Source: an uncultured Pelagibacteraceae bacterium (GTDB lineage Bacteria > Pseudomonadota > Alphaproteobacteria > Pelagibacterales > Pelagibacteraceae). Taken from it: 64,000 nucleotides of DNA. The stretch lies in the NCBI GenBank assembly GCA_902627045.1, contig CACOHP010000001.1:62001-126000 (forward strand), given 5' to 3'. The position numbers and the translations under genes were made by a program. A model generated the notes under the pieces. The model did no database searches, was not told the DNA's origin, and saw only the letters and a program-made list of their open reading frames with translations. Shown here piece by piece: positions 1 through 64,000 of the stretch; the stretch's first letter is position 1, and each line of letters starts with the position of its first letter.

Positions 1-996
1 CAAAATTGCATTTGAAGAAACATTTAAAAAACCCTTTTTAAGTCTTTCTAAGTTTGTAACATATAGGTCATCACCTACAATTTGAGTTTTTTTTATAGTT
101 TTCATTAATTTATTCCAAGAAATCCAATCATTTTCAGCGAATGGGTCTTCAATTGATTTGATTTTATATTTTTCAATAATCTTTTTGTACTCTATGATAG
201 ATTTATCTACTGATATAAAATTTTTTGAGTGAATAGAATATTTATTTTTTTTAAAGAGTTCGTTTGCTGCTACATCTAAACAAATTGAAACATCCTTACC
301 ATTAATAAATCCAGACTTTTTAATAGCCGAAACTATCAAATCTAAGGCTTGATTATTGTTATTTATCATTGGTGCAAAGCCACCTTCATCACCAACAGAT
401 GTAGACAGCCCTTTTTTTTTAATCAATTTCTGAAGATTTTTAATCACCACAAAACATATTCTCATTGCATCAGAAAAACTTTTTGCTCTATCTGGTCTAA
501 TCATAAATTCTTGAATTCTAAGACCATTATCTGCATGAGCACCACCATTAATTATATTCATCATTGGGTAAGGTAATTTAAAATTCTTTTTCATAAAAAA
601 TGTCTTGTATAAAGAGATTTTTTTTTCTTTTGCTGAAAGTTTTTTTGCTGCAATAGAAACAGCTAAAATAGAATTAGCTCCTAATTTTTTTTTTTGTTTC
701 GTTCCATCTAAATTAATCATTATTGCGTCAATTTTTTCTTGATTATGTATATTCTGACCTTTTAATTTTTTTGAAATTTTAGTATTTATTGAGTTAATAG
801 CATTTAGAACACTCTTGCCTAAATATTTTTTATTATTGATATCTCTTTTTTCAAAGGCTTCAAAAGTTCCTGTAGACGCACCTGATGGACAAATAGCTTT
901 GGCACTATTATTTTTTGTAAAAATCTCTGCTTCAACAGTTGGGTTTCCCCTACTATCAAAAACTTGACGGCCTTTTACTTTAATAATTTTGCTCAC
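1..996 (-). CDS. eno: Enolase (partial, C-terminus off the left edge)
   Basis: Enolase converts 2-phosphoglycerate to phosphoenolpyruvate in the cytoplasm. Reading from 996, 332 codons are open to the window edge; the usual length is about 430, so roughly 100 C-terminal residues are missing. The start reads MSKIIKVKGRQVFDSRGNPT, the classic enolase N-terminus, and the last visible part contains QIVGDDLYVTN, which in the family lies just before the catalytic lysine segment. The start is GTG, and its first G is the last base of the kdsA stop codon (1-base overlap), so translational coupling is likely. It is the last visible gene of the tpiA-secG-pyrG-kdsA-eno run. Confidence 0.96.
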   Translation of the reverse strand, partial: MSKIIKVKGRQVFDSRGNPTVEAEIFTKNNSAKAICPSGASTGTFEAFEKRDINNKKYLGKSVLNAINSINTKISKKLKGQNIHNQEKIDAIMINLDGTKQKKKLGANSILAVSIAAKKLSAKEKKISLYKTFFMKKNFKLPYPMMNIINGGAHADNGLRIQEFMIRPDRAKSFSDAMRICFVVIKNLQKLIKKKGLSTSVGDEGGFAPMINNNNQALDLIVSAIKKSGFINGKDVSICLDVAANELFKKNKYSIHSKNFISVDKSIIEYKKIIEKYKIKSIEDPFAENDWISWNKLMKTIKKTQIVGDDLYVTNLERLKKGFLNVSSNAIL

Positions 997-1820
997 TAAT
1001 TTTTTATTAAATTATCTATTTCTGTTAATTGTTTTAGTAAATTTTCTAATTTATTTAATGGTAGCATATTTGGTCCATCTGAAGGTGCATTATCTGGGTC
1101 TTGATGTGTTTCAATAAATAAACCAGCCACACCCACTGCTACAGCAGCTCTTGATAAATATTCTACAAATTCTCTTTGACCTCCACTTTTTTCACCAAGA
1201 CCTCCTGGTTGTTGAACTGAGTGAGTAGCATCAAAAATTACTGGATAGCCGTTTTTAGCCATAATTGGTATTGATCTCATATCTGAAACTAAAGTGTTAT
1301 AACCAAAACTTGCTCCTCTTTCAGTTACTAAGATATTATTATTACCTGAGTCTGAAATTTTTTTTGTTACATTGATCATATCCCACGGTGCTAAAAATTG
1401 TCCTTTTTTAACATTAACTATTTTATTTGTTTTTGCAGCAGCAACTAACAAGTCTGTTTGTCTACATAGAAAGGCAGGAATTTGTAAGATGTCCACATGA
1501 TTTGCAACAACTGAACATTGATCAATATTGTGTACATCAGTCAATATTGGTACATCGAAATCTTTTTTAATTTTATCGAAAATTGGTAATGAGGCATTCA
1601 AACCAATACCTCTCTTTCCTTTCAAGCTTGTTCTGTTGGCTTTATCAAATGAAGTTTTGTAAATAAATCCAAGGTTAAATTTACTTGTTATTTCCTTAAT
1701 TTTGCCCACCATATCCAATGCGTGCTGTTCTGACTCAAGTTGACATGGACCAGATATGAGGCAAATTTTATTTTTATTAGAGATTTCTATTTTTCCACAA
1801 TTAACTTTAATATTACTCAT
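996..1820 (-). CDS. kdsA: 3-deoxy-D-manno-octulosonate 8-phosphate synthase
   Basis: Condenses phosphoenolpyruvate with arabinose 5-phosphate to give KDO-8-phosphate, the precursor of the KDO sugars of the lipopolysaccharide core. The 274-residue length is normal. Visible landmarks are GPCQLES (24-30), [11 protein letters not shown] (114-124) and [12 protein letters not shown] (196-207). Cys26 sits where metal-dependent KDO8P synthases carry a metal-binding cysteine; the metal-independent E. coli type has Asn there. His200 and the later [15 protein letters not shown] stretch provide the other expected ligands. The ATG overlaps the end of pyrG by 4 bases. Confidence 0.96.
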
Positions 1821-3433
1821 CTATGATTTTTGGCTGCCTTGATAAAAGAAGAGAATAATGGATGAGGTGATAAAGGTCTAGATTTAAATTCAGGATGAAA
1901 TTGAACTCCAATAAACCACGGATGATTATTGAGCTCAATAATTTCAGGTAATTTACCGTCTGGAGATAATCCTGAAAAAATTAAACCTTTTTTCTCAAAT
2001 TTTTCTCTAAAATTAATATTAACTTCGTATCTATGTCGATGTCTTTCCTTGATCAAACTTTTACCGTAAATGCTTTTTATTAATGAATGGTCTTTCAATT
2101 TAGCATCATATGATCCAAGTCTCATCGTGCCACCCAAATTTTTATCTGTCCCCTTTATTATTTTTCCATCTTTATTCCATTCATTAATCAACCCTATTAC
2201 AGATAATCCATTTTTATCAAATTCACTTGAAGTCGCTCTTTTCAAATTAAGTTTATTTCTAGCGAATTCTATTATTGCCATTTGCATTCCATAACAAATA
2301 CCTAAAAAAGGTATTTTGTTTTTTCTGGCAAATTTTATCGCTTCAATTTTACCTTTTGTTCCTCTTTTACCAAAACCACCAGGAATTAAAATACCTGATA
2401 TATTTTTCAATTTAGATTTAATCTCACTAATTTTAAGCTGCTCAGAGTCAATTCTTACTAGGTTCACTTTCACTTTATTATCAAAACCTCCGTGAGTTAA
2501 TGCTTCATCAAGTGATTTATATGCATCTTTTAAATCAACATATTTTCCAATTATAGCAACATTCACTTGTTTTTTTGTGTTCAAAATAATCTTAGTGATT
2601 TTTTTCCAAGGGCTTAGGCTAACAGATTTTTTTGATCTTAATTTGAAGTAATCTAATACTCTTTTGTCTAATTTTTCATTAAAAAAACTAATTGGTGCTT
2701 CATAAATTGTTCTAACATCAACTGTTTCAATTACATTGTTAATATGAACATTACAAAATAATGATATTTTTTTTCTATGTTCTAAAGGTATGGATCTATC
2801 TGATCTACAGATAATAATATCTGGCTGGATACCAATGCTTCTTAATTCCTTAACGGAGTGTTGTGTTGGTTTTGTTTTAATTTCATCTGAAGATTTCAAA
2901 TATGGCACCAATGTTAAATGAATAAACAATGCATTTTTTTTTCCAATGTCATTAGCAAATTGTCTAATAGCTTCAACAAAAGGTAAACTCTCAATATCAC
3001 CTACTATTCCACCAATTTCGCAGATAATAAAGTCTTCCTTAGAGGAATCATTTTTTATAAATTCTTTAATACGGTCTGTGATATGAGGTATTACTTGAAC
3101 TGTCTTACCAAGATACTTTCCTTTACGTTCCTTTTTAAGAACATCATTATAGATTTTACCAGTTGTAATGTTGTCAGATTTTTTTGCTGATACTTGAGAA
3201 AATCTCTCATAATGTCCTAAATCTAAATCGGTTTCAGCACCATCATCTGTAACGAAAACTTCACCGTGTTGAAATGGACTCATTGTTCCGGGATCAACAT
3301 TTAAGTAGGGATCTAATTTTCTTAGTCTCACTTTATATCCTCTTGATTGAAGAAGGTATGCTAGTGATGCTGATGATAATCCTTTACCTAAAGATGAGAC
3401 CACGCCGCCGGTGACAAAAATAAATCGCGCCAT
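1817..3433 (-). CDS. pyrG: CTP synthase (glutamine-hydrolysing)
   Basis: Makes CTP from UTP, ATP and glutamine. At 538 residues it is full length. The N-terminal synthetase domain opens with [18 protein letters not shown] (6-23), the nucleotide-binding segment. The C-terminal glutamine amidotransferase domain carries GICYGMQ with nucleophile Cys380 and QFHPEF with His513 and Glu515. It lies between secG and kdsA, the usual alphaproteobacterial order, and overlaps kdsA by 4 bases. Nothing looks degraded. Confidence 0.97.
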
Positions 3434-3473
3434 GGAATTATCTTATAGCGAATAAAAAAGAAAATGAAAAGTC

Positions 3474-3776
3474 TTAATTATTATTTTCAGGAATAGATGG
3501 TGTATCGTCGGTTTTTTCCTTAACTATGTCTAAAACTGAGCTTGTAGGTGTTAGTTCACCTCTAGAGACAATAGTCAAAGCAAGACTACATATTATGAAC
3601 AAAGTTGCAATTACAGCTGTAGCTTTAGTCATGAAATTTCCAGCTGTTCTTGAAAACATATAAGATTCTTGTGAAACACCTATACCTAATGCTCCACCCT
3701 CAGATTTCTGCATTAAAACTAAAATAACTAAAATAAATGCAAAAATAATATTTAAAATTAATAGTATATTTTCCAT
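3474..3776 (-). CDS. secG: Preprotein translocase subunit SecG
   Basis: Small inner-membrane partner of SecYE in protein export. The 100 residues contain two hydrophobic segments (about 4-20 and 50-72) joined by the family motif LVLMQKSEGGALGIG. The hydrophilic Thr/Pro/Asp-rich C-tail is typical of proteobacterial SecG and is poorly conserved. It sits 5 bases downstream of tpiA and 40 bases upstream of pyrG, the standard alphaproteobacterial position. Confidence 0.93.
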   Translation of the reverse strand: MENILLILNIIFAFILVILVLMQKSEGGALGIGVSQESYMFSRTAGNFMTKATAVIATLFIICSLALTIVSRGELTPTSSVLDIVKEKTDDTPSIPENNN

Positions 3777-3781
3777 GCGAG

Positions 3782-4522
3782 TTAATTATACGTTTTTTTC
3801 ACTATATCAATAAAATTTTTAGCGTTTTGTGATGCACCACCTATTAAAAAACCATTTAAGCCATTTATATTTTTTAAATAATTTATATTGTTGGTATTTA
3901 CTGAACCACCATATAAAATTTGCGGTGATTTCTTTTTAAACTTACTTTTTATAAATTTAATAGCTTGATTGAGCTCTGATGACTTAAGAATTTTACCTGT
4001 GCCAATTGACCAAACAGGTTCGTAAGCTATAAAAAGATTTTTTTTGATCTTGATTTTGTCTAATCCATATTTGATTTGCTTGGATAAAACTGATTTTGTT
4101 TTGCCACTCCTTTTTTCTTTTAGAGTTTCCCCAATACAGAGTATTACCTTGAGTTTTGCATTAATTGCACTTTTAATTTTTTGATTAATAAGTTTATCTG
4201 TCTCCCCTTTATTCCTATTTTCTGAATGACCAATGATCACATAATTAGCACCAATATTTTTTATCATTTTGGCGTTTACAAAACCTGTGTGCGCTCCATA
4301 TTCTGAACTTTCATGGCAATTTTGTGCACCAATATCTATTAAACAATTTTGAAATTTTTGATAAAAAGAACTTAGTAAAGTATACGGGGGGCAATATATC
4401 AATCGTCCTTTCCTAATTTCCTTAGATTTTGAAAATTTAATTACTTTATCTAATGTATTTAATGAGTTTTTATTTCCATACATTTTCCAATTAGCTACAA
4501 AGTACATATATTTATTTGTCAT
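3782..4522 (-). CDS. tpiA: Triosephosphate isomerase
   Basis: Interconverts dihydroxyacetone phosphate and glyceraldehyde 3-phosphate. The 246-residue TIM barrel keeps the catalytic residues: Lys13 in ANWKMYG, His99 in IIGHSENR and Glu168 in AYEPVWSIGTGK. The loop after His99 reads ENR rather than the usual ERR, a mild deviation. It is the first gene of the minus-strand operon tpiA-secG-pyrG-kdsA-eno and is divergent from the ppiD-like gene across a 56-base promoter region. Confidence 0.96.
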   Translation of the reverse strand: MTNKYMYFVANWKMYGNKNSLNTLDKVIKFSKSKEIRKGRLIYCPPYTLLSSFYQKFQNCLIDIGAQNCHESSEYGAHTGFVNAKMIKNIGANYVIIGHSENRNKGETDKLINQKIKSAINAKLKVILCIGETLKEKRSGKTKSVLSKQIKYGLDKIKIKKNLFIAYEPVWSIGTGKILKSSELNQAIKFIKSKFKKKSPQILYGGSVNTNNINYLKNINGLNGFLIGGASQNAKNFIDIVKKTYN

Positions 4523-4578
4523 ATGGTAAAATTTAATCTATAGGTTTGCTTTTTATAGTTCAATAAATTTATAAAGTA

Positions 4579-5988
4579 ATGATTGGAAGTTTTAGAAATT
4601 TTTCAAAATCTAAGTTTGCCGGAGTATTGGTTTTTATAATGATTATTCCATTTGTTTTTTGGGGAATGGGCGGTATGTTCAGTAGCGGAAATACTAATAA
4701 TATTGCCAAAATAAATAACACTAATATTTCTACAGAAGACTTTTTAAATCATGTAAATACATTAGAAATATCACCTGAATACATCAGAAATAATTTAGAT
4801 AAAAATGTAATTGAGGAATTACTTTCCACTTTAATCACATCAGAAATATTAAATCTTGAAGTAGAAAGTTTTAATATTGCTTTAAGTGAAAATTCTTTAT
4901 TAAAAAAAATTAAAAATAATAAAAGTTTTTTAGATGAAAATGGGATTTTTCAAAGAATTAAATATGAAAAATTTTTATTGGAAAATAATATTGCTGCTCC
5001 GATTTATGAAACTCGATTAAGAAACAGTGAAACTCAGAAAAATTTATTTGATTATATAGGATCAGGAACTGTCACACCAAAATTTTTAGCTGAAAAATTT
5101 TATCAAGAGCAAAATAGAAAAATTGAACTAGAATTTATAAATTTAAATAGTTTTTATGCACAAAAAGATCAAATAACTCAATCTGAAATAGATCAATTTT
5201 TAAGAGAAAATGAAGATACTTTAAAAGTAGACTATATTGATTTTAGTTATGCAAAAATTAATCCAACAAACTTGGTTGGTGTTGATGAATATAATCAAGC
5301 CTTTTTTGACAGTATAGATCAAATAGAAATAGATATTTCAAATGAAGTTGATTTTATTGATATCGTTCAAAAATTTGGCATTGAATCGACAAATATCTCT
5401 AATTTTAAATACTCTGAGACTGCAAAAGAAATAGAAAAAAAAATATTTGATTTAAGGCAAAATTCTTTTGACATATTTGAAACTGAAAACGAGTTTATTT
5501 TGTATAAAATAGATCAAATTAATCAAAGGAGTCCTGATACAAGAGATGTAGAAACCAAGAATGAAATTTTAGAATTAATTTTTCAACAAAAAAGATTTGA
5601 TTATAATAAAGATTTACTATCCAAAATAAGAAATAATAATTTCTCGGACATAGAATTTTCAAAAATGCATAAAGAAAACTTTGAAACTATAACCTTAAAC
5701 TCAATAAAAGATGTTGATAAATTTGACTCTAATTCAGTCAAATTATTATATTCACTTCCTGAAAAGTCATTTGCTTTAGTTTATGAAAATGACAATATTT
5801 ACTTAGCTAAAATTAGGAAATTTATAAATGTTCAATTTAATAATAATAATTATAAAGATATAATGAATGAACAAAAAACAGAAACAAAACAAAGATTATT
5901 AAAATCTTATGATGAGCTTTTAAATGATAAATATAAGGTTACTTTAAACAAAAAAACAATTCAACGAGTTAAGAATTATTTTCAATGA
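4579..5988 (+). CDS. ppiD: PpiD/SurA-like periplasmic folding factor, membrane anchored
   Basis: Resembles PpiD, an inner-membrane-anchored chaperone that helps proteins leaving the Sec translocon. The N-terminus has a short basic segment, one membrane span (about 14-33) and then the helical SurA_N-type region (INNTNISTEDFLNHV onward). It has 469 residues; E. coli PpiD has about 620. I cannot find the parvulin signature (a GGDLGWF-like motif), so this may be a chaperone without isomerase activity. Its stop overlaps the trpE start by 4 bases, and ppiD next to trpE is a known alphaproteobacterial arrangement. The family call is fairly safe; retained isomerase activity is doubtful. Confidence 0.8.
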   Translation: MIGSFRNFSKSKFAGVLVFIMIIPFVFWGMGGMFSSGNTNNIAKINNTNISTEDFLNHVNTLEISPEYIRNNLDKNVIEELLSTLITSEILNLEVESFNIALSENSLLKKIKNNKSFLDENGIFQRIKYEKFLLENNIAAPIYETRLRNSETQKNLFDYIGSGTVTPKFLAEKFYQEQNRKIELEFINLNSFYAQKDQITQSEIDQFLRENEDTLKVDYIDFSYAKINPTNLVGVDEYNQAFFDSIDQIEIDISNEVDFIDIVQKFGIESTNISNFKYSETAKEIEKKIFDLRQNSFDIFETENEFILYKIDQINQRSPDTRDVETKNEILELIFQQKRFDYNKDLLSKIRNNNFSDIEFSKMHKENFETITLNSIKDVDKFDSNSVKLLYSLPEKSFALVYENDNIYLAKIRKFINVQFNNNNYKDIMNEQKTETKQRLLKSYDELLNDKYKVTLNKKTIQRVKNYFQ

Positions 5989-7445
5989 TAATTAATCGAA
6001 GCTTCAATGATTTTAAGTTTCGACACAGAGGCAAAAAAAATCAAATAATATTTACATCAAAAAAAATCAAAAAAAATGATGATATTTCAAATTTGATTGA
6101 TAATTTTTTAATAGAAAAAAATAGTTTTATCTTTGAGTCTGTTGAAAAAGGCAAAATAAGAGGGCGATATACAATTTTTGGTAAAAATCCTGATAAGATC
6201 TGGGAATTCAATAATAATAATTCATTTTTAATTAGAGGTAATAAAAGATTAAAATTGAGAAATAAACCGAGCCAATTAATTGAAAAAATTATTGAGGATT
6301 TTAAATTTGAAATACCAAAAAATTTACCACCTATTTCATCATTAATCTCAGGCTATTTTTCTTATGATGCTATAAGATATATAGAAAAAATACCAAACAA
6401 TTGTAAGGATGATTTGAAAATTCCTGATGTTAGATTGTTAAGACCACAGACTTTGATTATTCACGATAATTTTAAAAAAAAGATTTTTTATATTATAAAT
6501 ATTTTTGCTGATCAAAATATAAAAGATTATAAAAGGAGATATTCAGAAATTAAATCAGAGCTTAATCTTCTTTTAATTCAATCAAAAATAAAAAAAAATT
6601 ATTATAAAAATTTCGATATTAAGATAGATATAAAAGTTAAGTCAAATACCCCAAAAAAAAGATTTTTAAATATGGTAAACAAAGCAAAAAATTTCATCAA
6701 AATCGGTGATATTTTTCAAGTTGTTCTAAGTCAAAGATTTGAGGCTAAATTAACTAAATCACCTCTAGAAATTTATAAAAAACTAAGAGTAACAAATCCT
6801 TCTCCCTTTATGTTTTTTTTTAATTTTAAAGATTTTCAGATAATTGGAGCAAGTCCTGAAATTTTAGTTAGATTAAGGGATAATAAGATTACCGTAAGAC
6901 CAATTGCAGGAACCAGACCAAGAGGAAAAAATGTATCTCAAGATAAATTTTATGAAAAAGATTTACTTAAAGATAAAAAAGAACTCTCGGAACACCTAAT
7001 GTTGCTTGATCTTGGTAGAAACGATGCTGGAAAAGTATCAAAAATAAATTCTGTAAAAGTCACAGAAAGCTTTGTTATAGAAAAATATTCTCACGTTATG
7101 CACATAGTTTCTAATGTAGTTGGTGAATATAATAATAAATTCTCCAAGTTTAAATCTCTTTTAGCTGGTTTTCCTGCGGGAACAGTTTCAGGTGCTCCAA
7201 AAATAAGAGCTATGGAAATTATAGATGAATTGGAAAAGACAAAAAGAAAAGTTTATGCTGGGGGAATTGGTTATTTTTCAGCAAATGGAGAATTTGATAC
7301 ATGTATTGCTTTACGGACGGCGGTTGCAAAAAAAGATAAATTTTATGTTCAAGCAGGAGCTGGTATTGTTGCTGACAGTAAACCTTTGAAAGAATATGAA
7401 GAAACGGTTAATAAAGCAAAAGCTTTGATTAATGCACTAAAATGA
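5985..7445 (+). CDS. trpE: Anthranilate synthase component I
   Basis: Chorismate-using subunit that, with TrpG, makes anthranilate, the first committed step of tryptophan synthesis. The 486 residues include an N-terminal FESVEKGKIRGRY segment matching the LLES-type tryptophan feedback region, then catalytic-domain motifs PIAGTRPRG, LLDLGRNDAGKVS, FPAGTVSGAPKIRAMEII and IQAGAGIV-like QAGAGIVADS near the end. It overlaps the upstream gene by 4 bases and trpG by 4. No leader peptide or attenuator fits ahead of it, so control is probably by feedback inhibition or at a promoter upstream of the ppiD-like gene. Confidence 0.95.
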   Translation: MIINRSFNDFKFRHRGKKNQIIFTSKKIKKNDDISNLIDNFLIEKNSFIFESVEKGKIRGRYTIFGKNPDKIWEFNNNNSFLIRGNKRLKLRNKPSQLIEKIIEDFKFEIPKNLPPISSLISGYFSYDAIRYIEKIPNNCKDDLKIPDVRLLRPQTLIIHDNFKKKIFYIINIFADQNIKDYKRRYSEIKSELNLLLIQSKIKKNYYKNFDIKIDIKVKSNTPKKRFLNMVNKAKNFIKIGDIFQVVLSQRFEAKLTKSPLEIYKKLRVTNPSPFMFFFNFKDFQIIGASPEILVRLRDNKITVRPIAGTRPRGKNVSQDKFYEKDLLKDKKELSEHLMLLDLGRNDAGKVSKINSVKVTESFVIEKYSHVMHIVSNVVGEYNNKFSKFKSLLAGFPAGTVSGAPKIRAMEIIDELEKTKRKVYAGGIGYFSANGEFDTCIALRTAVAKKDKFYVQAGAGIVADSKPLKEYEETVNKAKALINALK

Positions 7446-8011
7446 AAAAAATAATTTTAATAGATAATTATGATAGTTTTACTTTCAATCTCTATCATTA
7501 TTTATCCTCACTAAAAGTCTTCGTTGATGTAATTAGAAATGATAAAATTACACCAAAAGAAATATTAAAAAGAAGGTATAATAAAATTGTAATCTCACCT
7601 GGGCCTGGTAATCCTAATCAATCTGGTAACTGCCTTAAGATTGTAAAATCTTTATACAAAAAAATTCCTATACTAGGTGTTTGTTTGGGTCACCAAATTA
7701 TTGGACAGGTATTTGGATCAAAAATTATTCAAGCAAGAAAACTAATGCATGGAAAAACCAGTAAAATCAAAACTAAAAAAAACGGTATATTAAAAAATCT
7801 TCCTAAAACTTTTGAGGCAACGCGTTATCACAGCTTAATAATTGACAAAAAATCACTATCCAGTGATCTTGAAATCACTGCAGAGACGAAAGATGGTTTA
7901 ATAATGGGTGTTCAACATAAAAAATATGATGTTCATGGAGTGCAATTTCACCCTGAAAGTATTAAAACTAAATTAGGTATGAAAATTTTAAAGAACTTCA
8001 TTAGAATTTAG
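7442..8011 (+). CDS. trpG: Anthranilate synthase component II (glutamine amidotransferase)
   Basis: Supplies ammonia from glutamine to TrpE. This class I amidotransferase has 189 residues with nucleophile Cys81 in GVCLGHQ and His170/Glu172 in VQFHPES. The LIDNYDSFTFNLYHYL N-terminus is typical. It is a free-standing subunit, not fused to TrpE or TrpD. In many bacteria such a subunit also serves PabB, so it may be amphibolic; the sequence alone cannot settle that. It abuts trpD directly. Confidence 0.95.
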   Translation: MKKIILIDNYDSFTFNLYHYLSSLKVFVDVIRNDKITPKEILKRRYNKIVISPGPGNPNQSGNCLKIVKSLYKKIPILGVCLGHQIIGQVFGSKIIQARKLMHGKTSKIKTKKNGILKNLPKTFEATRYHSLIIDKKSLSSDLEITAETKDGLIMGVQHKKYDVHGVQFHPESIKTKLGMKILKNFIRI

Positions 8012-9004
8012 ATGAAACAATTCATAGAAAAAATTAGAAATAAAGAGAATCTATCTTTTGATGAAAGCAAAACTGCTTTTGAGTTGTTAATGGATGGTAA
8101 AGCCGAGGACCAGGAAATATTTGATTTTTTGACTTTTTTATCAGCTAAAGGTGAGGCTTCAGATGAAATAGCAGGTGGCGTTTATGTTCTTAGGAACAAG
8201 TCTAAAAGAGTAAATGTAGAAAATTGTGTTGATACATGTGGAACTGGTGGTGATGGCATGAATACTCTTAATATATCAACAGCATCTGCGTTATTACTTG
8301 CAAGTATGGGGGTCAAGGTGGCAAAGCATGGTAATAAGGCTGTATCTTCTAAATGTGGATCAGGTGACGTTTTAGAAGCTTTGAAGATAAAAATTAATTT
8401 GGAACCAAATGATATAGAGGCCCAAATTCATAAGAATAATTTCGGATTTATGTTTGCACCTAATTATCATAGTGCAATGAGATTTGTTGGTCCAACTAGA
8501 AAAAAAATTGGAAAAAGAACAATATTTAATATGATAGGACCTCTAAGTAGCCCTGCTCTTGTTAAAAGACAAGTGGTGGGAGTTTTTGATAAAAAGCTTT
8601 TAAGGACATTTGCAGATGCTTTAAAGAATTTAAATATAAAATTTGCATGGATTGTAAATAGTAATGATGGTTTAGATGAAATTTCTCCCTATGCCAAAAC
8701 AAATGTAATTCAATTAAAAGATAATAAGATTTCTGAAATTGTTATTGATCCCAAAGAATTAAATGTCAATGCAGATAAGTTTGAAAATCTTGTTGGAGAT
8801 GATGCAAAATTTAATGCAGATAAAATGATCGATATATTTAAAGGTGAGGATAACGATTTTTCTAAAGCAGTTTGTTTAAATGCTGCTGCAGGTTTAATCG
8901 TAAATGAAACCCATAAAAATTTCGTCGATGCATATAATGATGCAAAAGAACATATTTTATCAAAGAAAGTCATGATACACTTAGAAAGAATTCAAAATGA
9001 TTGA
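8012..9004 (+). CDS. trpD: Anthranilate phosphoribosyltransferase
   Basis: Attaches phosphoribosyl from PRPP to anthranilate. The 330-residue protein has the phosphate-binding motif GTGGDGMNTLNIST (77-90), KHGNKAVSS (105-113) and the later HHPAMR-like segment NYHSAMRFVGPTRKKIG. The start follows the trpG stop with no spacer, and the end overlaps trpC by 8 bases, so it is tightly coupled within trpE-G-D-C. Confidence 0.95.
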   Translation: MKQFIEKIRNKENLSFDESKTAFELLMDGKAEDQEIFDFLTFLSAKGEASDEIAGGVYVLRNKSKRVNVENCVDTCGTGGDGMNTLNISTASALLLASMGVKVAKHGNKAVSSKCGSGDVLEALKIKINLEPNDIEAQIHKNNFGFMFAPNYHSAMRFVGPTRKKIGKRTIFNMIGPLSSPALVKRQVVGVFDKKLLRTFADALKNLNIKFAWIVNSNDGLDEISPYAKTNVIQLKDNKISEIVIDPKELNVNADKFENLVGDDAKFNADKMIDIFKGEDNDFSKAVCLNAAAGLIVNETHKNFVDAYNDAKEHILSKKVMIHLERIQND

Positions 9005-9788
9005 AAATGTTCTTGAAAAGATAATTAAAAATAAAAGTGAAAAAATAGTAAATTTAAAAAAAACTATTTCACAAGACTCGTTAAACGAATTAATTAATAC
9101 AAATAGAAAATTTATTAATTTTAAAGAAAAAATTGAAAATAATATTAAAGAAGGCAAATTTTCTATTATTGCTGAAATTAAAAAAGCTAGCCCATCAGCA
9201 GGAGTAATTATCAAAGATTATGATCCTGTTAAAATAGCAAACATATACAATCATAACAAAACAACTTGTTTATCAGTTTTAACTGAGGAAGATTACTTTT
9301 TAGGAAATTTAACCCATATAAGTAAAATTAAACAAGAAATAGATTTACCAATTCTTTGTAAAGATTTTTTTGTAGATAAATTTCAAATATCTCTAGCTAA
9401 AAGTTATGGTGCTGATGCCATACTAATAATTTTAGCTGGTGTCTCTAATAAACTTGCGAATGAATTATATGAAGAAGCTTTAAAATTAGATATGTCTGTA
9501 ATTGTTGAAGTTCACACTGTAGATGAGGCTAAACAGGCTCTTAGATTTAAGGATGCTTTGATAGGAATAAATAATAGAAACTTAAAAACTCTAAAAACTG
9601 ATATAAATACAACTTTTGATATTCATGATGTGTTAGTTAGTCATACAGGTCCTTTAATTTCTGAAAGTGGAATTAAAACAAAAGCTGAACTTTTGGAACT
9701 ATCTAGCAAAACCTCCATTAAAACTTTTCTGATTGGTGAATCACTTTTGAAAAATCTTGAAAATAATTCTATTTTTTCCGTCCTTTAG
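8997..9788 (+). CDS. trpC: Indole-3-glycerol phosphate synthase
   Basis: Closes the indole ring from CdRP, with decarboxylation. This is a 263-residue TIM barrel with AEIKKASPSAG (59-69, catalytic Glu60), LCKDFFVD (120-127, catalytic lysine), GINNRNLKT and SESGI. It is monofunctional and not fused to TrpF. The other pathway genes (trpF, trpB, trpA) are not in the window. Its end is followed by an 88-base spacer that holds the lexA operator. Confidence 0.95.
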   Translation: MIENVLEKIIKNKSEKIVNLKKTISQDSLNELINTNRKFINFKEKIENNIKEGKFSIIAEIKKASPSAGVIIKDYDPVKIANIYNHNKTTCLSVLTEEDYFLGNLTHISKIKQEIDLPILCKDFFVDKFQISLAKSYGADAILIILAGVSNKLANELYEEALKLDMSVIVEVHTVDEAKQALRFKDALIGINNRNLKTLKTDINTTFDIHDVLVSHTGPLISESGIKTKAELLELSSKTSIKTFLIGESLLKNLENNSIFSVL

Positions 9789-9837
9789 TCTAATTATCCC
9801 CAATTTTAAAGGTTTTTTAACTGTTGTGAATTTACGA

Positions 9838-9852
9838 GAACTTTTATAGAAC
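9838..9852 (+). promoter_or_regulatory. SOS box (LexA operator) of lexA
   Basis: GAAC at 9838-9841 and GAAC at 9849-9852, seven bases apart, are the complement of the alphaproteobacterial LexA operator GTTC-N7-GTTC. The box covers a candidate -10 element TATAGA (9845-9850) paired with TTGTGA (9824-9829, 15-base spacing). LexA binding there would block its own promoter, as expected for autoregulation. Confidence 0.85.
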
Positions 9853-9859
9853 ATTGTTT

Positions 9860-9874
9860 GTACGATATTTGTTC
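9860..9874 (+). promoter_or_regulatory. Possible second, imperfect SOS half-box pair before lexA
   Basis: GTAC at 9860-9863 and GTTC at 9871-9874, again seven bases apart, match the direct-repeat operator with one substitution. The element ends two bases before the lexA ATG, where no Shine-Dalgarno sequence is visible. It could be a weaker second LexA site or chance. Confidence 0.4.
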
Positions 9875-9876
9875 TT

Positions 9877-10554
9877 ATGCTTACAAAAAAACAAAAAAAC
9901 TTACTTTTATTTATCAACAAGAAGTTGAGAAGTTCTGGTGTATCCCCTTCTTATGAGGAAATGAAAGAGTCTCTTAATCTAAAATCTAAGTCTGGTATTC
10001 ATAGACTTATAAGTGCCTTAGAGGAAAGAGGTTTTATAAAAAGACTAGCGCATAAAGCTAGAGCATTAGAGGTAATTAAATTACCCGAAACAGCTTCAGC
10101 TAATGATATTTATAATAATTTTTCTCCAAGTGTAATAAAGGGGGGGTTAGATGATGAAAATCCATTATCTGATGATGCAGAAGTACCTGTTTTAGGTAAA
10201 ATTGCAGCTGGTACTCCAGTTGAAGCAATACAAAATGAAGTCTCAAGAATACCATTGCCAACTAATTTAGAAAAAAATGGTGATTATTTTGGATTAAAAG
10301 TCCAAGGTGATTCTATGATTGAAGCTGGAATCCACGAGGGAGATACTGTAATAATAAAAAGAACAGATACAGCTGATAATGGAAAAATAGTTGTAGCATT
10401 GATCGATGAGCATGAGGCAATGCTAAAAAGAATTCGAAAAAAAGGTAAAGTTATAGCATTAGAAAGTGCTAACAGAAATTACGAAACTAAAATTTTCGGA
10501 CCTGATAGAGTAAAAGTTCAGGGAGTTTTGGTATCTTTATATAGAAACTTCTAA
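9877..10554 (+). CDS. lexA: LexA repressor, self-cleaving SOS regulator
   Basis: Represses DNA-damage genes until RecA filaments trigger self-cleavage. The N-terminal winged helix (1-70) starts MLTKKQ as in other alphaproteobacterial LexA proteins, with KSGIHRLISALEERGFI as the recognition region. The C-terminal S24 peptidase domain has the Ala111-Gly112 cleavage site in KIAAGTP, catalytic Ser146 in GDSMIEAG and Lys184 in HEAMLKRI. Its 225 residues are usual for this group. The start is fixed by family alignment; there is almost no ribosome binding site. The operator immediately upstream supports autoregulation. Confidence 0.96.
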   Translation: MLTKKQKNLLLFINKKLRSSGVSPSYEEMKESLNLKSKSGIHRLISALEERGFIKRLAHKARALEVIKLPETASANDIYNNFSPSVIKGGLDDENPLSDDAEVPVLGKIAAGTPVEAIQNEVSRIPLPTNLEKNGDYFGLKVQGDSMIEAGIHEGDTVIIKRTDTADNGKIVVALIDEHEAMLKRIRKKGKVIALESANRNYETKIFGPDRVKVQGVLVSLYRNF

Positions 10555-10576
10555 AAAAATAGTCTAAACCATTTTA

Positions 10577-11977
10577 ATGAAAAAAGTAGCAACTAGATTT
10601 GCTCCATCTCCCACCGGACCTTTGCATATTGGTGGTGTAAGAACAGCTCTATTTAATTGGCTTTATTCAAAAAATCAGAAAGGTAGTTTTTACCTTAGAA
10701 TTGAAGATACGGATAGGGAAAGATCAAAAGAAGAATACAGGAAACAAATTATAGAGTCTCTTCAATGGATAGGTATTAATCATGATGGACAAGAATATAT
10801 ACAATCTCAAAAAATTAATGATCACATAAAAGTAGCTAATGAGCTATTAAAGAAAGGAAATGCATACAAGTGTTACTGCTCAAATGAAGAAATAGAAGAA
10901 CAAAAAAAGAGAGCTAAACAAAAGAAAATTCCGTATGTCTATGATAGAAAATGGAGAGATAAGAATGAGAGTGAAGCTCCAAATAATATAAAACCAGTAA
11001 TTAGATTTAAAAGCAAAGTTACAGGAAAATCTGTCTTAAAAGACTTGGTGCAAGGCGATGTAGAGATTGAAAATAATACAATTGAGGATTTTGTAATTTT
11101 ACGAAATGATGGGACACCAACTTATAACTTGTCTGCATCTGTTGACGATCACCAAATGAATATGACACACATAATCAGGGGGGACGACCACAAGATAAAT
11201 ACCTTTAAACAAATTCAAATCTATGAGGCTATGGGTTGGGATTTACCATCATTTGCTCATATACCACTAATACATACAATAGAGGGAAAAAAACTATCAA
11301 AAAGAGATAAAGCGTCAACTTTAGAGGACTATTCTAAAATTGGTATAATACCTGATGCTTTAAGAAATTACTTACTTAGGTTGGGATGGTCTTTTGAAGA
11401 TAAGGAAATTTTTACATTAGACGAAAGTATTAAGTATTTTAATTTAAAAGGTATCGGGAAATCTCCATCAAAATTAGATATGAGTAGAATTTTATCTATG
11501 AATGAACATTATATTAAAAATATAGATGAAAATGATCTTTTTAGTCAATTCGTAAATTACTGTGAGATCTTTAAAAGTAAAATTAAAACGGAGAAAAATG
11601 ATAAGATTAAAAAGTCTTTATCATTTCTTAAAAATAAAGCTAAAACACTTGAGGATATATTCAACAATAGCCAATATATTCTTAATGACGATGTTAATTT
11701 TGATAAAGAAGACCTTAAATTAATTGATGATAAAGCCAAAAAGATAATATCCGAATTTAATGAAAGAATTAATAAAATAAAAGAATTTAGAAGAGAAGAT
11801 TTAGAACCAGTTGTTCAAGAACTAATAAAATCTAATAACACTAATTTTAAAGGTGTTGGGCAACCTTTAAGAATAGCATTAACAGGTTCAAAATTTGGGC
11901 CTGGTATTTATGATATAATTGTATCTTTAGGTAAAAATGAAGTTGAAAAAAGATTAACTAATAAGACTTTTGCCTAA
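10577..11977 (+). CDS. gltX: Glutamyl-tRNA synthetase
   Basis: Charges tRNA-Glu with glutamate. This class I synthetase has 466 residues, FAPSPTGPLHIGG (8-20) as its HIGH motif and KKLSKRDKAS as its KMSKS motif. The C-terminal anticodon-binding region ends GVGQPLRIALTG...GPGIYDII, typical of bacterial GluRS. Alphaproteobacteria often charge tRNA-Gln through a GatCAB route with a second GluRS; one copy cannot show whether that applies here. The last 24 bases overlap the convergent lpxB. Confidence 0.95.
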   Translation: MKKVATRFAPSPTGPLHIGGVRTALFNWLYSKNQKGSFYLRIEDTDRERSKEEYRKQIIESLQWIGINHDGQEYIQSQKINDHIKVANELLKKGNAYKCYCSNEEIEEQKKRAKQKKIPYVYDRKWRDKNESEAPNNIKPVIRFKSKVTGKSVLKDLVQGDVEIENNTIEDFVILRNDGTPTYNLSASVDDHQMNMTHIIRGDDHKINTFKQIQIYEAMGWDLPSFAHIPLIHTIEGKKLSKRDKASTLEDYSKIGIIPDALRNYLLRLGWSFEDKEIFTLDESIKYFNLKGIGKSPSKLDMSRILSMNEHYIKNIDENDLFSQFVNYCEIFKSKIKTEKNDKIKKSLSFLKNKAKTLEDIFNNSQYILNDDVNFDKEDLKLIDDKAKKIISEFNERINKIKEFRREDLEPVVQELIKSNNTNFKGVGQPLRIALTGSKFGPGIYDIIVSLGKNEVEKRLTNKTFA

Positions 11978-13090
11978 AATTGTGGCTACCTCACTCGATG
12001 ATGAGGTTTTAGATCTAATACCCTTTAAAGTTCGATTACAATCTTCCAATTGTTTTTTTCTAATATCTGGATTTTTTAGCATATAGACAACTGAATTATA
12101 AATTTCTTTAGCATTGCATTCATTTTGAAGCAATTCAGGAATAACCTCTCTATTGTTGATAATATTTATAATGTTAGCAAATTTTACATTAACTAATAAT
12201 TTAAAAATCATAAAATTTATAAAGTTTAATTTATAAATAATTATTGAAGGAACATTTGCATTACAAACTTGTAAAGATACAGTTCCAGATTTACATACAG
12301 CAAAAATTGAGTTCAATAATATCTCTCTTTTCATGTTTTCATCTGAAACCACATCAATATTTTCTATGTTTTCAACTTTAATGTAATCAATTATTTGTTT
12401 TTTATTTTCATCTGTTGCGTGAAATACAAAATTATAATTAGGATCTTTTTTGTTCATCAAAATAATAAATTGAACTAATATAGGTAAAAGAACGTTTGTT
12501 TCTGAATTTCTACTACCTGCAAAAATTGATATTATTTTTTTATCTTTGGAAACAAGGTTGTTTAAATCTGTCTTATTTAGACCTATATTTTCAATTAATG
12601 GGTGACCAACAAAGGTGTTTTTTATATTTTCATCATCAAAGTATTTTTTTTCAAAATCAAATAATAAAAGTATATGGTCAATAAATTTTTTTATCTTTTT
12701 AACTCTGTTTTTTCTCCAAATCCATACTTGTGGTGCCACGTAATGAATTGTTTTTATTTTAGGGTTTCTTTTTTTTACTATTTCAGCAACTCTTAGTGTA
12801 AAATCAGGGCTATCAACACTAAATAAGATGTCAGGTTCAAATTTTAAAATTTCATCGACTGTCTGATTAATTCTTTTTTTAATTTTGAAGATATTTAATA
12901 AAACACTCGTAAAACCTAAATAAGTAATTTCTTTCAATTCGAAAATAGATTTAATACCAATCTTCTCTAAATTTACACCGCCTACAGATAAATATTCAAT
13001 ATTTTTATTGTCTTTTTGAATTTTAGATATAGCAGTTGATGCAAGTTTATCACCAGATGGTTCACCCGTTAATACGAATATTTTTTTCAT
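11954..13090 (-). CDS. lpxB: Lipid-A-disaccharide synthase
   Basis: Joins UDP-2,3-diacylglucosamine and lipid X into the lipid A disaccharide at the inner face of the inner membrane. The 378 residues begin with FVLTGEPSGDKLAS, the family nucleotide-sugar motif, and contain HYVAPQVWIWRKNRVKKIK and FVGHPLIE. It is the distal gene of the lipid A cluster, overlaps lpxI by 4 bases, and its 3' end overlaps gltX tail to tail with no room for a terminator. Confidence 0.95.
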   Translation of the reverse strand: MKKIFVLTGEPSGDKLASTAISKIQKDNKNIEYLSVGGVNLEKIGIKSIFELKEITYLGFTSVLLNIFKIKKRINQTVDEILKFEPDILFSVDSPDFTLRVAEIVKKRNPKIKTIHYVAPQVWIWRKNRVKKIKKFIDHILLLFDFEKKYFDDENIKNTFVGHPLIENIGLNKTDLNNLVSKDKKIISIFAGSRNSETNVLLPILVQFIILMNKKDPNYNFVFHATDENKKQIIDYIKVENIENIDVVSDENMKREILLNSIFAVCKSGTVSLQVCNANVPSIIIYKLNFINFMIFKLLVNVKFANIINIINNREVIPELLQNECNAKEIYNSVVYMLKNPDIRKKQLEDCNRTLKGIRSKTSSSSEVATILGKSLIS

Positions 13091-13872
13091 CTTACTGAAA
13101 TAAAAATTTTACTTTTATTAGCAAATTTAATGCATTGAATTTTATCTAAAAAAATATTTTTTTTAGACTTCATAACTATTCCTTTTAGTCCATATTTTTT
13201 GCAGTCTTTAAGGGTTTGAAGCCCTATAGTTGGCAAGTCCATTCTTAAATCCTGTCTTTTTTTTGGAAATTTAATCAAAATGCCACCTGAGTTTTTTTTT
13301 AATTTTGACAACATTTTTTTTGTACCTTGTCTGCCCTCCTTAGCAATAATTTTTTGATCTTTTACTACTAATGCTTGAACATGATCTAAAGTATTTGACT
13401 TATTTAAAAATCTTATTCCTTGGTTAATTGATTTGTTATCATTAATTGAGGGTTTTATATTTGTAAAAATCCCTTTTTTAGCATTTAATTCAGGATTGAA
13501 ATAAGTTGAACTTATAACTTTAATTTTTTCATTATTAAGAATTCTAATTATAGCTTTTATGATGGCTGCATCACCTAATTTAGAAGCTTTTATAACACTT
13601 GGCATATAATAAATACCTTTCAAATCTAATCTTAGAGACGAAAATTTAGGTTTTGCAATTTTTCCTGCAAAAAGAACTTTGTTTGATTTTTTTTCTTTTA
13701 TCAGATTTATAATTTTTCCAAATTTACCGATACTTATTCTGTGAGAGTTTTTTTCTTTTACAAATTTATTATTTTTTGAAAAATCAATTATAAAATAATT
13801 TTTATTTAATTTTTTTACCTTTTTAAGAACAATTTTTGAAAAATCAGTATCGCCTAGAAATAAACCAAACAT
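13087..13872 (-). CDS. lpxI: UDP-2,3-diacylglucosamine pyrophosphatase, LpxI type
   Basis: Hydrolyses UDP-2,3-diacylglucosamine to lipid X and UMP. LpxI is unrelated to the LpxH of gammaproteobacteria and is the usual form in alphaproteobacteria. The 261 residues include LFAGKIAKPKF, KLGDAAIIKAIIRIL, QGIRFLN, VQALVVKDQKIIAKEGRQGT and DLPTIGLQTL, all characteristic of the DUF1009/LpxI family. The position between lpxA and lpxB supports the role: with lpxA, lpxD and lpxB it covers four of the early lipid A steps. Confidence 0.93.
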   Translation of the reverse strand: MFGLFLGDTDFSKIVLKKVKKLNKNYFIIDFSKNNKFVKEKNSHRISIGKFGKIINLIKEKKSNKVLFAGKIAKPKFSSLRLDLKGIYYMPSVIKASKLGDAAIIKAIIRILNNEKIKVISSTYFNPELNAKKGIFTNIKPSINDNKSINQGIRFLNKSNTLDHVQALVVKDQKIIAKEGRQGTKKMLSKLKKNSGGILIKFPKKRQDLRMDLPTIGLQTLKDCKKYGLKGIVMKSKKNIFLDKIQCIKFANKSKIFISVR

Positions 13873-13873
13873 T

Positions 13874-14656
13874 TTATTTTGAAAAAGGTGTACATATTGG
13901 TCTTTTTTTATCTTTCTCTAAAAATTCAACAACATCTTTAACTAGGTTGTTTTTTTTGAGTTCAGATTTTAAATTTTTTAAATTTTCAGTTAAATTTTCA
14001 CTTTTGAAAATCTCTTTGTAAGCTTCAGTTAATGCAATAATCTCTTTATTAGGTATTTTTTGTCTTCTTAAACCTATTAAATTTAGCCCTTGAAGAATGC
14101 TCCTGTTGCCATGAACCATTGCATAAGGAATAATATCTCTAACAACACCACACATACCACCTATCATTGCAAACTTACCTACTCTAGTAAATTGTTGAAC
14201 AGCTGAGTTTCCTCCAATTATAACATTTTGTTCAATATGTGCGTGGCCACCTAGAGGTACATTGTTAGCTAGAATAACATTGTCCTCGACAATACAATCG
14301 TGTGCAACATGCGATGAAACCATAAATAAACAATTATTCCCAACCTTTGTTAACCCACCTCCTCCAACTGTACCAGTATTAATAGTTACATATTCTCTAA
14401 TTTTATTTCCATCACCTATTTCAAGTTGAGTATCCTCACCATTATATTTTAAATCTTGAGGCTCATTACCAATTGAGGCAAATGAATAAATCTTATTTTT
14501 TTTACCAATTTTTGTTTTACCCAAAACGTGAACATGAGACTGTAAAATTACCTCCTCATCTATTTCAACATTTGGTCCTACTACACAATAAGGACCGATT
14601 TGAACATTTGCAGAAATTTTCGCTTTTGGATCTATTGTTGCAGTTTCATGAATCAT
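13874..14656 (-). CDS. lpxA: UDP-N-acetylglucosamine O-acyltransferase
   Basis: Performs the first acylation of lipid A synthesis. The 260 residues form a left-handed beta helix of hexapeptide repeats (about 1-190) followed by a helical C-terminal domain. Catalytic His119 lies in SSHVAHD (114-120), next to the supporting His116. It overlaps lpxD by one base and sits one base upstream of lpxI. Confidence 0.95.
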   Translation of the reverse strand: MIHETATIDPKAKISANVQIGPYCVVGPNVEIDEEVILQSHVHVLGKTKIGKKNKIYSFASIGNEPQDLKYNGEDTQLEIGDGNKIREYVTINTGTVGGGGLTKVGNNCLFMVSSHVAHDCIVEDNVILANNVPLGGHAHIEQNVIIGGNSAVQQFTRVGKFAMIGGMCGVVRDIIPYAMVHGNRSILQGLNLIGLRRQKIPNKEIIALTEAYKEIFKSENLTENLKNLKSELKKNNLVKDVVEFLEKDKKRPICTPFSK

Positions 14657-15645
14657 TATTTATTTTCTCTCAAAAACTCTCTTAAATTTTTTGCTGGATA
14701 TCCCATAACCCTAGAGTTATCTGGTATATCTTTTATAACTCCACTACCCCCTGCTATATCAACATTATTGCCAATTTTTAAATGACCAGAAATACCAGCC
14801 TGTCCTCCAATTCTAACATTATTACCAATTGTTGAACTTCCAGCTATACCTACTTGGCCAGCAATAATTGTATTTTCTCCAATTTTTACATTGTGCGCTA
14901 TATGTATTTGATTATCTAAAAATGTATTTTTTCCAATTTCAGTGTTAGACATTGAACCACGATCAATTGTTGCACCACAACCAATTTCACAGCCCTCATT
15001 AATTATTACAATTCCAATATGTGGATATCTAAGATTTTTTTTTTTATTTGGAAAAAACCCAAAGCCTTTTTTGCCAATTATACAATTGTCAAGTATACTT
15101 ACATTATTTCTTATTATTGAGTTTCTAATAATTGTGTTTGAGCCGATTTTACAATTATCTCCGATGTGTACGTTTTTTTCTATAATAGTATTATGGCCAA
15201 TCATACAATCAGATCCAATCTTAACATTTTCTCCTATAAGAACATTTTGACCGTGAATAACACTCTTATAATTATAATTTTTTATATCTAAAACTTTATC
15301 ATCAAATTCATCTTCTATTGAATTTGGATAAAATTCTTCAGTAATTTTAGCAACCGCAGTAAGTACATTATTTACAATAATCGGCTCACAATTTTTTGGT
15401 AAATAATCTTTTAATAAATTTGAAGTTAAACAAAATGATGCTTTAGTTGATTTTGCTACTTCTTTATATCTCTTTGAATGTAAGAAAGTTATAGAATCTT
15501 TATTAGCACTTTGTAAATCTTTTATATCATAAAAATCAAAATCATTTTTTTTTTGATTAGTAATCTTTAAAAATTCATAAATTCTAAAAAGACTTATTGG
15601 ACTTTTGCTTGGAAAGAAAAGATTAGACATGATTGCTTTTATCAA
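14656..15645 (-). CDS. lpxD: UDP-3-O-acylglucosamine N-acyltransferase
   Basis: Adds the N-linked acyl chain to UDP-3-O-acylglucosamine. It has 329 residues: an N-terminal uridine-binding domain (about 1-120), then a hexapeptide-repeat beta helix, with catalytic His251 in IHIAHNVKIG and a short helical tail ending MGYPAKNLREFLREN. It is the fifth gene downstream of dxr in the lipid A run, and is followed directly by lpxA. Confidence 0.95.
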   Translation of the reverse strand: MIKAIMSNLFFPSKSPISLFRIYEFLKITNQKKNDFDFYDIKDLQSANKDSITFLHSKRYKEVAKSTKASFCLTSNLLKDYLPKNCEPIIVNNVLTAVAKITEEFYPNSIEDEFDDKVLDIKNYNYKSVIHGQNVLIGENVKIGSDCMIGHNTIIEKNVHIGDNCKIGSNTIIRNSIIRNNVSILDNCIIGKKGFGFFPNKKKNLRYPHIGIVIINEGCEIGCGATIDRGSMSNTEIGKNTFLDNQIHIAHNVKIGENTIIAGQVGIAGSSTIGNNVRIGGQAGISGHLKIGNNVDIAGGSGVIKDIPDNSRVMGYPAKNLREFLRENK

Positions 15646-15681
15646 AGCAAAGTATCTTTTGTAGTAAAGAAATATTGCTAA

Positions 15682-16128
15682 TTATTTCCTATCAACAATG
15701 GTTGCAGACCATATAGCATCAGCAACTTTAGTATTATTCACAAAAGCATCACCTTTATATTTCCATACTCTTCCATGTGATCTTACAGCCTCTATCTTTA
15801 ATTCAAGCTTGCAATCAGGTATTACAGGATTTCTAAAACGTGCTTTTTCTACACTCATTAAAAAAACTAATTTATTTTCATATGTAGCTTTATCTAAACC
15901 ATGAGCTGTTAACGCTGCAGCTGCTTGACCAAAAGACTCTACAATTAAAACACCCGGCATGACAGGCTGCCCTGGGAAATGACCATTTACAAAAAAACTA
16001 TCTTTTTTTACATTTAGGATTGCTGTTGCTGATTTTAATTTTTTTATATCATATAACTCATCAATTAATAACATAGGTTCTCTATGTGGTAATAATTCCT
16101 CTATCTGTTTTCTATTTAATTTTTCCAT
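15682..16128 (-). CDS. fabZ: 3-hydroxyacyl-[ACP] dehydratase FabZ
   Basis: Dehydrates 3-hydroxyacyl-ACP in fatty acid elongation and competes with LpxA/LpxD for hydroxyacyl-ACP, so its place among lpx genes is meaningful. The 148-residue hot-dog fold has GHFPGQPVMPGVLIVESFGQ with catalytic His50 and Glu64. The order here is skp-fabZ-lpxD-lpxA, whereas E. coli has lpxD-fabZ-lpxA, a small rearrangement. The start is one base after the skp stop. Confidence 0.95.
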   Translation of the reverse strand: MEKLNRKQIEELLPHREPMLLIDELYDIKKLKSATAILNVKKDSFFVNGHFPGQPVMPGVLIVESFGQAAAALTAHGLDKATYENKLVFLMSVEKARFRNPVIPDCKLELKIEAVRSHGRVWKYKGDAFVNNTKVADAIWSATIVDRK

Positions 16129-16641
16129 TTACTTAATCTTAGTATTAATAATCTCCAAAATATCTTTTGTTATATCATTATTAGATTTTGCCATGAATAT
16201 ATTCTTTTTGTCTATAATCATATCGATTGATTTTTCTTTCATATATTCTTGAACAATGGGGTTTATAAGTTTTAAAAATTGATTAAGTTCTTTATTTCTT
16301 TTATCGTTTAAATCTTTAATAGTTTTTTTTCTTAATTCTTCGAATGATTTAGCTTCAGTTCTTAAACTTAAAATTTTTTTATCTAGTTCCTCTTTGGAAA
16401 TTAAATTTTTAGTTTTGACTAGATCTTCATTTTTCTTTTTAAGATTATTCTCCATCTTAATTAATTTTTCAGTTTCTTGATCACGAATTTTTTCTATCTT
16501 TTTAATTATCTTTAGGGCTGGTTTAGATTTATTAATTATAAATTCAACATCAAGATATGCTATCTTTTCAGAAGAGCAAACGTTAGTTAATCCTAATAAA
16601 AAAAAAATAATTATTGCAAAAAAGTTTTTTTTAAATATCAA
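16129..16641 (-). CDS. skp: OmpH/Skp-family periplasmic chaperone
   Basis: Periplasmic holdase for unfolded outer-membrane proteins on their way to BamA. The 170 residues start with a signal peptide (about 1-23), followed by KIAYLDVEFIINKSKPA and a Lys/Glu-rich coiled-coil region (about 45-130), the family pattern. The bamA stop overlaps its start by 4 bases, the standard bamA-skp arrangement. Sequence conservation in this family is low, so the call rests partly on context. Confidence 0.88.
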   Translation of the reverse strand: MIFKKNFFAIIIFFLLGLTNVCSSEKIAYLDVEFIINKSKPALKIIKKIEKIRDQETEKLIKMENNLKKKNEDLVKTKNLISKEELDKKILSLRTEAKSFEELRKKTIKDLNDKRNKELNQFLKLINPIVQEYMKEKSIDMIIDKKNIFMAKSNNDITKDILEIINTKIK

Positions 16642-18881
16642 AATGTCGTTCCCAAATTAAATTTGAATGACTCTGTTTTATCAGAGTCAACTTTGCTGAT
16701 TGGATGTGAAAATGATACACTTAGAGGGCCAACTAATGTAAACCAGTCTATTCCTACACCAATTGAGGATCTAATTTTATTTGTATCGTCTAAACTAGAA
16801 TCGTAATCAACACCCCAAACATTACCGGCGTCAAAAAACATTGAAACATCCATATTTTGTATATTGGGTAAAAGTTGTGGTATCGATGTTTGAACATTTA
16901 TAGATGATGCATAATTTCCTCCAATAAAATCATTTCCATCTTTAGGTCCAACGCCGCCACTTACGAATCCTCTTAATCTGCTGCCAGGTAAATATATTCT
17001 TTCTGATAATTTTATATTATCATTCGTCAACGAATTAGCTGCTTTTGCAAAAAAAGAAAATTTTGTAACATTATCTTGATACAACTCATCGTAATAAGTA
17101 AAAACATAGGCATTTGTTAGAGAGTTATTTTCGCTAATTATTGGTAAATTAACAGAATAACTACTCCTAAAACCATCTGTTGGTCTGAATTTTTGGTTTC
17201 TTTTGTCATAATTCAAATCAAGATTTACAAATGTATCCCAATAATTTCCTGCCTGAGATTTTTGTCTTGTGGATGCAGAGCTATTTGTTTCAATCTTTTC
17301 ATAATATGAATCTTGACCCAAACCAATAAAAACATCATCTTGATATTCAAAGTTGGTTCCAAAACCAAAACCTGTTTTATTTGTTTTGTAACCTGAGTCA
17401 GTTAATTTATCGGTCTCTAAAGATTGAACATTAAGATTAATTGATTTATCAGAATTTTTAAAATTAGGATTATTAACGTTAAATTGGCCTTTAATAGTCT
17501 CCTCTGAAACAGTTAATTCACTCACCAACTTAATACCACGCCCAAGATAATTATTTTCCTTTATTGCAAAACTTAATGTGCTACCGTCTGTACCAACACC
17601 AGCTCCAGCCATTATTTCTCCAGTTGCTTTTTCCTCAACACTAATATCGATTATTTTACGGTCATTCTCTTTATCTATTATTTTACTATCTACAGATTTG
17701 AATATATTAAGAGCTTGTATGTTGTTTATAGATTTAGAGGCTAATATTGAGTTAAATTCATCTCCCTCGTCAATCAATAGTTGATTTCTTATTACATTTT
17801 CTTGAGTAATATTATTTCCATAAATATTTATTCTCTCAACAATATATTTTTTTCCCTCAGAGATAGAAAAGGTTAAATCAATTTTATTTTCAAAAATATT
17901 TTCATCAACCTTTGCTTCTAAAGTTTTATATTCCTCATCTAAAATAACTTTATCAATTTCATCTAAAATATTTTCAATAACATTCAACGAGTATTTTTTT
18001 CCATTTAATTTCTTAAAATATTTATCTAGATCTTCAAAATTAGATTGATCAAAGTCGATTGGTAAATCTAACGAAATTTTATTAAAAAAAAATCTGTTAT
18101 TAGGAATAATATTGTAGATTAATTCAAATTCAGTTTCATTTAACATTTTTGCAAAAGAAGAATTTATCCTTACATTATAGAAACCTCTATTAAGATAAAA
18201 ATTTTTTAAAAGTCTTTCATCTAAATTAATAAGATTTTGATTTAGAAATTTTTTACCAGAAATAAATTTCCAAAATTTATATTCTTCACTTATTATAACA
18301 GATCTAAGTTTTCTATCTTTGAAAATTTTATCTCCTATAAAAGAAATTTTTTTAATTTTTGCTTTCTCACCTATTTCAACATTGTATATTAAGTTAATTT
18401 TATTATCGGTTAATTTTTCAATCGTTACATCAACCTTTGAAAAAAAGTACCCTTTTTGTTTTAAAGCTTCTGTTATATTTTTTTTGTCCTCTGAAAGTAA
18501 GATTTTATTATACGATGTTCTTGATTTAACTCTTAAATTTTTTTCTAATTCTTTAATCAAAGTTTTTGATTTTGGACCATTTATAACAACGTTTTCAACT
18601 AAAGAACTTTCTTCTACAATAATTGTTAAAGTATTATTTTCAAAAGAAACTTTGACATTGTTAAAAAAATTTGAATCATAAACATTTTTAAGTATCTGAT
18701 TTAAGTCTTCATTGTCAATATTGTCCCCAATATTAATATTAGAGAACATCTCAATACTTTTATCAGAAACCCTCTCATTTCCTTTTACCTGTATCTCTTT
18801 AATAATTTCAGCAAATAGAACTGAGCAAGTTGAAAAAAAGATAACTAAGGATAAAGATATTATTTTTTTAAAATTCATCAT
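16638..18881 (-). CDS. bamA: Outer-membrane protein assembly factor BamA
   Basis: Central subunit of the machine that folds beta-barrel proteins into the outer membrane. The 747 residues comprise a signal peptide (about 1-25), five POTRA-like repeats (starting at IKEIQVKGNERVSDKSI) and a C-terminal 16-strand barrel with GSRLRGF in the lid loop and the family-typical final strand ending in F. The first two codons are both ATG, so the start may be 3 bases further in. It follows dxr by 3 bases, with no rseP between them. Confidence 0.94.
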   Translation of the reverse strand: MMNFKKIISLSLVIFFSTCSVLFAEIIKEIQVKGNERVSDKSIEMFSNINIGDNIDNEDLNQILKNVYDSNFFNNVKVSFENNTLTIIVEESSLVENVVINGPKSKTLIKELEKNLRVKSRTSYNKILLSEDKKNITEALKQKGYFFSKVDVTIEKLTDNKINLIYNVEIGEKAKIKKISFIGDKIFKDRKLRSVIISEEYKFWKFISGKKFLNQNLINLDERLLKNFYLNRGFYNVRINSSFAKMLNETEFELIYNIIPNNRFFFNKISLDLPIDFDQSNFEDLDKYFKKLNGKKYSLNVIENILDEIDKVILDEEYKTLEAKVDENIFENKIDLTFSISEGKKYIVERINIYGNNITQENVIRNQLLIDEGDEFNSILASKSINNIQALNIFKSVDSKIIDKENDRKIIDISVEEKATGEIMAGAGVGTDGSTLSFAIKENNYLGRGIKLVSELTVSEETIKGQFNVNNPNFKNSDKSINLNVQSLETDKLTDSGYKTNKTGFGFGTNFEYQDDVFIGLGQDSYYEKIETNSSASTRQKSQAGNYWDTFVNLDLNYDKRNQKFRPTDGFRSSYSVNLPIISENNSLTNAYVFTYYDELYQDNVTKFSFFAKAANSLTNDNIKLSERIYLPGSRLRGFVSGGVGPKDGNDFIGGNYASSINVQTSIPQLLPNIQNMDVSMFFDAGNVWGVDYDSSLDDTNKIRSSIGVGIDWFTLVGPLSVSFSHPISKVDSDKTESFKFNLGTTF

Positions 18882-18884
18882 TTT

Positions 18885-20048
18885 TTAATTATTACTCATA
18901 TTTTTTAGCTTTAATTCGATTCTGTTATTCAAATTTATTATGTCATCGACCTTAGTTACTTTTAATTTTTTGAATCTTCTAAATTCTTTTAATTCAAGCA
19001 TAATATTGATTTTTTTAGAAATATCAGTAAATTTAATTCTATTATCTAAAAATAATTTTACTAGTTTGTCATTTATAGAAACTAAAACTGTTTCAAATAA
19101 GGAAGGTTTTTCGGGTAACTTGCTCAATATTTTTATTATTGGGAAACGCTTTAAATCTATATCTTGAAAATTTAAATTATTTAAAACCATCAAATCTAAT
19201 TTTTTTGAATTAATTGATTTACTCGATGAGTATAAAGAATTAAATATAGGAATTTTCATATTTGTGTCATGTACAATTATTTTTGTTAATCCATTTTTAA
19301 ACTTCAAAATTGCGTGAACATATGATTTTGGATGAATGATTATAGATAATTTTTTATATGGAATATTAAAAATCTTTTTTGCCTCAATGATTTCAAATGC
19401 TTTATTCATCATAGTTGCGGAGTCTACAGAAATTTTTTTTCCCATTTTCCAGTTAGGATGATTGACAGCTTGTTTCATTTTTATTCTATTAAACTTTTTT
19501 TTAGGGTAATTTAAAAATGGCCCTCCAGAGGCTGTTAAATAAATTTTTTCAATAATTTCTTTATCAATACTTTTTAAAGCGTACCAAATGGAAAAATGTT
19601 CTGAATCTACAGGTATAAAATTTGTTTTATTCTTTTTTAATTCTTTTTCTATTAAGTTCCAGCCGCAAATAATCGCCTCTTTGTTGGCTATAGCTATACT
19701 TTTTGTGTATTTAATAATTTCAATCGTAGGTTTTAATCCCTCAATTCCGGAAATTGAGCTCATCGTGTAATGTATTTTTTTTTTAAATATTTTTTTAAAA
19801 CTTTCAAAATTATTGAAAACTTTAATTTTTTTTGAAAATTTTTCCTCTTTAATTTTTTTATAACTGTTTTTATTAGTTATAATTAAATTTTTTACTTTAA
19901 ATAACCTAGCTTGTTTTAATAATTCTTTATAATTTTCATCAGCCGATAATAATATGATTTCAAAATTTATTTTATCTTTTTTAATTATATTAATAAGCGT
20001 TTTTCCAATAGAACCTGTTGAACCGAGAATTGCGACTTTCTTTTTCAT
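18885..20048 (-). CDS. dxr: 1-deoxy-D-xylulose 5-phosphate reductoisomerase
   Basis: Second step of the MEP pathway to isoprenoid precursors, using NADPH. The 387 residues have the nucleotide-binding motif GSTGSIGKTLI (9-19), ANKEAIICGW, the metal and substrate segment PVDSEHFSIW and ASGGPFLNYPKKK. It abuts cdsA with no spacer and is followed directly by bamA, linking it to uppS, whose product uses MEP-derived isoprenoids. Confidence 0.95.
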   Translation of the reverse strand: MKKKVAILGSTGSIGKTLINIIKKDKINFEIILLSADENYKELLKQARLFKVKNLIITNKNSYKKIKEEKFSKKIKVFNNFESFKKIFKKKIHYTMSSISGIEGLKPTIEIIKYTKSIAIANKEAIICGWNLIEKELKKNKTNFIPVDSEHFSIWYALKSIDKEIIEKIYLTASGGPFLNYPKKKFNRIKMKQAVNHPNWKMGKKISVDSATMMNKAFEIIEAKKIFNIPYKKLSIIIHPKSYVHAILKFKNGLTKIIVHDTNMKIPIFNSLYSSSKSINSKKLDLMVLNNLNFQDIDLKRFPIIKILSKLPEKPSLFETVLVSINDKLVKLFLDNRIKFTDISKKINIMLELKEFRRFKKLKVTKVDDIINLNNRIELKLKNMSNN

Positions 20049-20726
20049 TTAAATAAAACTTAATAATAATTTAGAAAATGGAATTGCAAATATAATACCA
20101 TCTGTTCGATCTAAAAGACCACCATGACCTGGTAAAATATTTCCTGTATTCTTGATTTTAGCTTTTCTTTTTAATAATGAAATAAATAAGTCACCAATTT
20201 GACTGACAAGAGAAATTAAAAGACATAAAATTACAGTATTGATCTCAAATTTTAATTGAAAATTATTTATATTAATAAAAATAATTAATGGAATAACACT
20301 AAATAGGAATGAACCTATCGAACCAGATAGGGTTTTGTTTGGACTAATTTTAGTTAATCTTTTTCCACCAATCGTTTTACCAACAACATAACCACCTATA
20401 TCAGTAAAGAAACATATTGAAATTATAAACAAGAAAAAGGTTGGTCCCTCCATTCTATATATATCATAAGTTAATAGACCAAATATAAAGAACATATAAA
20501 TAAACGGTAACCACATATAAACAAAAAACTTTGAATTAAATTTTGCAGAAGGTAAATATAAATCACCTACCAATTTTCTAAGGATATTGTTAAATTCTAT
20601 ACAAATAGCGAAACCAAAAACTAGTAACGACATACCAAAAACTGAACTATGACTATATAAGATTGCTAAAAAAACAATAAATAGTATCACTGATGTGATA
20701 ATTCTTTTATTTAACTCATTGGTCAT
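20049..20726 (-). CDS. cdsA: Phosphatidate cytidylyltransferase
   Basis: Makes CDP-diacylglycerol, the branch point of phospholipid synthesis, in the inner membrane. It has several hydrophobic segments and the C-terminal family signature LLKRKAKIKNTGNILPGHGG followed by LLDRTDG. An open frame runs further upstream to 20807, but I choose the ATG at 20726 (MTNELNKRIITSV, 225 residues): its A is shared with the uppS stop codon, the usual tight junction, and the extra 27 residues are charged and unlike the family. Confidence 0.9.
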   Translation of the reverse strand: MTNELNKRIITSVILFIVFLAILYSHSSVFGMSLLVFGFAICIEFNNILRKLVGDLYLPSAKFNSKFFVYMWLPFIYMFFIFGLLTYDIYRMEGPTFFLFIISICFFTDIGGYVVGKTIGGKRLTKISPNKTLSGSIGSFLFSVIPLIIFININNFQLKFEINTVILCLLISLVSQIGDLFISLLKRKAKIKNTGNILPGHGGLLDRTDGIIFAIPFSKLLLSFI

Positions 20727-21400
20727 TATATATTTCCAAAGTTTCTTTTTATTTTTTTGTACTCTATTATTATCTTTTTGAAATCTTTTTCGGTAAATGC
20801 TGGCCATAATTTTTTTTCAAAAAAAATTTCTGAATAAGCTATTTGCCATAACAAAAAATTACTTAATCTTTTAGTGTTACCAGTTCTTATTAATATATCA
20901 GGATCAGGTATATGCTTAGTTTGTAGACATTTTTCTAAGTTTTTTTCATTAATTTTACTTTTGTTTCTACTTATTTTTTTGAATGCATCAATTAATTCCA
21001 ATTTAGATCCATAATTCAAAGCAAGATTAATTTGTAACTTAGTATTTTTAGACGTTTTTTTTTCCGAATAATACAAGAGTTTATTAAGTTTACTTGAAAA
21101 CTTTTTTGATCCTAAAATTTTAAGTCTTATATTCTGTTTGTGGAGATCTTCTATTCTATGGATTAAAAAATTTTCCAATAAGTTGAATAGGTAATCTATT
21201 TCATTTTTTGGCCTTTTCCAATTTTCTGTTGAAAATGCAAACAACGTTAAAAATCTTATCTTATTTTTTAATGTTGCTTTTATAATTGTTTCTACAGTTT
21301 TTAAGCCAGCTTTATGTCCAGCATTTCTAGAATTTTTATATTTTAAACCCCATCTCCCATTACCGTCCATGATAATGGCTACATGTTTCAAAGGGTTCAT
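20726..21400 (-). CDS. uppS: Undecaprenyl diphosphate synthase
   Basis: Builds C55 isoprenyl diphosphate, the lipid carrier for peptidoglycan and polysaccharide subunits. The 224 residues start with HVAIIMDGNGRWG (6-18), containing catalytic Asp12, and include FSTENWKRP, LNYGSK and PDILIRTGNTKRLSNFLLWQ. It overlaps frr by 4 bases and cdsA by 1, completing the frr-uppS-cdsA-dxr block. Confidence 0.95.
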   Translation of the reverse strand: MNPLKHVAIIMDGNGRWGLKYKNSRNAGHKAGLKTVETIIKATLKNKIRFLTLFAFSTENWKRPKNEIDYLFNLLENFLIHRIEDLHKQNIRLKILGSKKFSSKLNKLLYYSEKKTSKNTKLQINLALNYGSKLELIDAFKKISRNKSKINEKNLEKCLQTKHIPDPDILIRTGNTKRLSNFLLWQIAYSEIFFEKKLWPAFTEKDFKKIIIEYKKIKRNFGNI

Positions 21401-21948
21401 ATGGTCATTATTTCTTTTTCTTTAATTGAAACTTTTTCTTCTACTATTTGAATATGTTTATCAGTAATGTTTTGAACATTTTTTTCAAAAGTCTTTTCTT
21501 CATCTTCACCAATTTCTTTTGATTTTAAAAGTTTTTTTAGCTCATCATTTGCATCTCTTCGAGCATTTCTAATTGATACTTTACATTTTTCTCCCATTGA
21601 TTTAATCAATTTTTTTAGTTCAGTTCTTCTCTCTTCATTTAATTCTGGAATTGGTAACCTTATTAATTGACCATCTATTTGTGGATTCAAACCTAATTCA
21701 GATTTTTTAATTGCAGCATCGATTAATGCTACATTGTTTTGATCCCACACCTGAATATTAATCATTCTTGGTTCTGGCGTTGTTATGCTACCAATCTGGT
21801 TTATAGGCATTTGCTGTCCATAAACATCAACTTTTATTATATCAAGCATAGCAGCATTGGCTCTACCAGTTCTTAATGACGACAATTCTTTTGAAAAAAC
21901 TTCAATAGCTTTATCCATTTTGAGGCTATGAGACTTTTCATTAAACAT
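21397..21948 (-). CDS. frr: Ribosome recycling factor
   Basis: Splits post-termination ribosomes together with EF-G. The 183 residues contain LSSLRTGRANAAMLD, INQIGSITTPEPRMINIQ and the three-helix-bundle segment SIRNARRDANDELKKL. It starts immediately after the tsf stop with no spacer. In most bacteria pyrH separates tsf and frr; here it does not. Confidence 0.96.
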   Translation of the reverse strand: MFNEKSHSLKMDKAIEVFSKELSSLRTGRANAAMLDIIKVDVYGQQMPINQIGSITTPEPRMINIQVWDQNNVALIDAAIKKSELGLNPQIDGQLIRLPIPELNEERRTELKKLIKSMGEKCKVSIRNARRDANDELKKLLKSKEIGEDEEKTFEKNVQNITDKHIQIVEEKVSIKEKEIMTI

Positions 21949-22800
21949 TTATTCACCTATTTTAATTCTACTAAACTCTCTTATCTTTAAATCATTAATC
22001 GAAAGCTCTTTAATAATATCTTTAACTTTCTTTTTTGGCTCCATAACCCAAGCCTGCGTTAAAAGACTATTTTCTTCTTTAAATTTATTCATTTTTCCTA
22101 CGCTAATTTTTTTTGCTATATCCTCAGGTTTTCCGGAATTTTTAAGTTCCTCATTTACTAATTCTTGCTCCTTATCTAATATATCTTTATCAATTAAGCT
22201 TGAATCTAATGCCAAAGGGTTTGATGCAGCTATATGCATAGATAATTGTTTGCCAAAGTTTTTTACAATATCAGAATCATCTTTTGTTTCTAATGAAACA
22301 ACGACTGCTAATTTTGCTAAATTATCTTTTACAACTGTATGAAGATATTGATAATTAGTTGAGGAATTATTAGATATTGTTTTTGTTTTACCGATAGTAA
22401 TTTTTTCACCAATTTTGGCTATCAACGCTACGAGATTATCATTTACTGTTTTCCCGTTCTGCATTTGAGTATTTTTTAAATCTTCTATATTGGAATTTTT
22501 TTCATTATTTAATTCGCTAAGCTCTTTGACAAAATTTATAAAATTTTCATTTTTTGCGACAAAATCAGTTTCACAATTAACCTCAATTATTGATGTTTTT
22601 CTATTGTCACCACTTATAGCAACAACACCTTCCTTAGCTTCTCTTGACATTTTTTTTGACGCTTTTGAAATTCCTTTAACCCTTAGAATTTCAACTGCTT
22701 TATCTAAGTCTCCGTTAGACTCTTTAATTGCTAAATTACAATCTTTAAATCCAGCTCCTGTTGCTACTCTAAGTTTTTTAACTTTCTCTATATCGCTCAT
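21949..22800 (-). CDS. tsf: Elongation factor Ts
   Basis: Guanine nucleotide exchange factor for EF-Tu. The 283 residues begin with a UBA-like domain ([19 protein letters not shown]) and contain the EF-Tu-contacting motif CETDFVAKN (about 75-83). It starts one base after the rpsB stop, as in the rpsB-tsf operon of most bacteria, and shares the rpsB promoter and leader. Confidence 0.96.
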
Positions 22801-22801
22801 T

Positions 22802-23617
22802 TTAGTTCAGTTTTCCTTTATCCTTATCAGAAAATTTCTTATCAAGCTTCTCTCTATCAAGTTCCTTTATTGTTTTATCTGTTTTTTTTTCATGAACTTT
22901 ATCAGCAGGTTTTTTTAACTCAGTAACAGGAACATCTTTCTTAGCACTAATAATTGTTTCTTTTATAAGAGAGCAGTAAAGATCAATTGATCTTCTGGCA
23001 TCATCATTTCCTGGTATTGGAAAATCTATACCATCAGGATTTGAGTTACTATCTAGAATAGCTATAATTGGTATACCTAATTTTGAAGACTCTTGAATTG
23101 CTAAAGATTCATAATTAGTATCTATAATGAAAACAAGATCAGGTATTTTCTTCATTTCAGAAATTCCACCTAAAGATCTTTGTAATTTATCTTTTTTAAC
23201 ACTCATTTTTAAAAGCTCTTTCTTTGTAAAACCTCTATTCTCTGATGTTAGATCAATTTCTAATTTCTTAAGCTTTTTTATTGAGTTTGAAATAGTTCCC
23301 CAATTAGTGAGCATTCCCCCTAACCATCTGTAATTTACAAAATACTGTTCAGTTTCTTTTGCAACTTCAGCAATTGCTTCCGAAGCCTGTTTTTTTGTTG
23401 AAACGAATAATATCTTTCCATTATTTGAAATCGTTTCATAAACCTTTTCAAGAGCAATTTTAGTAAGTTGTAATGTTTGAGTTAGATCAATTATATGAAT
23501 TGAGTCTCTTTTACCAAAAATATATTTTTTCATTTTTGGATTCCATCTTAGAGTTTTATGGCCTAAATGGACACCAGCCTCTAATAATTGTTGTATTGTA
23601 ACGTTAGGTATTTTCAT
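22802..23617 (-). CDS. rpsB: 30S ribosomal protein S2
   Basis: Small-subunit ribosomal protein bound late in assembly. The 271 residues open with [29 protein letters not shown] and include [12 protein letters not shown] and [12 protein letters not shown], both S2 signatures. A Lys/Asp/Glu-rich C-tail of about 35 residues extends past the E. coli length (241). A leader with a possible pseudoknot precedes the start, fitting autoregulation by free S2. Confidence 0.97.
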
Positions 23618-23690
23618 ATTTATTCCCGGTTAAGCCACCACAGTAATTTCCAACAAAGGACCGGAGGTATAAAACCAAAAACTGTGTGCG
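23618..23690 (-). promoter_or_regulatory. rpsB leader with possible SD-masking pseudoknot
   Basis: On the minus strand, CACAGT (23686-23681) can pair with ACTGTG (23644-23639). The loop of that stem contains TCCGGT (23665-23660), which can pair with ACCGGG (23630-23625). ACCGGG overlaps the GGGA that serves as ribosome site, 8 bases before the rpsB ATG. The result is an H-type pseudoknot over the initiation region. Ribosomal protein S2 is known to repress its own mRNA in other proteobacteria; that this leader does so is inference. Confidence 0.5.
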
Positions 23691-23744
23691 TATTAATTAA
23701 TTTGCGAATGTTTACAAATATTTTTTTAATTTAACAAGCTTAAT

Positions 23745-26700
23745 TTAGTGAATTATTGCTGATATTTCCTTATTTCTTAATAGGTTTACTGTTTTTCTGT
23801 CTAATTTTCTGCCCTTTTGTAATCGAAAATCTAAACTTTTATTATTTTCATTTATTTTGATCTTGATTTTTGTTTCTCCAGGATCGACTAAAAATTTTGA
23901 TAGTTCATTTAAATCTTTTATAGAATTAAGACTAAAAGTAACATTTTTGATAGGGTTATTTAATAAATCTTTGAGAGAAGCAATTTTTTTTACATTTATT
24001 CTTCTAAATCTATTGTTCTCATCAGTTAAAGACTTAATAACTGTTAAAATTAAAGAATTTCCTTCTTTAAGAATATTTCTGTTATTCTCTAGAATCTCTG
24101 AAAATATGAATAATTCAAATACACTTGTTAGATCAGTCAATTTTAATATGGCGTAAGCATTACCTTTAGATGTTTTTCTTTCTTGAACCTTTAACAAAGT
24201 TGCAGCTATATTAGTATCGTTTGACTCATCTTTATTATTAAATTTCTGATAATCAATTATATTATAATCATTAAAAATTTCTTTAAATTGATTTAACGGG
24301 TGATCAGATATAAAGAACCCAACCGCTTCAAATTCTTTTGATAATCTCTCTTCAAATTTCCAATCTTTTATATCTTGTAAAAAATTATCATCTTTATCTT
24401 CACTATCATCAAATAAATTAATTTGATTTGCTGATTTGTTTTCATAAATATTTTTAGATTTTGTTATAAAATTAGGTATTGAGTCAAATAAAGACTGTCT
24501 GTTGTCATTTAGGCAATCAAAGGCGCCAGCTTTTACTAGTCCCTCTAGTTGAAGTTTATTGATATCTTTAGGCTTAACTCTATTTAAAAAATCATTAACA
24601 GATTTAAACTTTCCATTATTTGTTCTTTCTTTAACTATATTTGAAATTGCTTCATATCCAACTGCTTTGATGCCCCCAAGCGCATAGTAAAATTTTTGGT
24701 CGTCATTTCTAAAATCTGCAAAACATTTGTTAATATTTGGTCTTTCAATATGGATATCAAGCCTCTTAAGTTCTTCATAAAACTCACTTAATTTATTTTG
24801 ATTTGAAATATCCATTGTCATTGAAGCAGCAATAAATTCTTTCGGAAAATATGTTTTTAAATAAGCTGTTTGATAAGAAATTATTGCATACGCTGCAGCA
24901 TGACTTTTATTAAATCCGTATTCTGCAAAGGGTTCTATCTTTAGAAATATTCCCGCAGCAACTTCTTTGTTAATACCGTTATTTACAGCACCAGAAATAA
25001 AACTTTGTTTTTGCTTTTCTAATTCAGCTCTTTTTTTCTTACCCATCGCTCTTCTTAATATATCTGCTTGACCAGCGGTAAACCCTGATAATTTTTGTGC
25101 TATTTGCATTACTTGTTCTTGATATATTATTACCCCGTATGTTGGCTTTAGGATTTCCTCTAATAATGGATGAAGATAATCTGGTTTTTGTTTTCCATGC
25201 TTACAATCATTATAGATTGGTATATTGCTCATAGGACCAGGCCTATATAATGCCACTAATGCAATTATATCCTCAATGTGATTTGGCTTCATCTGAATAA
25301 GTGCCTCTCTCATTCCGGCACTTTCAATTTGGAATAATCCAACTGTTTTACCTGAAGATAAAAGCTCAAAAACTTTTTGATCATCATAATTAATATTTTC
25401 TATGTCAAAATCTTTATTTTTTTTCCTTATAATGTTTTGCGTATTGTTTATTACCGTTAAAGTTTTTAGACCTAAAAAATCAAATTTTATTAAGCCAGCA
25501 TTCTCAGCTGAATACATATCAAATTGTGTTGAGGGCAAAAGTAAATCTGCCGTATTGTCTTTATATAGTGGCACTACATCTGTTAATTTTTTGTCAGCTA
25601 TCACAACACCTGCAGCATGAGTGGCGACATTTCTATTTAGTCCCTCTAATTTCAAAGATAGATCTATTAATTTTTTAATTCTTGGATCTTCATTTATTAA
25701 CTTTTGAAGCCTTGGTTCTCCAGCTATGCATTCGGTTAAATTTTGTGGTCTTGAGGGGTCAAATGGTATCATTTTTGAGATACTATCTACAAAACCATAA
25801 GACAACCCCATAACACGACCCACATCTCGTATTACCATTCTAGCTTTTAATTTTCCAAAAGTAATAATGTGTGCAACGCTATCTTTATATTTTTTTGTAA
25901 GATACTCAAAAACCAAATCTCTTTTTTCCTCACAAAAATCAATATCAAAATCAGGCATTGATATACGATCAGGATTTAAAAATCTCTCAAATATTAAATT
26001 AAATTTAATTGGGTCGACATCTGTAATTGAAAGACACCAAGCCACTAATGAACCAGCACCCGAGCCTCTTCCAGGACCCACAGGTATATCATTTTTTTTT
26101 GCCCACTTAATATAATCAGATACAATCAAAAAATAACTTGAATATCTCATTTCGGTAATAATATTTAATTCATGATTAAGTCTATCTAGGTATTTTTGAT
26201 AATCTTGATCTGATGTTAAACTATTAATATCTTTTTTAAAAACTTTAATGAATTTATCTTTTAATCCAGAGAGTGAATTTTTTTTGAGAATATCATCTGC
26301 ATTTCCATCTTTTTCAGAACTAATATTGGGTAAAATAGGTTTTGAGAAAGAGGGTTTGTAGCTACATCTGTAAGGAAAATTGTAATTATTTTCAAGCGCC
26401 TCAGGAATATCAGCAAATAATTCGTACATTTCTTTATCATCTCTCAAATAATGCTTATTGCTAAATCTTACTCTATTTTTTTCCTGTATATATGTTTTGT
26501 TCTTGATACAAATCAGTGCATCATGCGCTTCGTGCATGTCTTTATCAATGTAAAAAGTCTCATTTGTTGCTATCAAAGGAATTTCTAAATCATTAGATTT
26601 TTTTAAATTCATTTTTTCAAAACTATTTTCATTTCGATCTCCATGTCTTTGTAATTCAATATAAAATCTATCTTTATATATTGACTTGAGTTTAGAATAT

Positions 26701-27161
26701 AATTTTTCAATATCTGAATACTTGCCTTTATCAAATAAATTTCCAAATAAACCAAATACAGTTCCAGAAAATAGAGCAATACCCTCATCTTTTTTTAATA
26801 ACTCACTAAAAGGAACATTGGGCTCAGACAGCTCCTCATTATTTAAATATGATAAAGAGGAAAGCTCAATAATTCTTTTGTATCCTTTCTCATTCATGGC
26901 AAAAAGTGGAAGAAGACCTATAGTTTCTTCATACTTAAAATTTATTTGAGTTCCTATTATTGGCTGAGTGCCAATCTTAGATAGTTTGTCTGAAAATTCT
27001 AATGCGCCACATAAATTTAATGTATCGCATATGGCTAAAGACTTAATCTTATTATCTTTTGAAGATTCTTTAATATCATCTATTTTTATTGCACCTTCGC
27101 AAATAGAGTACTGTGTATGTAGTTTTAAATGATTAAATTTTTGAAATTTAGATTCGAGCAT
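23745..27161 (-). CDS. dnaE: DNA polymerase III alpha subunit
   Basis: Replicative polymerase. The 1138 residues are normal for DnaE1. The N-terminal PHP domain begins FNHLKLHTQYSICEGA; the polymerase core has VGPGRGSGAGSLVAW (361-375) and MPDFDIDFCEEKRD with the acidic cluster Asp404/406/408; then come the tandem HhH and OB-fold regions. The stretch YGVIIYQEQVMQIAQKLSGFT is also typical. It overlaps lolD by 14 bases, the conserved alphaproteobacterial lolC-lolD-dnaE order. Confidence 0.96.
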   Translation of the reverse strand: MLESKFQKFNHLKLHTQYSICEGAIKIDDIKESSKDNKIKSLAICDTLNLCGALEFSDKLSKIGTQPIIGTQINFKYEETIGLLPLFAMNEKGYKRIIELSSLSYLNNEELSEPNVPFSELLKKDEGIALFSGTVFGLFGNLFDKGKYSDIEKLYSKLKSIYKDRFYIELQRHGDRNENSFEKMNLKKSNDLEIPLIATNETFYIDKDMHEAHDALICIKNKTYIQEKNRVRFSNKHYLRDDKEMYELFADIPEALENNYNFPYRCSYKPSFSKPILPNISSEKDGNADDILKKNSLSGLKDKFIKVFKKDINSLTSDQDYQKYLDRLNHELNIITEMRYSSYFLIVSDYIKWAKKNDIPVGPGRGSGAGSLVAWCLSITDVDPIKFNLIFERFLNPDRISMPDFDIDFCEEKRDLVFEYLTKKYKDSVAHIITFGKLKARMVIRDVGRVMGLSYGFVDSISKMIPFDPSRPQNLTECIAGEPRLQKLINEDPRIKKLIDLSLKLEGLNRNVATHAAGVVIADKKLTDVVPLYKDNTADLLLPSTQFDMYSAENAGLIKFDFLGLKTLTVINNTQNIIRKKNKDFDIENINYDDQKVFELLSSGKTVGLFQIESAGMREALIQMKPNHIEDIIALVALYRPGPMSNIPIYNDCKHGKQKPDYLHPLLEEILKPTYGVIIYQEQVMQIAQKLSGFTAGQADILRRAMGKKKRAELEKQKQSFISGAVNNGINKEVAAGIFLKIEPFAEYGFNKSHAAAYAIISYQTAYLKTYFPKEFIAASMTMDISNQNKLSEFYEELKRLDIHIERPNINKCFADFRNDDQKFYYALGGIKAVGYEAISNIVKERTNNGKFKSVNDFLNRVKPKDINKLQLEGLVKAGAFDCLNDNRQSLFDSIPNFITKSKNIYENKSANQINLFDDSEDKDDNFLQDIKDWKFEERLSKEFEAVGFFISDHPLNQFKEIFNDYNIIDYQKFNNKDESNDTNIAATLLKVQERKTSKGNAYAILKLTDLTSVFELFIFSEILENNRNILKEGNSLILTVIKSLTDENNRFRRINVKKIASLKDLLNNPIKNVTFSLNSIKDLNELSKFLVDPGETKIKIKINENNKSLDFRLQKGRKLDRKTVNLLRNKEISAIIH

Positions 27162-27831
27162 TAATGGTTTTTATATTACCATTAGTTATTTCCAATAAGC
27201 AATCAGCCTTATTAGCAAAAAATCTATTGTGAGTTGCAAATATTATCAATCTTTCGTTGTTTATCTGATTTTTTAAAAGTCGAAAGATTTCTTTTGCTGT
27301 TTGTAAATCTAAACTTCCAGTTGGCTCATCAGCTAAAATTACTTGAGGATTATTGACTACTGCTCTTGCAATTGAAATTCTCTGTTTTTCACCGCCAGAT
27401 AATTGTGACGGGTAATTTTCTGATCTATTTGTCAATCCCACTTTTTTCAATAAATTTTTTGCCTTATTAATTGCAACATCCTCATCATTTCCACCAGCTA
27501 AAGCAGCTAAATAAATATTCTCCAGTGCAGTAAAATCTGGAAGTAGATTATCTTGTTGGTAAATAATTCCAATTTTATTAGCTCTTAAAATATCATTTTC
27601 ATTTGTATCATTATAATTTACCTTTTTGTTTTCAAATATGATTGAACCTGAACTGGGTCTATCAATTAAAGATAGCAAATTTAATAATGTTGATTTACCT
27701 GAGCCTGATGGGCCCATCAAAGAATAAATCTTACCTTTCTTAAAATTATATGAAATCTTTTTTAAAACATTAATCTTTTTTGTACCTTCAAAAGATTTAT
27801 TTAATTTAGAAATTTTAATTAGATTACTCAT
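27148..27831 (-). CDS. lolD: Lipoprotein-releasing ABC transporter ATPase LolD
   Basis: Cytoplasmic ATPase that powers extraction of outer-membrane lipoproteins from the inner membrane. The 227 residues contain Walker A GPSGSGKST (40-48), signature LSGGEKQRISIARA and Walker B VILADEPTGSLD. The MacB/LolD-type family is broad; the adjacent LolC/E permease decides the name. It overlaps that gene by 8 bases. Confidence 0.93.
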   Translation of the reverse strand: MSNLIKISKLNKSFEGTKKINVLKKISYNFKKGKIYSLMGPSGSGKSTLLNLLSLIDRPSSGSIIFENKKVNYNDTNENDILRANKIGIIYQQDNLLPDFTALENIYLAALAGGNDEDVAINKAKNLLKKVGLTNRSENYPSQLSGGEKQRISIARAVVNNPQVILADEPTGSLDLQTAKEIFRLLKNQINNERLIIFATHNRFFANKADCLLEITNGNIKTINARI

Positions 27832-29056
27832 ATTTAAGGGATTTTATAGGATCAAGTTTTGCAGCTTTAAATGCTGGAAATATTGATACCAAAATAGTTA
27901 TCAAAATTGAACAAGCAGAAATAATTAATATTGAAATTGGATTAATTTCCGAAGGCATAGAGCTTAAAAAGTATATTTCTTCAGGAAATAAGCTTATGTT
28001 AAAAATTTCACTTAGAAATTGTCTTAAATTTTCTACATACATAGAAAAAGTAACCCCTAAAATTATACCGAAAATTGTAGCTGAAGTTCCAATAATCACA
28101 CCAATTAAGAAAAAAATTTTTATAATTGATTTATTAAGAACACCAATTGATTTTAGTATAGCAATTTCTTTTGTTTTATTTTTTACTAATATTGTTAAAC
28201 CAGAAATTATATTAAAAGCTGCAACAATTATAATTAATGTTAAAATTATAAACATAACATTTCTTTCAACTTTTAATGCTGAAAATAAAGATTTATTCAT
28301 ATCAGACCAGGTATAAATAAATTCATTATTGAAAACTTTTTGAACTAGATTTTTCTGATATTCAATATTTTTTGGGTTATTTAAATAAATCTCTAAATTA
28401 CGGTTTTTAGGTTTTAAATTAAAAAATTCTTCAAGCGTTACTAGATTTATAAAGGCAACATTATTATCAAAATCAATTACACCACTATCAAAAAGTGAAA
28501 CTACTGTGAATTTTTTTTGCTTAGGAAGATTGCCAATAATCGTTTGTACACCAGATGAGGACATTAATGTAATCTCATCACCAATCTCTAAGTTTAGAGA
28601 AAAGCTTAATTCTTTACTTATTGATATAGAATTATTTGATAATTTATTTTCACTACCTAAAAAATTTCCATTATTAACAATGTCTAATTTAGAAAAATCC
28701 TTTGCAAAATATCCTCTTAAAAGAATACCTTTGGTAATATCTTTTTTGATCATAATTCCTTCACCTGAATTACTAAAAATTAAACTTTCAGAAATTGATT
28801 TTAAGTTTTGATTATTTAATTTTTCTTTTGCAATTTTGTTTTCATAAGGCTTAACTGTCATGTGGGCATTAAAACCAATTATCTTATTCACCAATTCTGT
28901 TCTAAAACCATTCATAACCGACATAACTACAATTAGAACAGCTACACCCAACCCAATTCCAATAAATGAAAAAATTGAAATAATATTTAAAAAACCATCT
29001 TTTTTTCTGGCTTTTAAAAATCTAAATGTAATCTCTTTTTCTAATCGAGAAATCAA
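27824..29056 (-). CDS. lolC: Lipoprotein-releasing permease, LolC/E family
   Basis: Inner-membrane partner of LolD. The 410 residues show the family pattern: one N-terminal span (about 20-48, IGIGLGVAVLIVVMSVMNGFRTEL), a large periplasmic domain, and three C-terminal spans (about 270-395). Only one permease gene is present here, unlike the lolC-lolD-lolE set of E. coli, so the complex may use two copies of the same subunit, as proposed for LolF-type systems. It overlaps proS by 4 bases. Confidence 0.9.
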   Translation of the reverse strand: MISRLEKEITFRFLKARKKDGFLNIISIFSFIGIGLGVAVLIVVMSVMNGFRTELVNKIIGFNAHMTVKPYENKIAKEKLNNQNLKSISESLIFSNSGEGIMIKKDITKGILLRGYFAKDFSKLDIVNNGNFLGSENKLSNNSISISKELSFSLNLEIGDEITLMSSSGVQTIIGNLPKQKKFTVVSLFDSGVIDFDNNVAFINLVTLEEFFNLKPKNRNLEIYLNNPKNIEYQKNLVQKVFNNEFIYTWSDMNKSLFSALKVERNVMFIILTLIIIVAAFNIISGLTILVKNKTKEIAILKSIGVLNKSIIKIFFLIGVIIGTSATIFGIILGVTFSMYVENLRQFLSEIFNISLFPEEIYFLSSMPSEINPISILIISACSILITILVSIFPAFKAAKLDPIKSLKYE

Positions 29057-30387
29057 TTGTTTGCTTTTTGGTTATTAATTATCTTAATGATATCTTTTAA
29101 TTCAATTTTTTGAGATACCCCATCAACTTCTTTAAACTCTAATTTATCACCTTCAGCTTGTTTACCAATTATAATTTGAAAAGGTGCACCTATTAAATTC
29201 ATCTTTTTAATTTTTGATGAGATATTTTCATCAGTATCATCAATTATTGCTTCAATATTATTTTTTTTAAGTTCTAGTAAGATATTATTTGCTTTATTTA
29301 ATTGTGAATTATCATTTTTGTTGATCATTGGAATTATCGCAACATGATAGGGAGCAATAGAAATTGGCCATTTCATGACTTCATTTTTTTCATCGTATTT
29401 AGCCTCTATTATTGCGCCTACTAATCTAGAAACTCCTATGCCGTAAGAACCCATTTTAACAAAATCTTTTTTTCCACCTGGTAAGTCAACCGACGCGCCC
29501 ATTGGTTTAGAATATTTATCTCCAAAATAGAATATATGACCAACTTCAATTCCTTTTGTTATTAATCTATCTTTTTCAGAAACTTTCTTTTCAAATTCAG
29601 TCTTATCAAATTTTTCATCGGTAACTGCATAATATTGTTCATATTCTTTTCTCATATTCCCTAGAGATTTTTTCTCTAATTTTGCATTGTCTATACTTAA
29701 ATCAAAAATTCTTTTGTCAGTAAAAATTTTACTTTCACCAGTTTCAGCTAAAATAATGAATTCATGAGATAGATTTCCTCCAATTGGACCTGTATCTGCT
29801 GCCATTGGTATAGCTTTTAAATTTAATTTTTTAAATGTTTTAAGATATGACAAGAAAAATTTATTATAAGAAAAAAGTGCTTCTTCGTCAGATATATCGA
29901 AAGAATAAGCATCTTTCATGTAGAACTCTCTACATCTCATTATCCCAAATCTTGGCCTAATTTCATCTCTGAATTTCCATTGGATATGATATAAAAGTTG
30001 TGGAAGAGATTTATAAGATTTAATCGAGGATCTAAATATATCTGTTATCAATTCCTCATTTGTAGGGCCATACAACATTTCACGATTTTGACGATCTTTT
30101 ATTCTTAGCATTTCCTCACCGTAATCTTTATATCTTCCGCTTTCTTTCCAAATTTCACTGGATTGTATTGTTGGCATTAAAATTTCTTGAACTCCAATCC
30201 CATCTTGTTCTTCTCTTACAATTTGTTCAATTTTCTTCATAACTTTGAAGCCAAGTGGTAACCAGGAGTATATACCCGCTGATGATTGTTTTATCATACC
30301 CACCCTTAACATTAATTGGTGGGATTTAATTTTGGCCTCTGAGGGATTATTTTTTAAAATTGGAATAAAAGATTTTGAAATATGCAT
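29053..30387 (-). CDS. proS: Prolyl-tRNA synthetase, short alphaproteobacterial form
   Basis: Charges tRNA-Pro. This class II synthetase has 444 residues. GIYSWLPLGFKVMKKIEQIVREE, the ERP-like PTNEELITDIF, and KFRDEIRPRFGIMRCREFYMKDAYSF mark the core; the end carries an anticodon-binding domain. E. coli ProRS is about 570 residues because of an editing insertion; that insertion is absent here, as is usual in alphaproteobacteria, so mis-charged Ala-tRNA-Pro would need a separate editing protein. Confidence 0.95.
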   Translation of the reverse strand: MHISKSFIPILKNNPSEAKIKSHQLMLRVGMIKQSSAGIYSWLPLGFKVMKKIEQIVREEQDGIGVQEILMPTIQSSEIWKESGRYKDYGEEMLRIKDRQNREMLYGPTNEELITDIFRSSIKSYKSLPQLLYHIQWKFRDEIRPRFGIMRCREFYMKDAYSFDISDEEALFSYNKFFLSYLKTFKKLNLKAIPMAADTGPIGGNLSHEFIILAETGESKIFTDKRIFDLSIDNAKLEKKSLGNMRKEYEQYYAVTDEKFDKTEFEKKVSEKDRLITKGIEVGHIFYFGDKYSKPMGASVDLPGGKKDFVKMGSYGIGVSRLVGAIIEAKYDEKNEVMKWPISIAPYHVAIIPMINKNDNSQLNKANNILLELKKNNIEAIIDDTDENISSKIKKMNLIGAPFQIIIGKQAEGDKLEFKEVDGVSQKIELKDIIKIINNQKANN

Positions 30388-30388
30388 G

Positions 30389-30634
30389 TTAGATAATTAT
30401 ATTTCTTAAGTTTAAATATTCAAACCTCATTAACAAATATATAACTGTAAATAAAATAGTTGTTATTCCAGTGCAATAAATGAATTTTTTTAAAATTTTA
30501 GGATTTTCTGGTGATCCAGGATCCTCCCCTTCAATTTTTTCAATTTTTATTCTATCAACATCGATAGGTAAAATCGCAAAAAAAACAATCCACCAGATGA
30601 TTATATATATTATTGCAAGTCCGGTAGCACTCAT
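30389..30634 (-). CDS. DUF1467-family small membrane protein
   Basis: An 81-residue protein with two hydrophobic segments (about 5-22 and 51-70) joined by a charged loop. The pattern WWIVFFAILPIDVDRIKIE with GEDPGSPENPKILKK matches the alphaproteobacterial DUF1467 family, which typically sits beside proS and rnj. No function is known to me. Its start overlaps the rnj stop by one base and it ends one base before proS. Confidence 0.8.
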   Translation of the reverse strand: MSATGLAIIYIIIWWIVFFAILPIDVDRIKIEKIEGEDPGSPENPKILKKFIYCTGITTILFTVIYLLMRFEYLNLRNIII

Positions 30635-32292
30635 TAAATATCGACTAAATTAATATTGGTAAAAGGTCTTTTACCTGTTTTTTCTTTAGTAAACCTTCTA
30701 GCTGCAATTTTAAGTGCATCTATAAGATTGTGTCTTTGACTTTTATTTCCGATATTAAATGTTTTTGCTGTTTTCTCTATTTCTTCCTCTAATAAGTAAA
30801 TAAATTCATCTGTTTCATAAATTGGTAATCCTCTAAAGTTTATTATTGGATTATTGTGAATATTTCCCTTAGGGGTAATTAAAATGGTTATTTCAAGATA
30901 ACCGTTAGATCCTAAATTTTTTCTATCTTTTATTGATTGAGAATTCTCCTCGACACTTACATTGCCATCCAAATATAGTCTTCCACTAGGAGCTTTATCA
31001 TAGACTTCTGGATAATCTCCTGGAGCTAATTTTACTATATCACCATTTTCTACTTGTACAGGATAAGGTACCTGCATTTCTCTAGCAAAAGCGATATGCT
31101 CAATCATATGTCTATGTTCTCCGTGTACAGGAATTATACATTTTGGTTTAACCCAATCATACATATCTTTTAAATCTTCTCTATTTGGATGCCCGGAAAC
31201 ATGGATAAATTCATTTTCCTCTGAAATTACTTCTACTCCATCCTTGACTAATTGATTGTGAAGTTTGTAAAGTTTTTTTTCATTTCCAGGTATTATTTTT
31301 GAGGAAAAAATTACTGCATCACCTTTTTCAATAAATACATCTGGATGTGTATAATTTGAAATTCTCATCATTGCTCCCATTGGTTCACCCTGACTACCTG
31401 TACAAAGATATACAATTTTTTCTCTAGAAAAATTTTTTGCTTCTCTTGGATCTATTGGTTCAATAGTGTTTTTAAGATATCCACATTGTCTAGCCGCTTT
31501 GTATATTCTGTGCATAGATCTACCAACAAGAGAAATTTGTCTTCCTGTTTTTTCTGCACAATAAAAAGCTGACTCCATTCTTGCAACGTTTGATGCGAAT
31601 GAGGTTATTACAACTCTTTTTTTCAACCTACTTATTATGTTAAACATGCTTTTTCTTACATCTAATTCAGAACCTGAACGCCCAGCACTAAAAACATTAG
31701 TAGAATCACAAATCATAGCTAGAACACCTTCATCACCTATTTCTTTCAATCTCTTTGTATTAATATTAGCACCTATCAAAGGATTTGGGTCAACTTTCCA
31801 GTCACCAGTGTGCAATACAACACCTGCTGGTGTTTGGATTCTAAGACCATTAGGTTCTAAAATAGAATGAGTTAAAGTTATATATTCAATTTCAAAAGGA
31901 TTTAAACTTATCTTTCCATTTAGTTCTACAATTTGTAAGTCGTTAGTAATATCAATATTCTTTTCTCTAAATTTTTCTCTTATTAAAACAGCTGTGAAAG
32001 GAGTAGCAAAGAGTTTACATTTAAATTTTGGCCATAAATGAGCTACTGCACCTATATGATCTTCATGAGCATGTGTTAAGACAATTCCTAACAGATTATC
32101 TTTTCTTTCTTGAATGAACCCTGGATCAGGATAAATTAGATCAATACCTGGTACTGTGTCATCGGCAAAAGTAACACCTATATCAACCATAATCCATTTA
32201 TGATCTCCAGGCTGACCATAGCCGAATAAATTCATATTCATGCCTATCTCTCCGGACCCACCCAATGGGCAAAATAAAAATTCATCTTTCAT
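30634..32292 (-). CDS. rnj: Ribonuclease J
   Basis: Metallo-beta-lactamase-fold RNase with endo- and 5'-exonuclease activity, active in rRNA and mRNA processing. The 552 residues include the metal-binding motif LTHAHEDHIGAV (HAHEDH at 74-79), the later HTGDWKVDP, and the beta-CASP region with GSQGEPMGAM and HVSGHPNREDL. It lies in the conserved nuoN-birA-coaX-rnj order of alphaproteobacteria and starts one base after coaX. Confidence 0.94.
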   Translation of the reverse strand: MKDEFLFCPLGGSGEIGMNMNLFGYGQPGDHKWIMVDIGVTFADDTVPGIDLIYPDPGFIQERKDNLLGIVLTHAHEDHIGAVAHLWPKFKCKLFATPFTAVLIREKFREKNIDITNDLQIVELNGKISLNPFEIEYITLTHSILEPNGLRIQTPAGVVLHTGDWKVDPNPLIGANINTKRLKEIGDEGVLAMICDSTNVFSAGRSGSELDVRKSMFNIISRLKKRVVITSFASNVARMESAFYCAEKTGRQISLVGRSMHRIYKAARQCGYLKNTIEPIDPREAKNFSREKIVYLCTGSQGEPMGAMMRISNYTHPDVFIEKGDAVIFSSKIIPGNEKKLYKLHNQLVKDGVEVISEENEFIHVSGHPNREDLKDMYDWVKPKCIIPVHGEHRHMIEHIAFAREMQVPYPVQVENGDIVKLAPGDYPEVYDKAPSGRLYLDGNVSVEENSQSIKDRKNLGSNGYLEITILITPKGNIHNNPIINFRGLPIYETDEFIYLLEEEIEKTAKTFNIGNKSQRHNLIDALKIAARRFTKEKTGKRPFTNINLVDI

Positions 32293-32293
32293 G

Positions 32294-33034
32294 TTATTTA
32301 ATTAATTTTGAGGCCTTAATCAGGCCATTTATTGTTATATCATTATTCATTTTAACTTTTGTTTTAATAGACTCTTTAAATAATTCAGAAAAACCTCCAG
32401 TGATAATTATATTAAAAGACTTTTTTGTCTCTTTCTTAATTAAATTTATAACATTGTCAATTAATCCAGCATATCCCCAAAAAAAACCTGACCGTACAGC
32501 TGATCTGGTATCTTTTCCAATTACTTTTGTTATTTTTTTTAAATCAATTTTTGGTATTAAAGATGCTTTGTCTGAAAGAGTGTTAAGGGATATTTGAATA
32601 CCTGGAGAAATAATTCCACCTTTGTAATTGTTGCCGATTAAAACATCAAATGTTGTTGCGGTACCAAAATCCAATATAATAAAATTTTTATTTTTTTGTG
32701 ATACACTTATTGCATTTGCTAATCTATCTGACCCTACTTGCTTATAATTCACGTCAATTTTTAAAATCTTTTTTAAGTTAAGTTCTTTTAATTCATAACA
32801 CTTAATTTTTGTTTTATTGTAGAAATATCTTTTTAACTCCCTGTAGGTTGAAGGTACAACGCTGCAAAATAAAATTTTATTTATTAAGGAAAAATTAAGT
32901 TTTTTAAAATATTTATTCAATAAATGTGGTTTTTTACCCTTAGAAGGAATTACAATTTTTTTAATAATCTTATCTTTGTTATTAATTAAACAAATTTTTG
33001 TTTCGGTATTTCCTATGTCGCCTAAAATAATCAT
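32294..33034 (-). CDS. coaX: Type III pantothenate kinase
   Basis: First step of coenzyme A synthesis; the type III enzyme is not inhibited by CoA. The 246 residues show the ASKHA-fold motifs GDIGNTETKICLI (5-17), VGSDRLANA, ILDFGTATTFDV and GGIISPGIQISLNTL. It abuts birA with no spacer; the birA-coaX pair is common in bacteria, where the two genes can be fused. Confidence 0.94.
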   Translation of the reverse strand: MIILGDIGNTETKICLINNKDKIIKKIVIPSKGKKPHLLNKYFKKLNFSLINKILFCSVVPSTYRELKRYFYNKTKIKCYELKELNLKKILKIDVNYKQVGSDRLANAISVSQKNKNFIILDFGTATTFDVLIGNNYKGGIISPGIQISLNTLSDKASLIPKIDLKKITKVIGKDTRSAVRSGFFWGYAGLIDNVINLIKKETKKSFNIIITGGFSELFKESIKTKVKMNNDITINGLIKASKLIK

Positions 33035-33571
33035 CTATTTAATTTTATAGTATTTTGATAAAAACTTCCCAAAAGATACTTTTAATTGATTTTCAAATAT
33101 TTCAGTCTTTACTTTTTTTTTGGTAATTTCAAATAAATTAGTTGTAGGATAATCAGAGATTATTGGACTTTTAACCAAATTAAATCCAATACCCACAATT
33201 AAGTAATAATTTCCTGATTTATTAATTTTTTCTTGCAAAACACCACAAATCTTTTTTTTATTTATCAATAAATCATTTGGTGATTTATAAACTATTTTAT
33301 GTTTATAAAATTTTGAAATAGTGTCTTTAACTAAAAAACAATTTTTTTGTGTTAGTTGACTCATCGACAAATTTATTTTTTTTAGTTTATAAAAAAAAGT
33401 TATCAAAATATTTCCTTTATAAGAAATCCATTTTTTCCCATACTGGCCTTTACCTCCCGTTTGTGTTTCAGATATTATCATTCCAAAATCATAATTCGTT
33501 TTTCTTATTATTCTTATTGCTGTATTATTTGTGCTCTTAACTTTTTTAAATCTAAAAACTTTAAACCTCAT
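33035..33571 (-). CDS. birA: Minimal biotin-[acetyl-CoA-carboxylase] ligase
   Basis: Attaches biotin to the biotin carboxyl carrier protein. It has only 178 residues and lacks both the N-terminal DNA-binding domain of E. coli BirA and the C-terminal SH3-like domain. Catalytic-core motifs remain: ETQTGGKGQYGKKW (biotinyl-AMP loop), KSPNDLLI in place of the usual KWPNDLLL (lysine kept, Trp replaced by Ser) and VGIGFNLV. It cannot act as a repressor. Its ATG shares a base with the nuoN stop. Confidence 0.85.
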   Translation of the reverse strand: MRFKVFRFKKVKSTNNTAIRIIRKTNYDFGMIISETQTGGKGQYGKKWISYKGNILITFFYKLKKINLSMSQLTQKNCFLVKDTISKFYKHKIVYKSPNDLLINKKKICGVLQEKINKSGNYYLIVGIGFNLVKSPIISDYPTTNLFEITKKKVKTEIFENQLKVSFGKFLSKYYKIK

Positions 33572-34989
33572 TAAATAATATTAATTCTAGAAACTACCTC
33601 AATTAGTTGGCTTGGGAATATGAAGTACACTAAAATTAATAATGTCGAGAATGTTAATGAAAATTTTAACCAAAATCCGTGGTCTGTATCATATTTTTCT
33701 TTTTCTTTGTCAAAATACATAATTTTTATTAATCTTAAGTAGTAAAAGGCAGCTATGACTGTTGATAATAACCCTACTATAGCTAAAAAATACATTGATT
33801 GCTCTATTACTGATTTAAAAACATAAAATTTGGCAAAAAATCCAGCTAAAGGAGGTATGCCTGCAAGTGAAAACAGTACAATCATCAATGATAAAGCTAA
33901 CATCGGATGATTTTTAGATAACCCTGACAAATCCTCTATTTTTTCGTAGTATTGATTTTCTCTCTTCATCATCAGCAAACAAGAAAATAATCCTAAATTC
34001 ATTAATATATAAATAATTATGTATATTACGGAACTTTGCATTCCATCATTTGTACCTGTTGCAACACCAGCCAATGCATAACCAACGTGTCCTATAGAAC
34101 TGTACGCTACTAATCTTTTTAGATTAGTTTGACCTATTGCAGCAACTGCCCCGAAAAGCATTGAGGCAATGGAGAGAAATATCAATATCATTTGCCATTG
34201 ATCTATCAAATTTAAAAAAGGCACATATAAAAATCTTATGAATACAGTTAAGGCTGCAATTTTTGGTACCATTGTAAAAAATAAAGTAACAGAAGTTGGT
34301 GAACCCTCGTAAACGTCAGGTGCCCACATATGAAATGGTACAGCTGAAATTTTAAATGCTAGTCCAACCAAGATAAAAACAATTCCAAAGGTAATAGCGT
34401 ATTCATCAGAATTTAATTGATTTGCAATGATATTAAAATTAGTAGACCCAGTAAAACCATATATTAGTGAGCAACCATATAAAAGTAGTCCAGAAGATAA
34501 AGCACTGAGAACAAAATATTTTAATCCAGCCTCAGAAGATTTTATTTGATCTCTATTAAAAGTGGCCAAAACATATAATGCTAAAGATTGTAGCTCTAGG
34601 CCCATATAAAATACAATCAAATCGTTAGAGTTGATCATAATCATCATTCCTAAAACAGAGCTTAATATTAAAATTGGATATTCAATTTTAAAAATTTTAA
34701 ACGTTCTTAGATAATTTGAAGAAATGATTAGAACTAAAAAAGTTGCAAGCAATGTTACAATTTTCATCAGTGATGATAGATAGTCTATTACGATGCTATT
34801 ATTAAATAATTTAACTTCGTTAATACCGATTGTTTCATTAAATGTTATGACTGCGGTAACAAGTAAGACCACTAATGAAAGATTTTGAATTATTTTTGAG
34901 CTATTTTTTTTAAAGACACCTAATATAAGTAAAAACATTATTGATAATGAAAGAAAGATTTCTGGAAATACTAATTGTAGATTAGCCAT
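33571..34989 (-). CDS. nuoN: NADH-quinone oxidoreductase subunit N
   Basis: Antiporter-like proton-pumping subunit of complex I membrane arm. The 472 residues are almost entirely hydrophobic, about 14 spans, with GLELQSLALYVLATFNR and KRLVAYSSIGHVGYALAG, the family signature. It is the last nuo gene; the nuoM stop shares one base with its start. In alphaproteobacteria birA follows, as it does here. Confidence 0.96.
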   Translation of the reverse strand: MANLQLVFPEIFLSLSIMFLLILGVFKKNSSKIIQNLSLVVLLVTAVITFNETIGINEVKLFNNSIVIDYLSSLMKIVTLLATFLVLIISSNYLRTFKIFKIEYPILILSSVLGMMIMINSNDLIVFYMGLELQSLALYVLATFNRDQIKSSEAGLKYFVLSALSSGLLLYGCSLIYGFTGSTNFNIIANQLNSDEYAITFGIVFILVGLAFKISAVPFHMWAPDVYEGSPTSVTLFFTMVPKIAALTVFIRFLYVPFLNLIDQWQMILIFLSIASMLFGAVAAIGQTNLKRLVAYSSIGHVGYALAGVATGTNDGMQSSVIYIIIYILMNLGLFSCLLMMKRENQYYEKIEDLSGLSKNHPMLALSLMIVLFSLAGIPPLAGFFAKFYVFKSVIEQSMYFLAIVGLLSTVIAAFYYLRLIKIMYFDKEKEKYDTDHGFWLKFSLTFSTLLILVYFIFPSQLIEVVSRINII

Positions 34990-36473
34990 TATATTTTGCT
35001 CGCTAATCTAAAATTGTATGTTTCAATCAAATCTGAAATAGACACTTCTATAGTACTAATCAAAGGATCCGGATAAAAACCAAAGAACAAAGTTGGTATA
35101 GCTAAAGAAGTTAATATAATTGACTCTGATCTATTCAAATCTATCATTCTTTTTAAGTCAGTATTGATTAATTTTCCAAATATAACTCTTTTGTATAACC
35201 AAAGCATATAAGCTGCACCAATAATTACCCCAATACTAGCAATAACAGCAACTAAGAAGTTATCTTTGAATGCGCCCATCAAAATCAAGAACTCACCTAC
35301 AAACCCGCTGGTACCTGGCAGACCCAAAGCTGCCAAAGTAAATAACATAAATAAAACAGAATATTTAGGTATAATACTTACAATTCCACCATAAGTATTT
35401 ATAAGTCTTGAATGCATCCGATCATAAACAACACCAACACACAAAAATAGTGCAGCCGAAACTAGTCCATGACTTATCATTTGAATGATACTTCCTTCAA
35501 TTCCTTGTTGTTGGATGGTAAAAATTCCTAGAGTAACATATCCCATGTGAGCAACAGATGAATAAGCAATGAGTTTTTTCATATCTTCCTGCATTAAAGC
35601 GATAAAAGATGTAAAAATTATTGCGATAACGCTTAATGTGTAAATTAGTGGAGTAAAAACTTCGGATGCAACAGGAAATAATCCTAATGAAAATCTTATA
35701 AATCCATAACCTGCCATCTTTAATAGAATTGCAGCTAATAAAACTGATCCTGCAGTTGGAGCTTCAACGTGAGCATCTGGTAACCAAGTGTGGACTGGCC
35801 ACATTGGAGTTTTAACTGCAAAAGAGCTGAAAAAGGCAAGCCATAATAAATTTTGATATTTAGTTTCGATACCTAAATTATAAAGTTCAATTACATCCGT
35901 CGTACCGGTTAACCAATATATAGTAATTATAGCAACCAACATTAAAACTGATCCAAGTAAAGTGTAAAGAAAAAATTTAAATGCAGAGTAAACTCTTCTA
36001 GCTCCTCCCCATATCCCAATAATCAAAAACATTGGTATTAGACCAGCCTCAAAAAATAAATAAAAGATTACGAGATCTAAAGAACAAAATACCCCTATCA
36101 TGAAAGACTCCATAATTAATACTGCTATTAAAAATTCACTTAATCTTTCTTTGATTGAATTATTTACGGACAAAATACAAAGCGGGGTAATAAATGTTGT
36201 GAGTAAAATAAATAAAATTGAAATCCCATCAACACCCACTTTATAATTTATAAAATCCTCAATCCAAATTCTTTCTTCCACAAATTGAAACGCTGAAGTA
36301 GTTTGATCAAAAAGTATCCACAAATAGATAGATAAAAGAAAATTTACAAAGGAAGTAAACAATGCAACGTATTTTACAGTAAAATTATTTTGTTTTTCAC
36401 TTCTTGTAAAAAATAAAAAAAAAGCACCAACAGTTGGCAATAAAATTAAGGAAGAAAGAATAGGAAAATTCAT
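34989..36473 (-). CDS. nuoM: NADH-quinone oxidoreductase subunit M
   Basis: Proton-pumping antiporter-like subunit. The 494-residue polytopic protein has FFEAGLIPMFLIIGIWGG and MKKLIAYSSVAHMGYVTLGI; the WLPDAHVEAPTAGSVLLAAILLK segment holds conserved charged residues of the proton channel. It overlaps both nuoL and nuoN by one base. Confidence 0.96.
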   Translation of the reverse strand: MNFPILSSLILLPTVGAFFLFFTRSEKQNNFTVKYVALFTSFVNFLLSIYLWILFDQTTSAFQFVEERIWIEDFINYKVGVDGISILFILLTTFITPLCILSVNNSIKERLSEFLIAVLIMESFMIGVFCSLDLVIFYLFFEAGLIPMFLIIGIWGGARRVYSAFKFFLYTLLGSVLMLVAIITIYWLTGTTDVIELYNLGIETKYQNLLWLAFFSSFAVKTPMWPVHTWLPDAHVEAPTAGSVLLAAILLKMAGYGFIRFSLGLFPVASEVFTPLIYTLSVIAIIFTSFIALMQEDMKKLIAYSSVAHMGYVTLGIFTIQQQGIEGSIIQMISHGLVSAALFLCVGVVYDRMHSRLINTYGGIVSIIPKYSVLFMLFTLAALGLPGTSGFVGEFLILMGAFKDNFLVAVIASIGVIIGAAYMLWLYKRVIFGKLINTDLKRMIDLNRSESIILTSLAIPTLFFGFYPDPLISTIEVSISDLIETYNFRLASKI

Positions 36474-38386
36474 TATTTTACAATTAGAAAAGTTAATAAA
36501 GCAGAAAATCCAAGTAGCATAACAAATGCATATTGATAAATAAATCCACTTTGAAATTTATTTGCTTTAATTGAAAATTTTTTGATAATAGCAGAGATAC
36601 CATCGGGCCCAAAACCATCGATTATTTTTAAATCAAAAAACTTCCACAAAAATAATCCAAATTTTTTTGATGGATTTACAAATAGTGCATCGTATAATTC
36701 ATCAAAATACCATTTATTTAATAAAAATTGGTATAAAGGTTTATTAATTATTATAATTTGTTCCGGTAAATTTTTATTTTTAACAAATAAATAATATGCT
36801 GTTGGTATAGATAAAATTACTAATATTGGAGTTAATAATAAAAACCATAATGGGGGATGTTCTGTGCTTAGTGGTTTTAAAAAAAATATTGAGTCTTTCC
36901 AAAAATTGTTTAAACCATAATTACCAATAAACAAATCTTTAAAAATAAATCCTGCAAATATTGCTCCCAAAGAAAGTAAGACTAAAGGTATTAACATAAT
37001 TAAGGGAGACTCATGAGTATCCTCAATTTTTACCTCTTTATTATTATAATCGCCGTGAAAAGTTTTAAATATTAACCTCCAAGAATAAATGGAAGTTAAG
37101 AATGCCGTAAAAATTCCAATACCAGCAGCATAATAACCTGTTGTATTGCCTCTTAAGTATGCAAATTCTATTATCGCATCTTTAGAATAAAAACCTGATA
37201 GCAAGGGAAAACCAGTTAATGCTAAAGTTCCTATAATCATCAATGAGTAGGTGTAAGGTAATTTTTTCCATACTCCCCCCATTTTGTTTATATCTTGTTC
37301 ATCTTTAAATGCATGAATGACTGAACCAGATCCCAAAAATAATAAAGCTTTAAAAAAAGCATGAGTAAATAAATGAAACATCGCTACGTTATAAGCACCA
37401 ACTCCGGTAGCAAAGAACATATAACCTAATTGACTACATGTTGAATAAGCTATAATTTTTTTTATATCATTTTGAACCAAAGCAACAGTTGCAGCAAAGA
37501 AAGCTGTACTCATTCCAATTACAGTGATTATATTTAATACAAATTCAGAATATTCATAAATTGGTGAACATCTAACTACCAGAAAAACGCCCGCTGTAAC
37601 CATAGTCGCTGCATGAATTAAGGCTGACACAGGAGTAGGTCCCTCCATGGCATCTGGTAACCAAGTATGAAGTAGAATTTGAGCTGATTTACCCATGGCT
37701 CCAATAAATAAAAGTAAGCAAATCAAATCTATCGCATTAATTTCAATACCTAAAAAAACAAGATTTTTTTCTACAATGCTTGGAATTTGCTGAAAAACCT
37801 CAGAATAATTTACTGTTCCAAATAAATAAAATATTAAAAATATACCTAGTGCGAATCCGAAATCTCCAACTCTATTAACAACAAATGCCTTAATTGCTGC
37901 TTTGTTCGCAGACTCTTTTTTAAACCAAAAACCTATTAAGAAATAAGAACATAGACCAACTCCCTCCCAACCAAAAAATAATTGGATGAAGTTGTCTGAA
38001 GTTACTAACATTAACATCGCGAAAGTAAATAATGATAAATAAGCCATAAACCTTGGCTTATGAGGATCATGTGACATATATCCAATTGAATAGATATGAA
38101 CAAGTGCAGAAACGGAAGTTACTACAACTAACATCACAGCTGATAACGCATCGATCTTCATGGACCAATTAACATTTAATGATCCTGAGCTTATCCATGT
38201 TGCTATTGTAATGTTATCTTGATATTGATTAACTATCACCTCATAAAGAACTAAAGCTGAAAAAATAGCTGATATCGATACCAATAAACTTGTAACTATT
38301 TCTGAATTTCGATCACCGATAAGTTTTCCAAAAAAACCAGATATTATTGAGGCTATCAAGGGTAAAGCTATTATAGAAATTTCCAT
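36473..38386 (-). CDS. nuoL: NADH-quinone oxidoreductase subunit L
   Basis: Distal proton-pumping subunit with the long lateral helix. The 637 residues include WEGVGLCSYFLIGFW, LLHTWLPDAMEGPTPVSALIHAATMVTAGV and KKIIAYSTCSQLGYMFFA, all NuoL signatures. The amphipathic C-terminal region (about 520-637) fits the lateral helix and anchor. It starts one base after the nuoK stop. Confidence 0.97.
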   Translation of the reverse strand: MEISIIALPLIASIISGFFGKLIGDRNSEIVTSLLVSISAIFSALVLYEVIVNQYQDNITIATWISSGSLNVNWSMKIDALSAVMLVVVTSVSALVHIYSIGYMSHDPHKPRFMAYLSLFTFAMLMLVTSDNFIQLFFGWEGVGLCSYFLIGFWFKKESANKAAIKAFVVNRVGDFGFALGIFLIFYLFGTVNYSEVFQQIPSIVEKNLVFLGIEINAIDLICLLLFIGAMGKSAQILLHTWLPDAMEGPTPVSALIHAATMVTAGVFLVVRCSPIYEYSEFVLNIITVIGMSTAFFAATVALVQNDIKKIIAYSTCSQLGYMFFATGVGAYNVAMFHLFTHAFFKALLFLGSGSVIHAFKDEQDINKMGGVWKKLPYTYSLMIIGTLALTGFPLLSGFYSKDAIIEFAYLRGNTTGYYAAGIGIFTAFLTSIYSWRLIFKTFHGDYNNKEVKIEDTHESPLIMLIPLVLLSLGAIFAGFIFKDLFIGNYGLNNFWKDSIFFLKPLSTEHPPLWFLLLTPILVILSIPTAYYLFVKNKNLPEQIIIINKPLYQFLLNKWYFDELYDALFVNPSKKFGLFLWKFFDLKIIDGFGPDGISAIIKKFSIKANKFQSGFIYQYAFVMLLGFSALLTFLIVK

Positions 38387-38387
38387 T

Positions 38388-38699
38388 TTACCCTTTTAAT
38401 TTGTCAATTTCCTCAACACGAATTGTTCCAGAATTTCTGTAGTAAACAACTATGATTGCAAGACCAATCGCAGCTTCTGCGGCAGCAACAGTTAATATAA
38501 ATAAAGTAAATACTTGTCCAGTCAAATCACCTAAATACATTGAGAATGAAACTAAATTAATATTAACAGCTAACAATATAAGCTCTATACTCATAAGTAT
38601 TACAATAATATTTTTTCTGTTTAAAAAAATTCCAATTATTCCAATACTAAAAATAACTGCACCCAATGTTAAATAATGTCCTAAGCCTATATCAATCAT
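38388..38699 (-). CDS. nuoK: NADH-quinone oxidoreductase subunit K
   Basis: Small membrane subunit with three spans in 103 residues. It keeps the conserved buried glutamates in [15 protein letters not shown] and [16 protein letters not shown], needed for proton transfer. It overlaps nuoJ by 8 bases. Confidence 0.96.
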
Positions 38700-39324
38700 C
38701 TATTTTAACTCCTCTATTAGATGCAACCTCGACAACCTCTACACCCTCAGCTCTTTCTCTAGAAATTTGTTTTATATAACTTTGTTTTTTAACACCCTCT
38801 CTTTGTCTAAAAGTAAGAACAATTGCTCCTATCATCGCTATGAGAAGTATCATTCCACTTATTTGAAAGATGTGAATATAGTCAGTATATAAAACCATTC
38901 CTAATGAATGTGTATTACTAACATCATTTACTATTGATAAATTCGCTTTATCAAATAAGTCAGGTTTAAATTTCCATCCACCTATAACGATTATTAGTTC
39001 AAAAAAAATTATAACACTTATTAACAATCCAATTGGTATATGATTAGAGTTTTCTTTTGATATAAACCACTGATTTTTTTGTTGAGCAACATTTAGCATC
39101 ATTACTACAAACAAAAATAATACCGCTACAGCTCCGACATAAACAATTAACATTATCATTCCTAAAAATTCTGCGCCAATCATGATAAAAAGACAGGATA
39201 TACTTATAAAATCTAAAATTAAAAAAAAAACAGAATGGACAGTATTTTTAGATACTGTAACCATAACTGCTGAGACTACTGCAATTATCGAAAATATGTA
39301 AAAGAATATTGCATGCGCAATCAT
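38692..39324 (-). CDS. nuoJ: NADH-quinone oxidoreductase subunit J
   Basis: Membrane subunit of complex I with five predicted spans. The 210 residues include [26 protein letters not shown], the signature containing the helix with a pi-bulge in known structures. The C-terminus is hydrophilic ([20 protein letters not shown]), as in other alphaproteobacterial NuoJ. It follows nuoI with a 3-base gap. Confidence 0.95.
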
Positions 39325-39327
39325 AAA

Positions 39328-39813
39328 TTATCTGTATGGATTATCTGACTTAATATTTGCTGCCAAAATATTTTCCCATCTGTCTCCATTATCAAGAAGT
39401 TTTTCTTTAGTGTAATAAAGCTCTTCACGAGTTTCTGTAGAGAACTCAAAGTTTGGTCCTTGAACTATTGCATCTACAGGACAAGACTCCTCACATAAAC
39501 CACAATAGATACACTTCATCATATCTATGTCATAACGAGTTGTTTTTCTGCTTCCATCTGATCTTTGAGAAGATTCAATAGTAATAGCTTGAGCGGGGCA
39601 AACAGCTTCACATAATTTACAAGCAATACATCTTTCTTCACCATTTGGGTACCTTCTTAAAGCATGTTCGCCTCTAAATCTTGGACTTATCTTACCCTTT
39701 TCAAATGGGTAATTAATTGTTTTTTTAGATTTAAATAATTCTTTTGTTGCAGTAAAAAGTCCTCCGACAAAATCTGTCATAAATATCGTTTTTATAAATC
39801 TAGAAATCTTCAT
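39328..39813 (-). CDS. nuoI: NADH-quinone oxidoreductase subunit I
   Basis: Carries the two [4Fe-4S] clusters N6a and N6b linking the peripheral arm to NuoB. The 161 residues have the two CxxCxxCxxxCP motifs, [12 protein letters not shown] and [12 protein letters not shown]. The N-terminal amphipathic segment (1-30) attaches to the membrane arm. It abuts nuoH. Confidence 0.97.
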
Positions 39814-40812
39814 TTAGTTAGTGGGTAAAAGATTAAAATAAAAAAGGTAACTAGCTGTTAAAACAACATAAGTTAAAGATAACGGTAAAAAAATTTTCCA
39901 ACCTAGTCTCATAAGCTGATCATATCTATATCTTGGTACAATAGCTTTTACCAATGCAAAAAGTATAAATAAAAATAATATCTTAAAAATTAGCCAAAGT
40001 GCACCTGGAATTAAATTAAATGGATAAAGTTCAATCGGTGATAACCAGCCACCTAAAAATAAGATTGACCCTAAAGCACACATTAATAAAATATTTGCAT
40101 ACTCTCCTAACCAAAACATTGCATACATCATTCCAGAATACTCTGTTTGATAACCTGCAACTAATTCTGCTTCTGCCTCAGGTAAATCGAAAGGTGGTCT
40201 ATTTGTTTCAGCTAAAGCTGATATAAAAAAAATTACAAACATTGGAAATAACGGGATAACAAACCACATATCTTTTTGAGCAATCACTATGTCATTTAAA
40301 TTTAATGATCCTACGCACAATAAGACATTTATAATTATGATACCTATAGATACTTCGTAAGAAACCATTTGTGCCGCTGACCTAATTGACCCTAGAAATG
40401 GGTATTTAGAATTTGATGCCCATCCACCCATTATTATTCCATAGACACCTAATGATGAAACAGCAAATATATACAAAATTCCTACATTAATATCAGCTAG
40501 AACTTGGTCAACACCAAAAGGAATTACAGCCCAAGCTATTAAAGCAAGGGTCATTGTAATAATTGGTGCCAAAATAAAAATTATCTTATTTGAACTTGCA
40601 GGTATGATTATTTCTTTAAAAATGTATTTAAGCGCATCAGCCAGAGATTGGAGTAAGCCAAATGGACCAACTACATTTGGACCTTGTCTTTTTTGAACAA
40701 AAGCCCAAACTCTTCTATCTAACCAAACGATCATTGCAACAGATACCAAAACTGGCACTAACAAAAATAAAATTTTATAAGTTTCTTGAAAGATTAAATC
40801 TAAGTATTCCAT
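39814..40812 (-). CDS. nuoH: NADH-quinone oxidoreductase subunit H
   Basis: Membrane subunit forming much of the quinone-binding site. The 332 residues, with about eight spans, contain [41 protein letters not shown] and [20 protein letters not shown], family signatures. It lies 3 bases downstream of nuoG. Confidence 0.97.
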
Positions 40813-40815
40813 TTA

Positions 40816-42849
40816 TTATCCCTCTGTCCCTGTTTTTTTTAAAACTAATTTTGAATTATTACACTCAAACATTGTTTTTGATGCACGAGCAACCACATTG
40901 GAAAAATAATAATCTTTAAATTCGACTTTTATTTTTTCATCTTCAAAAGTTTTTTGTTCAGTTTTAATACTTAAATCAGAATTTTGTTGTTCTTGTTTTA
41001 TTTTTAAATAATTAAACATACTACTTTCAAGCTCCTCTTTATCATTAAAAAGCTTCCTATTATTCATTACTTCTGCAAGGTCATTTATTATTTGCCAATC
41101 TTCCTTTGCATCACCAGGTGGGTATGATGCCTTGTAAGCTTTTTGAATTTTTCCTTCTAAGTTTGTAAAATGACCTGCTTGCTCTGTGTAAGCAGCACCA
41201 GGTAAAATAATGTCTGCAATCTCTGCACCCCTGTCGCCGTGGCTACCTTGATAAATGATAAATTCATTTTTCTTCTTAAAATCTAGGTTATCCTGTCCAA
41301 GTAGATAAATAATTTCAAATTTGTTTTCTTTCACTTCATCAAGTAATTTATTATTTTTATCAATTATATCTAAATCTAAATTACCAACAGTTCCCGCATC
41401 TACTGATAATATATTAAGTGGATTCCACTCATTTGAAATCTTTTCATTTTTTTTCAAAAAATCCTTAAGTGAATTTAATAAGTATTCAGAAGATCTAATT
41501 CTCAGAAAGGACTCACCAATGATAATTAATGGTTTTTTTGAATTAATTATTTTTTTGGACAATTCATTATTATTCTCAAAAATATCTTTTATCGTTTTCG
41601 TATTCCCATCTAAACTTTCATATGGATAAGTGAGATCTCCAACATTATTCAAAGAGATAATTTTTGTATTATTATTTAAAAATGCTTTTCTAATTCTTGC
41701 ATTTATCATTGTTGCTTCATATCTTGGATTAGTTCCAATCATTAAGATTAAATCCGCTTCCTCAATTCCATTAATTTTTGAGTTGAATATGTAATTTTCT
41801 CTAATTGAACTATCAATAAAAGTTTTTACAGATCTAGACTCGTAATTTTTTGTATTTATTGTTCTTTCTAAAAATTCTTTAAAAATAAAACTTGCTTCCA
41901 TGTTGGAAAGGTCTCCAACAAAACCACATATCTTTTTATTATCTGTATTTTCAATTTTTGATTTAATAATACTATAAACTTCATCCCAAGATGCTTTTTC
42001 AAATTTATTATTATATCTTATATATGGAACATCTATTCTTTGGTTTAATAACCCATCACATGCATATCTTGTTTTATCCGAGATCCATTCTTCATTTATA
42101 TCTTCATTTATTATTGGTAGTACTCTTTTCACTTCCCAATCATATGTATCAACTCTTATATTAGAACCAACAGCATCCATTACATCTATGGTTTCAGTTT
42201 TTTTTAGTTCCCATGGTCTTGCTTCAAAAACATAAGGTTTGGAGGTAAGCGCCCCGACTGGACAAAGATCTATAACATTTCCTGATAATTCTGACTGAAC
42301 AGACTGCTCTAAATATGTAGTTATCTGCATATCTTCTCCTCTTCCGATAGCGCCTAATTCAGGAACACCTGCAATTTCTGTCGCAAATCTCACACACCTT
42401 GTACAATGAATGCATCTTGTCATTTGGGTCTTGATTAAAGGGCCCATATTTTTATCTGGAACTGCTCTTTTATTTTCTTTAAATCGCGACTTATCAATAC
42501 CATAAAACATTGATTGATCTTGAAGATCACATTCTCCTCCTTGATCGCAGACTGGACAGTCTAATGGATGATTTGCTAATAAGAATTCCATTACACCTTT
42601 TCTAGATTTTTCTATTTTAGGAGTATTTGTTTTTATTACCATTCCATCGGCTGCTGGCATTGCACAAGAGGCTATTGGTTTAGGAGATTTTTCCATTTCA
42701 ACTAAACACATTCTACAATTTCCAGCTATTGATAATTTTTCATGATAACAAAATCTCGGAATTTCAGCCCCAGCTTTCTCACAAGCTTGTAGAACGGTTA
42801 ACCCCTCTTCGACTTCAACTTCAATATCGTTAACTTTTAATTTAAGCAT
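40816..42849 (-). CDS. nuoG: NADH-quinone oxidoreductase subunit G
   Basis: Large peripheral-arm subunit with several iron-sulfur clusters. The 677 residues begin with a ferredoxin-like [2Fe-2S] domain ([15 protein letters not shown]), then [15 protein letters not shown] and [18 protein letters not shown], followed by a molybdopterin-oxidoreductase-like domain without cofactor. The last 150 or so residues diverge, as is usual in this family. It overlaps nuoF by 8 bases. Confidence 0.96.
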
Positions 42850-44170
42850 TTTTATCTAATAAATGTTGATCAACCAAATATGGAATATTTTTGTTTTCTT
42901 TAACAATTGGGTCAAATTTATTTCTCTTCTTAATTTCATCTTTAAAATGTCTTAGTAATCCTTGAACTGGCCATGAAGATCCTTCACCAAAAGCACATAT
43001 AGTATGACCCTCTATTTGTTTTGTTACATCACCTAACATTTCTATCTCATCTTTTGATGCTTCACCCTTTGCCATTCTCTCTAACATTCTCCACATCCAG
43101 CCTGATCCTTCTCTACATGGTGTGCACTGACCACAACTTTCATGTTTATAAAATCTTGCTATTCTAGCCATACATTTAATAATATCTTGATCTTTATTTA
43201 TTACGACCACTCCAGCAGTTCCTAATCCACTTTTCTCAGCTACTAATGAGTCAAAATCCATTGTTAAAGTTTCACATTTTTCTTTTGGTATAAGTGGCAT
43301 TGATGATCCACCTGGTATAACTGCTTGTAAATTGTCCCATCCACCAACTACACCTCCAGCATGTACCTCGATTAATTCTTTTAAAGGAATACTCATTTCC
43401 TCTTCTACATTGCACGGAGAGTTAACATTTCCAGAAATACAAAAAATTTTTGTACCTGTGTTTTTTTCTCTTCCTAATGATGCAAACCATTTTCCACCTC
43501 TTCTAAGTATTGTTGGAACTACGGCTATAGTTTCAACATTATTAATTATTGTCGGGCAACCATAAAGTCCTATCAATGCAGGGAAAGGTGGCTTCAATCT
43601 TGGTTGACCTTTATTTCCTTCAATACTCTCTAATAATGCTGTTTCTTCACCACAAATATATGCTCCAGCACCATAATGAATATAAATATCAAGATCCCAT
43701 CCAGTTCCAGATGCGTTTTTTCCAACCAATTTCTTTTCATAAGCATCATCAATAGCAGCCTGAAGTTTTTGTCCATCTACAAAATATTCGCCTCTTATAT
43801 AGATATAGCAAACATGAGCCTGGACTGCGTAGGATGCTATTAGACAACCTTCTATTAATTTATGTGGTTCAAATCTTAAAATATCCCTATCTTTGCAAGT
43901 TCCTGGCTCTGACTCATCTCCATTAATTACTAAATAATGTGGCCGCGATCCAACTTCTTTGGGTGCAAAAGACCATTTTAAACCAGTTGGAAATCCAGCT
44001 CCTCCTCTTCCTCTAAGCTGAGATTCTTTAATCTCATTAATTATCCAATCTCTACCTTTATTTATTATTTCTTTTGTATTAACCCAGTCACCTCTTCTTT
44101 GAGCTGAAACTATGTCAGAACCTAAATCGTTGTATAAATTTTTAAAAATTCGGTCTTTATCTTTAAGCAT
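42842..44170 (-). CDS. nuoF: NADH-quinone oxidoreductase subunit F
   Basis: Binds NADH, FMN and cluster N3. The 442 residues have the glycine-rich NADH loop [15 protein letters not shown], the FMN region [19 protein letters not shown], and [12 protein letters not shown] with the cluster cysteines. It overlaps nuoE and nuoG by 8 bases on each side. Confidence 0.97.
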
Positions 44171-44771
44171 TTTTAAATTCCATTAATGTTTTTCTATTAT
44201 TTTCTGGCTCATTGTTCACTCTTCCTCTATATGATCCTGCTTTAGGAGTATCACCTTTTAGAATCTTATCTAAAATCTCTAATGTTTTTTCTTTATTTAA
44301 ATCTTCATAATATTCATCATTAATTTGCATCATTGGTGCATTAACACAAGCACCTAGACACTCAACTTCTATCCAAGAACAACTTTTATCTTTTGAAAGC
44401 TCTGATTCATTTACAGATATCTTCTCTTTGCATGCCTCTACTAATTTATTTGCTCCCCTTATCATACAAGGAGTTGTTGTGCATACTTGCACAAAATACT
44501 TACCGACAGGAGATAAATTATACATACTATAAAATGTGGCAACCTCATAAACTTTTATGTAGGGCATATCTAAAATTTTCGCTATATATTTCATAGCAGC
44601 TAAAGGTATCCAATTGTTATTTTGTCTTTGAGCGATGTAAAGTAAAGCCATTACAGCGCTTTGTTGTCTACCCTTTGGATATTTTGCAATAATGTTATTA
44701 GCAATATTTAATGACGAAGAATTAAATTCAAATTTTTCAGGTTGTTCTTTTGCAGGTCTTTTTAAACTCAT
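44163..44771 (-). CDS. nuoE: NADH-quinone oxidoreductase subunit E
   Basis: Thioredoxin-fold subunit with [2Fe-2S] cluster N1a. The four ligands lie in [10 protein letters not shown] and [10 protein letters not shown]. At 202 residues it is longer than E. coli NuoE, with an alphaproteobacterial C-terminal tail ([17 protein letters not shown]). It overlaps nuoD by 4 bases. Confidence 0.96.
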
Positions 44772-45943
44772 CTATCCACCTCACCAAAAACTATATCTAA
44801 TGATCCAAGAACAGCAGGTACATCTGCTAACATATGGCCTTTTATTAAATAATCCATCGACTGAAGATGTGAAAATCCTGGTGCTCTAATTTTACATTTA
44901 TAAGGCTTATTCGATCCATCAGAAATTAGATATACTCCAAACTCACCTTTGGGTGCTTCTACTGCTGTATATATTTCATCTTCAGGGACTCTATATCCCT
45001 CAGTAAATAATTTAAAATGATGTATTAAAGCTTCCATTGATTGCTTGATTTCTTTCTTCGATGGTGGTGAAATTTTACCATCGAAAGTTTTAATTGGACC
45101 TTTTTCCATTTTTGCTAAACATTGTTTAATTATAAAAACACTCTCTTTCATTTCTTCTATTCTGCACAAATATCGATCGTAACAATCTCCATTCTTACCA
45201 ATGGGTATTTTAAACTCTAACTGATCATAACAATCATAAGGTTGTGATTTTCTTAAATCCCATGGAACACCTGAGCCCCTTATCATTACACCACTGAACG
45301 AGTAATCAAGTGCATCTTCTTTTGTCACTATTCCAATATCTACATTTCTCTGTTTGAATATTCTATTATCAGTCAATAGGTTTTCTAAATCATCAATAAC
45401 TTTTGGAAAAGTTTCACAAAATTTTGCAATATCTCGTTCCAATCCTACTGGTAAATCTTGATGAACACCACCAGCTCTAAAGTAGTTTGCGTGCAATCTA
45501 GACCCAGAAGCTCGCTCATAAAATGTCATTAAAGTTTCTCTTTCTTCAAATCCCCATAGAGATGGGGTTAAAGCACCAACATCTAATGCCTGAGTTGTGA
45601 CATTTAAAATGTGACTTAAAATTCTACCAATTTCGCAAAACATTACTCTTATGTATTGAGCTCTGATAGGTACATCAATTCCTAAGATTTTTTCAACTGC
45701 CAAAGCAAAGGCATGTTCTTGATTCATTGGCGCTACATAATCAAGACGATCAAAATAGGGTACTGCTTGCATGTAAGTTTTATTTTCAATAAGTTTTTCA
45801 GTTCCTCGATGCAATAATCCTATATGTGGATCAGCTTTTTCTACTACTTCACCATCTAATTCAAGTATAAGCCTCAATACTCCATGAGCCGCAGGATGCT
45901 GAGGACCAAAATTTAAATTCAAATTTTTAATTTTTTTTGTCAT
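44768..45943 (-). CDS. nuoD: NADH-quinone oxidoreductase subunit D
   Basis: 49-kDa-type subunit lining the quinone cavity. The 391 residues start [21 protein letters not shown], with the conserved quinone-site His/Tyr region, and end [28 protein letters not shown], the family C-terminus. It is separate from NuoC but overlaps it by 17 bases in another frame. Confidence 0.97.
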
Positions 45944-46532
45944 CTGTTTTTGTCAGTTCTTTTATATATTTGGTTCCTTCCCATGGACTCTCATAGTCAA
46001 AATTTCTATAATTTTGCTCCAGCTTTACTGGCTCATTAATTACTTTTTTTTGCTCCTCACTATACCTTGACTCTATGTGACCAGTTAAAGGGAAATCTTT
46101 TCTTAAGGGGTGACCCTCAAAACCATAATCTGTAAGTATTCTTCTTAAATCAGGATGATCTTTAAAATTAACTCCATACATATCAAATACTTCTCTTTCC
46201 ATCCAATTTGCAGAGGGAAAAATAGAAGTTATAGAAGATATAACTTCATTCTCATTGATAAAATAACTTAAGATCATTCTTTGATTAAATTCATGACTTA
46301 ATAATAAATATACAATTTTAAATCTCTGCACTTCCTCTGGATAATCTACAACGGTAATATCTATAAGCTGTCTAAACTTCGTATCTTTGTTAGTTTTAAC
46401 AAATAATAAAACATCAATTAAATCCTCTTTATCTACTTCAACATAAATTTGATTGTGTTTAATATCAGTTTTATTTATTTTTGTAGTAAGTTCAGAATTA
46501 ATTTTTTTTTCTAAATCAATTAAATTTTTCAT
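45927..46532 (-). CDS. nuoC: NADH-quinone oxidoreductase subunit C
   Basis: 30-kDa-type peripheral subunit. I choose the ATG at 46532 ([12 protein letters not shown], 201 residues), one base after the nuoB stop. The frame is open to 46637, but the extra 35 residues lie inside nuoB and are unlike NuoC. Signatures are [40 protein letters not shown] and the C-terminal [12 protein letters not shown]. Confidence 0.93.
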
Positions 46533-46533
46533 T

Positions 46534-47049
46534 TTATCTATTAAAAGAACCTTTGTTTCTAATTTTTTTTTGTAACTGCATAATTCCGTATAAGAGAGCT
46601 TCAGCAGAGGGTGGACAACCTGGCACATATACATCAACTGGCACTATACGGTCACAACCTCTGACGACAGAATATGAGTAATGATAATAACCTCCTCCAT
46701 TTGCACAGCTACCCATCGATATTACATATCTTGGTTCTGGCATTTGATCGTAGACTTTTCTCAATGCTGGAGCCATTTTGTTTGTTAATGTTCCTGCTAC
46801 AATCATAACATCAGACTGTCTTGGTGACCCCCTTGGAGCAGCACCAAATCTTTCAAGATCATATCTTGGCATTGCAGTTTGCATCATTTCAACAGCACAG
46901 CAGGCTAAACCAAATGTCATCCAGTGCAATGATCCAGATCTTGACCAATTTACTAAATTTTCAAATGATGTTGTTATAAACCCATTCTTGCTAAAATCTT
47001 CTGCAAGTTGTTTAAATTCTTCAGGAACTGTTTCTAATTTATTATTCAT
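46534..47049 (-). CDS. nuoB: NADH-quinone oxidoreductase subunit B
   Basis: Holds cluster N2, which reduces quinone. The start is set at the ATG at 47049 ([12 protein letters not shown], 171 residues); the frame extends to 47091, but that overlaps nuoA and lacks family similarity. Cluster cysteines are in [23 protein letters not shown] and [15 protein letters not shown]. It lies 11 bases downstream of nuoA. Confidence 0.95.
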
Positions 47050-47060
47050 CTTACAAAATC

Positions 47061-47429
47061 TTATTCCCAGTCCAATGCACCTTTTTTCCACTCATAAATA
47101 AAACCTATTGTTAATATGAATAAAAAAATCATCATAGATGTGAAACCTAAAATTCCAATATTACCTAAAGATATGGCCCATGGAAAAAGGAAAGCAATTT
47201 CAAGATCAAAAATTATAAAAAGTATCGCCACTAAATAAAATCTTACATCAAACTCCATTCTTGAGTCTTGAAAAGGCTCAAATCCACATTCATATGCTGA
47301 TAATTTTTCAGGATCTGGATTTTTAGGGGATAAAATAAAATTTATAATTATAAAAGCACAACTCAAACCTAAGGCTATAATTAAGAATAGAATTATTGGT
47401 AAATAATCTTTTAAAAAATCCGCAGTCAT
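47061..47429 (-). CDS. nuoA: NADH-quinone oxidoreductase subunit A
   Basis: First gene of the complex I operon. The 122-residue protein has three spans and the conserved loop [37 protein letters not shown] 204-base spacer separates it from tRNA-Asp and holds the likely operon promoter and a Fur-like palindrome. Confidence 0.96.
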
Positions 47430-47476
47430 TTTATTTTATTTTAATCTTTGAATAAGAAAATTCTGAAAAGATTCAT

Positions 47477-47505
47477 ATAATAGTTGTTTTTTTTACAAAG
47501 TTAAA
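47477..47505 (-). promoter_or_regulatory. Candidate sigma-70 promoter of the nuo operon
   Basis: On the minus strand, TTTAAC (47505-47500) and TATTAT (47482-47477) are spaced by 17 bases and would start transcription about 40 bases before nuoA. The -10 is good (5 of 6) and the -35 weak (3 of 6). The region is very A+T-rich, so this is tentative. Confidence 0.35.
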
Positions 47506-47610
47506 GTTTTTAATCTAAATAAATTGATTATTTTTATAGGTATTTTTTTGCTTATTTATAGTGCAAATTGGTCACGTATTTAATGGCTTATTTATTGTCT
47601 CATATTTAAA

Positions 47611-47631
47611 AATTGAGAATGATTATCATTA
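47611..47631. promoter_or_regulatory. Fur-box-like palindrome between tRNA-Asp and nuoA
   Basis: TGAGAAT-G-ATTATCA (47614-47628) matches the 7-1-7 Fur motif TGATAAT-N-ATTATCA at 13 of 14 positions. On the minus strand the 19-base form agrees with the E. coli Fur consensus at 16 of 19 positions. It lies 6 bases past the tRNA-Asp 3' end and about 110 bases upstream of the candidate nuo promoter. Whether it binds a Fur-type regulator is unknown. Confidence 0.4.
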
Positions 47632-47633
47632 AG

Positions 47634-47710
47634 TGGCGGGAGTGAAGGGACTCGAACCCTCGACCTATCGCGTGACAGGCGATCGCTCTAACCAACTGAG
47701 CTACACCCCC
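47634..47710 (-). tRNA. tRNA-Asp (anticodon GTC)
   Basis: A full cloverleaf on the minus strand, 77 bases including an encoded CCA. The acceptor stem GGGGGTG pairs with CACTCCC (one G-T), the D stem is GCTC/GAGC, the anticodon stem ATCGC/GCGAT closes the loop CTGTCAC with anticodon GTC, and GGTTCGAGTCC forms the T arm. It is cotranscribed with tRNA-Val 15 bases upstream. Confidence 0.97.
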
Positions 47711-47725
47711 ACATATGACTAATTT

Positions 47726-47801
47726 TGGTGGGCAGTAAAGGACTCGAACCTTTGACCCCCTCGGTGTAAACGAGATGCTCTACCAACTGAGCTAACCGCC
47801 C
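47726..47801 (-). tRNA. tRNA-Val (anticodon TAC)
   Basis: A 76-base cloverleaf on the minus strand with encoded CCA. Acceptor GGGCGGT/ACTGCCC, D stem GCTC/GAGC, anticodon stem TCTCG/CGAGG with a terminal T-G wobble, loop TTTACAC with anticodon TAC, T arm AAAGG/CCTTT around TTCGAGT. A good promoter lies just upstream. The tRNA-Val, tRNA-Asp, nuo order is typical of alphaproteobacteria. Confidence 0.97.
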
Positions 47802-47817
47802 AATACCAAAAGAGTGA

Positions 47818-47845
47818 TTTATATCTTTTAAGTTAATAAGGTCAA
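47818..47845 (-). promoter_or_regulatory. Sigma-70 promoter of the tRNA-Val/tRNA-Asp unit
   Basis: On the minus strand, TTGACC (47845-47840) and TATAAA (47823-47818) are spaced by 16 bases, each 5 of 6 to consensus. The start would fall about 10 bases before the mature tRNA-Val 5' end at 47801, as expected for a tRNA promoter. Confidence 0.7.
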
Positions 47846-47878
47846 GAATAATTAGTTGTTTAAAAATGCTAAAAGTAT

Positions 47879-47998
47879 TTAAAAACCACCTCTCCAATTA
47901 TTTTTGGAGTTAAAATTATCTTCCTCTTCTTTAGAAGTTGGTCTTACTAGATAGTAAATAACAAAAATAGGAATTAATAGAAATAACACTAGTTCCAT
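47879..47998 (-). CDS. 39-residue membrane micropeptide downstream of lon
   Basis: An open frame of 39 codons from ATG at 47998, 15 bases after the lon stop. It encodes a hydrophobic N-terminal segment (MELVLFLLIPIFVIYYLV) followed by a polar, charged tail ending NNWRGGF. The layout is that of a single-span membrane peptide. It occupies the slot where alphaproteobacteria usually have hupB. No family is recognised. That it is a gene rests on composition, position and clean boundaries; there is no strong ribosome site. Confidence 0.5.
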   Translation of the reverse strand: MELVLFLLIPIFVIYYLVRPTSKEEEDNFNSKNNWRGGF

Positions 47999-48013
47999 AT
48001 AACAACTCAAATA

Positions 48014-50392
48014 TTATTGAATACTTGCTTGAGATTTGTCATCTTTCTTAGACATATCAACCTCAACCCATTCAGTTTTTTTAAGTTCTTTTGTCAAGGC
48101 AATTCTTAGAACCTCATCAGCATTATCTACCGGTGTAATTTTTATGTCATCAATTATTTTTTTTGGCATATCAACTAAATCTTTTTCATTTTCTTTTGGG
48201 ATTAAAACTTGTTTAATTCCTGCCCTATGCGCAGCTAATAATTTTTCTTTTAAACCACCAATTTGTAAAACTTGACCCGTCAAAGTCACTTCACCAGTCA
48301 TTGCAACATCTTTTCGCACTGGGATTGTTGTTATAGATGAAACGATTGATGTCACCATGGCAATTCCTGCGGAGGGTCCATCTTTGGGTGTTGCTCCTTC
48401 GGGAACATGGATGTGAAAATCTTTCTTTTCAAACAGCGGGGGGATAATCCCATACTCCAAGCATTTTGATCTGACAAAAGATTTAGCTGCTTTAACTGAC
48501 TCCTGCATTACATCACCTAACTTACCTGTAATTTGCATTCTGCCTTTTCCAGGCATAGTTGCTGTTTCAATCTTTAATATTTCACCACCATATTCTGTCC
48601 AAGCTAGTCCCGTAACAATTCCAACTTTATCATTATTTTCTAATTCACCAAATTTATGTTTAGGAACTCCAAGAAAATCAGACAAATTTTTGTTGTTAAC
48701 TTTTACCTCTTTTTCCTCTCCAGAGACAACTTTTTTAACAACCTTTCTTGCAACCTTAGAAATTTCTCTTTCAAGATTTCTCACTCCTGACTCTCTAGTA
48801 TATCTTCTGATGATCTCTTTTATTATGTCATCATCTATTTTCATTTCGTTTTCTTTAACGCCATTATCTTTAATTTGTTTGGGAAGAAGAAATTTATTAG
48901 CAATATTAATTTTTTCATCCTCTGTGTAACCAGCTAGTCTTATTACTTCCATTCTATCTAGTAGTGGTGGTAAAATATTTAAAGTATTAGCAGTTGTTAC
49001 AAACATTACGTCTGACAAATCATAATCAACTTCAAGATAATGATCATTGAATGTTGTATTTTGTTCTGGATCCAAAGCCTCTAATAAAGCTGAGGATGGA
49101 TCGCCTCTGTAGTCATTACCAATCTTGTCAATTTCATCTAATAAAATTAGAGGATTTTTAGTACCGGCTTTTTTCATCATCTGAATAATTTTTCCTGGTA
49201 ATGATCCAATATAGGTTCTTCTATGTCCTCTTATTTCGGCTTCATCTCTCATGCCTCCAACTGACATTCTTACAAATTCTCTATTTGTAGCTTTTGCAAT
49301 TGATTTACCTAGTGAGGTCTTACCAACACCTGGGGGACCAACCAAACACAGAATTGGACCTTTGATTTTTTCCATTCTTTTTTGAACTGCTAAAAATTCT
49401 ATAATTCTTTCTTTAACTTTTTCTAATCCAAAATGGTCTTTATCAAGAATATTTAAAGCTTTTTTTAAATCAATATCTACTTCACTTTTTTTATGCCATG
49501 GCAAATCTATCATCCAATCTAAATAATTTCTTACAACAGTGGCTTCAGCAGACATTGGGCTCATATTTTTTAATTTTTTCAGTTCTTGCAAACATTTTTT
49601 TTCAACTTCTTTTGGCATTTTAGATTTTAAAATAGCCTTGTTTAAATTTGTACTTTCATCTTTGCCATCTTCAATCTCGCCAAGTTCTTTTTGTATAGCC
49701 TTCAATTGCTCATTTAAATAATATTCTCTTTGAGTTTTTTCCATTTGAGTTTTAACTCTTCCTCTAATTCTTTTCTCAACACCAATAATACTAGTCTCAT
49801 TTTCCATCAATTTGATTATTGAATTTAATCTTTTTTTGACGTCAATTGTCTCAAAGATTTGTTGTTTCTCTGAAATTGTTGCTGTTAAGTGTGACGCAAT
49901 ATTATCTGCAATTTGAGATGGGTCTTTTAATTGTTTAATATTACTTATAGTTTCACCTGAAATCTTTTTGTTAATCGATGTTAATTTTTCTAATCTTCTG
50001 ACGGCCGTTGCAGCCAGTGGATATAGATCTTCTTGATCAGTCAAAATATCATTGTGTGGAGTATAATCACAAATTATAAATTTATCATTGTCCTTAAAAT
50101 CTAAAATTTTTACTCTCTTTATTCCTTCGACCAAAACTTTAACAGTACCATCAGGTAATTTTAATAGTTGAAGAATACTTCCCTCGCAACCGTACATGAA
50201 AATATCCGTTTTTTTAGGATCATCAATTTCTGAATTCTTTTGTGTTACTAATATAATCTTTTTTTCCTTTTTCATCACCTCGTTCAAAGCAGATATAGAC
50301 TTATCTCTTCCAACGAACAAAGGAATCACCATCGATGGGAAAACCACAATATCTCTTAACGGCAGTAGAGGTAATGAAATTTTAATATCCAT
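48014..50392 (-). CDS. lon: ATP-dependent protease Lon
   Basis: Cytoplasmic AAA+ protease that degrades damaged and regulatory proteins. The 792 residues have the N-terminal LON domain starting [23 protein letters not shown], Walker [14 protein letters not shown], the [18 protein letters not shown] region, and a C-terminal protease domain with the catalytic serine in [11 protein letters not shown] and the downstream lysine in [14 protein letters not shown]. It lies downstream of clpX in the same orientation. Confidence 0.97.
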
Positions 50393-50452
50393 TTCATAAA
50401 TATGGATATTATAATTTATTTTGCAATACCTTTTTCTTATTTATTAAGGCTA

Positions 50453-51721
50453 TTACGCCGCTGATGTCTTATTTGTTTTGGATTTATTGTCTGTTTTTGA
50501 GTGAACTATAATTGGTTCAGACTGGCCTTTTACAGTATTAGAATCAATTATTACTTCCTCAATATTTTCTTGACTTGGTAAATCATACATTGTTTTTAAT
50601 AGTACATTTTCTAATATTGACCTCAAACCTCTAGCTCCAGTTTTTTTTCTAATTGCTTTAAGAGCAATCTCTTTTAAAGCATTGTCTTTGAATGTTAATT
50701 TAGCGCCATCAAGTTTAAAGAGTTCCTGATATTGTTTTACTAAAGAATTTTTCGGCTCTTGTAATATCTTTATTAAAGATTTTTCATCTAGATCTTCTAA
50801 TGTTGCTATCATCGGTAGTCTTCCAATAAATTCAGGGATTAAACCATACTTAAGCAAATCTTCTGGTTCTAAACCTTTCATCCACTCTCCTGTTTTTTTA
50901 TCTTGTGTATTTTTTACATCTGCACCAAAACCAATTGATGTACCTTTATCTCTTTGAGATATAATTTTATCTAAACCTGCAAAAGCTCCACCACAAATAA
51001 ATAAAATATTTGTAGTATCAACTTGCAAGAATTCTTGTTGAGGATGTTTTCTTCCTCCTTGTGGTGGAACACTTGCAATAGTTCCTTCCATAATTTTTAA
51101 TAAAGCTTGCTGAACTCCTTCACCAGATACATCTCTTGTTATTGATGGGTTCTCTGACTTTCTGCTAATTTTATCAACTTCATCAATATAAACGATTCCC
51201 CTTTGAGCTTTCTCTACATTATAATCCGCAGCTTGTAATAATTTTAGAATTATATTTTCAACATCCTCACCTACATAACCTGCCTCTGTTAAAGTTGTTG
51301 CGTCTGCCATTGTAAAAGGAACATCAAGTATTCTTGCAAGAGTTTGTGCTAATAGAGTTTTACCACAACCAGTTGGGCCAACTAAAAGTATATTAGATTT
51401 TGCTAACTCAACATTTTTACTCGTTTTGCTTTCATAATTTAATCTTTTGTAATGATTATGAACTGCTACCGATAAAACTTTCTTAGCATGTGTTTGGCCA
51501 ATAACATAATCGTCTAAAACTGAACAAATTTCTTTTGGAGAAGGCAGACCATCTTGATGCTTGACAAAAGTATCTTTGCTCTCCTCTTTTATTATATCCA
51601 TACATAATTCGACACACTCATCACAAATAAATACTGTAGGCCCAGCAATTAATTTTCTAACCTCGTGCTGACTTTTTCCACAGAAAGAGCAGTAAAGAAT
51701 ATTTTTGTTATTTGTATTCAT
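50453..51721 (-). CDS. clpX: ATP-dependent Clp protease ATP-binding subunit ClpX
   Basis: AAA+ unfoldase that feeds ClpP. The 422 residues start with a C4 zinc finger (Cys11, Cys14, Cys33, Cys36), followed by Walker [16 protein letters not shown], Walker [11 protein letters not shown] and the pore motif GYVGEDVEN. The C-terminus is lysine-rich and divergent. It is separated from clpP by 89 bases, in which I see no clear promoter. Confidence 0.97.
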
Positions 51722-51810
51722 AAATTTTTATACGAATCAGTAAATTTATCTTATTATAAATGACTCATGGTAATCAAGTTTGGAATACTACTATTTCAAT
51801 ATCTTGTGTT

Positions 51811-52422
51811 TTAAGATCTTTTTTCTACTACTTCGTCTATCAGACCAAATGACTTTGCTGAGTCAGCTGTCATAAAATTATCTCTCTCTAAAGCAGTTTT
51901 AATTTCATCAACAGTTTTTCCTGTATGTTTTGAATATATTTCATTTAATCTTTTTTTTAATGCTAGAACTTCATTGGCATGTATTTCTATATCTGTGGCT
52001 TGACCTTGAAATCCAGCTGAAGGTTGATGAACCATTATCCTCGAATTAGGCAAAGAAAATCTTTTCCCTTTTTTTCCTGCAGATAATAAAAAAGATCCCA
52101 TTGAGGCAGCCTGTCCAATACATAAAGTAGAAATGTCAGGTTTGACATATTGCATGGTATCATAAATTCCTAAACCAGCTGTTACTAGTCCACCTGGGCT
52201 ATTTATGTATAGATATATTTCTTTTTTTGGATCTTCGGCTTCTAAAAATAATAATTGTGCGGTTACTAACGATGCAACGTTATCGTTTATTTGACCTGTC
52301 AAAAAAATTATTCTTTCTTTTAATAACCTTGAATAAATATCATACGCGCGTTCACCACGATTTGATTGCTCAACGACCATGGGAATGAGATTGCTCATTT
52401 GCTCAAAAATTTTATTTGTCAT
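51811..52422 (-). CDS. clpP: ATP-dependent Clp protease proteolytic subunit ClpP
   Basis: Serine peptidase barrel that works with ClpX. The 203 residues have catalytic Ser107 in [11 protein letters not shown], His132 in [13 protein letters not shown] and the aspartate in [20 protein letters not shown]. The N-terminus [26 protein letters not shown] is typical and probably processed. It follows tig by 32 bases in the conserved tig-clpP-clpX-lon order. Confidence 0.97.
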
Positions 52423-52454
52423 AAGTTGATTCGTTTTACTTATACAACTTGAGA

Positions 52455-53888
52455 TTACTTTTTGCTAACCTTTTTTGATTTTTTAGCTACTGCTTTGGTT
52501 TTTTTGATTTTTGGCTTTGTTTTATTTTCTGCTGACTTTTTTACATCAGCTTTTTTTTCAGGTTTTCTTTGATCTTTCAGTTCTTGATCGAGTTGTTGTT
52601 TTTGAGATTCTTTTAAAATTTTTTCAGCTTCATCTTTAGAAATTTCCTTTTTATTAGACTTAGCTTTTTCTTTAATCATATTTAAAATTTTTTCTTCATA
52701 AACAGTCCCTCTCAAACTCGCTAGAGCATTCGGGTTTTTTTTGTAAAATTCCATGACCATTTTTTCTTGACCTGGCATCATTCTAATTTGTTTTTGTACT
52801 TCAGTTTGTAATTCCTGTTCAGTAACTTTTATTTGGTTTTGCTCACCGAATTCATTCAATACTAATCCTACTTTAATTCTTTTTTTTGCAACTTCTTCAA
52901 AATTTTTTCTACTTTTTTTTGCATCATCCTCTGACATACCTTGAGAAAGTATTTTGATTTCTTCCTCTAATAAATTTTCTGGAATTTCGCTTACTTTAAA
53001 TTTTTCAATTTCTTTTAATATCTGATTTTTCGTCAAACGATCTAGTGAGTTTTTATACTCATCATTTATTTGTTTTGTTATTAACGACTTAAGATCATTT
53101 AGATCTTTTGCTCCTAAATTTTTGGCAAACTGATCATCAATTTTTACTTCTTCAGGAATTTTAACAGCTGAAATTGTACATTTAAATTTTGCTTTTTTGT
53201 TAATAAATTCTTTCTCCGGAAAATTTTCAGGTAGTGTTGCCTCTACAATTTTTTCATCTCCTTTTTTTACTCCAATTAGTTGTTTATCAAATCCTTTTAA
53301 AAAAAGATCTTTTCCTAAAGTTAATTGAGTATTTTTACCCTCACCCCCTTTAAATGTTTTTTCGTCAACTGTTGCATTGTAATCAAAAACAACCAGGTCT
53401 CCTTCCTTTGCTATAGTTGTTTCAGAGGCTTCTTTAAAGTTTGGTTGATTCTTTGCAATATCTCTTATTCTTTTATCAGTTTCCTTTTGATCAATTTTAA
53501 CTGTGTAATCATCGAACTTAATATTCTCTATTGACTTTAATTCAACTTTTGGAAGTTCTGTAACAGATAAAACATATTCTAAATCTTTGTCTTCACCATA
53601 AGTTTTAAGATCTAATTTTGGTTGACCCGCTGGTTTAATTTTATTTTCTTGTAAAGCTTTTGTTGATGTTTCCTTCAAGACTTTATCTAAGACCTCACTA
53701 AAAACAGCTTTACCAAACTGTCTCTTTAAAATTTCTCTTGGTACTTTACCAGGTCTAAATCCCTTAAGATTAACGGTTCCTTTAATCTCTTCATATTTCT
53801 CATCCATGTAAACATTCATTGTCTTTTTATCGACAAAAACTTTTACATCTTTATTTAAACCTTTTTTATTTTCGACTGTTACTTTCAT
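52455..53888 (-). CDS. tig: Trigger factor, ribosome-associated chaperone
   Basis: First chaperone to meet nascent chains at the ribosome exit, with a peptidyl-prolyl isomerase domain. I set the start at the ATG at 53888 ([15 protein letters not shown], 477 residues). The frame stays open to 53972, but those 28 codons read through a repeat-rich leader. The ribosome-binding signature is [17 protein letters not shown]; the FKBP-like domain contains [21 protein letters not shown]; the C-terminal chaperone arms follow. The last 70 residues are an unusual Lys/Glu-rich tail ending in repeated Lys-Lys-Ser-Lys motifs, longer than in E. coli (432 residues). Confidence 0.94.
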
Positions 53889-53906
53889 GCTTTGTTCTAA
53901 TTTAAA

Positions 53907-54000
53907 CTGAATTGGAATTGGTAGACGCGTTAGTCTAGCCGAATCTGACAATTCAGGTATTGGTAGACGCACTATTTTACTAAACTAACGTGTCTACCAT
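53907..54000. repeat. tRNA-Leu-like repeat block in the tig leader
   Basis: ATTGGTAGACGC occurs at 53917-53928 and again at 53959-53970, exactly 42 bases apart, and an inverted, slightly changed copy lies at 53990-54000. The first copy extends to resemble the D-arm and anticodon-stem start of bacterial tRNA-Leu. A 19-base inverted repeat (53920-53938 with 53980-53998, 17 of 19 matching) and an 8-base one (CTGAATTG 53907-53914 with CAATTCAG 53949-53956) overlay it. The two stems cannot form together as simple hairpins. The block lies between tRNA-Leu and tig and is probably transcribed with both. Confidence 0.65.
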
Positions 54001-54001
54001 T

Positions 54002-54085
54002 TGGTAGGCGAGAAAGGACTTGAACCTTCACCTCTTACGAGACGAGTTCCTAAGACTCGCGTGTCTACCGTTCCACCACTCGCCC
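54002..54085 (-). tRNA. tRNA-Leu (anticodon TAG)
   Basis: A class II cloverleaf on the minus strand, 84 bases with encoded CCA. The acceptor stem GGGCGAG pairs with CTCGCCT (one G-T), the D arm contains GGTAGACACG, the anticodon stem CGAGT/ACTCG closes loop CTTAGGA with anticodon TAG, a long variable arm (TCTCGTAAGAGG) follows, and GGTTCAAGTCC forms the T arm. It lies upstream of tig. Confidence 0.96.
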
Positions 54086-54103
54086 AACTCAAAAATTTAG
54101 TGT

Positions 54104-54131
54104 CTTATATATTATTGAAGTTAATTGTCCA
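54104..54131 (-). promoter_or_regulatory. Sigma-70 promoter of tRNA-Leu (and probably tig)
   Basis: On the minus strand, TGGACA (54131-54126) and TATAAG (54109-54104) are spaced by 16 bases, each 5 of 6 to consensus. Transcription would begin about 11 bases before the tRNA-Leu 5' end. No other promoter is evident before tig. The -35 lies within a perfect 8-base inverted repeat (54122-54141). Confidence 0.6.
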
Positions 54132-54221
54132 ACGACAATTATAAATTAATCATAAAGTTTAGAAAGAAACCTATACATATAAAAATGAAAATGGTATTTT
54201 TTTGAAAAAAACTTAAAAAAA

Positions 54222-54395
54222 ATGAGCAAAACTTCAATAGTTCTAATTATATATATTTTGGGTTTAGTTTTTGGAGCATTAGTTCTAGGAATTTGGAGTG
54301 CAGAGACTAGTGTTTTTAAAGGGCTTCTCGGTTTAGGGTGGACAGCTTTAGCATTAATAGGTTTATTTTTTGCTGAAAAAAATGAAAATAGTTAA
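54222..54395 (+). CDS. 57-residue two-span membrane micropeptide
   Basis: An open frame from ATG at 54222 to TAA at 54395. Two hydrophobic segments (about 5-24 and 34-51, LLGLGWTALALIGLFFA) flank a short polar loop, and the C-terminus is charged (EKNENS). It overlaps the next gene by 14 bases, which suggests coupling. No family is recognised. The start lies in an A-rich stretch without a clear ribosome site. Confidence 0.5.
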   Translation: MSKTSIVLIIYILGLVFGALVLGIWSAETSVFKGLLGLGWTALALIGLFFAEKNENS

Positions 54396-54804
54396 GTCAT
54401 TTATTATTCTCTTTTTCGTATTTTCACCAATTAATATTTTAAAATCAGAAATTATTGTCATGAGTAAGTGTGATGATAAACAAGATGAGTTTCTAAAGAA
54501 TGAGTACATTCTTAATTTAAATGAGCAAATAATGACTAGAAATTATGTTTACAAAGAAAAAACATTTCAAAAATATAGATTAACAGATTTAAGTGTAAAA
54601 AAATCTAATTCATACGTGCAAAATATATACGAAGAGGATGGAAAAATTTTAACTCACAAGCATGGGTATCCACAATTTTATACCCAAATTTTGTTTGAAA
54701 AAGATAAAAAAGAAATTTTTATGAGAACAGTCCTAAATGATGAAGAGGGCCTTTCAAAAATATCAACATGTAAAAAAATAGAAAAATTTGAAAAAGAGAG
54801 TTAA
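54382..54804 (+). CDS. Hypothetical secreted protein
   Basis: 140 residues from ATG at 54382 (MKIVKSFIILFFVFSP). A TTG at 54370 in frame is a less likely start. The first 25 or so residues look like a signal peptide (positive N-terminus, hydrophobic core, LKSE junction). The rest is hydrophilic, Lys/Glu-rich, with two cysteines (CDDKQD near residue 33 and STCKKI near the end) that could pair. No family is recognised. It follows the 57-residue micropeptide in an overlapping pair and meets a minus-strand micro-ORF at its stop codon. Confidence 0.7.
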   Translation: MKIVKSFIILFFVFSPINILKSEIIVMSKCDDKQDEFLKNEYILNLNEQIMTRNYVYKEKTFQKYRLTDLSVKKSNSYVQNIYEEDGKILTHKHGYPQFYTQILFEKDKKEIFMRTVLNDEEGLSKISTCKKIEKFEKES

Positions 54805-54926
54805 TTCTTTTTATTTTTTTTTATAAAAAACTTTTTTTTTGAACCAAACCTACTATTAGTTATATTGCTTCGATGTTTAGCAAAGGCTTGCTTTTGTGCT
54901 TGTTTCATTGCTCTTTTTGATGACAT
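54801..54926 (-). CDS. 41-residue very basic micropeptide
   Basis: An open frame from ATG at 54926 to TAA at 54801. It encodes a lysine- and arginine-rich peptide (MSSKRAMKQAQKQAFAKHRS then SRFGSKKKFFIKKNKKN). The stop overlaps the convergent stop at 54804. Basic composition fits a nucleic-acid-binding or ribosome-associated peptide, but the Lys-rich tail also comes easily from A/T-rich DNA. The upstream half uses less A/T-biased codons, which favours a real gene. No family recognised. Confidence 0.4.
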   Translation of the reverse strand: MSSKRAMKQAQKQAFAKHRSNITNSRFGSKKKFFIKKNKKN

Positions 54927-54929
54927 AAT

Positions 54930-55493
54930 TTAGTAAAATATTTCTATAGTATCTATAATATTAAAATTTTTATCAGAAACAACTATTTCTCCTGAAGAAG
55001 GGCCATAATTTAAGATTTCTGATATTAAAACGTAATGAGTAATTAAAACTAAATTTTCATTATTATTTTTTTTATAATTCTGAATATATCCTTTTAATTC
55101 TTTCACCTGCTTATCCCTATTTTTTGCAAATTTTGAGCTATAGAAAGAATTTAAAAAACTTTTAGTAGTATAATTTTTAAAGGCAATTTTTGCAGTTTCT
55201 TTGCATCTACACCACTCACTTGAAAAAACTTTATCTATTTTAATTTCATTTTTAATAAAAAATTTACCAATAGATTGAGCTTGTTTTCTTCCTTCCTCAC
55301 TAAGGTTTCGCTGAGTCGAACAATCGTTTAAATTGAAATTTTTAGGATCTCCACTACCAGGTGCATATGCGTGTCTAATAAATATTAATTTTCCACCCTC
55401 CTCTAATTGATTTATTAAATTTTTATTTAAATCTGCTTTAATAGATGATGTTAAAGATATAAATATTATAATTAAGAAGTTGAAAAATTTCAT
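54930..55493 (-). CDS. Secreted histidine phosphatase-family protein
   Basis: Branch of the phosphoglycerate mutase-like superfamily, probably a periplasmic phosphatase of unknown substrate. It has 187 residues: a signal peptide (about 1-20), the catalytic FIRHAYAPG motif (Arg40, His41), FSSEWCRCKETA with Glu93 as likely proton donor, and the second histidine His153 in LITHYV. It lies head to head with the uracil-DNA glycosylase gene, 2 bases apart, so the two promoters must overlap the neighbouring coding regions. Confidence 0.85.
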   Translation of the reverse strand: MKFFNFLIIIFISLTSSIKADLNKNLINQLEEGGKLIFIRHAYAPGSGDPKNFNLNDCSTQRNLSEEGRKQAQSIGKFFIKNEIKIDKVFSSEWCRCKETAKIAFKNYTTKSFLNSFYSSKFAKNRDKQVKELKGYIQNYKKNNNENLVLITHYVLISEILNYGPSSGEIVVSDKNFNIIDTIEIFY

Positions 55494-55495
55494 TT

Positions 55496-56176
55496 ATGGA
55501 TATTAGATTAAACGATTTAAATAAAACAATAGTTAATTGTAAAAAGTGTCCAAGATTAGTCAAGTTTGTTCGTAAAGTAAGCACAATAAAAAGAAAACAA
55601 AATAGAGATGAAGTGTATTGGGGTAAACCAGTTCCTGGATTTGGAGACTTGAACTCCAAAATTGCTATCATCGGACTAGCACCTGCTGCTCATGGTGGCA
55701 CTAGAACTGGCAGAGCTTTTACTGGAGATAAATCAGGAGATTTCTTATTTAAATGTTTACACAAGGTAGGAATTTCAAATTCTCCGTTATCAAAAAATTT
55801 AGGAGATAATTTAAAACTTAAATCGACTTATATTACTAATATACTCAAGTGCGTACCTCCTGAAGATAAACCATTAAGAAATGAAATTTCTAATTGCTCC
55901 AATTTTTTTGATGAGGAAATATTATCTTTAAAAAAATTAAAAGTTATAGTCACATTGGGTAAAATTGCCTTTGATAACTGTGTGAAATTATATAAACAAA
56001 AATTTGACTTGAAACAAAAATTTATCTTTAAACACAACAAAATACATACACTACCTAATGGACTGATAATTTTATCAAGCTACCACCCGAGTCCGAGAAA
56101 TGTAAATACAAAATTAATTTCTGAGAAAATGATGGTAAAATTATTTAAAAAAGCAAAAAGATTAGTTACTGCTTAA
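55496..56176 (+). CDS. Family-5 uracil-DNA glycosylase (UDGb type)
   Basis: Removes uracil, and in some members other deaminated bases, from DNA. The 226 residues have the family motif GLAPAAHGGTRTGRAFTGD (60-78), which lacks the water-activating Asp or Asn of other UDG families, and SYHPSPRNVNT (195-205). Cys15, Cys18, Cys119 and Cys134 match the expected [4Fe-4S] ligands. No other UDG is in the window. The 3' end overlaps the thioesterase gene by 11 bases tail to tail. Confidence 0.9.
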   Translation: MDIRLNDLNKTIVNCKKCPRLVKFVRKVSTIKRKQNRDEVYWGKPVPGFGDLNSKIAIIGLAPAAHGGTRTGRAFTGDKSGDFLFKCLHKVGISNSPLSKNLGDNLKLKSTYITNILKCVPPEDKPLRNEISNCSNFFDEEILSLKKLKVIVTLGKIAFDNCVKLYKQKFDLKQKFIFKHNKIHTLPNGLIILSSYHPSPRNVNTKLISEKMMVKLFKKAKRLVTA

Positions 56177-56588
56177 TACTGTCACAAAAATATGGTTTAA
56201 ATTTTGAATAAATTTGATCTGGTATCTTTTTTGGTTTGCCGTCTTTATCAATGAAAACTAAATGAACTTGCGCCTCAACAATCACCTCTTTGTTTTTTGT
56301 AATTATTTGATTCATAAAGAAAGATGTTTTGGTGATTGATTTAACAAAAGATCTTATAGTCAATTCATCCTCTAGATAAGAAGGTTTTTTGTAATCAATA
56401 TTACAGGATTTGACCACTATTAATGAGTTAAAATCTTCCTTAACTTTATTATTACTAAATCCTATTGAGAATAACGCCTCAGTCCTAGCTCTTTCTAAAA
56501 ATTTTAGATAATTGGCATGATAAACCACACCTCCTGAATCTGTATCATCGTAATAAACTTTTAAAGTATGAAAGAAGTTTTCGTGCAT
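56166..56588 (-). CDS. ybgC: Acyl-CoA thioesterase, YbgC/FadM family
   Basis: Hot-dog-fold thioesterase. The 140 residues contain YYDDTDSGGVVYHANYLKFLERARTEAL, with catalytic Asp17, the YbgC/4-hydroxybenzoyl-CoA thioesterase signature. YbgC commonly accompanies tol-pal genes, but none are here, so the physiological acyl-CoA substrate is open. It is transcribed alone and convergent with the UDG gene. Confidence 0.88.
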   Translation of the reverse strand: MHENFFHTLKVYYDDTDSGGVVYHANYLKFLERARTEALFSIGFSNNKVKEDFNSLIVVKSCNIDYKKPSYLEDELTIRSFVKSITKTSFFMNQIITKNKEVIVEAQVHLVFIDKDGKPKKIPDQIYSKFKPYFCDSIKQ

Positions 56589-56644
56589 TAAATAACTGTA
56601 TCAAATAATTAATTAATTTTATAGAATCTAAAATATAAAATAAA

Positions 56645-56785
56645 ATGAATATCTTTGTTATTTGGCTAGTATTGGTAATTGCATGGAACTTTGGTTATCC
56701 TGGAGCGAGTCCTCATGAAGATGTTTTGGTAGCTGTAATTTTAGCCTTTTTTAATATTTTTTTGAAAAAATATTTAAAATTATAA
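56645..56785 (+). CDS. 46-residue hydrophobic micropeptide
   Basis: An open frame from ATG at 56645 to TAA at 56785. It has two hydrophobic segments (MNIFVIWLVLVIAWNFG and VLVAVILAFFNIFL) around a polar GASPHED turn and ends KKYLKL, a hairpin-like membrane layout. Its stop abuts the convergent DUF3047 gene with no spacer. No family recognised; gene status rests on the amphipathic layout and exact packing. Confidence 0.5.
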   Translation: MNIFVIWLVLVIAWNFGYPGASPHEDVLVAVILAFFNIFLKKYLKL

Positions 56786-57436
56786 TCAATTTTCTGAAAA
56801 ATATATATTTTGATAATAGGCTATGGCTTTCATTTTAGAATTATCTGTATCAGACATAATCGCTAATCCATCTAGTTCATTGACATCTAAATCGTGAAAT
56901 CTTTTAAAATCTTCCTTCACATTTGCTTTAACGGTAACCCATTCGTCTAAGTTTTTTTTTGTACTCGCTAATACATTATCAATTGATTTTTTAGTATAGG
57001 GGCTTGGTGAGCTAAAACCAATTTCACTATTGCTTGAGAAAACATAATTTATAGCCCTATTAGATAGAGGTGTTGCACCAGTTTTCTTAACAGCAAAAAC
57101 TCTAGCAGCAAAATCATGTCCTTTTTTTGTATTTTCTTTTATTCCAGGTAAATCTTTTTCTATTTTCCATGTTATATTTATGAATGGGGTTTTATTAAGG
57201 TCAATTTTGACCTCTTTTCCCAATCCTGAAGCAGCATTATCAGCTATCGCTTTTAAAAAATTTCCATTTTCATTCGATCCAATAGTATAGGTTGTCTTAT
57301 TTTCAGCCCCTCTAACTTTTCGAACCTCTAAATTGGACAGTTCATCTTTTGTAAAATTAAAGACTTTAATTTCATTCGCATAACCTGTTTTGATGGTTAT
57401 AGAAATTAAGATCAGGATTTTAATTAAAATGTTCAT
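56786..57436 (-). CDS. DUF3047-family secreted protein
   Basis: 216 residues with a signal peptide (about 1-20), then a region rich in beta structure. The stretches ADNAASGLGKEVKIDLNKTPFINITWKI, NRAINYVFSSN and DVNELDGLAIMSDTDNSKMKAIAYYQNIYF match the DUF3047 family of exported proteins; the fold resembles a carbohydrate-binding-type beta sandwich, though no function is established. It is monocistronic. Confidence 0.8.
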   Translation of the reverse strand: MNILIKILILISITIKTGYANEIKVFNFTKDELSNLEVRKVRGAENKTTYTIGSNENGNFLKAIADNAASGLGKEVKIDLNKTPFINITWKIEKDLPGIKENTKKGHDFAARVFAVKKTGATPLSNRAINYVFSSNSEIGFSSPSPYTKKSIDNVLASTKKNLDEWVTVKANVKEDFKRFHDLDVNELDGLAIMSDTDNSKMKAIAYYQNIYFSEN

Positions 57437-57526
57437 TCAAAAATTTTTTTTAAAAAAAATGGTTAATACATTATTTTGACAAAATTTAAACATTCAAAAA
57501 TCATCTTTAGCCAATATGTATAAATT

Positions 57527-57664
57527 ATGAAGACAATTTCAATTTTTATACTGTTAATTTATTGGTCAATTATGATCTTTGCACCAGTAATGTCAAAAGA
57601 TGTCAAAATGAGCCGAGCTAAAACAGCTAATACTAAAATAGTTGAAGAGAGACCAAAAAGCTAA
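57527..57664 (+). CDS. 45-residue membrane or secreted micropeptide
   Basis: An open frame from ATG at 57527 to TAA at 57664. The first 22 residues (MKTISIFILLIYWSIMIFAP) are hydrophobic with a lysine at the start, followed by a charged tail ending VEERPKS. This could be an exported peptide or a single-span membrane peptide. The stop overlaps the convergent dehydrogenase stop by 4 bases. A TTGACA lies at 57476 but without a convincing -10. No family recognised. Confidence 0.45.
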   Translation: MKTISIFILLIYWSIMIFAPVMSKDVKMSRAKTANTKIVEERPKS

Positions 57665-58413
57665 TAAGTCGAACGACCACCACTTATGTCAAAAACTGCC
57701 GCTGTAGAGAACGTATTTTCCTCTGATGATAGCCAGCAAACTAAAGATGTAAATTCCTCGACCTCAAGAAATCGACCTCTAGGCACCTTGGAAAGCATTC
57801 TTTGGACATGTTCTTTGGTCATTTGATCTAAAATACGCGTTTTGGCCCCAGCAGGAGTAACTGCATTTACTGCTATATTTTTATCAGCAAGCTCTTTGCC
57901 TAAAGATTTTGTTAGTCCAATGGCCCCAGCTTTACCAGCGCTATATGCACTTGCATTTGCATTGCCATCTTTTCCTGCAACAGACGCTACATTAACAATC
58001 CTTCCATAATTATTTTTGATCATATTAGGCACTATTGCTCTGCAACAATTAAATGTTCCCATCAAATTAATATCAACCACTTTTTTCCACTTTTCTAGAT
58101 CATATTCCCACAATGGAGCAGTAGGACCAGTTATTCCTGCATTGTTAATCAATATATCAATATTTGAGTTTTTCACGATTTCGTTAGTACAGTTTTCAAC
58201 TTCTTTGAATTTTGACACATCAACAACATTTGACGATAAATTAGTATTGTTAAGTTCTTTAATAGACTTTTTAAGCGTATCTGGATCATTGTCCCAAATT
58301 ATTACTTTTGCACCTGAGTTCAAAAATCTCCTTGCTATGTCGAATCCAAACCCCTGGGCTCCACCTGTTATAACTGCAGTCCTATTCTCAAAATTGAATG
58401 TTATCTTATCCAT
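57661..58413 (-). CDS. Short-chain dehydrogenase/reductase, classical type
   Basis: NAD(P)-dependent oxidoreductase of unknown substrate. The frame opens with a TTG at 58416, but I choose the following ATG at 58413 (250 residues). The cofactor motif TGGAQGFG is near residues 16-23; NNAG follows; the catalytic Ser-Tyr-Lys set lies in NVASVAGKDGNANASAYSAGK. The closing motif AAVFDISGGRSTY is typical of FabG-like enzymes. The acidic WDNDPD after beta strand 2 suggests NAD rather than NADP. It follows the NCS1 permease by 4 bases in the same operon. Confidence 0.9.
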   Translation of the reverse strand: MDKITFNFENRTAVITGGAQGFGFDIARRFLNSGAKVIIWDNDPDTLKKSIKELNNTNLSSNVVDVSKFKEVENCTNEIVKNSNIDILINNAGITGPTAPLWEYDLEKWKKVVDINLMGTFNCCRAIVPNMIKNNYGRIVNVASVAGKDGNANASAYSAGKAGAIGLTKSLGKELADKNIAVNAVTPAGAKTRILDQMTKEHVQRMLSKVPRGRFLEVEEFTSLVCWLSSEENTFSTAAVFDISGGRSTY

Positions 58414-58417
58414 CAAG

Positions 58418-59875
58418 TTATTTTTTTGCCAAAAAATAATAGGTTATAGAGGAAATTAATGCACCAATAATCCACGCATAAGATTGTAAAAACATTAAAT
58501 TTGGATTCCAAATTGTTGAGGCCGAAAATATAAATCCTAAAAATATGGCATAAGTCCCTTTTATATGCCAACCACCTGAGAAATAATAAGACCCATTTTT
58601 TTCTAAAGAATAAATATCCTTATTAATTAAATTACCCTTTCTAATCAAATAATAATCAGAAATCATAATTCCAAAAATTGGTCCAAAAAAAGCTCCAATT
58701 GTATCTATTATTGATAAAATTCCTATTTGACTTAAGAATGTTAACCAAAAAACTCCAATAAGAAGTCCGATTAAACCTATCACTAATCCTGAGCTCTTAA
58801 ATGAAAGTGATGAGGGAAATAAATTAATAAGTGAATATTGAGATGGAATAAAATTAGCAATTAAATTTGTAGAGGCTGATGCAATGATTATAAAAATCAA
58901 AACTAAATTTGTTAATAATAAATTATTTAGTTTACCAATTATATCCGTAGGATTAGTAAGTATTTTTTCAACGTTTTCAGGACTTTGTTTTAAAAAAGCA
59001 TCTGCACCTATGACAATAAAAAGTGCAAAAAAAGAAAAAATTATCAAATTTAGTATTAAAGTTAAATTCCCTTTTTTTAGTTGATTTTCATTTTGAACAT
59101 ACCTTGAAAAATCACCAAAACTTAAAATAACAATTGAAAAATAAGCAAAAAGTGTCCCAGATACAGTTATTAATGGTATGATGTTATTTTTATCAGCAAA
59201 ATTTTCAAAACTTAAAGCGCTTAAAAATGCATTAACTGTAAATTTAACATCACTTAATAAGACTATAAAAAAGAATAAAGCCATTCCGGAATAGACAACG
59301 ATTGCAGATATATTAATAATTTTTTTGTTAAAATTCATTCCTATGCTAAACAAAAAAAGCTGCAGCGCCATTGAAACTACAATTGAAATCCAATCTACGA
59401 TATTTAATCCAATGAAAAAAATAAGAAAAATTTCTTCTTGTAATAAATTTTTATCAATAGAAAAGATTAAAATTCTTAATAAATATCCCAGTGCTTTTGA
59501 TAAAAAATATGTTTGAATTCCAAACATAAATATACCAACTATACTTCTAAAAAATCCAATATACTGCGCTCCTTTTACCCCCATTGAGGACCTTAGTAAA
59601 ACTACAAATGGTAATCCAAATTTCTGAGATGGCTTGCCAATTAAATTTGAAAAAAAATAAACTAATAGAGAGGCAAAAATTGTTCCAAACAAAACTACAA
59701 AAGTATTCAAGTCATACACTACATAAAGAGATGCAATCAAAGAAAACCCGATTACGCTTTGAATTCCAACTCCCCAAAAACAAAATAAATCTTTCCAATT
59801 CCAAGTTTTATCACTTGGATTTACTGTTACTAAATCCCAATTAATTAATGTCTTATTTGATTTTTGCTGATTCAC
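58418..59875 (-). CDS. NCS1-family nucleobase/hydantoin-type cation symporter
   Basis: Secondary transporter of the cytosine/allantoin/hydantoin group. The 485 residues have about 12 hydrophobic spans. The N-terminal NPSDKTWNWKDLFCFWGVGIQSVIGFSLIASLY and GKPSQKFGLPFVVLLRSSMGVKGAQ are NCS1 signatures; the later IISDYYLIRKG is a family hallmark. The substrate cannot be assigned. It lies between the TRAP large subunit and the dehydrogenase, so it probably serves the same pathway. Confidence 0.88.
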   Translation of the reverse strand: MNQQKSNKTLINWDLVTVNPSDKTWNWKDLFCFWGVGIQSVIGFSLIASLYVVYDLNTFVVLFGTIFASLLVYFFSNLIGKPSQKFGLPFVVLLRSSMGVKGAQYIGFFRSIVGIFMFGIQTYFLSKALGYLLRILIFSIDKNLLQEEIFLIFFIGLNIVDWISIVVSMALQLFLFSIGMNFNKKIINISAIVVYSGMALFFFIVLLSDVKFTVNAFLSALSFENFADKNNIIPLITVSGTLFAYFSIVILSFGDFSRYVQNENQLKKGNLTLILNLIIFSFFALFIVIGADAFLKQSPENVEKILTNPTDIIGKLNNLLLTNLVLIFIIIASASTNLIANFIPSQYSLINLFPSSLSFKSSGLVIGLIGLLIGVFWLTFLSQIGILSIIDTIGAFFGPIFGIMISDYYLIRKGNLINKDIYSLEKNGSYYFSGGWHIKGTYAIFLGFIFSASTIWNPNLMFLQSYAWIIGALISSITYYFLAKK

Positions 59876-59900
59876 TTAGACAATATAAAACTTTAACAAT

Positions 59901-61235
59901 CTACTGTCCATATAAGAGAGTTGGTAACCATAGTGCAATTTTAGGAAATATAATAATTAGAATTAATCCAAATACTTGCAGTACCATAAACTGCATCATC
60001 CCATAGTAGATATCTTTTAAATCCCACTCAGGTACAACGCCTTTTAAAAAATAAGCCGAAAGTGCAACAGGTGGTGATAACCAGGCGGTTTGTAAATTAA
60101 CAGCAACTAATATTGCAAACCAAGTTAGGTTAAATCCTAGTGCCTCAATTAATGGTAATATAATCGGAACAATAATCATCACTATAGGTACCCATTCTAA
60201 AGGCCACCCCAATAAAAATATCATTACCATAACCATTGCTAAAATTAGATATTTATTCATTTCAAGACCTAACAAAAACTCAGTTAATAAAGTCGGTGTT
60301 CCTAGTCTTGCAAAAACAGCACCAAAAAAATTTGAAGCTGCAACTAAAACCATAATCAATGCAGTTATCTCAAGTGTTTTGACTAATGCTTCTTGTAATT
60401 TTGGAAGAGTTAATTTTTTATAAGCTAGTGAAAGAAGTAAAGCCCCCATAGCTCCACATCCTGCAGCTTCAGTTGGAGTAGCAAACCCAAATAAAATACT
60501 TCCCAATGCTGCAAATACCAAAGCCGCTGGTGGCACTAACCCTAAAAAAAATTCAATCCAAACATCCTTCATGCTAGCAGCTCTCATGTCTTCAGGTATG
60601 ACTGGCCCTAATTTGGGATTAATCATGCATCTAATTGTTGTGTAACCTGCGTATAAACTTGCAAGAAGAATTCCTGGAAGAATTGCAGCGGCAAACAAAT
60701 CTATTACTGGAATTTCCATAATAGGACCCATAACAACCAACATAATACTTGGTGGGATTAATATTCCTAAAGTTCCTCCAGCAGTGATGGTGCCAGCCGC
60801 AAGTCTCACATCGTAACCAGATCTATTCATTGATTTTGCAGCCATAATTCCTAGAATGGTCACGGATGCTCCTACAATCCCCGTTGCAGCTGCAAAAATT
60901 ACAGAAACAAATAAAACTGCATAATATAAAGATCCCTTAACTTTTGCTAACATCATTTGGAATGCTGAAAATAATCTTTCCATTAATCCAGCTTGTTCCA
61001 TCATAATTCCCATAAAGACAAAGAGTGGGACGGCGGCGAGTGTTTGCTCTGTCATAACCATAGAAAATTGGAGAGTCATTAAATAAAAAACTAATTTTCC
61101 AAATCCTAAATAACCAAAAACAAAACCTAAAAAAATTAGTGTAAATGAAATAGGGAAACCGATAAATATTGCAAATAACATTACGCCAACAAGAATAAAA
61201 CCTAAGATTGCAGGATCTATAAAGTCAGCAATCAT
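59901..61235 (-). CDS. dctM: TRAP transporter large permease subunit
   Basis: Major membrane subunit of a sodium-driven solute importer. The 444 residues form about 11-12 spans. Signatures include FIGFPISFTLIFLG, FAAATGIVGASVTILGIMAAKSMNRSGYD and TAGGTLGILIPPSIMLVVMG. It overlaps dctQ by 4 bases. Confidence 0.94.
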   Translation of the reverse strand: MIADFIDPAILGFILVGVMLFAIFIGFPISFTLIFLGFVFGYLGFGKLVFYLMTLQFSMVMTEQTLAAVPLFVFMGIMMEQAGLMERLFSAFQMMLAKVKGSLYYAVLFVSVIFAAATGIVGASVTILGIMAAKSMNRSGYDVRLAAGTITAGGTLGILIPPSIMLVVMGPIMEIPVIDLFAAAILPGILLASLYAGYTTIRCMINPKLGPVIPEDMRAASMKDVWIEFFLGLVPPAALVFAALGSILFGFATPTEAAGCGAMGALLLSLAYKKLTLPKLQEALVKTLEITALIMVLVAASNFFGAVFARLGTPTLLTEFLLGLEMNKYLILAMVMVMIFLLGWPLEWVPIVMIIVPIILPLIEALGFNLTWFAILVAVNLQTAWLSPPVALSAYFLKGVVPEWDLKDIYYGMMQFMVLQVFGLILIIIFPKIALWLPTLLYGQ

Positions 61236-61846
61236 TTAGTTTCTCCAGGCCACTCACCTTTTTTAGCCGCCCAATAACTTTTGAGTAACTCAGAAATTCC
61301 TTGAATTAGTAAAAATATAATACCAATTAGTAAACAAGTTTTAATTGGCCACATATAAGGCATCCATGTGGTATCCATGCCTCTTTCTCCTCTTTGAATT
61401 GACTCTCCAACAAACCCAACTGTCATGTAAAGAAAAACAATTAGACCTGGAAAATAGAATAATAGATATAACCAAAAATCTATTAAACCTTGGTTTTTAG
61501 TTTTAAAATTTCTGTATAAAAAATCTGCTCTTATATGAACTCCTCTTGAAAGAGCATAACCAGCACCTAACATAAAAAGTGCTCCATATAAAAAACGACT
61601 TATGTCATAAGCCCAAATAGTTGGTGCTAAAAATAATTTTCTTGCAAGTACTTCATAAGTCATTGCAAAAATTAGTGGCATCAATATCCAACAAACAATA
61701 TTACCAATCCACTTACTAAATTTATCAATTCCTGTGATAGATTTTGCCATCCATAATGGCATGTCTTCAGGCATTTTTCCCGAACCACCTCGCCTTTCGG
61801 CAATCATTTCATCTGATATATCTAGTTTATCTGGTTCGTCTGCCAT
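61232..61846 (-). CDS. dctQ: TRAP transporter small permease subunit
   Basis: Small membrane subunit with four spans that pairs with the large permease. The 204 residues include TYEVLARKLFLAPTIWAYDISRFLYGALFMLGAGYALSRGVHIRADFLY, the family signature. A longer than usual polar N-terminus (about 45 residues) precedes the first span. It lies after a terminator hairpin downstream of dctP. Confidence 0.92.
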   Translation of the reverse strand: MADEPDKLDISDEMIAERRGGSGKMPEDMPLWMAKSITGIDKFSKWIGNIVCWILMPLIFAMTYEVLARKLFLAPTIWAYDISRFLYGALFMLGAGYALSRGVHIRADFLYRNFKTKNQGLIDFWLYLLFYFPGLIVFLYMTVGFVGESIQRGERGMDTTWMPYMWPIKTCLLIGIIFLLIQGISELLKSYWAAKKGEWPGETK

Positions 61847-61857
61847 AAGTTTGAATT

Positions 61858-61893
61858 AAAAAACTAGAGCGGACTTTTAAGTCCGCTCTAGTT
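61858..61893 (-). terminator. Strong hairpin terminator between dctP and dctQ
   Basis: On the minus strand, a perfect 14-base-pair stem (AACTAGAGCGGACT with AGTCCGCTCTAGTT, 61893-61862) with a 4-base loop is followed by a run of T. This is a typical intrinsic terminator, placed between the binding-protein gene and its permease genes. Partial readthrough would give more binding protein than permease. Confidence 0.85.
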
Positions 61894-61913
61894 AAATTAA
61901 GATTAATTACTGA

Positions 61914-63008
61914 TTACTTTAATGTTGCTGCGTGAGCCATTCCTAGCTTCGCATTTGACATTTGAGCACCACTCCAGAAAGGAACAGCTACATCAGCAAA
62001 ATTCTTCATTGAAGTATAAACTTCATTAAAGAATTTGTTATCTTTAGCATTCTTGTTTAAAGATGCTTTTGCAGCAGCCATATATTCTGTGAAATAATCA
62101 GAAGGAGTGTCTTCTAAAATTACTCCATGTTTAGTAGTTAACTCTCTTAAAGCTTTACCATTCTCATAGATTCTGTAACTTAAAGATTTTGCTAATGAAG
62201 CATTAGCAGCAACTTCAAGAGACTTTTTCTCATGAGCAGTCATAGCTTTATAAGTTTTTCCAGTAATATAAAAGTCAGCATTTACGACTACTTGGTGTAA
62301 ACCTTGTAAATAGTAATGCTTTAATACTTTTTGGAAACCAAAAGTTAAGTCTGGTTTTGGACAACACCACTCAGCAGCATCGATTGTTCCTGCTTCAAGA
62401 GCTGGTAGAATATCCCCACCACCCATTGCAACAGAAGCTATACCAATGTCTTTATATGTTTGTCCTGGAATTCCTGGAGGAGTTCTGAACTTATATTTTC
62501 TAAAGTCAGCCATATCTTTAATTGGTTTTGGAAACCAACCTAAAGCTTCTGGTCCAACTGGTTGAATCATAAATCCTTTTATGTCTCTTCCCATTTCTTT
62601 CCAAAGTTGGTCGTATAATTCTTTACCACCACCGTATTGGAACCATGATAGGAATGCGATATTGTCGATACCAACTCCACCACCAGCTACTGGCGAACCA
62701 AATAACATAGCAGCAGGATGATCTCCTGACCAATAGTGAGTCCATGCGAAACCACAATCAATCAGTCCTTTATCAACAGCATCAAGAGTTTCCTTAACTC
62801 CAACAACAGCGCCCGCAGGTAAAATTTCGAATTTTAACGAACCAGCTGTTAATTCAGTTACTGTATCAGTAAAGTCCTTTAACATTTTCACTTCATCAGC
62901 TTTAGTGTTAAGAACTGTCTGACATTTTAGTGTTTTTGCAGCATTAGCATTAGATACAAATCCAAGTACCAAAACAGATGCAAATAACATTGAAATGATT
63001 TTTTTCAT
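61914..63008 (-). CDS. dctP: TRAP transporter substrate-binding protein, TakP-like
   Basis: Periplasmic receptor for the TRAP importer. The 364 residues have a signal peptide (cleavage likely after SNANA, near residue 23) and the mannitol/chloroaromatic-type subgroup features. Arg175 (KFRTPPG) and Glu213-Trp214 (AEWCCPKPD, 212-220) sit at positions like Arg176, Glu214 and Trp215 of the 2-oxoacid-binding TakP, from memory of that structure. A carboxylate ligand is therefore likely, but the adjacent Cys-Cys and downstream sequence differ. A clear ribosome site (AGAGGAAA) precedes the ATG. Confidence 0.92.
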   Translation of the reverse strand: MKKIISMLFASVLVLGFVSNANAAKTLKCQTVLNTKADEVKMLKDFTDTVTELTAGSLKFEILPAGAVVGVKETLDAVDKGLIDCGFAWTHYWSGDHPAAMLFGSPVAGGGVGIDNIAFLSWFQYGGGKELYDQLWKEMGRDIKGFMIQPVGPEALGWFPKPIKDMADFRKYKFRTPPGIPGQTYKDIGIASVAMGGGDILPALEAGTIDAAEWCCPKPDLTFGFQKVLKHYYLQGLHQVVVNADFYITGKTYKAMTAHEKKSLEVAANASLAKSLSYRIYENGKALRELTTKHGVILEDTPSDYFTEYMAAAKASLNKNAKDNKFFNEVYTSMKNFADVAVPFWSGAQMSNAKLGMAHAATLK

Positions 63009-63023
63009 TATATTTTCCTCTTG

Positions 63024-63041
63024 TTAGTTAAATTTAACTAA
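63024..63041. promoter_or_regulatory. 18-base perfect palindrome before dctP
   Basis: TTAGTTAAATTTAACTAA is a perfect palindrome ending 16 bases upstream of the dctP ATG and just ahead of its ribosome site, in the region shared with the divergent GMC gene. It could be an operator. In A/T-rich DNA a palindrome this long is expected about once per window by chance. Confidence 0.3.
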
Positions 63042-63142
63042 GACAATACAATCAGAAAAACAAACCTGACACAAGTGACAATCGTTTAATATGAGTGTAA
63101 AGATGATTAATAAAGTTTAATAAAAATTATATTCAACTAGAG

Positions 63143-64000
63143 ATGGAAAATTTTGATTTTATAATTCTTGGTGCAGGGTCTGCGGGATGTGTCCTTGCAA
63201 ATAGACTTTCAGAAAATTCACAAAATAAAGTTTTATTAATAGAGGCTGGAGGCAAAGATAACTATCCATGGATACACATACCTGTAGGATATTTTAAAAC
63301 AATGCATAACCCTTCAGTTGATTGGTGTTATAAAACCGAGCCAGATGAAACAATGAATAACCGCTCCATTCGTTATCCTAGAGGAAAGACTTTAGGTGGA
63401 AGTTCGGCAATTAATGGTTTGTTATATATTAGAGGCCAAAGTAGAGATTATGATGTTTGGCGTCAATTAGGTAACACTGGTTGGGGTTGGGATGATGTTC
63501 TACCATATTTTATCAAAGCAGAAAATCAAGAGCGTGGAAAAAATGATTTTCACGGTGTTGGTGGCCCTTTATCTGTATCTGATCAAAGAATACAATTACC
63601 ATTGCTAAATGAATTCCAAAATGCAGCAGAAGAATTTGGTATACCTAAAACCAAAGATTTTAATACTGGTGATAATCATGGTTGTGGGTATTTCCAAGTT
63701 ACCGAAAAAAATGGTTTTAGATGTAGCACTGCAGTTGGATATTTAAATCCAATAAAGCATAGGACAAATTTAAAAATTATTACCAAAGCTCATGTAAAAA
63801 AAATTAATTTCGAAAATAAAACAGCAAAAAGTGTTGAATATTGGCAAGAGAACGAGCTTAAAAAAGTTTTAGCAAATAAAGAGGTTATCTTATCATCTGG
63901 ATCTATTGGTTCTCCACAAATTTTACAAACATCTGGGATAGGTAATTCTGACAACTTAAAAAATTTAGGTATAGATATAGTTCATGATTTAAAAGGAGTA
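63143..64000 (+). CDS. GMC-family FAD oxidoreductase (partial, right edge)
   Basis: Flavin-dependent alcohol or choline-type dehydrogenase. Reading from ATG at 63143, 286 codons are open to the window end; such enzymes usually have about 530, so the C-terminal substrate domain with its catalytic His is missing. Visible are the FAD motif ILGAGSAGCVLANRLSE (9-25) with Glu downstream in LIEAGG, GMC signature 1 (GGSSAINGLLYIRGQSRDYD) and signature 2 (SSGSIGSPQILQTSGIG). It is divergent from the TRAP operon across 134 bases, so the two may share a regulator and substrate. Confidence 0.93.
   Translation, partial: MENFDFIILGAGSAGCVLANRLSENSQNKVLLIEAGGKDNYPWIHIPVGYFKTMHNPSVDWCYKTEPDETMNNRSIRYPRGKTLGGSSAINGLLYIRGQSRDYDVWRQLGNTGWGWDDVLPYFIKAENQERGKNDFHGVGGPLSVSDQRIQLPLLNEFQNAAEEFGIPKTKDFNTGDNHGCGYFQVTEKNGFRCSTAVGYLNPIKHRTNLKIITKAHVKKINFENKTAKSVEYWQENELKKVLANKEVILSSGSIGSPQILQTSGIGNSDNLKNLGIDIVHDLKGV

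Follow-up and report, generated by a model that had tools for sequence, protein, structure and literature searches.

A hairpin leader before the trigger factor gene of a SAR11 bacterium, probably a scar of pelagiphage integration

Introduction

How did a trigger factor gene in a SAR11 (Pelagibacter) bacterium come by a leader that is built from pieces of a tRNA-Leu gene? The locus lies in a stretch of 64,000 nucleotides (the window) of a genome that is 82% complete, and the gene, which we presume to encode trigger factor (tig), stands downstream of the leader and of a tRNA-Leu gene (Table 1). The original prediction, made from the sequence alone, had offered two answers, a relic of duplicated tRNA-Leu genes or a tRNA-mimic switch that controls trigger factor. 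Pelagiphages bear on the same site. HTVC011P, HTVC025P and uv-Fonsiphage-EPL have been reported to integrate in tRNA-Leu(TAG), the prophage being flanked by trigger factor, and a pelagiphage has been reported to carry its own tRNA-Leu, which replaces the lost function (PMC6811365). In the open-access literature searched, this is the one paper found on trigger factor, tRNA-Leu and SAR11 together, and none was found on a scar in the tig leader.

Table 1. Features at the tRNA-Leu/tig locus of the window
Feature	Position	Strand	Basis and remarks
tRNA-Leu (anticodon UAG/TAG)	54002..54085	-	ARAGORN; phage-type, at the place of the ancestral gene in relatives
tig leader	53889..54001	-	113 nt, built from pieces of tRNA-Leu half-genes; nearest tig relatives are without a leader
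Sense arm S	53980..53999	-	tRNA-Leu 5' half, D-arm to anticodon stem
Inverted arm A2	53956..53979	-	tRNA-Leu 5' half, antisense; second of the two copies
Inverted arm A1	53914..53938	-	First plus-strand copy of the original prediction; pairing partner of S
Short stem, 5' side, CTGAATTG	53949..53956	-	Read from the sequence; identical 8-bp stem in the G533 fold
Short stem, 3' side, CAATTCAG	53907..53914	-	18 nt upstream of the ATG; read from the sequence
Putative promoter of the tRNA-Leu/tig unit	54104..54133	-	TTGGAC ... TATATA, picked by eye on the alignment; similar in aligned relatives
Probable recombined cassette	53838..54138, approximate	-	Promoter, tRNA, leader and first codons; common to G033/L085-like strains; identity profile, rough borders
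tig, presumed trigger factor	52455..53888	-	Open reading frame and relatives; presumed family

Repeats and Arms in the Leader

The 12-base repeat ATTGGTAGACGC occurs twice on the plus strand, as predicted, at 53917-53928 and 53959-53970, where it forms part of a 24-nt repeat, and it exceeds what shuffled sequences give. With at most one mismatch, TTGGTAGACGC occurs twice in the 64-kb window, a number reached by none of 100 shuffles. Two 19-nt arms of the minus strand, 53998-53980 and 53938-53920, are joined by 17 Watson-Crick pairs and a single G-U pair, with one position mismatched, and no other arm pair of such quality lies within 120 nt in the window (the pair is seen in two overlapping registers). 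Among ten first-order Markov control sequences, one contained two arm-pair hits, both of low GC, and nine contained none. The two competing pairings that had been described, one of 7 bases and one between CTGAATTG and CAATTCAG, 18 bases upstream of the ATG, are likewise present. The CCA of the tRNA-Leu is encoded, and the first leader arm begins two bases beyond it.

The resemblance of the first plus-strand copy to the D-arm and anticodon stem of tRNA-Leu extends to all arms compared. In each of thirteen arms at six loci the similarity to the 5' half of tRNA-Leu(UAG) begins at position 12-15 and runs into the anticodon region, S in the sense and A in the inverted orientation, with 16-24 matches over 22-28 nt (raw counts without a chance control), and the host and phage tRNAs fit them almost equally. 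The six loci, all of one genus, are the window, G033, G533, L085, G110 and G189. A second inverted arm is present in the window, G033 and G533 and absent in L085, G110 and G189. The hairpin of G110 has arms of 24 nt that form 22 pairs around a 5-nt loop, and its inverted arm holds the anticodon-loop sequence of a host tRNA plus one extra base. Over the 21 nt compared by eye, its two arms are three transitions apart, as is expected of a decaying palindrome.

The proposal of a relic of duplicated tRNA-Leu genes is thus supported as to the material, which is the 5' half of tRNA-Leu(UAG), though in another form, with sense and inverted halves at a pelagiphage site and no tandem duplication. A tandem duplication was rejected because only 5' halves occur and both A arms are inverted. 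A dispersed palindromic element was also rejected, as the spacer, searched against its own genome (82% complete), matched nothing beyond itself except for two weak hits over part of its length (E 0.15 and 0.28). ARAGORN finds no tRNA inside the leader and makes one call in the region, at 54002-54085, so the leader holds no complete cloverleaf. With Rfam over 53300-54700 only tRNA reaches the gathering score; nine further matches (E ≤ 10) all fall below theirs. When 53800-54300 was scanned with consensus patterns, a single further promoter-like site came up (shuffle mean 1.9, i.e., fewer than by chance) and no terminator. In the window no stop codon interrupts the tig frame between a GTG at 53972 and the ATG, and the leader is likewise open in L085. 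An N-terminal extension of trigger factor from this GTG is probably not coding, as G033 and G533 have an in-frame TAA.

The tig Locus in Relatives

A search of genome contigs gave 505 relatives of tig; among the best 80 of them (L064-L143), 75 have an ancestral tRNA-Leu(UAG) gene that ends 8-13 nt before the tig ATG and no leader; the ten best hits (L064-L073) are all in this ancestral state. Since the gap is only 8-13 nt, tRNA processing in such relatives would leave a tig mRNA that is nearly leaderless. L074 and L085 have a tRNA of the window type and leaders of 115 and 73 nt, respectively, and L107 and L138 have a prophage end at the tRNA-Leu/tig site. L074 and G033 have an identical leader, are probably one genome and were counted once. 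In L110 (1907-1990) a tRNA-Leu of the window type replaces the ancestral gene, with a gap of 10 nt to tig and no scar.

The identity of the window with these relatives is mosaic. Compared with L064 and L067 in steps of 50 nt, it shows 76-98% identity on the upstream side of -300 and 80-98% past the ATG, whereas between -250 and the ATG the promoter and tRNA are 60-76% identical and the leader is missing in both. Over this same region identity is 80-96% with L074 and 90-96% with L085 outside its deletion. Just past the ATG, L074 (94%) and L067 (90%) hardly differ. Since the window resembles L074/L085 more than L064/L067 in this region, homologous recombination has probably brought into the strain a cassette, about 300 bp long, that comprises promoter, tRNA-Leu and leader.

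The Pelagiphage Attachment Site

Prophages occupy the site in several relatives. At the right ends seen in G056, G064 (which is L107), L138 and G189, the order is integrase, complete tRNA-Leu, arm repeats, core, 3' half of the host tRNA and tig; at the left ends in G189, G064 and G056, the 5' half of the host tRNA is followed by the P' arm. A wider scan covered 56 loci, i.e., 52 of 64 integrase loci together with L153, L154, L156 and L157, of which L156 reads N there. A forward tRNA-Leu(tag) lies within 900 nt after the integrase match at 48 of the 56; one locus has a tRNA-Leu(taa) and seven have none. A repeat of 9-14 nt of the tRNA-Leu(tag) anticodon region follows the phage tRNA at 42 of the 56 loci, and the remainder consists of seven loci with no tRNA called, six with a tRNA and no repeat, and one (L235) that repeats another tRNA-Leu, taa. 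On the strength of these two counts and of the prophage ends, the pelagiphage loci fit tRNA-dependent lysogeny, and the attB core of about 10 bp lies in the anticodon loop of the tRNA, as is characteristic of a scar of such lysogeny.

Phage sequence is also found beside the hairpin. In G110 and G189 about 100 nt between the tRNA and the hairpin can be aligned with prophage P' arms, with order and orientation preserved. Of the six comparisons, five gave 67-69% identity over 62-98 nt (best E 1.7e-8), and the sixth (G110 against G064) extended over 18 nt only (E 0.016). Among the matches listed, only those of G110 and G189 extend beyond the tRNA end. The leaders of the window, G033, G533 and L085 showed no P' arm, and it is G110 and G189 that tie the leader to phages. 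The order of P' arm and then hairpin is unlike the product of one clean integration or excision, which counts against reading the leader as a scar. In G189 (L164, 7880-9648) a prophage lies in the tRNA-Leu gene upstream of an older scar of P' arm and hairpin, and the arrangement suggests that this site has been used at least twice.

A phage-borne hairpin was considered and rejected. Three exact-pattern scans, covering viral contigs and phage records, gave no hit, and a further viral pattern scan gave three, all in GC-rich contigs without tRNAs. The hairpin model R1 reached a best E of 0.093 in viral loci, and a search of plasmids for the hairpin gave three weak hits (E 0.3-1). A single integrase protein, used as the query, retrieved no viral contig, and an integrase profile, run without a positive control, had no match in the window's own genome (82% complete).

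Origin of the tRNA-Leu Gene

The tRNA-Leu of the window is 76% identical to the ancestral host gene and 88% identical to the tRNA of phage HTVC011P. Outside the group of window type, phage tRNAs and G110 come nearest to it, each with 92.9% identity. The G033/L085-type tRNA is up to 96.5% identical to a phage tRNA, and that of G110 is 97.6% identical to one. A second, full-length tRNA-Leu of the ancestral type was not found in the window's own genome, 82% of which is available. The simplest reading is that a phage tRNA was captured as the working gene. Against it stand the short length of the gene, 84 nt, and the tRNA tree, in which host and phage genes interleave and which does not fix the direction of transfer. 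This interleaving weighs against the scar explanation, as does the comparison of the leader with third codon positions of tig given below.

Proposed Course of Events

Taken together, we consider it likely that the leader is a scar of pelagiphage integration beside a phage-type tRNA, in all likelihood without a function as a switch. At the tRNA-Leu(UAG) gene before tig, temperate pelagiphages recombine within the anticodon loop and supply a tRNA-Leu(UAG) of their own in place of the one that they break. In an ancestor of the strain the prophage may then have been lost, while the phage-type tRNA-Leu was kept as a working gene under the host promoter. Pieces of the att site and of the broken tRNA would have remained between this tRNA and tig, one of them being a palindrome of the tRNA-Leu 5' half, first sense and then inverted. 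The palindrome may stem from replication snap-back at the anticodon stem-loop, the mechanism that we favour. As an alternative to snap-back, the hairpin may be a junction of the attL type; model R1 matches the left end of the G189 prophage weakly (E 0.025). In some lineages the inverted arm would have been duplicated, giving the 42-nt repeat. The cassette may have spread among strains by homologous recombination and would now be decaying.

Folding, Distribution and Alternative Explanations

The strongest competitor is a functional RNA hairpin, either an RNase III site or insulator that parts the maturation of tRNA-Leu from the tig mRNA, or an element that tunes tig translation. The predicted folds speak for it. 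The stretch 53905-54001 folds at -33 kcal/mol (z -5.95, equalled by none of 200 shuffles), preferably with the first arm joined to the last; the shorter alternative by itself reaches -12.9 kcal/mol (z -3.47). The leaders of G033 (z -6.72), G533 (-6.38) and G110 (-8.23) also fold strongly. Overall, five of the six loci have strong folds (z -3.8 to -8.2), with G189 as the exception (-2.2), a result that counts against the scar explanation. However, the favoured partner differs between loci, S pairing with A1 in the window and G033 and with A2 in G533, and 75 of the 80 relatives have no leader at all.

Model R1 points to a narrow distribution of the hairpin. Four of the six hairpins went into the model and match it by construction, while G189 and G533 are new. 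Matches were obtained in 5 of 399 genomes of the genus, one of them (G137) solely at the tRNA gene itself and dropped, and in 3 of 387 genomes of the family sample, within 1 of 14 genera. L085, which came from a separate search, completes the six loci. The two samples overlap and were drawn from larger groups, and many of their genomes are incomplete, which makes absence soft.

Compensatory change in the stems, which the original prediction had proposed as a check, did not exceed that in shuffles, and this lack of compensation also argues against a functional hairpin. When the 21 pairs are scored at all six loci, 79.8% of the cells are paired as against 80.7% in shuffles. The covariation score is 0.089 as against 0.105, and 426 of 500 shuffles score as high, with the low power of six sequences. 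One pair alters on both sides, 8 of the 21 pairs are invariant, and another 8 depart by broken cells only. Pairing drops to 32.5-39.5% when the structure is slid along the alignment, a drop to be expected of any inverted repeat. Arm A1 of G033 has two changes, read from the leaders, that strengthen its pairing with S and favour function, yet quasipalindrome correction would presumably make the arms agree in the same way.

The conservation of the leader can be read in both directions. Leader identity lies above that of tig third positions in most pairs of loci, e.g., 0.83 against 0.67 between the window and G033, which favours function, whereas it does not in three of the four pairs that involve G110, and in all ten locus pairs compared its conservation falls short of that of promoter and tRNA. 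Either constraint or a shared recombined cassette could explain identity above third positions. If transcribed, the leader should form its hairpin, and none of the tests run shows selection keeping it. All considered, a functional hairpin appears unlikely. Slightly different is the idea that the host kept an essential tRNA derived from phage and that the palindrome of att and tRNA pieces, now the tig leader, sets the processing of the tRNA-tig transcript by its hairpin, which we regard as a rather improbable outcome.

A third alternative takes the hairpin as a recombination site, in which two inverted integrase half-sites that resemble half of attB are read by the pelagiphage integrase. The arms do equal the 5' half of attB, and G189 shows that phages still integrate beside such a scar. 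However, the core TCTTAGGA is intact in none of the six hairpins and in G189 it is the core of the tRNA gene that has been joined, which makes such a site very doubtful. A switch that senses or mimics a tRNA by means of two mutually exclusive hairpin sets can hardly be upheld: two alternative pairings exist and the arms copy the D-arm sequence of tRNA-Leu, yet no T-box model is among the 10 Rfam matches with E ≤ 10, the arms hold 5' halves only and no tRNA that ARAGORN finds, and both observations that had been named in advance as speaking against a switch were made, the absence of repeats and stems from near relatives and stems that change without covariation (six sequences, low power).

The attP Stem of Pelagiphages

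A second structure became apparent on the phage side. After integrase and tRNA-Leu, the attP core stands in the loop of a stem-loop, the arms of which vary from phage to phage and match within each phage (L153, L154, L155, L157 and viral loci within L218-L271). Of 48 loci taken in, five without a second core were dropped (L243, L244, L246, L266 and L157), leaving 43 segments, 36 of them distinct. The predicted fold has at least six core-spanning pairs in the 36 distinct segments (a raw count without its own control), with a median z of -2.85 and single values up to -0.3. When arms were swapped among 14 clusters (44 segments grouped at 75% identity, some sharing arm sequence), own arms formed 11.9 pairs on average and swapped arms 7.7, a difference reached by none of 20,000 permutations. 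The own partner ranked first, alone or in a tie, in 7 of the 14 rows and 10 of the 14 columns. Shuffles that keep base composition only were as good in at most 4 of 100 cases for 11 of the 14 clusters, the exceptions being L221, L249 and L259. The 5' arm ends 16-28 nt before the core in 10 of the 14 clusters.

Integration would separate the two arms, and the stem could in this way report the integration state; a sensor of that state or a terminator is a possible role. A narrow literature search found no paper on an attP stem-loop with integrase retroregulation. The covarying attP stem is a testable feature of pelagiphages. That the leader hairpin is itself an attP stem-loop of a phage is not favoured, as it has a short loop and no intact core.

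Comparison with Known Systems

T-box leaders are leader RNAs that stand upstream of a gene and are tied to a tRNA. Unlike them, the window leader copies pieces of a tRNA, and no Rfam match is found here. Quasipalindrome mutation by template switching has been described as making and perfecting inverted repeats at DNA that forms hairpins, and what we propose here is a snap-back at the anticodon arm of a tRNA. At the level of a survey, marine proviruses have been reported to have tRNA-Leu as one of their integration hotspots, which agrees with the set of tRNAs carried by temperate viruses of the sea (PMC10533544); that survey is not known to describe a scar or a leader.

A close likeness is to pelagiphage integration in tRNA-Leu(TAG), which shares the tRNA gene, the flanking tig, the phage tRNA-Leu and a core of 11 bp (PMC6811365). 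Unlike the prophages described there, the window is without a prophage and has a phage-type tRNA and a palindromic remnant. Such loci suggest what phages that break and replace a tRNA may leave behind once lost, namely a phage-type tRNA that is kept and a palindromic scar that serves as the leader of a housekeeping gene. They also advise caution, as a strong and non-random leader hairpin can be a relic. Mycobacteriophages with tRNA-dependent lysogeny are reported to share a core of about 10 bp, a host tRNA that is not rebuilt and a phage tRNA of the same isotype that covers the loss (PMC10865867). The phages and tRNAs are different ones in that system, and in the SAR11 strain studied here the phage-type tRNA seems to have outlasted the phage.
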